Shown here in pieces: positions 1 through 20,002 of a DNA stretch of 20,002 bases. The stretch spans positions 1-20,002 of IMG/VR virus record IMGVR_UViG_3300009085_000627. One strand, 5' to 3'. Numbering within the stretch: position 1 is the stretch's first letter; every line of letters begins with the position of its first letter. Made by a program: the position numbers and the translations under genes. A model generated the notes under the pieces. It did no database searches. It saw nothing but the letters and a program-made list of their open reading frames with translations, and had not been told where the DNA came from. Source of the DNA: a virus.

Positions 1-993
1 CTAAACCAAGTCCCGCCACTGAATCCCCTCTCCCCTAGCGATGTGGCGGCAGGCACGCCGCCCGACAACCTCATCCCACGCTCCAGGCGGCAGACCGACG
101 TTGGGGCGCAGCACAGCGAGGTTCGCCCAACTGAACTCCTCGTTAGGCTCGATGTCCCTGGTGGCGATGATGCTTCTGCGGTAGTAGGCGTTCTCACCCT
201 CCCGCAGTCCGTAGGCAGGTGTGCCAAGCGCAGCCCCTACCTCTCGCACCGCCCGCACCAGCTCGGCCATTTCCGCAGGCTCCAACGAGAACTCAGCGTC
301 AGGCCCACCATCGGCACGGCGCAGGCAGAAGTGCTTCTCGATAACCTCTGCGCCAAGGGCGGTGGCGATAACCGCCGCCGTGTGTCCCAGCGTGTGATCC
401 GACAGGCCCAACTTCACAGTCGGCATCCAACGCCGCATATCCGTCAGCGTGGAGAGGCGCATGTCCTCCACCTTGGCGGGGTAAGCAGAGATGCAGTGCA
501 GTAGGGTGGGCTTGATCTCGCCCTTGCTCTGCACCACAACCTCGCGCCATGCGGCGATGATGTCGTCCTGCGTCGCCATGCCCAGGCTGATGTAGACCGG
601 CTTGCCCTTGCGTCCGATGGCACCGATGAGCTGCAACCAGTTGTTCTCGAAGGAAGCCACCTTGTAGGCGTCAACCAGAGGCTCTAGGAAGTCCACCGCC
701 TCTAGGGAGAACGGCGTGGAGATGCAGTCAAGGCCCTTGTCGTGCGCCAGGTCGAAGATGGGCTTGTGCCACTCCCAAGGCGTGTACGCCTGCTGGTAGA
801 GACTGTAGAGGGTGCGGCCCCGCCACAGCCCGTCAGCGTGGAAGGGGAAGTCTAGCGTGATGGTGTCGGGCGTGAACGTCTGGAGCTTGATGGCGTTGCA
901 GCCTGCGGCAGCGGCGAGGTCAACGAGGTCGAGGGCGCGTTCTAGGGAGCCGTTGTGGTTGGCTGATAATTCAGCGATTATGTACGGTGTCAT
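1..993 (-). CDS. pseI: Pseudaminic acid synthase (PseI, NeuB family)
   Basis: Predicted to condense 2,4-diacetamido-2,4,6-trideoxy-L-altrose with phosphoenolpyruvate to give pseudaminic acid, a nonulosonic acid, in the cytoplasm. The 330-residue protein has the NeuB TIM-barrel followed by a C-terminal SAF (antifreeze-like) domain from about residue 271. The N-terminal AELSANHNG motif (7-15), the segment LWRGRTLYSLYQQAYTPWEW and the PSE-type GGPDAEFSLEP region are typical of PseI rather than of sialic or legionaminic acid synthases. The metal-binding histidines are present in SDHT (H200) and EKHF (H221). The ATG at 993 is preceded by GGAGGG; a longer in-frame form would begin with unrelated sequence belonging to the upstream small gene. 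It is the last gene before the left edge, and its TAG stop occupies bases 1-3. The family call is firm. The exact sugar could be a pseudaminic acid variant, given the neighbouring acyl-changing enzymes. Confidence 0.93.
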   Translation of the reverse strand: MTPYIIAELSANHNGSLERALDLVDLAAAAGCNAIKLQTFTPDTITLDFPFHADGLWRGRTLYSLYQQAYTPWEWHKPIFDLAHDKGLDCISTPFSLEAVDFLEPLVDAYKVASFENNWLQLIGAIGRKGKPVYISLGMATQDDIIAAWREVVVQSKGEIKPTLLHCISAYPAKVEDMRLSTLTDMRRWMPTVKLGLSDHTLGHTAAVIATALGAEVIEKHFCLRRADGGPDAEFSLEPAEMAELVRAVREVGAALGTPAYGLREGENAYYRRSIIATRDIEPNEEFSWANLAVLRPNVGLPPGAWDEVVGRRACRHIARGEGIQWRDLV

Positions 994-1063
994 TAGCCCT
1001 CCATGCCAGCCACATGCCCACAGGCATACCGATAGAGAACGCACACAACATGCCGAGCAGCAT
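971..1063 (-). CDS. Tiny single-span membrane protein (30 aa) before pseI
   Basis: A 30-residue frame of an unrecognised family. Residues 1-20 (starting MLLGMLCAFSIGMPVGMWLA) form one hydrophobic helix, followed by the short polar tail WRANDTVHNR. The ATG at 1063 has AAGGGG four bases upstream in the context AGGGGCTAATG, nearly the same context as the pseI start (AGGGCTAATG). It begins 8 bases after the stop of the 46-residue membrane gene and overlaps the first 23 bases of pseI, which fits translational coupling. A longer reading from a GTG at 1198 is open but lacks a properly spaced ribosome site. Its role is unknown. Together with its neighbour it could help move or anchor the sugar pathway, or it could be a lysis-type small membrane protein. 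Confidence 0.5.
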   Translation of the reverse strand: MLLGMLCAFSIGMPVGMWLAWRANDTVHNR

Positions 1064-1071
1064 TAGCCCCT

Positions 1072-1212
1072 TCACCGCAGCAACAACTCCACTAACAAAG
1101 CGAATCCTATGCCCGCGGCAAATATATTCAGTTTCCAGCCCCTCTGAAATCCCAGATATAGATTGGCGCAAAACGCCAGTGTGTGGAACACCGCCCACGC
1201 CTCTCGGCTCAC
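1072..1212 (-). CDS. Tiny membrane protein (46 aa) between pseB and pseI
   Basis: An unrecognised 46-residue protein that starts MSREAWAVFHTLAFCANLYL and ends with the hydrophobic stretch IFAAGIGFALLVELLLR. Two short membrane helices, at about residues 6-22 and 28-45, are likely, with the basic turn QRGWK between them. The GTG start at 1212 overlaps the pseB TGA stop in a GTGA junction, and AGGAGG lies 8 bases upstream inside the end of pseB. The same junction style joins many genes elsewhere in the window, which supports real expression. Two tiny membrane genes in succession inside a nonulosonic acid cassette are unusual. A small hetero-oligomeric transporter or a holin-like function can be imagined, but nothing in the sequence decides. 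Confidence 0.6.
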   Translation of the reverse strand: MSREAWAVFHTLAFCANLYLGFQRGWKLNIFAAGIGFALLVELLLR

Positions 1213-2150
1213 CCCGCCAGCCTCCTTAGTTCTTCTACCGTCAGCCACTCGCTGTTACTGTCGCTGCTGTACCGGAACCCCTCCGGCACAGGGACGCCTG
1301 CCACTAGGCGGCTTGACGGGTTGATGATGTACCTGTCTCCGCAGTCAACCACGTTGCGCGACTCGCCCTCGCTCACCAGGACTTCGTGCAGCTTCTCGCC
1401 AGGACGAATCCCGACAATCACATGCTTGGCCCCTGGCGCGATGGCCTCTGCCAAGTCCGTCACTCTCATGCTTGGCACCTTCGGCACGAATATCTCCCCG
1501 CCGAACTGCATCCCTAGGCAGGACAGCACGAAGGTCACGCCTTGCTCGATGGTCAACCAGAACCGCGTCATGCGCTCATCCGTGATGGTCAGGGTGCCGA
1601 TCTTGGCCTGCTCCTTGAATAGCGGAATCACCGAACCCCTAGAACCGATCACGTTGCCGTAGCGCACCACGGAGAACCTTGGCCCCCGCGCACCGCCGTA
1701 GGCAGACGCACCGACAAACAGCTTCTCGGCGCACAGCTTGGTGGCACCGTAGAGGTTGATGGGGTTGACTGCCTTGTCCGACGAGATTGCCACCACCTGC
1801 CGCACATCGTTGTCGATTGCGGCCTCGATGACGTTCTGCGCCCCCAGCACGTTCGTCTTGGTGGCCTCGAAGGGGTTGTACTCGCAGGCAGGCACCTGCT
1901 TCAGCGCGGCGGCATGAACCACCACATCCACGCCATCGAAGGCGCGGTAGAGGCGGTCGCGTTCCCGCACATCACCGAGGAAGAAGCGCAGGCGCGAATC
2001 GGGAAACTCGCGCTGCATCTCGCCCTGCTTCAACTCGTCGCGCGACAGCACAATGATCTTCTTCGGCCCCAGCGTCAGGGCTTGGCGCACGAACTCATGC
2101 CCGAAGGTGCCGGTGCCGCCCGTCACCAGGACGGTCTGCCCGCTAAACAT
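1209..2150 (-). CDS. pseB: UDP-GlcNAc 4,6-dehydratase, PseB-like
   Basis: The predicted first step of pseudaminic acid synthesis: NADP-dependent 4,6-dehydration and 5-epimerisation of UDP-GlcNAc. The 313 residues form an extended short-chain dehydrogenase. The Rossmann motif GGTGTFG is at 11-17, SRDELKQ at 36-42, and HAAALKQVPACEYNPFEA begins at 79. The catalytic segment SSDK (D125, K126) with Y134 and K138 matches the FlaA1/PseB pattern, which uses Asp and Lys beside Tyr instead of the usual Ser. The length is slightly short of typical PseB (about 330). The ATG at 2150 overlaps the end of the GNAT gene by 8 bases, with GGGTGA six bases upstream. The soluble form without the membrane domain of CapD/WbpM argues against a large capsule dehydratase. 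Confidence is high for the family and good for PseB. Confidence 0.9.
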   Translation of the reverse strand: MFSGQTVLVTGGTGTFGHEFVRQALTLGPKKIIVLSRDELKQGEMQREFPDSRLRFFLGDVRERDRLYRAFDGVDVVVHAAALKQVPACEYNPFEATKTNVLGAQNVIEAAIDNDVRQVVAISSDKAVNPINLYGATKLCAEKLFVGASAYGGARGPRFSVVRYGNVIGSRGSVIPLFKEQAKIGTLTITDERMTRFWLTIEQGVTFVLSCLGMQFGGEIFVPKVPSMRVTDLAEAIAPGAKHVIVGIRPGEKLHEVLVSEGESRNVVDCGDRYIINPSSRLVAGVPVPEGFRYSSDSNSEWLTVEELRRLAG

Positions 2151-2685
2151 ACTTGGTCACCCACGAGTCGAAGGAGAAGTAGAGCGAGTCGTACTGCTCC
2201 CCCTCCCAATACTTGCGGTTGGGCAGCGTCGTCCAGTAGCCGCGCTTGCGCTCCACCATCTTGCGCCAGAAGTCCACGGCGGGGTTGCACTCGTAGCACT
2301 CCCCATAGACCATCAGCAGGCGCAGTTGGTTGAAGGCGACGCAGAGGATTTTGTCCAGAGCCGCCTCGCCGTAGCCTTGACGGGCAAACTCTGGCCCGAT
2401 TTGCAGGGCGACTTCGGCGGTGCCGTTCTCCCATTGGATGTTCGTCAAACCCACGACGCCGACAAACCCACTCAGGGAGTCAAACGCCACAAGGTCCAAA
2501 TCGGTGTCCACCACGGCGAAGTAGCGACTATCAGCCTTGCGGTCGCAGACAACCTTGTCATACCACTCCCGCTGCATCTCGGCAGTCAGCATATAGGGTG
2601 TGCGCCAGGGCGAGAGGTCAAGGTTGCGCCATTGATGTATCTGATAGGCCCGCCAGGGGTCCATCGGCTCCAGCCTAACGGACAC
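2143..2685 (-). CDS. GNAT N-acetyltransferase, possibly PseH-like
   Basis: A 180-residue GNAT-fold protein. The acetyl-CoA binding loop is seen in QIGPEFARQGYGEAALDKIL (about residues 96-115), preceded by the beta strand VGVVGLTNIQWENGTAEV that PseH-type and RimJ-like sugar or peptide acetyltransferases share. In the pseudaminic pathway PseH acetylates the 4-amino group of UDP-4-amino-4,6-dideoxy-AltNAc, and the position between PIG-L and pseB makes that role reasonable. I see no residue that proves the substrate. The GTG at 2685 is chosen over an internal ATG at codon 8 because GAGGTGA lies six bases upstream. It overlaps the deacetylase end by 11 bases and the pseB start by 8 bases, so the cassette is translated as a coupled unit. 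Confidence 0.78.
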   Translation of the reverse strand: MSVRLEPMDPWRAYQIHQWRNLDLSPWRTPYMLTAEMQREWYDKVVCDRKADSRYFAVVDTDLDLVAFDSLSGFVGVVGLTNIQWENGTAEVALQIGPEFARQGYGEAALDKILCVAFNQLRLLMVYGECYECNPAVDFWRKMVERKRGYWTTLPNRKYWEGEQYDSLYFSFDSWVTKYV

Positions 2686-3310
2686 AGCGAATCACCTCGA
2701 ACGCCTCGGCAAACTCATGCCCACACTGTGAACCGCGCAACGCTGCCAATACCCTAACCGCCCCTCCCGATCTCGGATGTGGAAATGCCCTCATCTCGGA
2801 CTCGTAGTGCTTCAACGCATGGAACTTGCGGAGGAAGTTATCGAACGAAATCACGGAATACATCGTCGGCTTGAATCCCGCACCCCACTCGCTGCTACTC
2901 AGCACCTCGAAGGCGTATATCTCCTTCACCAGCGCGTTCGGCAGGGGGCGGCAGGCGGTCAGCACCGCTTGATGCACAATCCTGTGGTCCTCGTTCAGAT
3001 CGCCGCCAGAATGGGTGTAGACGACGGACGGCTCATATATGCCGATGGCGGTTTCGATGTGCTGGATGATCGACAATAGGGGGATGGTGTCAAACTGCTG
3101 GTCAGGGCAATAGGCACTAACACCGGGGGATTGCACTCCCAGCAGAGCCTCGGCCTCTATCCTGGCGTGCCACAGGTTCTGACCCTCGCGGCCTGTACTG
3201 AGAGTGAAGGTGGCAATCTCATGCCCCTCGCTCACCAGCCGGTTGATGGTGCCGCCCATGCCCAGTTCGATGTCGTCAGGGTGTGCGCCAACGCAGAGTA
3301 TCTTAGCCAT
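2675..3310 (-). CDS. PIG-L family N-acetylglucosaminyl deacetylase
   Basis: A 211-residue protein of the PIG-L/LmbE fold, zinc enzymes that remove N-acetyl groups from GlcNAc-containing substrates. The AHPDDIELG motif (9-17) supplies H10 and D13, and NEDHRIVHQA (106-115) supplies H113, the usual three zinc ligands; D12 is the expected general base. The protein has no signal peptide, so it should act in the cytoplasm on nucleotide-linked or free sugars. Its ATG overlaps the upstream acyltransferase stop by 8 bases, and the ribosome site is weak, suggesting coupled translation. Placed between an LpxD-like N-acyltransferase and a GNAT, it probably takes an acetyl group off the pathway sugar so that another acyl group can be added. 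The substrate is inferred from context only. Confidence 0.88.
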   Translation of the reverse strand: MAKILCVGAHPDDIELGMGGTINRLVSEGHEIATFTLSTGREGQNLWHARIEAEALLGVQSPGVSAYCPDQQFDTIPLLSIIQHIETAIGIYEPSVVYTHSGGDLNEDHRIVHQAVLTACRPLPNALVKEIYAFEVLSSSEWGAGFKPTMYSVISFDNFLRKFHALKHYESEMRAFPHPRSGGAVRVLAALRGSQCGHEFAEAFEVIRCVR

Positions 3311-4223
3311 TCTCTGCCAGCTTCTTCAGGGCGCGGTTCATGGCGACAAACTCTTTGAGCGGCCTCGCCCTGTTCCCCGCCACCGTCTGCCCGTCAGGCA
3401 CATCCTTGACCACCACGGCACCGCTACCAATCGTCACGCCGTCGCCAATGGTGATGTGGTCGTTGATGACCGCGCCCAGCCCAATCCAGCAGTCGGACCC
3501 TATCACCGTCGAACCGCCAATGCTGGCCCCCGCCGTGATGATGGTGTTGCGCCCGATCCGGCAGTTGTGCGCGATGTGGACAAGGTTGTCCACCTTGACA
3601 TCGGCCTCTAGGACGGTAGGGTCAATCGTACCCATCGCCACTATCGAGCCTGTGCCGATATCCACGCGCGGCCCCAACTCCACCCCGCCATAGTGCGGGA
3701 TGCGGAGCGGCCTGCCGTGTTCGTCCTTCTCGAAGCCGAACCCCTGCCCGCCAATCACGGCGTTCTCGCGGATGATGCTTCCCGCGCCAATCACCGAGAA
3801 GTTGCGGATGATGGCCCCCGCCATGACGGTCACACCAGAGAACAGCACCGTGTCGCCCTCGATCATGGCCTCGTAGTCAAACTCGCAGTCGGGCGCGATG
3901 TCGGGGTCTTCGTTCGGGTACTCGACGATGTTGGACAGCACCGCCATCAGCTTCGCATAGGCATAGCGCGGCCTCTCCACCTCTGCGGTCAGCAGGTCCG
4001 GCACCAGCCCCACGTTCGCGCCGACAGGCACCAGCAGGAGCGAGTCGCGCACACCCTCCAACATCTCCGCGACGTTCGGCGTCAAGTCGTTGCAGAACAT
4101 CAGGGCGTTGTTGGCGGGGTGGTTCAGGCTTGCGGCTCGGACCAGACTCAGATCGGACCAGGGAAGTTCCATGCCCGCTAGGGCGGCAAGTTCATCAACC
4201 GTGATCTTGAATAAGGCTCTCAT
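3303..4223 (-). CDS. LpxD-like left-handed beta-helix N-acyltransferase
   Basis: A 306-residue protein with the two-part architecture of LpxD: an N-terminal nucleotide-binding domain (about 1-100, with LNHPANNALMFCND and PRYAYAKL) and a hexapeptide-repeat left-handed beta-helix (about 105-280). The segments GGQGFGFEKDEHGRPLRIP and VHIAHNCRIG correspond to conserved LpxD regions, and H219 in HIAHN aligns with the catalytic histidine. LpxD makes lipid A, but in a phage cassette beside pseB and pseI this copy more likely acylates an amino group on a UDP-sugar using acyl-CoA or acyl-ACP. The ATG at 4223 has AGGGAGGT upstream. It lies only 23 bases after the head-protein stop, so it shares the late transcript with no visible terminator between phage and sugar genes. 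Confidence 0.87.
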   Translation of the reverse strand: MRALFKITVDELAALAGMELPWSDLSLVRAASLNHPANNALMFCNDLTPNVAEMLEGVRDSLLLVPVGANVGLVPDLLTAEVERPRYAYAKLMAVLSNIVEYPNEDPDIAPDCEFDYEAMIEGDTVLFSGVTVMAGAIIRNFSVIGAGSIIRENAVIGGQGFGFEKDEHGRPLRIPHYGGVELGPRVDIGTGSIVAMGTIDPTVLEADVKVDNLVHIAHNCRIGRNTIITAGASIGGSTVIGSDCWIGLGAVINDHITIGDGVTIGSGAVVVKDVPDGQTVAGNRARPLKEFVAMNRALKKLAENG

Positions 4224-4246
4224 CGTACCTCCCTAAAGCGAATAGA

Positions 4247-5068
4247 CTAGACAAGCCAGACGATCTCACAGCGACAGTTTGTGTCTTCTTCCAGCACCCC
4301 GAACCCGCCAGGGTACAATGTCTTGGCACCGCTGGGCGACTCGAAATACTCGTCAATCTCCCGAATCTGCCCCTCCATGCCAACGTGCGTATCGCGCACT
4401 CGTTCGTCTGCCATCGTTACCCACACCTTGCGAAGCTCGACTCCCGCCGCCTTCGCCTCTAGCCCCGCCTGCCACCGCGCCTCGTTCAGCAACCTGTGCG
4501 CTTCGGTGTTCACCCACCGCGTAGCCCGCACCGCATCCAGCGAGAGCTGCTTCCGCACATCGGCCATCATCTGCGAGTAGGTGGCACCGCGCATCAGGCC
4601 CCGCGTCACAATCTGCCGCACCCTTGCCGCCAAGTCGTCGCGGTGCATAAATATGCGCTCTAGGATGCTCATGCCCGTGGTGGGCCTCGCCACGGCTTCG
4701 TCCACCAGCAACCCGCGCAACACCGCATAGCCAATGGCGATGCCCGCCGCTTTCTCCAGGGCTGCGCCGGTGTCGAAGTACATCTCGCGGTAGGCTTCTG
4801 CCAGTTCGCGCTCGGTCAGCCGCGCCGACTTACCGCCCAGCTTACGCAGTTCTTCACGAATCTCGGCCTCTAGCTTGGGCAGGCGGTTGTACTTCCGCAT
4901 TTCCTCGTAGGTGAGTTTGCCGTCACGCGCGTACCGCTCGTAGGTGCCAGCCAGGATCATCCGCAGGGCAGCGTAGAGGGCAGCGTAGAGCGCGACTATC
5001 TGCCGCCGTGTGTCCCGCAACCGGGCGTTGTATGCGCGGTCGGCCTGCTTGTATGCGACTTCTGCCAT
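4247..5068 (-). CDS. Phage head morphogenesis protein (SPP1 gp7 / Mu F type)
   Basis: A 273-residue minor head protein. The C-terminal MuF signature is clear: KVWVTMADERVRDTHVGMEG, then PSGAKTLYPGGFG and the terminal EDTNCRCEIVW. The rest is helical and charged. In SPP1-like phages this protein binds the portal, enters the procapsid in a few copies and affects early DNA ejection. The ATG at 5068 is preferred over a GTG at 5077 because GGGGGTG lies about six bases before it. It follows the portal gene by 20 bases, the usual order. No effector domain is fused to it, unlike long MuF toxins. It is the last recognisable virion gene before the sugar cassette. Confidence 0.92.
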   Translation of the reverse strand: MAEVAYKQADRAYNARLRDTRRQIVALYAALYAALRMILAGTYERYARDGKLTYEEMRKYNRLPKLEAEIREELRKLGGKSARLTERELAEAYREMYFDTGAALEKAAGIAIGYAVLRGLLVDEAVARPTTGMSILERIFMHRDDLAARVRQIVTRGLMRGATYSQMMADVRKQLSLDAVRATRWVNTEAHRLLNEARWQAGLEAKAAGVELRKVWVTMADERVRDTHVGMEGQIREIDEYFESPSGAKTLYPGGFGVLEEDTNCRCEIVWLV

Positions 5069-5088
5069 GCCGCGCACCCCCGCTCACG

Positions 5089-6633
5089 CTAGACTTGCTT
5101 CTTCCGCGCCTGCTTGTTCACTCCAGGACTCGCATCCGGCGTCGAGGTGGTTATCTGCCCAATCCCCTGCGCTTCCATCTCCGCGCCCATCATCTCGCGC
5201 TCGAAGGCCGCAGCTTCTTCCTGCTCCTTCTTCATGGTGGTGATCTCGTAGGTGGGGTCATCCACGAAGGACAGCATAGCCAACCGCGTCGGTTCCGACA
5301 CCATGCCCTTCAGAAGCGCAGTCGCCTGTGCCTCCTCCAGAATGTTCAGCGGGAAGTTGCGGGAGAAGTCAGCGAAGATGTTGAGGTAGCTTTCGCCGGG
5401 GTCTTTCTCGTTGAAGACAATCCCCTTGGCCTGCCACGCCGAGCACAGCACCCGCCATTGCTGGTTGAGTGCCTTCTTGAACTTCAGCTCAGTCGTGATG
5501 CACTTGCTCTCCAGCCCGAACATCTTGAACTTCAACGCGACGCCGCTCTGGTTGCCGGCGAACGCCTCGTCACCGAAGTTCACATGCTTGGCAAAGCGCA
5601 GGATGTTCTCCTCGATGCGGTCAAGGTGGTTCTCCACGAACACATCGTTGATTTCCTTCTCGATGAAGTTCACATCGGCGTCCTCGGCAATGCCGAACGC
5701 GCCAGTCTTCTGCGCCGCCTTCACCGTCTGCTCATCCACCGTATGGCCCTTGAAGACCATATAGGCCAGCCGAAGCTGATCCATCTCGCTGTTCACATCG
5801 GAGATCGCCCGGTCATAGGCGTCAATGAGGGCCAGCACCCGCTCGGCGTCGCCAAGGTACTCCTCGTTGTTCGGGAAGGCAATCAGGGGGATACGGTCAA
5901 ACAGGTGGGCCTGCACCGGCGCGGACACCCATTCCTCGTTCGCCTTGTCCCACACCATCACGCTATCGTCGAGCGCGTACATCCCATCCTGGTCGCTGAC
6001 GTAGTAGGTGACGTTCTTGTCGTCGTACCACTCCACCCGCGTCCGCGTCACCCATGTGTTGGCTTCCTGCACCTGCACCTCGTAGTACCGCATGGCATAC
6101 TGTGGCTCGTTGATGCTTCTGTCGTAGACCCAAATGCACTCCCAGGGCGACACGTTCATCACGCGCTCTTTGCCTTCCCTGTCGATGTAGCACAGCCGCG
6201 CCGCCACACCGCAGATGGCTGACATCTTGCCTGTCTCGATGTCCAGGTCTTTGATGACGTTCCGCGCCAGGAAGTCGTCGAGCGTACCCTGCAAGCGGTC
6301 ATAGGCTTTCTTGTTGACCCACTCGCCGCTCTCGTCGGTGTACTCCGTGCGGTCCACCATGTAGACGATTGGCCGCCCGAACATATACCCGACCTTCGTG
6401 TCCACACACTCGGCGTCGAAGGAGTTGTTCACCTTGTTGTTGATCTTGGTGGTGTCCTCGAACGTCCGCAGGAACACGGGCACGGTGTTCTCGTCGGCCT
6501 TGTAGCGCAGGTACAAATCCTGCATCTCGTCGTGGCGCGTCTTGGCATCGTCGATGAGGTCGCTGATGATTTCCGAATCCACTTGCCCTTGCGTGGCGGC
6601 AAGTCGCTGCATTGCTATCTCAATTTCTGTCAT
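5089..6633 (-). CDS. Portal protein, SPP1 gp6-like
   Basis: A 514-residue portal of the SPP1 gp6-like family, the dodecameric ring at the capsid vertex through which DNA is packaged and ejected. Family features are the N-terminal helix region (DLYLRYKADENTVPVFLR), the NNKVNNSFDAECVDTKVGYM segment with GRPIVY after it, the central ECIWVYD and RIPLIAFPNNEEYLGD regions, and the IDAYDRAISDVNSEMDQLR clip/stem segment. The Gln/Glu-rich, Met-rich C-terminus is typical. The ATG at 6633, with GGTGA four bases upstream, is chosen over a TTG at 6654. It sits between the conserved 141-residue protein and the head morphogenesis gene. Confidence 0.94.
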   Translation of the reverse strand: MTEIEIAMQRLAATQGQVDSEIISDLIDDAKTRHDEMQDLYLRYKADENTVPVFLRTFEDTTKINNKVNNSFDAECVDTKVGYMFGRPIVYMVDRTEYTDESGEWVNKKAYDRLQGTLDDFLARNVIKDLDIETGKMSAICGVAARLCYIDREGKERVMNVSPWECIWVYDRSINEPQYAMRYYEVQVQEANTWVTRTRVEWYDDKNVTYYVSDQDGMYALDDSVMVWDKANEEWVSAPVQAHLFDRIPLIAFPNNEEYLGDAERVLALIDAYDRAISDVNSEMDQLRLAYMVFKGHTVDEQTVKAAQKTGAFGIAEDADVNFIEKEINDVFVENHLDRIEENILRFAKHVNFGDEAFAGNQSGVALKFKMFGLESKCITTELKFKKALNQQWRVLCSAWQAKGIVFNEKDPGESYLNIFADFSRNFPLNILEEAQATALLKGMVSEPTRLAMLSFVDDPTYEITTMKKEQEEAAAFEREMMGAEMEAQGIGQITTSTPDASPGVNKQARKKQV

Positions 6634-6665
6634 GTACTCACCGCCTCGAAGCAAATCAGGGTAGC

Positions 6666-7091
6666 TTATTCCGCGGGCTCTGCGGGGACATCAACATATT
6701 CGACGGTCGGGGTATAAGGGAAAGTCACATCTGTGCGGCTATCAAGGCTGGTATAACAGCACCCGTTTGGTTGCCGGAAAACCCTGCCCTCGATGTCGTA
6801 AACGTGACCATCGCGCTTGAACACATGAGAGCAACGATTATTCTGGTACTTGCCGTTGCCGAGATCGTTCCACTCATCATCCGTCCCAAGCAGGGGGGTG
6901 AGCGGTTCGTGTAGGGCAACGGTCCTAAACAGACCGGCCACCAAGGGGGCAGACATTCCGCTGTGACCCTGTTCCACAAAGACCTTCACAAGGTCCATTA
7001 CCGCATCGCCCACCATGCCCGCGTATACCCCGTCCTTGCCGAACCATCCGGCCAGTCGCAATTCCCTTTCCGCGAAAGAAACCCCGTCCAT
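6666..7091 (-). CDS. Conserved phage protein of the packaging module
   Basis: A 141-residue protein of a family I recognise from many phages, encoded between the large terminase and the portal, without a known function. Recognisable family segments are ERELRLAGWFGKDGVYAGMV, GHSGMSAPLVAGLF, EPLTPLLGTDDEWND, NNRCSHVFK and the C-terminal TFPYTPTVEYVDVP. There is no signal peptide or membrane helix. The ATG at 7091 is chosen over one at 7106 because GGGAGG lies seven bases before it, while the upstream ATG has no ribosome site. Close spacing to terL (20 bases) and to the portal (32 bases) indicates the same late transcript. Confidence 0.85.
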   Translation of the reverse strand: MDGVSFAERELRLAGWFGKDGVYAGMVGDAVMDLVKVFVEQGHSGMSAPLVAGLFRTVALHEPLTPLLGTDDEWNDLGNGKYQNNRCSHVFKRDGHVYDIEGRVFRQPNGCCYTSLDSRTDVTFPYTPTVEYVDVPAEPAE

Positions 7092-7111
7092 CAATTTGCC
7101 TCCCATGTGAT

Positions 7112-8326
7112 TTAGTAAATCGCCTTCACAGCTCTCACCGGGCCGCGCCCGAACACCGTCTGCAGGAAATACCTTTCAGCGTCTTTCGTATGGTCGCTCT
7201 GCTTCATCGGCCTGTCCTGGCCCTTCTCCTGCGCCTTCGCGTCCCACACATACCCGCCATACTCCCGAATCGTCTCCTTGCAGTTCCGGCACACATGGTA
7301 CTTGCCAGCCCCCAACAACGTCGCCTGTGTCCTGATCCCGTCTACAACGTCGTTGTTCGCATCCTGCACCATCGGATAGCCCGCCCGCCGCAACTGCGTC
7401 TTGAAACTTGCCGCGCTCGGGTCAACCAGGATCGCCTTCGGCCTGATGTCGCCCAGGAAGTACCGCAGGTCAGTCACATATTCCGAGTCCGTCTTCTGCC
7501 GCCCCGACCTACTCGCATCGTAGTAGTACTCCTGCTCCATCCACGACTGCTCACCGTTCACCCCGAACAGCCCGAACACGGTCGGATTCCCTGTGCCGTA
7601 GTCAACCGACAGGTAATACTCCTGCGCCAGATACAAGGGCTTCTCCCACACATGCTTGTCCTCGCGCCACATATCGTAGACGACTCCCTCCGCGAGAACC
7701 CACAGCCCCAGCACGTACCGCTGATACCACAGCCCCGTGTACTCAGCTTTCAGCGACTCGACGTACTTCGGATCCAGATACGGGTTGTCGTCAATCGTGA
7801 AGTGCCAGACGCCCATGTCCAACTCGTTGCGCCTGTCGAGGTAGTCGGTCTTCAGCCAGTGGTAGGGAGAGTCGGGGTTTGTCGTGCCGTAGAACTTCGC
7901 GCCGGGTATGGACATACGACTCAGCAGCATCGTCCAGAACGACTCAGGCCAAGTCGTAATCTCATCCCCATAGGCCCCAGCCAGTGTCACGCCGCGAATC
8001 TTCATCTCGCTCCGCGCATCGTTCGCACCCGCCAAGTACACCCGTCTCCCCATGATCCACGCTTCGCCGCTTCCCTGTATCACGCGGCACTCCGCAGACC
8101 CCAGGTAGTCCAAGATCGGGTCCAGCACGTTCCGCTTCAGCGTCCGCTCCGTCCTGCCCACCATCATCAGTTCGCCTACCGGCCCCACACACATGAAGTA
8201 CAACCACGACAGGATGCTGGCGACAGTCTTCCCGCTCCGCACACTGCCTTCCCAAATGTTTAGCCGACGCCGCGAACCTACAATGCTGTCCTTCTGCTTC
8301 CCCACAGGCTCCGCTAGTGTTGTCAT
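7112..8326 (-). CDS. terL: Terminase large subunit (PBSX-type)
   Basis: A 404-residue DNA-packaging motor. The ATPase half has a Walker A variant GSVRSGKT (27-34), Walker B AYGDE (D121, E122) and a coupling motif YGTTNPDSP (146-154). The C-terminal RNase H-like nuclease half shows the expected acids in SVDYGTGNPT (D242), ILVDPSAASF (D302) and SDHTKDAERY (D378/D382). The length and the RSGKT form fit the PBSX/SPP1-like group, which often packages by a headful mechanism. The ATG at 8326 has GGAGGT five bases upstream; a TTG at 8338 has no site. The gene is preceded by a 215-base leader that shares elements with the leader of the small gene at 8795. Confidence 0.95.
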   Translation of the reverse strand: MTTLAEPVGKQKDSIVGSRRRLNIWEGSVRSGKTVASILSWLYFMCVGPVGELMMVGRTERTLKRNVLDPILDYLGSAECRVIQGSGEAWIMGRRVYLAGANDARSEMKIRGVTLAGAYGDEITTWPESFWTMLLSRMSIPGAKFYGTTNPDSPYHWLKTDYLDRRNELDMGVWHFTIDDNPYLDPKYVESLKAEYTGLWYQRYVLGLWVLAEGVVYDMWREDKHVWEKPLYLAQEYYLSVDYGTGNPTVFGLFGVNGEQSWMEQEYYYDASRSGRQKTDSEYVTDLRYFLGDIRPKAILVDPSAASFKTQLRRAGYPMVQDANNDVVDGIRTQATLLGAGKYHVCRNCKETIREYGGYVWDAKAQEKGQDRPMKQSDHTKDAERYFLQTVFGRGPVRAVKAIY

Positions 8327-8390
8327 CCTTACCTCCAACGCCCTAAACGGGCCAGTGAAAAACGCTCAAACCCGGTATCACGCACGGCAA

Positions 8391-8529
8391 ACGCGAGACT
8401 TTGCCCCCACACGCAGAAAACGCCCCGCACCGCAAACGGTTCGCCCAACCCCCAGCACTCACCACGCATACGCGTCTACGCCATAGGCTCGGAGTTTTGT
8501 GCCGGAACGAAAGGTTGAGCGGAAGTTTT
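8391..8529 (-). promoter_or_regulatory. terL leader with elements repeated upstream of the next gene
   Basis: The stretch 8327-8540 has no convincing gene. On the plus strand it holds ACGCGAGACTT (8391-8401), AACGAAAGGT (8506-8515) and GCGGAAGTTTT (8519-8529). The same three elements, in the same order and orientation, occur in the leader of the 84-residue gene at 8830-8905. They precede two late genes, so a shared regulatory role is inferred. No clear -35/-10 pair was identified. Confidence 0.4.
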
Positions 8530-8540
8530 CTCGCCCGTCG

Positions 8541-8795
8541 CTAGGTGAGAAGCCGTGCGGAGACGACGGTAGTTAGGTGTTTCGGTCTGTGGAGCGTGTA
8601 CGTTATCCGGCGATAAATCATCTGTGGTTCCAGAATAAAGCCCGATACATGGACACATTGCTTGAAATCGGGGCACTCTGCGGGCTTGCAGTTGCGACAC
8701 TCCCCACAATGCTCGACCATGTCGCTCTCTATCTTCTCAGCAAAGTGCTTGCTCAATACGTCTGCTATCCTCTGTTCGACCCCCAGATCAGTCAT
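8541..8795 (-). CDS. Small Cys-rich protein between terS and terL
   Basis: An unrecognised 84-residue protein. An acidic helical N-terminus (MTDLGVEQRIADVLSKHF) is followed by a cysteine cluster, HCGECRNCKPAECPDFKQC, that could bind zinc or an iron-sulfur cluster, and a basic C-terminus rich in R, H and T. The ATG at 8795 has the near-perfect ribosome site GAGGAGGT, which makes this a confident gene call. The location between the two terminase subunits is where phages often keep HNH nucleases or packaging accessory proteins, but no HNH motif is visible here. A DNA-binding accessory role is only a guess. Confidence 0.72.
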   Translation of the reverse strand: MTDLGVEQRIADVLSKHFAEKIESDMVEHCGECRNCKPAECPDFKQCVHVSGFILEPQMIYRRITYTLHRPKHLTTVVSARLLT

Positions 8796-8829
8796 GGCTA
8801 CCTCCTCAAACGTGGCTTACGCTCGAACG

Positions 8830-8905
8830 ACGCGAGACTTCAACACACGGAGAGTAGCAGTCCTGCCGGGTTATGGGGCAAAACGAAAGGTGCGGCGAAA
8901 GTTTT
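8830..8905 (-). promoter_or_regulatory. Second copy of the repeated late-gene leader elements
   Basis: The plus strand shows ACGCGAGACTT (8830-8840), AACGAAAGGT (8882-8891) and GCGAAAGTTTT (8895-8905). These match 8391-8529 in order and orientation but with shorter spacing (about 40 instead of 105 bases between the first two elements). It lies directly upstream of the small Cys-rich gene. Confidence 0.4.
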
Positions 8906-8947
8906 TCAGGGAAGACCTGCTAGAAGGGGCGGGAAAACCAACCCCCT

Positions 8948-9229
8948 TTAGGAGTTGAGTACACCCCCAGGCCCTTCCAGCAACTGCCACAGGATGCCCC
9001 ACCCGGTCCCAGCCGGCACCCACACCCACAACCTGCCATCAGACGCACCAGGACGGGCCAGGACGCGTTTTGTGTACGTTGTCCGTGTTCGGATGCGTGT
9101 TGACTGTCTCGACGCAACAGAGACGCCTTCAAGCAACACACGACACAGAAGGAACACGGCCAGCACGCAGAGAACAGAGGGAGCGCACAGCACCCGATCA
9201 GCGACCACTGCACACTCTGTCAGTCTCAA
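8948..9229 (-). CDS. Doubtful small membrane-protein frame
   Basis: The stretch 8796-9259 between terS and the Cys-rich gene contains one open frame of interest, 93 residues with a hydrophobic segment (SVLCVLAVFLLCRVLLEGV), an Arg/Thr-rich middle and a Trp/Gly-rich end (LWVWVPAGTGWGILWQLLEG). The start would be TTG with no good ribosome site, and another frame is open over the same bases. The TerS-proximal position and single helix would suit a small structural or regulatory membrane protein, but this may equally be non-coding leader DNA. I keep it only as a low-confidence entry. Confidence 0.25.
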   Translation of the reverse strand: MRLTECAVVADRVLCAPSVLCVLAVFLLCRVLLEGVSVASRQSTRIRTRTTYTKRVLARPGASDGRLWVWVPAGTGWGILWQLLEGPGGVLNS

Positions 9230-9259
9230 AACAACGTCCCATAATGGACCTTATGTCCA

Positions 9260-9706
9260 CTAGGCTGTATCCTTGACATTCTCTCGCTTACTAATGTCAA
9301 CATCTTGTCTAACCATGCGGGACACCAGCTCAATAACGGCACCTTTGGTGCCGGCCTGTTCGGTTATCTCTTCCTGCCTGCGCTTGTCGTAGAGAATAGC
9401 CAGTCCCATTGCGTAGTTATAGAGCGACCCCGGCTTCTCCAGCTTCGGTAGCAGGCCCAACGCGTGGTCGATCACCATGTCCAATGCTTCTGCGCGACGA
9501 ATGCGGTCGTAGACAATGCCCGTTTCTCTGGCTTTTTGCTGTGCAACCTGCTTGGTATTTAGACCATATTGGTTAGCAACCTTCGCCACTGTCGCACTTG
9601 ACCTTCCCACACTCCTGCCAACCTTCTGGCAGCTCATGCCCTGCCTGAGTAGTCCAACAATCTGCTCCTCTTCCTGTGGCGTTAGCCTGATTGGTGGTCT
9701 ACCCAT
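9260..9706 (-). CDS. terS: Probable terminase small subunit, HTH protein
   Basis: A 148-residue protein with an N-terminal homeodomain-like helix-turn-helix of the resolvase/small-terminase kind (MGRPPIRLTPQEEEQIVGLL, then QGMSCQKVGRSVGRSSATVA, residues about 1-50), followed by helices containing LPKLEKPGSLYNYAMGLAIL that could mediate oligomerisation. Small terminases bind the packaging site and feed DNA to TerL, which lies about 1 kb downstream on the same strand. The ATG at 9706 with AGGGAGTG upstream is chosen over a GTG at 9715. It is the first gene of the leftward late transcript and diverges from the plus-strand island. A transcription factor role cannot be excluded, because the DNA-binding domain is the only part I recognise. 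Confidence 0.7.
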   Translation of the reverse strand: MGRPPIRLTPQEEEQIVGLLRQGMSCQKVGRSVGRSSATVAKVANQYGLNTKQVAQQKARETGIVYDRIRRAEALDMVIDHALGLLPKLEKPGSLYNYAMGLAILYDKRRQEEITEQAGTKGAVIELVSRMVRQDVDISKRENVKDTA

Positions 9707-9750
9707 AGCGAACACTCCCTGCGTTATTGTGGTTTCTGCGTCGAAATGTG

Positions 9751-9789
9751 TTGCGTTCTGTCGGTGTCTAGTGTTATATTATGAGTAGG
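9751..9789 (+). promoter_or_regulatory. Promoter of the plus-strand island, copy 1 of a 19-base motif
   Basis: TTGCGT at 9751-9756 and TATATT at 9775-9780 are 18 bases apart, a fair sigma-70-like pair. The -10 region is embedded in GTGTTATATTATGAGTAGG (9771-9789), which recurs with two changes at 11384-11402 ahead of another plus-strand gene. The start codon of the first island gene is at 9815, after an AAGGAGGAGGGG ribosome site. Confidence 0.6.
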
Positions 9790-9814
9790 TACAGACAAGG
9801 AGGAGGGGTCTTCA

Positions 9815-10048
9815 ATGACAGACAACCAAACCGACAAGGCCGCATCGGGCGTTCGGTCTGAGGACGCATGGACGACATCGCGCGGCACACCGCGTGTCTA
9901 CCACCTTTACCGCGACTGCTGGCGATTGGGTGGTCCGACCGGATACCGGCCAATACATTGTAGGCGTTCTTGGGCCGAAGGGCTGCTGCCCCTTTGCCCG
10001 GTTTGCGCCAAACGAGCACAGACGCAGAGCAGTTCTGTCGAGCAGTAG
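9815..10048 (+). CDS. Small putative zinc-binding protein
   Basis: A 77-residue protein. After a polar N-terminus it shows VYHLYRDCWRL (about 28-38) and later LPLCPVCAKRA, an H-x4-C ... C-x2-C arrangement that resembles short zinc-binding proteins common in phages. There is no signal peptide or membrane helix. AGGAGGAGGGG precedes the ATG. It is the first gene of the plus-strand island and lies directly behind the promoter at 9751-9789. The function is unknown; a regulator or host-interaction factor is plausible from its size and position. Confidence 0.65.
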   Translation: MTDNQTDKAASGVRSEDAWTTSRGTPRVYHLYRDCWRLGGPTGYRPIHCRRSWAEGLLPLCPVCAKRAQTQSSSVEQ

Positions 10049-10070
10049 AGAACAAGAGGAGGGGAACACA

Positions 10071-10520
10071 GTGGACAACGAGGACCGCATTGCAGAACTG
10101 GTCAAGCGTGACCACATCAGCATGACGTGTCGGCACCTGGGATCGAGCATCGTTCGTGACACTTGGCACACTACTGCCAACACATTCCGCGACGATTGGA
10201 CATGCACACTCCGTTTCGCCGGTCATCGGCTAACGACACCGTTTCACATGGGCAGTGGGCATAATGGCAAGGCACCGACCGTTGACATGGTTCTCGATGC
10301 ACTCCTGCTCGATGCGAACAGCGTGAATGAGGCCAGGGACTTCGAGGACTGGTGTGCCAACATGGGTTACGAAAAGATCAGTGAATACCGCGCGGCACGG
10401 CAAGCCTACAATGCCTGCGTACGAATCGGCGAACGGCTAGAGAAGTTCCTTGGCCCCGTGCTCTATGTAGAGTACATGTATGGCGAATGTGAAGAGATCG
10501 CGGATGAGCCAACATGCTAA
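10071..10520 (+). CDS. Conserved phage hypothetical protein (149 aa)
   Basis: The family is familiar from many phages but has no function I can name. Typical segments are DDWTCTLRFAGHRLTTPFHM with GSGHNG after it, TVDMVLDALLLDANSV, ARDFEDWCANMGY and the final helices around RIGERLEKFLGP. The start is the GTG at 10071, because AGGAGGGG lies six bases before it; a longer reading from 9894 would run through the preceding gene. It follows the small zinc protein by 22 bases and overlaps the next gene by 7 bases. Confidence 0.8.
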   Translation: MDNEDRIAELVKRDHISMTCRHLGSSIVRDTWHTTANTFRDDWTCTLRFAGHRLTTPFHMGSGHNGKAPTVDMVLDALLLDANSVNEARDFEDWCANMGYEKISEYRAARQAYNACVRIGERLEKFLGPVLYVEYMYGECEEIADEPTC

Positions 10521-10687
10521 AGACTTGGGCGACCATCATTCGCCAATTCATCGCCTACCGTCACACCTGGCGATACATCGTCAAGTTTCAAACCGACGCC
10601 ATGCCGCATCCAGGTGAGGCCTACTGCAACACGCTAGCAGAGGCTGAAGCGTTCACAATCGCGATCCTGCACGGAAAGGAGGAGTAG
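10514..10687 (+). CDS. Small hypothetical protein (57 aa)
   Basis: A short gene starting MLKTWATIIRQFIAYRHTWR and ending ILHGKEE. It mixes aromatic and basic residues with no clear membrane helix, and the middle part YIVKFQTDAMPHPGEAYCNT looks like a small beta-alpha fold. It overlaps the preceding stop by 7 bases, with GGATGAG just upstream, and its own end contains the AAGGAGGAG ribosome site of the following gene. That nested arrangement is the best evidence that it is real. No family recognised. Confidence 0.65.
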   Translation: MLKTWATIIRQFIAYRHTWRYIVKFQTDAMPHPGEAYCNTLAEAEAFTIAILHGKEE

Positions 10688-10690
10688 ACA

Positions 10691-10906
10691 ATGAATGCCA
10701 TAGAACGTCGAGCAATCAAGGGAAAGCTGCTGGACAAGCTAGCCTCCGAAGGGTACAGCGTTCACTGCACCGATTCTTCGTATATTGCCATGTTCACCGA
10801 CAAACCAATAAACAAGAGCAGCAGCTTCCTTCGGAAAGGATTAAACGAACCCTACCTGACTAGCTTCGGGCCTGTTACCGCTCTAAAATACTTGGACCGC
10901 AAATAA
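10691..10906 (+). CDS. Small hypothetical protein (71 aa)
   Basis: A 71-residue protein starting MNAIERRAIKGKLLDKLASE. It has a helical N-terminus, a central GYSVHCTDSSYIAMFTDK strand-like part and a C-terminal SFGPVTALKYLDRK. AAGGAGGAG lies seven bases before the ATG and overlaps the end of the previous gene. No motif or family recognised. Its AT-richer codon choice than the late genes may suggest a separate origin, but the gene is too short to be sure. Confidence 0.65.
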   Translation: MNAIERRAIKGKLLDKLASEGYSVHCTDSSYIAMFTDKPINKSSSFLRKGLNEPYLTSFGPVTALKYLDRK

Positions 10907-10964
10907 TAGACTCACAAGGCAGGCCTTGACGGTTCGGGCCCGCTTCAGGAAGGAGGTGGAGAAG

Positions 10965-11126
10965 GTGGACGAATGGTTTGAGTCAATCAATCCGCATACA
11001 TGCCCATTCTGCGGCACACCAGACGGGCCAGACATCGAATGGGTAAGGAACGGTGTCCAATGGTTTGAGTGCTCAGAGTGTGGTCGCCGGTTCTTTAGGG
11101 TGGCAAACACAGAAGACGTTGGCTAG
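10965..11126 (+). CDS. Zinc-ribbon protein (53 aa)
   Basis: A 53-residue protein with a two-knuckle zinc ribbon: CPFCG near the N-terminus and CSECG about 27 residues later, followed by RRFFRV. The start is the GTG at 10965, seven bases after AAGGAGGT; an earlier TTG at 10926 would add residues with no ribosome site. Such ribbons occur in phage transcription or nucleic-acid binding factors, but nothing more specific can be read. The gene is followed by two hairpins, so it ends the first transcript of the island. Confidence 0.7.
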   Translation: MDEWFESINPHTCPFCGTPDGPDIEWVRNGVQWFECSECGRRFFRVANTEDVG

Positions 11127-11140
11127 CACCTGCCACACGG

Positions 11141-11205
11141 GCCGCAGGTGATTCGCTCCTGCGGCTTTCGTGTTCTCTCCTGCCGGTCCCGATCAGGCGA
11201 CCGGC
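11141..11205 (+). terminator. Tandem hairpins ending the plus-strand operon
   Basis: The first hairpin pairs GCCGCAGG (11141-11148) with CCTGCGGC (11158-11165) across a 9-base loop and is followed by TTTCGTG. The second pairs GCCGGTC (11182-11188) with GACCGGC (11199-11205). They lie 14 bases after the zinc-ribbon stop. The U-tract is weak, so termination efficiency is uncertain. Beyond them, 11206-11317 shows nothing recognisable. Confidence 0.6.
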
Positions 11206-11317
11206 TCCCCCGCCATGCCTGCCATTCTTTCCCATTTCCACACCCTGCGCTCCCCGCTCCCTGCCAGCACCACGATCGCACCAGCTTGTGCCAGCGCACC
11301 ACCGTCAGCGTTCCGGC

Positions 11318-11381
11318 GTTTGAGAGTTTGAGAGTTTCAGAGTTTCAGAGTTTGAGAGTTTCGCTTGCTCAGAGTTTCGGC
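11318..11381 (+). repeat. 8-base tandem repeat (GTTTSAGA)
   Basis: Units in register are GTTTGAGA (11318, 11326), GTTTCAGA (11334, 11342) and GTTTGAGA (11350), followed by degenerate units up to GTTTCGGC at 11374-11381. The array abuts the putative promoter of the HTH gene, so it may be a protein-binding array or a slippage-prone spacer. Confidence 0.75.
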
Positions 11382-11402
11382 ATGTGTTACATTATGCGTA
11401 GG
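11365..11402 (+). promoter_or_regulatory. Promoter of the HTH gene, copy 2 of the 19-base motif
   Basis: GTGTTACATTATGCGTAGG (11384-11402) matches the motif at 9771-9789 in 17 of 19 positions. TTGCTC (11365-11370) and TACATT (11388-11393) form a weak -35/-10 pair with 17-base spacing. The ATG of the HTH gene is at 11412 after AGGAGGT, so the leader would be very short. Confidence 0.5.
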
Positions 11403-11411
11403 AGGTGTGCC

Positions 11412-11687
11412 ATGCTCTACACAGTTGAAGACCTGGCCTTGCGCTATGGTGTGAACGGCAGTCGCATCCGTCAACTCCGCTTCGCGCGTCAGCGTGAGCT
11501 TGGTCGGCAGATCGGGCGCACTTTTGTAGGCGCACACGGATCGCCAACGGTATTCACGGAGGAGGAGGCGTTACTGCTGCGCCCACGCTTGCGCGGTAGG
11601 CCGGGGCAGTTGCGCTCGATGGTGCGATTGTCGGACCCCGAATTGTCGGACCCTCAGTTGTCGGGGGTCGAATTGTCGCGCCCCTAA
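11412..11687 (+). CDS. Small helix-turn-helix DNA-binding protein
   Basis: A 91-residue protein. The N-terminus MLYTVEDLALRYGVNGSRIR followed by QLRFARQRELG has the look of a MerR/excisionase-type winged helix, with TVFTEEEALLLRPR as the likely wing and last helix. This suits a small regulator or Xis-like protein. The C-terminus (SDPELSDPQLSGVELS) is encoded by a 15-base tandem repeat that continues past the TAA stop, so the tail probably grew by repeat expansion. AGGAGGT precedes the ATG at 11412; upstream open sequence in this frame is judged non-coding because it includes the 8-base array and terminator region. Confidence 0.65.
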   Translation: MLYTVEDLALRYGVNGSRIRQLRFARQRELGRQIGRTFVGAHGSPTVFTEEEALLLRPRLRGRPGQLRSMVRLSDPELSDPQLSGVELSRP

Positions 11688-11731
11688 TTGTCATGCCCTT
11701 AGTTGCGCTGCCCTCAATGGTCAGGCAAAGA
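11627..11731 (+). repeat. 15-base tandem repeat crossing a stop codon
   Basis: Seven units in register begin at 11627, 11642, 11657, 11672, 11687, 11702 and 11717. The core is ATTGTCGGACCCYSA, with later units diverging (ATTGTCATGCCCTTA, GTTGCGCTGCCCTCA). Four units encode the end of the HTH protein as an LSDPE-like pentapeptide; the rest are intergenic. The two nearly identical units at 11627 and 11642 suggest recent expansion. Confidence 0.8.
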
Positions 11732-11735
11732 AATA

Positions 11736-11807
11736 GCCCCCGCTACTGCCGCACCTTGCGTCGCGCTAGGCAGACGCTTCCACATGGTTGATGCCGTTTG
11801 CGGGGGC
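11736..11807 (-). terminator. Large stem-loop between convergent genes
   Basis: GCCCCCGC (11736-11743) pairs perfectly with GCGGGGGC (11800-11807). A smaller hairpin inside pairs GCGTC (11758-11762) with GACGC (11773-11777). On the minus strand the outer stem is followed by TATTTCTTT, as for a terminator at the end of the early operon, eight bases after the sigma-like gene stop. The long loop is unusual for a simple terminator, so a structured RNA is an alternative. Confidence 0.45.
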
Positions 11808-11815
11808 CACAGTTG

Positions 11816-12442
11816 TCATTTTCTCCACCCCGTGCTCGCGCAGATGAGGGGCGGCACCTCGAAGCAATCGCACAGGTACTCGCGCAGGCGGTTCTCAATG
11901 ATCGGGCGGTACTCGTTGTAGCGCGTCCACCTTGCGCCAGCGTTGTAGCGCAGCCACAGCTCAAAGGGGAAGAAGGGCACGGCGGTACGCTTCTGCTTGC
12001 GGGCGGTATCGCGCATAAGGGCGGTGTAGTGTTCGGCCCCATTCGTTTGCTCATACATGAACCTGTGGGAAGGGCATTTCCCTGACAAGGAAACGCAAAT
12101 ATCCCTAAGCCTGTCCTTCGCCCTCCTCAAATGGGTTTCCACACTGCTTGTGCTAACCTCCAATCTCTCCGCGATCTGTTCCTGAGTATAGCCGTCGAAG
12201 TAGTACAGTTCGATACATTGTGCCTGCCGTGGTGGCAGGTCATTGATGAGCGTGAGCAACGCACTCTGTGTCCTGCACTCATCCACAACCACACCATCGG
12301 CCATCATCAGGCCAACAGGTATCTCTCGCCGTTGCTGCCGAATGTCGGTGAACGCCATGTCCTCATCGAGTAGCCGTTGCGCCTCGGCCTCGTCAATCGC
12401 TCCCGCCTTCAGCATCACGATGATCTCGGTTGTCTTATCCAT
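11816..12442 (-). CDS. Sigma region 4-like transcription regulator
   Basis: A 208-residue protein. Residues about 65-115 are a sigma-70 region 4: LINDLPPRQAQCIELYYFDG, then YTQEQIAERLEVSTSSVETH with LRRAKDRLR, the helix-turn-helix that reads -35 elements. There is no region 2, so it cannot be a full sigma factor. The N-terminal 60 residues and the C-terminal 90 (rich in aromatic and Arg residues) are not recognised. As the last gene of the early operon and the one nearest the late operon, it is a good candidate for the late-gene activator, like ArpU-type proteins of Bacillota phages. The ATG at 12442 has TAGGAGG six bases upstream. Confidence 0.8.
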   Translation of the reverse strand: MDKTTEIIVMLKAGAIDEAEAQRLLDEDMAFTDIRQQRREIPVGLMMADGVVVDECRTQSALLTLINDLPPRQAQCIELYYFDGYTQEQIAERLEVSTSSVETHLRRAKDRLRDICVSLSGKCPSHRFMYEQTNGAEHYTALMRDTARKQKRTAVPFFPFELWLRYNAGARWTRYNEYRPIIENRLREYLCDCFEVPPLICASTGWRK

Positions 12443-12471
12443 GTGTGGCCTCCTAGTGGGGGCCGCAAAGG

Positions 12472-12510
12472 AAAACGCGACCCCGAATACTCTTGGGGCC
12501 GCGCGTTTTT
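12472..12510 (-). terminator. Strong hairpin upstream of the sigma-like gene
   Basis: AAAACGCG (12472-12479) with CCCC (12481-12484) pairs with GGGG (12495-12498) and CGCGTTTT (12502-12509). Both strands end in a T-run (TTTTCC on minus, TTTTT on plus), as in bidirectional rho-independent terminators. It lies between the 135-residue gene and the sigma-like gene, 30 bases before the latter's start. It could terminate or attenuate read-through and make sigma-like gene expression a separate decision. Confidence 0.7.
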
Positions 12511-12562
12511 CGCTCTGGCCTATGCAGTTATTGAGTTTTTCGGTACGTCGCTATGGGCCGGG

Positions 12563-12970
12563 CTACTTCTCGTACTTGGCCTTTAGCCGCTCGAACTGCG
12601 CCCGCTCTCTTTGCTCGTCACAACGCTTCTGCATCTCACGCTTGGTTGCTTCCCACTCTTGACGCGCCTCAAGTGCGCCCGGAAACCCGTTCTCCTCAAG
12701 ATCATGCAGATAGTCCCACCAATCGGGTACACAGCTCTCGTTGTCGCACTCTGACGTATCTGTGCCGGGGCGAAAGTTGCTTATATCCTTGGACTCGTCA
12801 CCAAAGATGTGTTCGTGAAAGCACAACACGGTTCCGTCATCAAACAGGAAGTACCAACGCTGTGGAAACATCTGCTCCGCGAACATGCGGACAATAACCT
12901 TGCCTTCTACATCTGTCCACTTGATCGGGCGCGGTAGGTTGTGCTTGGTAAGTAACTCCCATCCATCCAT
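12563..12970 (-). CDS. Hypothetical protein (135 aa), charged
   Basis: An unrecognised protein starting MDGWELLTKHNLPRPIKWTD. The first half looks like a small beta domain (KVIVRMFAEQ, RWYFLFDDGTVLCFHEH); the second half is strongly charged and helical (EARQEWEATKREMQKRCDEQ onwards), probably a coiled coil. The ATG at 12970 has GGGGGTGA upstream; an earlier GTG overlaps the ribosome site itself. It starts 5 bases after the previous stop and is followed by the hairpin at 12472-12510. Confidence 0.72.
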   Translation of the reverse strand: MDGWELLTKHNLPRPIKWTDVEGKVIVRMFAEQMFPQRWYFLFDDGTVLCFHEHIFGDESKDISNFRPGTDTSECDNESCVPDWWDYLHDLEENGFPGALEARQEWEATKREMQKRCDEQRERAQFERLKAKYEK

Positions 12971-12975
12971 CTCTC

Positions 12976-13179
12976 TCACCCCCTCGGCTTCTCGTTCGGA
13001 CAGATGTCCTCAATCAGTTCGCTTACGTTGGTGTCAATCTTGACCGGCTCACTATGCCGCACCCTGACCGTGATCTCCACAAAGCGATACTTGTGGATGG
13101 TTTCCACAACCTTGTCAGCGATTGCCCTGTCTGTCGGTGTCCAATCGCTGCGGTCCACTTCCTGCGGCGGTTGCGTCAT
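12976..13179 (-). CDS. Small hypothetical protein (67 aa)
   Basis: An unrecognised 67-residue protein starting MTQPPQEVDRSDWTPTDRAI, with a middle helix (ADKVVETIHKYRF), strand-like VEITVRVRHSEPV and an acidic end. AAGGAGTGA precedes the ATG by a few bases. It begins 4 bases after the preceding coiled-coil gene. Compact alpha-beta small protein; no function assigned. Confidence 0.68.
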   Translation of the reverse strand: MTQPPQEVDRSDWTPTDRAIADKVVETIHKYRFVEITVRVRHSEPVKIDTNVSELIEDICPNEKPRG

Positions 13180-13183
13180 GCTG

Positions 13184-13537
13184 TCACTCCTTCCGATCCA
13201 GAACCCGACGCGCCCCAGCGATGACTTCGTTGTAATACCCGTCTGTGTATGGGCCGAACTCTGATTCCACTTGACTGTCTAGGTGGCACGCCTCCATCAG
13301 CAGGTCGGCAAGTGCCGCCTCCAGCTCCTCCACCCTGGCCTTTAGGGTGTCGCGCTCGGCGGTGGCTGCGTCTAGGGCGGCGAGGAGGGACTGGATGTGT
13401 TCTGCCGCCTCACAGTCCTCGCACTCATCGCCGGCATGAGGATTGTACATATCGCCCCTGTACAGTTTGCGCAGATACTCCCGTTCCTTTAGGGCCATAG
13501 CCAACCAAGCCCTTATCGCCTCGATGTCTGCGCTCAC
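13184..13537 (-). CDS. Coiled-coil hypothetical protein (117 aa)
   Basis: A 117-residue protein. Residues about 48-85 (IQSLLAALDAATAERDTLKA, then RVEELEAALADLL) form a clear heptad-repeat coiled coil. Before it is a short acidic CEDCEAAEH cysteine pair. The C-terminal part GYYNEVIAGARRVLDRKE ends in the same AAR-rich style as two downstream-encoded neighbours. The GTG at 13537 overlaps the previous TGA in a GTGA junction, with AAGGAGG seven bases upstream. Such proteins are common fillers of phage early operons, and no function is proposed. Confidence 0.7.
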   Translation of the reverse strand: MSADIEAIRAWLAMALKEREYLRKLYRGDMYNPHAGDECEDCEAAEHIQSLLAALDAATAERDTLKARVEELEAALADLLMEACHLDSQVESEFGPYTDGYYNEVIAGARRVLDRKE

Positions 13538-13728
13538 TCCTGCGCCTCCTTCTCCTTGCGGGCGGCGATGACACGTTGGGCGCGTTCGTTGTCCAACACC
13601 ATCTGCTCTAGCGTGTATGGGCAGACTCGCTTGCTTGGCAGTTCAAGCAGGTCGTATAAGCACCGCCCAGCAGCATAGCGACTTGCTTTCTCGTTCCACT
13701 CACACCCGTCGCATCTCCACTCGCTCAC
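13534..13728 (-). CDS. Small Cys-rich protein (64 aa)
   Basis: A 64-residue protein starting MSEWRCDGCEWNEKASRYAA. Cysteines in RCDGCEW, GRCLYD and KRVCPYT suggest a metal-binding site with four ligands. The C-terminus RAQRVIAARKEKEAQE is similar in style to the ends of both neighbouring genes (AIIAARKGVEAK and AGARRVLDRKE). The GTG start overlaps the preceding stop by 4 bases. Function unknown. Confidence 0.65.
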   Translation of the reverse strand: MSEWRCDGCEWNEKASRYAAGRCLYDLLELPSKRVCPYTLEQMVLDNERAQRVIAARKEKEAQE

Positions 13729-13922
13729 TTAGCTTCGACCCCCTTGCGGGCGGCAATGATGGCGGTGACTGGCGTTGTACCGCAGAACGGACACGGCATC
13801 GGCAACGTGGCTTCGGCGGGCCACGCCGGTCCATAATCACCAACTCCGACCTTGGCTGCGCCGAGAAACTGTTGCCCACACACCACACAGGTCATCACAA
13901 CTGTTCTGTCCTCGAACTCCAT
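13725..13922 (-). CDS. Zinc-ribbon protein (65 aa)
   Basis: A 65-residue protein with two CxxC knuckles, TCVVCGQQF and PCPFCGTTP, spaced about 32 residues apart, the pattern of a zinc ribbon. The ATG at 13922 is chosen over one at 13946 because GGAGGGG lies six bases before it and it overlaps the preceding TGA as TGATG. The C-terminus AIIAARKGVEAK echoes the next gene. A nucleic-acid binding role is likely in general terms. Confidence 0.68.
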   Translation of the reverse strand: MEFEDRTVVMTCVVCGQQFLGAAKVGVGDYGPAWPAEATLPMPCPFCGTTPVTAIIAARKGVEAK

Positions 13923-14329
13923 CACTCGCCCCTCCTTGCCTGCCATTCCCTCTCGTAGCCGAGCAACTCAGCGTGTCGCTCCTTCGTCAGCACATGCAGC
14001 TCCGGCACATGCGGCTCCTTCAGAATCAGCAACGCCGCCTTGCCGTTGTGCTTGGCAATCTCGACGATCTGCAACCAGGCGTTCATCAGCCACTTCGGGA
14101 ATGATTCTCTTGACTTGCACTCCCCGCAGTAGTGCAGGCTGCGGAGGTCGTACCCTGCCTGCGTCGTGTTCGCCACTCGCCCCACCGAGGACACCCAGCC
14201 TGCGTTGCGGACGGCAGGATCAGGGCCGTCGTGATCCATCAGCCACCTGCCGCCTTCGCGTTCGACGTGCTTCCAGACGGAGTTGCGGCGACGCGACTTG
14301 GGCGATTCAGGCTTCGGAACGCTAGGCAT
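13922..14329 (-). CDS. PD-(D/E)XK nuclease-like protein, possible resolvase
   Basis: A 135-residue protein. It shows the nuclease pattern of an early glutamate in WKHVEREGGRWL (E23/E25), then AGYDLRSLHYCGECKSR with D61 and E70-x-K72, and a following helix (WLMNAWLQIVEIAKHNGKAA). This layout resembles archaeal-type Holliday junction resolvases and small phage endonucleases, acting on branched or modified DNA during replication and packaging. The ATG at 14329 overlaps the upstream stop at 14322; longer in-frame sequence lies inside the transglycosylase gene and is not used. The specific activity is inferred from motif spacing only. Confidence 0.6.
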   Translation of the reverse strand: MPSVPKPESPKSRRRNSVWKHVEREGGRWLMDHDGPDPAVRNAGWVSSVGRVANTTQAGYDLRSLHYCGECKSRESFPKWLMNAWLQIVEIAKHNGKAALLILKEPHVPELHVLTKERHAELLGYEREWQARRGE

Positions 14330-15038
14330 GTTGTTGCCCATCCACGACAAACCCCAATGGCAGCGTATGCTTCGTTTGTTGGCGAGTGTTGGCGGCTTGC
14401 CACAGTAAAGCGCGGATATTGTGTCGCAACATCTCATCCCGCGTAAAGAATAGGTTCTTGTCTCGCGCCCCAACCTCGCCCTTCCTACCGAGCAAGCGAC
14501 CATATCGAGCAGCGACCGTCCAGGTGGTTGAATCAACAGAATACAGTCCCATCAAGCGTGGTTTGAGTGTGCCAACCGCAAAACCGTGAAACCGCCTTAT
14601 GGGATTGTCCGTTGTGGTTCTCTCTACCCACGACTCAAACAAGCCTTGTGGACGCTGGCTAGACAAACTGGAATTGCCGAGGCCGACGTACTCATAATCG
14701 GCAAGACGGTCCAACCATTCGGTGGGTTCGCCAAAGTGATATACGGGCAACGGCGAGAACCCCTTATCCTCAAGTTGTGTTTGGTTCTTCGCGGTCTGCG
14801 TTGGATCATCGCAAACGTCAAGATTGACATAGGCGTCCACGTGAGGGCCGTAGTCTCGTAGACAGGCCGCATACTCCGCTACGGTAATCGTGATCCCGCG
14901 AGTAAATGCGGAGTAGGCCCCGCTGTCGAGCATCACCCCAAAACCCATCGCCAAGGCGTTCTCCAGGGTCTGGCGAAAGTAGTCGCTGCCGTAAGCACAT
15001 AGAATGTGGGTGGCCCCTTCCTCACGCAGCAAGGTCAA
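14322..15038 (-). CDS. DpdA/TGT-like transglycosylase
   Basis: A 238-residue protein related to the tRNA-guanine transglycosylase superfamily, which swaps guanine for a 7-deazaguanine base; DpdA members do so in DNA. The landmarks are LDSGAYSAF (37-45, with D38 at the general-base position), VNLD (71-74), PVYHFGE (98-104), YVGLGN (117-122), RFHGFAVG (149-156) and SVDSTTW (167-173, the expected nucleophile Asp). The C-terminal zinc site of tRNA enzymes is not visible, which favours the shorter phage DpdA-like group. The start is a TTG (15038, or 15032, which is better placed behind GGGGGA), overlapping the queT-like end by 17 bases. Coupling to that transporter supports a salvage route. Whether the target is DNA or tRNA is not decided by the sequence. 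Confidence 0.72.
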   Translation of the reverse strand: MTLLREEGATHILCAYGSDYFRQTLENALAMGFGVMLDSGAYSAFTRGITITVAEYAACLRDYGPHVDAYVNLDVCDDPTQTAKNQTQLEDKGFSPLPVYHFGEPTEWLDRLADYEYVGLGNSSLSSQRPQGLFESWVERTTTDNPIRRFHGFAVGTLKPRLMGLYSVDSTTWTVAARYGRLLGRKGEVGARDKNLFFTRDEMLRHNIRALLWQAANTRQQTKHTLPLGFVVDGQQHA

Positions 15039-15498
15039 TTCCCCCGGCCTGGGTGCTGCGAAGTAGATAATCAGTGACCTTCACCCCCACCAGCATCAGC
15101 GGCAACTCTGCTGCGAACACCGATGCCGCCGAGACTAGCCACGGCAACCCCACAACCCAATGCAGCATCGCGCCCACAGAAACACCCACCCATGCGGCGT
15201 AGACGGTTACGGCAAGCCACGGCATTGCACGGAGCCGATAAGCCAACTCGCCGCCCAAGTAACAGGCTAGAGGCATCAGCAAGAGTTCCCAAACGCCGAT
15301 TTGCGGACTAGCAAGGTTTGCCAGAAACAGTCCTGCGGTCAAGCCTGCGATGTACTTGCGCCCCCTCAACGCGAGAGGCTTTAGTAGTTCTGATGCCCGA
15401 AACTGCAAGATACCAAACGCCCACGGTGCTATCGCCCATGTGACCACCGCATACAATGCAGCAACCAATGCGGCCCGCGTCCAGTCGCGCCTACTCAC
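15022..15498 (-). CDS. queT: QueT-family transporter, 7-deazapurine precursor uptake
   Basis: A 158-residue membrane protein with about five hydrophobic helices. The QueT hallmarks are visible near the N-terminus: ALVAALYAVVTW, then FGILQFRASELL (28-39) and GLFLANLASPQ (56-66), then LACYLGGELAYRLRAMPW. QueT proteins are substrate-binding (S) components of ECF transporters importing queuosine precursors such as preQ0, preQ1 or queuine, and would use the host's energising module. The GTG at 15498, seven bases after GGGGAGGT, is chosen; an upstream open stretch in the same frame is not membrane-like. It overlaps the 34-residue membrane gene by 8 bases and the DpdA-like gene by 17 bases. No preQ1 riboswitch is visible upstream. 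Confidence 0.82.
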   Translation of the reverse strand: MSRRDWTRAALVAALYAVVTWAIAPWAFGILQFRASELLKPLALRGRKYIAGLTAGLFLANLASPQIGVWELLLMPLACYLGGELAYRLRAMPWLAVTVYAAWVGVSVGAMLHWVVGLPWLVSAASVFAAELPLMLVGVKVTDYLLRSTQAGGIDLAA

Positions 15499-15595
15499 GC
15501 TTTCCACCTCCCCACCACTCATGCACCCACAGCCCTGTCGCGACAGACAGGGACAGGACGACGTAGAGGGACAGGAACCACGGCCATTCAGGCAT
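15491..15595 (-). CDS. Tiny membrane protein (34 aa) coupled to queT
   Basis: A 34-residue frame starting MPEWPWFLSLYVVLSLSVAT with the basic-aromatic tail GLWVHEWWGGGKRE. One membrane helix is likely at residues 6-22. The ATG overlaps the preceding regulator stop by 8 bases, and its own TAG overlaps the queT-like GTG, so translation would be coupled on both sides. The tail codons also supply the GGGGAGGT ribosome site of queT. An accessory subunit of the transporter is a reasonable guess. Confidence 0.62.
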   Translation of the reverse strand: MPEWPWFLSLYVVLSLSVATGLWVHEWWGGGKRE

Positions 15596-16031
15596 TTATC
15601 CAGACTCCCCTCTTGGCAAGCTGCGTCGTCGTCACCTTGATCGCCTTCCTCGCTAACTCGCTGTGCTTCCGCACGTTGCGCCAGTCCTGCGGCACCTCGC
15701 CCCGGTAGGCCATCAGCCCCATCTCGTACACCAGCCAGCCCACTCCTGCCAGCGGCGCACCGCCTTGCCTCTCTCCATGTAGCGTTGGAGGCTCCATTTT
15801 CTTCTTCCTGCAACCATCGCCCCTGGGACGCCCCCGCTTCACACCAGCCGTAGCGTTTACCCCTGGCTCCAACTCCCACCCGTAGACATCGTGCAGCAGG
15901 GCGACTTGCCACTCCGTCAGCCGCTTCTTGCCGCGCTCGATGGCAGAGTAGTGGGCGCGGTCAACGGAGAGGGCGTTAGCCACCTGTTGTTGCGTCAGGT
16001 GCTTCTCAGCGCGATAGGCTTGGAGGTTCAT
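15588..16031 (-). CDS. Cro/C1-type regulator with AT-hook
   Basis: A 147-residue protein. The N-terminal XRE helix-turn-helix is clear: YRAEKHLTQQQVANALSVDR with AHYSAIERGKKRLTEWQVAL (about 6-45). It is followed by KRGRPRGDG (about 65-73), an AT-hook core, and an unrecognised C-terminal domain ending in helices (SELARKAIKVTTTQLAKRG). The ATG overlaps the upstream stop in an ATGA junction. A repressor or early-gene regulator is likely. It lies in the middle of the operon and is not divergently arranged, so it is not an obvious lysogeny switch. Confidence 0.78.
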   Translation of the reverse strand: MNLQAYRAEKHLTQQQVANALSVDRAHYSAIERGKKRLTEWQVALLHDVYGWELEPGVNATAGVKRGRPRGDGCRKKKMEPPTLHGERQGGAPLAGVGWLVYEMGLMAYRGEVPQDWRNVRKHSELARKAIKVTTTQLAKRGVWINA

Positions 16032-16552
16032 CCCCGCCGCCTCGTTCCCGCATCGTAGTCGTCGTCAACCTCGACGCCGCGCATACCGCCGCCAATGTCC
16101 TTCATCTCAGCCAGCTCCAACGCCGTCTGCTCCGGCCCCGCGCACCGCACCATCGTCCACTCGTAGCGGATGGCCTCGCCCCCCATGTAGGGCAGCTTCT
16201 TGTGCTTCAGCCGGTGCATCTTCGTCCCGCCGTAGCCGTTGGGGTCGAACACATCTGGTTCCTCGCCCAGGTTGCACCGCCCGATCCTGCCGTCTGCCTG
16301 CCTGCGCCCTAGTTGGCACTTCAGGCATTGCTGTATCTGCCAGACGGCTTGGGCGATGGCTTCAGGGTCTTTGCGGATGTCCTCGTCCGTGATCTCAGGG
16401 AAGTAGCGGCGGGCAATCTCGCGCTCCTCGCTGTGGGGCAGCGAAGTCCAGGGCAGGATGCCGCGAGAACGCTTGTCTGCCATAGCCTGCACTTGGGCGG
16501 TAACGTCGCCTAGAGGTTGCGGGCCTTTGGTGATGCGGTCGGCGGTAATCAC
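16028..16552 (-). CDS. Hypothetical protein with Cys cluster (174 aa)
   Basis: An unrecognised 174-residue protein. The first part (ILPWTSLPHSEEREIARRYF, then PEITDEDIRKDPEAIAQAVW) is helical; the middle has CLKCQLGRRQADGRIGRCN, a C-x2-C-x12-C group that may bind metal; the end is acidic (GVEVDDDYDAGTRRRG). The GTG at 16552 forms a GTGA junction with the preceding gene, which is preferred to a TTG further upstream. Because it directly follows the replication initiator and two small genes, a helicase-loader or replication accessory role is possible, but no Walker motif is present. Confidence 0.65.
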   Translation of the reverse strand: MITADRITKGPQPLGDVTAQVQAMADKRSRGILPWTSLPHSEEREIARRYFPEITDEDIRKDPEAIAQAVWQIQQCLKCQLGRRQADGRIGRCNLGEEPDVFDPNGYGGTKMHRLKHKKLPYMGGEAIRYEWTMVRCAGPEQTALELAEMKDIGGGMRGVEVDDDYDAGTRRRG

Positions 16553-16767
16553 CGCGCACACCCATTGGGCCAACAAGAGTCGTACATGTCACAATTAGGA
16601 CAACATGTGCAAATCGACTCCGCACCCCGCCTATCGTCGGCGGGTAGGGCGGTGATCCGCAGAATTGCCCTCAACATCAAGCCCCACTCATTCAGCGTTA
16701 GCCCGCCATCATCTGCCAACCTAGCTACCGCCGCAATCGCAGCGTCGCGACTAATCATGTCGCTCAC
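16549..16767 (-). CDS. Small protein with Cys-rich tail (72 aa)
   Basis: A 72-residue protein starting MSDMISRDAAIAAVARLADD and ending with a dense cysteine cluster, CTCCPNCDMYDSCWPNGC. The GTG at 16767 follows AGGAGGG by six bases and overlaps the previous TGA. Its start region is nearly identical in DNA and protein to that of the next upstream gene (MSEIVSREAA), indicating duplication of the start module. The tail may bind zinc. Function unknown. Confidence 0.65.
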   Translation of the reverse strand: MSDMISRDAAIAAVARLADDGGLTLNEWGLMLRAILRITALPADDRRGAESICTCCPNCDMYDSCWPNGCAR

Positions 16768-16991
16768 TTCGCACCCTCCTGTCGCTCTAGTGCGGTAAGC
16801 GTGGTCCAAAGTTTGTGCAACGCTGCGCTTGTCCGCAAGGGGAGCGCACAATACACATCGCTTCTCTGGTTTGGGACGTAGACCATAATCATAGTTCCCC
16901 CTTCGGCGGTGAACGCAAACTCGTCCAAGACCTCGCGCACCGCCTCAATCAAACCCCTCGGCGCAGCCTCGCGGCTAACGATCTCGCTCAC
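16764..16991 (-). CDS. Small hypothetical protein (75 aa)
   Basis: A 75-residue protein starting MSEIVSREAAPRGLIEAVRE, with a beta-like middle (FTAEGGTMIMVYVPNQRSDV) and a helical end. The GTG at 16991 overlaps the initiator stop in a GTGA junction, and GAGGG with TGCGAA spacing precedes it exactly as in the downstream paralogous start at 16767. No family recognised. Confidence 0.65.
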   Translation of the reverse strand: MSEIVSREAAPRGLIEAVREVLDEFAFTAEGGTMIMVYVPNQRSDVYCALPLRTSAALHKLWTTLTALERQEGAK

Positions 16992-17920
16992 TTCGCACCC
17001 TCCCTCTCGCGTCTAATCTGCTCAATGCGTTCCTCCATCGTCCACTCCCGCACGACAACGGGCGGCGGGGCGGTGACATGCGATTGCGAGTACGTTGCCC
17101 CGTAGGTGCCCTCCAGAACCCGCGTTACTACGTCCTCGCTCTTGGTTGCCCAGTCAAGAGTAGCTTTCCATCCCCTGTCGTTCTCGCCACGGCAGAAGCG
17201 ATAGTCCGCAATCCGCGCGAAGTACGCCCGCCACCACTCGGCGGTGCGGCCCGCCTCGCGGAGTCTGGCGCGGACTTGATCTAGGCGTTTAGGGGCGAGT
17301 TTCTGGCACTTGGGGAGGGTGTCGCCACAAACCTCGTTCCACAGTTCCAGAACCTCGTTTGGCTTGATGACACCACTAGGGGAGGCGGGGGCAACGTCAG
17401 TTGCCGAAGGGGTTTGACTTATGTTTTCTACGGTATTCGGAGTACGGTATACGGTATACGGTATTCGAGTCTCAATCGAATGCCAATCGAATGCCATTCG
17501 CATTGCATTCGCAAGGCATTCGCATTCCAATGTTGCCGCATCTAGCAGGTCTTTTAGCAGGTGTGTGAGGGGTAGGCCCCGCAGAACCTTGATTGCGCCC
17601 TCCACCTGCTTGCCCGTGCTTGGCGAGTCGTGTTTGAGTCCCTTGACGATTAGAATGACTTGCGCTTTCTCATCGTAGCGAATGAAGTCTGCACTCGAAA
17701 GCGCATCGAATGCCACTCGAAGCCGCTTCGATTGCCATTGAAGGTCGTTCTCAATGTAACAGAGAGGGCAATAGAACAACCCGACCATGTTGCGGTGTGG
17801 CGATGTCATCAGGTAGATCGCGAGGAACCGCATGTCCTCCGTCCACTCGTTGCGGATATCCGTGTCCTGCCAGAAGCGCGGCGTGATGCGGTAATACCGC
17901 CCGGTGGGCTTGTCGTTCAC
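16988..17920 (-). CDS. Phage replication initiator (DnaD/replisome-organiser-like)
   Basis: A 310-residue protein with an N-terminal winged-helix region typical of phage replisome organisers (RYYRITPRFWQDTDIRNEWT, then EDMRFLAIYLMTSPHRNMVG and AFDALSSADFIRYDEKAQVI), a low-complexity linker (about 165-190) and a C-terminal domain with VLELWNEVCGDTLPKCQKL and FCRGENDRGWKATLDWATK. It should bind the origin and recruit the host helicase. Two 11-base iteron arrays and 7-base repeats lie inside the coding sequence, as in the lambda O gene, which strongly supports an initiator role. The start is a GTG overlapping the preceding TGA. Confidence 0.82.
   Translation of the reverse strand: MNDKPTGRYYRITPRFWQDTDIRNEWTEDMRFLAIYLMTSPHRNMVGLFYCPLCYIENDLQWQSKRLRVAFDALSSADFIRYDEKAQVILIVKGLKHDSPSTGKQVEGAIKVLRGLPLTHLLKDLLDAATLECECLANAMRMAFDWHSIETRIPYTVYRTPNTVENISQTPSATDVAPASPSGVIKPNEVLELWNEVCGDTLPKCQKLAPKRLDQVRARLREAGRTAEWWRAYFARIADYRFCRGENDRGWKATLDWATKSEDVVTRVLEGTYGATYSQSHVTAPPPVVVREWTMEERIEQIRREREGAK
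17430..17464. repeat. ACGGTAT 7-base direct repeats beside the iterons
   Basis: ACGGTAT begins at 17430, 17444, 17451 and 17458, the last three in tandem. They adjoin the 11-base iteron array and the AT-richer stretch 17412-17436, so they may be part of the unwinding region or a second protein-binding site of the origin. Confidence 0.6.
17463..17528. repeat. Iteron array 1, probable replication origin
   Basis: Six units with an exact 11-base period: ATTCGAGTCTC (17463), AATCGAATGCC (17474 and 17485, identical), ATTCGCATTGC (17496), ATTCGCAAGGC (17507), ATTCGCATTCC (17518). One helical turn per unit places all sites on the same DNA face. The array lies in the linker-coding part of the initiator gene, as in lambda. 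Confidence 0.72.
17693..17736. repeat. Iteron array 2 in the initiator gene
   Basis: Four units with an 11-base period share the TCGAA core: ACTCGAAAGCG (17693), CATCGAATGCC (17704), ACTCGAAGCCG (17715), CTTCGATTGCC (17726). The unit at 17704 repeats TCGAATGCC of array 1, suggesting one protein binds both arrays, which lie 164 bases apart. Confidence 0.6.
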
Positions 17921-18465
17921 TTTGCCGACCTGTCCAGGTCAGCCTGCAGTTGTGTCCACACTTCCCCCGCACACCTGTACGGATCGTGCCATATCTCGGA
18001 CCCTGTGAAATGAAGTACCTTGTGGCCCGCTTGCGTCAAGAGACGATCTCTGCGCTTGTCGTGCGCCGCCTGTGTCTTCGTCTTCTCGTGAAACTCGTGC
18101 CCGTCACACTCGACCAGCGTTGACACCAATGTCTCAGAGTGGTCGCCGAGGCGAACGAAAGTCACCTGAAAGTCCGCACGGTAATCACCGCCGTCGGTGT
18201 GTACCGCGAACTGCGGCGTCACCTCTACCCACGCACAGCCGGGAGTGTTGCGAACTGTGAATATGCGTTGACTCGCCAGAAGCGCCGCCATTAAGACCTG
18301 TTCGATGGGGGACCTGGCCCCGTCCCCGTCTGGCAACAACTCTTCTAGGCATCGGACCCACGCCGCAACCGTGATCTTCTGTGCTCTAGGGTCGAGAGCA
18401 AGTAACAAATCAACCCACTCCATCTGATCTTCGGTGAAGATGTTATCTAGCGTCTTGTTTGCCAT
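17917..18465 (-). CDS. PD-(D/E)XK endonuclease-like protein (DUF559/Vsr-type)
   Basis: A 182-residue protein. The C-terminal half has the DUF559/Vsr-like nuclease layout: SPIEQVLMAAL (E55), GDYRADFQVTF (D98), LVECDGHEFHEKT (E119, D121), then DKRRDRLLTQAGHKVLHFTG and EIW. The N-terminal 50 residues are not recognised. Vsr enzymes nick at T:G mismatches made by deamination of 5-methylcytosine; DUF559 members occur beside methyltransferases and in mobile elements. Here the gene begins one base inside the end of a C5 methyltransferase gene (TAATG), with AGGAGGA upstream. It may therefore repair, protect or restrict DNA in partnership with the methylase. The zinc-binding residues of true Vsr are not evident, so restriction or generic nuclease activity is equally possible. 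Confidence 0.75.
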   Translation of the reverse strand: MANKTLDNIFTEDQMEWVDLLLALDPRAQKITVAAWVRCLEELLPDGDGARSPIEQVLMAALLASQRIFTVRNTPGCAWVEVTPQFAVHTDGGDYRADFQVTFVRLGDHSETLVSTLVECDGHEFHEKTKTQAAHDKRRDRLLTQAGHKVLHFTGSEIWHDPYRCAGEVWTQLQADLDRSAK

Positions 18466-19184
18466 TACTTCGTTCCTCCTGCCGCCATGATCGCCCGACC
18501 TATCTGCTCCACAACTTGCGGCACTACTGCGTTACCAAGGGCTCTAAGTCGGTCCACATAGTGGGGAATCCCATTACGGCCTCCGCAAAGCAGGGGTTGA
18601 GGTATATCGGGTCGGCAGCGCAAGTCCTCAATGCTTCGGACATCTTGGCACCACGAAAACTCGTTGAACCTCGGAACCGGTCCCTGCCAGAACCCCTCCA
18701 TTCGCTGGCCACGACGGTAGGCAACGATAAAGACGCGCCGACGCAGGTGGGGCGCACCGACCGCCTTTGCCGATAACACCTGCCACTCCGCATCAAACCC
18801 GATGTCGGCCAGGTCTCGGAGAACGCTGCCCATTCCGAGAGAAAGCAACCCTGGCGTGTTCTCCACGAGGACGTAGCGAGGTCTAACCACGCGAAGTATT
18901 CTTGCGAACTCGGGCCACAACCATCGCTCGTCTGATTGTCCTGCCCGCTGGCCAGCGAGACTAACTGGCTGGCAAGGGAAACCTCCCGCAACGATGTCAA
19001 CTGCCCCAACCTCGTCACCTCTAACCGTCTTGATGTCGCCGTAGCGCGGCACGTCGGGCCAATGCTTGGCGAGTACCTTCTGGCAGAACGGGTCGATCTC
19101 GATTTGCCATGCGATCTCCATTCCTGCCCGTTGCAGGCCGAGGTCGATGCCGCCGATGCCGGAGAACAGACTGCCGACCCTCAT
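18465..19184 (-). CDS. DNA (cytosine-5-)-methyltransferase
   Basis: A 239-residue C5 methyltransferase with the motifs in order: I, SLFSGIGGIDLGL (5-17); IV, GGFPCQPVSLAGQ (67-79, catalytic C71); VI, VLVENTPGL (106-114); VIII, RRRVFIVA (148-155); X, DRLRALGNAVVPQV (211-224). The target-recognition region between VIII and X is short, as in phage orphan methylases. It would mark cytosines in phage DNA to evade host restriction or tune host genes. The ATG at 19184 overlaps the 42-residue membrane gene in an ATGA junction; longer in-frame sequence belongs to upstream genes in other frames. A second open frame on the same strand (18524-19018) overlaps most of the gene and is described separately. 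Confidence 0.93.
   Translation of the reverse strand: MRVGSLFSGIGGIDLGLQRAGMEIAWQIEIDPFCQKVLAKHWPDVPRYGDIKTVRGDEVGAVDIVAGGFPCQPVSLAGQRAGQSDERWLWPEFARILRVVRPRYVLVENTPGLLSLGMGSVLRDLADIGFDAEWQVLSAKAVGAPHLRRRVFIVAYRRGQRMEGFWQGPVPRFNEFSWCQDVRSIEDLRCRPDIPQPLLCGGRNGIPHYVDRLRALGNAVVPQVVEQIGRAIMAAGGTK
18524..19018 (-). CDS. Alternative-frame ORF inside the methyltransferase gene
   Basis: A 164-codon frame, shifted relative to the methylase on the same strand, whose translation is not random-looking. It contains SSQEYFAWLDLATSSWRTRQ, FSETWPTSGLMRSGRCYRQ, ASEWRGSGRDRF and the end LNPCFAEAVMGFPTMWTDLE followed by PLVTQ. These match, from memory, a phage protein family with SETWPRSGMxRNG and LNPxFVEWLMGFPxGWTxLEP signatures found near cytosine methylases. 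The start would be GTG without a clear ribosome site. It could be expressed by reinitiation or frameshifting, or be only a conserved shadow of the methylase codons. Confidence 0.35.
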   Translation of the reverse strand: MTRLGQLTSLREVSLASQLVSLASGQDNQTSDGCGPSSQEYFAWLDLATSSWRTRQGCFLSEWAAFSETWPTSGLMRSGRCYRQRRSVRPTCVGASLSLPTVVASEWRGSGRDRFRGSTSFRGAKMSEALRTCAADPIYLNPCFAEAVMGFPTMWTDLEPLVTQ

Positions 19185-19309
19185 GCCGCACCCCACAGCC
19201 ACGCATTGGGCCATATCCTGCTTGCCAGCCATGCGGCGGCGATCCCCGCGCACACGACGACGAAGAGCTGCATGATGAAGCAGGCGGTGTCCCAGTCGGC
19301 GTCGGTCAC
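19181..19309 (-). CDS. Tiny membrane protein (42 aa) before the methyltransferase
   Basis: A 42-residue frame starting MTDADWDTACFIMQLFVVVC, continuing AGIAAAWLASRIW and ending in PNAWLWGAA. One helix at about residues 9-32 spans the membrane. The GTG at 19309 overlaps the preceding TGA (GTGA), and its TGA overlaps the methylase ATG (ATGA). Exact 4-base junctions on both sides are strong evidence for a real gene. Function unknown. Confidence 0.65.
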   Translation of the reverse strand: MTDADWDTACFIMQLFVVVCAGIAAAWLASRIWPNAWLWGAA

Positions 19310-19410
19310 CGCACACACCTCGCCCACAGCACAACCAGGGCGACACTCGCACTCAGCGCAACGCCGAGGCCGATGCCCGTCGCGAGTGTCAGCCAGTCTG
19401 GCTCTTTCAT
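19306..19410 (-). CDS. Tiny membrane protein (34 aa)
   Basis: A 34-residue frame starting MKEPDWLTLATGIGLGVALS, continuing ASVALVVLWARCVR. The acidic start, one hydrophobic helix (about 8-28) and Arg-rich end indicate a single-span protein with its basic end inside the cell. The ATG overlaps the upstream TGA (ATGA), and the TGA overlaps the next GTG (GTGA). It forms a chain of small membrane genes with its neighbours. Confidence 0.65.
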   Translation of the reverse strand: MKEPDWLTLATGIGLGVALSASVALVVLWARCVR

Positions 19411-19652
19411 CTCAGCCACGGACTTGCCGCCAGCCAGCACAGGCACCCCACCGCCGTCGTACACGCGCCTAGCAGCAGGCAGCAGACGACGACGAGCGCG
19501 GTGTTGTCCTCAATGTCTTGGCGGGTACGGGAAGGGGCGCGTGAGCAACGCACCCCACCCGCTGGCGCAAGGCGGCGAAGATAAGTGCCGCTATGAAGGA
19601 CTGTATAATTATGCAGACCGTCCTGGCTGTCAGTATTCCACTGGAGGGTCAT
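19407..19652 (-). CDS. Small membrane protein, start uncertain
   Basis: As read from the ATG at 19652 (preceded by GAGGGGGAG) it has 81 residues, with a polar N-terminus and a C-terminal helix ALVVVCCLLLGACTTAVGCL. The end is well supported by the ATGA junction with the next gene. The first half is less certain: over 19480-19633 another frame, beginning at a CTG that overlaps the previous TGA, encodes TVCIIIQSFIAALIFAALRQ, also membrane-like. Two even smaller genes may therefore be present instead of one. Function unknown. Confidence 0.5.
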   Translation of the reverse strand: MTLQWNTDSQDGLHNYTVLHSGTYLRRLAPAGGVRCSRAPSRTRQDIEDNTALVVVCCLLLGACTTAVGCLCWLAASPWLR

Positions 19653-19839
19653 CGTCGCTCCCCCTCTCTACCATCCGAAGGCTATTGCCTAGTTGCACTA
19701 AGGCCCACAGGCTACCTGCGATATCGTCGAGGACACACCGCCCACGCTTCCAACCGGCGCAGGTGCATTCGCAGACGCGCACCTCATCAAACATGCAATA
19801 GCGCGGTGCTTCAGGTGGGGAGGAAGGGGCGGCAGTCAT
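19630..19839 (-). CDS. Small Cys-rich protein (69 aa)
   Basis: A 69-residue protein starting MTAAPSSPPEAPRYCMFDEV, with a cysteine group RVCECTCAGWKRGRC that may bind metal, then a helix (LDDIAGSLWALVQLGNSLRM) and an acidic end. The ATG overlaps the TGA of the edge gene (ATGA). AGGGGCGG lies upstream. No family recognised. Confidence 0.62.
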   Translation of the reverse strand: MTAAPSSPPEAPRYCMFDEVRVCECTCAGWKRGRCVLDDIAGSLWALVQLGNSLRMVERGSDDDPPVEY

Positions 19840-20002
19840 CGCGCCGCCCCTGTGCTCGTCCGCTCCGCTAGTTGCGTGTCGAGCAGGCCCAGTGTCCTCG
19901 CGTAGGGCACAACGTAGTTGGGATTGTTGGTGCGGGCACCCATCAGCTTCCCGTAGGCCGCATGTTGACCGTCTAGTGCCAACACCAGTTCCGCACCCTC
20001 AA
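19836..20002 (-). CDS. C-terminal part of a gene cut by the right edge
   Basis: Only the last 54 residues are in the window, beginning EGAELVLALDGQHAAYGKLM and ending ERTSTGAAR. The frame is open to the edge and ends in an ATGA overlap with the next gene, as for the rest of the operon. The helical segment resembles the C-terminal region of small terminase or P27-like packaging proteins (NNPNYVVPYARTLGLLDTQL), but too little is present to name it. Confidence 0.6.
   Translation of the reverse strand, partial: EGAELVLALDGQHAAYGKLMGARTNNPNYVVPYARTLGLLDTQLAERTSTGAAR

Follow-up and report, generated by a model that had tools for sequence, protein, structure and literature searches.

A phage QueT-DpdA gene pair as a likely salvage cassette for 7-deazaguanine DNA modification

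We wanted to understand how a phage that encodes a DpdA-like enzyme, with no preQ0 biosynthesis gene in sight, could obtain the base that such an enzyme would place in DNA. The question is raised by a run of overlapping genes in the window, that is, the whole stretch of viral DNA analysed here, a fragment of 20,002 bases. We consider it likely that the QueT-DpdA pair in this run forms a salvage cassette by which the phage modifies its DNA with a 7-deazaguanine, working via QueT, the ECF motor of the host and DpdA. The genes of the run all lie on the minus strand and are listed below in the order of reading.

15588 to 16031, minus strand: HTH_31/HTH_3 regulator-like gene, upstream and overlapping (PF13560, 35.7 bits)
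15491 to 15595, minus strand: 34-aa open reading frame with a single transmembrane segment (MPEWPWFLSLYVVLSLSVATGLWVHEWWGGGKRE)
15022 to 15498, minus strand: queT, ECF S component for queuosine precursors, 158 aa (PF06177)
14322 to 15074, minus strand: dpdA-like gene for a predicted DNA-guanine transglycosylase of 250 aa, start probably at CTG (phrog_887, 7ui4 profile match, AlphaFold2 model)
13922 to 14341, minus strand: 139-aa gene, downstream and overlapping, with a possibly nuclease-like product (CGECKSRESFPKWL; weak RusA-like PHROG match, E 0.019)

The initial annotation had described a QueT-family S component, a 34-residue membrane protein and a transglycosylase encoded with overlapping ends. 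The genes and the overlaps stood, with 8 nt shared by the 34-aa frame and queT and 53 nt shared by queT and dpdA, and what had been left unmentioned was the minus strand. The 34-aa frame starts before the HTH gene has ended, and its stop overlaps the start of queT; its product has one predicted transmembrane segment at residues 4-25 (hydropathy 1.88), and no match to it was found in Pfam or PHROG. queT begins with a GTG codon (15498) with GGGGAGGTGG upstream and, at the other end of the run, the start of the 139-aa gene (14341) falls within the dpdA gene. This cassette is not a chance assembly, since QueT and DpdA have strong curated and PHROG matches, and since the closest relative, the viral contig L099, keeps the gene order. 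The surroundings are those of a phage, with a terminase, an SPP1-type portal, a Mu-F protein and a DnaD-like/replication initiation protein; the terminase has its kin among Streptomyces phages (about 46%), which is too distant to name the host. Two other groups of genes were observed on the minus strand of the window. Behind the portal and Mu-F genes, positions 1-4223 encode NeuB, a PseB-like Polysacc_synt_2 protein, a GNAT protein, a PIG-L deacetylase and a hexapeptide acyltransferase, which looks like phage-encoded synthesis of nonulosonic acid or of a surface sugar. Positions 17917-19352 encode a C5-cytosine DNA methyltransferase (162 bits against PF00145) and, after it, a DUF559/MTES_1575 nuclease-like protein; these two may be a further pair of this phage that protects DNA or is restriction-like.

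QueT matched PF06177 at 86.7 bits, with a cut-off of 33.7, over positions 2-138 of the 141 of the profile, and thus belongs to the family to which it had been assigned. It contains several hydrophobic segments, the first of which carries the AxxxA motif of S components (AALVA/ALVAA, residues 9-14), and its best viral relative is that of L099 (43% identity). QueT is only an S component and also needs the EcfA/A'/T module of the host, a requirement that the initial annotation had left out. Members of the QueT/QrtT group in C. difficile import preQ1, or preQ1 together with queuine and queuosine (PMC11130926), and by analogy with these kin the window QueT may import preQ1 or queuine. No preQ1 riboswitch was detected by an Rfam search in the window or in the QueT loci, which speaks against the salvage cassette.

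Then, the origin of the precursor was considered. It had been stated that no queuosine or preQ0 biosynthesis gene is present in the window, and this was confirmed, as neither QueC (PF06508) nor FolE (PF01227) gave a match in the 20,002-base record and tblastn with phage QueC, QueD, QueE and FolE was empty as well. The further claim that the phage salvages the precursor instead of making it was upheld in part: it gains comparative support from ten viral QueT contigs devoid of FolE and QueC, and it is limited by the window record being a 20-kb fragment, so that biosynthesis genes may lie outside. A phage making its own preQ0 with genes beyond the fragment, with QueT merely topping up the pool, is the alternative that survives best, and we regard it as unlikely. 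It draws on the fragmentary record and on two precedents, namely Streptococcus phage Dp-1, which combines FolE, QueC, QueD and QueE with QueT-DpdA, and phage EC151 and the Seuratviruses, which pair a YhhQ transporter with a full pathway (PMC8310023). Against it, pathway genes normally adjoin dpdA: at least two of FolE, QueC, QueD and QueE were found within 8 kb in 69 of the 80 nearest IMG/VR DpdA loci, and at least one in 74, QueT being absent from the records of all 80. Moreover, no biosynthesis pathway was detected in the flanks of the ten QueT contigs (L099-L108), and QueC and FolE were missing from all ten whole records, six of which span 26-80 kb (QueD and QueE were searched in the flanks).

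The QueT-DpdA pair is not unprecedented, since it was annotated earlier in Dp-1 (NC_015274), where QueT (gp6; 131.7 bits against PF06177) lies directly upstream of, and overlaps, a phrog_887 DpdA (gp7), as in the window. QueT was named as a transporter of Dp-1 in the Seurat genome paper (PMC4342423), and dPreQ1 is present in Dp-1 DNA, where it amounts to about 1.7% of G (PMC6884629). Dp-1 differs from the window by its four biosynthesis genes and a QueF-like protein, and its DpdA is only 23% identical to that of the window and sits on another branch of the DpdA tree. The salvage-only form of the pair looks new. The DpdA-only ("group 3") phages also have DpdA without preQ0 genes, and uptake of an exogenous precursor was offered by Hutinet et al. 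as one option for them (PMC6884629). In contrast to the window, the transporters reported in that study are YhhQ homologues in some phages, which did not correlate with any group, and the QueT pair was not described there; some DpdA-only phages, such as Orion, have no modification (PMC6884629), which weighs against the salvage reading. Finally, the YhhQ/QPTR preQ0 transporters of Seuratvirus, EC151 and HCTV-1 are likewise phage-borne queuosine-precursor transporters in a deazaguanine cluster (PMC8310023, PMC8651126), but they belong to an unrelated family (PF02592) and normally accompany complete biosynthesis.

We looked at whether the second gene of the pair encodes a DNA enzyme or a tRNA enzyme. 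The window DpdA matched phrog_887, the PHROG common to the DpdAs of 9g, CAjan and Dp-1, at 116.7 bits, and tblastn with its sequence reached 223 phage records with identities up to about 37%. It is about 30-35% identical to DpdAs with measured activity, about 35% to phage DpdAs and 40% to the DpdA of L099. The motifs DSGAYSAF, HGFAVG and VDSTTW reported initially were found at residues 50, 163 and 179, and D50, S51, G52, A53, D86, H113, H163 and D181 were invariant in an alignment of 43 DpdA sequences. 9g DpdA has a conserved His196 that is missing from DpdA2 (PMC6884629), and H113 or H163 of the window DpdA would be its counterpart. A comparison of DpdA and tRNA TGT by HMM, proposed as a check, favoured the former: the family profile had one credible match among PDB sequences, the DNA-guanine transglycosylase 7ui4 (E 3e-5), and tRNA TGTs were absent up to E 10. 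The D/D/H/H/D active-site residues of the window DpdA pair with identical residues in 7ui4, whereas the latter is 436 aa long against 250 aa and the profile similarity is weak (26.6 bits). The AlphaFold2 model (pLDDT 87.7, pTM 0.86) was placed by Foldseek in the TGT-superfamily TIM barrel (TGT matches with E 1e-7 and TMq 0.59-0.65), and the nearest viral models include phage DpdAs. The top PDB matches of the model are tRNA TGTs, because the fold alone cannot separate DNA enzymes from tRNA enzymes. The protein is about 50-60 C-terminal residues shorter than 9g-type DpdA, and those of phiSM and L099 are equally short. Membership in the TGT superfamily is thus certain, and the sequence comparisons give good support to DpdA rather than tRNA TGT; the enzyme would act on DNA.

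That it is instead a small phage TGT working on tRNA, with imported preQ1 or queuine raising Q in host or phage tRNA, seems to us quite improbable. The modelled TGT-superfamily fold is consistent with this possibility, as is the usual role of QueT in bacteria, which is tRNA Q salvage (PMC11130926). However, no match to the Pfam TGT domain was obtained in the window DpdA even at E<=1, and the CxCxxC...H zinc site is absent, the protein having no CxC and only three cysteines (26, 71 and 88). The profile points to the DNA enzyme 7ui4 and to no tRNA TGT, the nearest characterised kin (9g, CAjan and Dp-1) modify DNA, and the window contains no tRNA genes.

The start of this enzyme deserves a comment. 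The open reading frame listing places it at TTG 15038, and the frame stays open upstream of this codon, with no ATG, GTG or TTG ahead of it. The DpdAs of L099 and Dp-1 align by their N termini with this upstream stretch (LIIYFAAPRPGELTLL), the aligned parts in this comparison reading LIIYFAAP, MITYFATP and FNLYFAG. Since the frame is open and aligns in this way, the likely start of DpdA is a CTG (or ATT) codon within queT, at position 15074. Gene finders limited to ATG, GTG and TTG would remove 12 residues from the protein.

To see whether the pair recurs, IMG/VR was scanned twice with QueT alignments, without conditioning on DpdA. Single-sequence scans with the window DpdA and QueT had returned no relatives and alignments were required; the scans rely on short degenerate patterns, so divergent members are missed. 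Ten viral QueT contigs were found (L099-L108), and in all ten a DpdA (seven contigs) or a DUF6610 protein (three contigs) is encoded within 1.2 kb of QueT. The partner is a phrog_887 DpdA in L099, L101, L103, L104, L105 and L106 and a DpdA detected by HMM in L108, and it is DUF6610 in L100 and L102 (PF20314) and in L107 (HMM). The two genes abut or overlap in most contigs, and a methyltransferase-like gene lies between them in L106 and L108. As a control, DpdA was absent from all seven QueT contigs of bacterial appearance. These are the INPHARED "Listeria phage" and "Bacteriophage sp." records (L015, L016, L141-L145), which look like bacterial chromosome contigs; they were rejected as phage loci for this reason and kept as controls only. 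The enzymes linked to QueT are dispersed over the DpdA tree, the window with L099 (99/96), L103/L105/L106/L108 together (100/99) and Dp-1 elsewhere, and supported branches force at least two changes, the deep long branches being uncertain. The QueT tree unites the window, L099, L100, L102 and L107 in a single supported clade (100/98), within which the window and L099 are paired with DpdA and the three others with DUF6610. Independently of this, the prophage-like contig L105 contains a salivarius-1 sRNA at 4440-4496 (RF03030, 72.8 bits), and its host may be Streptococcus salivarius-like.

The DUF6610 genes (PF20314) beside QueT are the following.

L100, 549 to 1334: DUF6610 beside QueT
L102, 6734 to 7918: DUF6610 beside QueT
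L107, 1211 to 2491: DUF6610 beside QueT

DUF6610 is fused to ParB in L102, L107, L138 and L139. Directly downstream of ParB-DUF6610, QueT is found in L102 and L107 and a YhhQ-like protein in L137, L138 and L139, L138 and L139 being near-copies. It is difficult to see why QueT and YhhQ should share one slot if the enzyme did not use a Q precursor brought in from outside, and DUF6610 may be an unrecognised transglycosylase. Its AlphaFold2 model, built from 6 sequences, had a pLDDT of 71.3, the best TGT match ranked 24th (E 0.058), and the profile-profile comparison of DUF6610 with DpdA (hhalign) was negative. The least probable alternative, that QueT is a passenger with a different small molecule as its cargo and no connection to DpdA, can appeal to the varied substrates of ECF S components, but it must contend with the close and usually overlapping DpdA or DUF6610 partner in ten out of ten contigs and with the presence of YhhQ, an unrelated Q-precursor transporter, in the same slot beside DUF6610, and we give it hardly any credence.

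Some DpdA loci that lack preQ0 genes also have a YhhQ/PF02592-like transporter adjoining DpdA, one of the records being an archaeal MAG.

L018, 3244 to 3726: YhhQ-like transporter beside DpdA
L065, 9127 to 9666: YhhQ-like transporter beside DpdA
L131, 6017 to 6721: YhhQ-like transporter beside DpdA

YhhQ occurred in 5 of the 21 DpdA loci without biosynthesis against 3 of 86 (p = 0.007), a modest and post hoc difference whose significance ignores relatedness, and it is present alongside full pathways too.

From the family membership, the fold, the conserved active site, the overlapping genes and the recurrence without FolE or QueC observed for the salvage cassette, we infer the following route. 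QueT would join the EcfA-EcfA'-EcfT motor of the host and import a queuosine precursor, most likely preQ1 (or queuine). The DpdA-like enzyme would attack the glycosidic bond of guanine in phage DNA with D181 as the nucleophile, D50, D86, H113 and H163 completing the predicted active site, and put the imported base in place of guanine. The product would be dPreQ1 or a similar base, which is expected to impede the nucleases of the host. The choice of preQ1 agrees with the dPreQ1 of Dp-1, which is not proof that preQ1 is the imported base, since Dp-1 has a QueF-like protein.

Beyond the window, the loci suggest a recurrent, mobile and salvage-only phage route, in which QueT or YhhQ stands next to DpdA, or to DUF6610 as an unrecognised transglycosylase, without biosynthesis. 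Since preQ1 or queuine is the presumed cargo of QueT, DpdA of these phages would then insert that base directly into DNA. We put this broader proposal forward tentatively, at somewhat short of an even chance. Hutinet et al. could not tell insertion of preQ1 by DpdA from reduction of dPreQ0 in DNA (PMC6884629). In a phage with QueT and DpdA only and no QueF, any dPreQ1 would result from direct insertion, provided that the host also lacks QueF, and such phages make this question testable. In addition, the exchange of QueT and YhhQ beside DUF6610 provides a hypothesis of function for a domain of unknown function. If the proposal is true, phages could build a protected genome from a micronutrient of extracellular origin, and the protection of their DNA would depend on the environment and on the shared ECF motor of the host.
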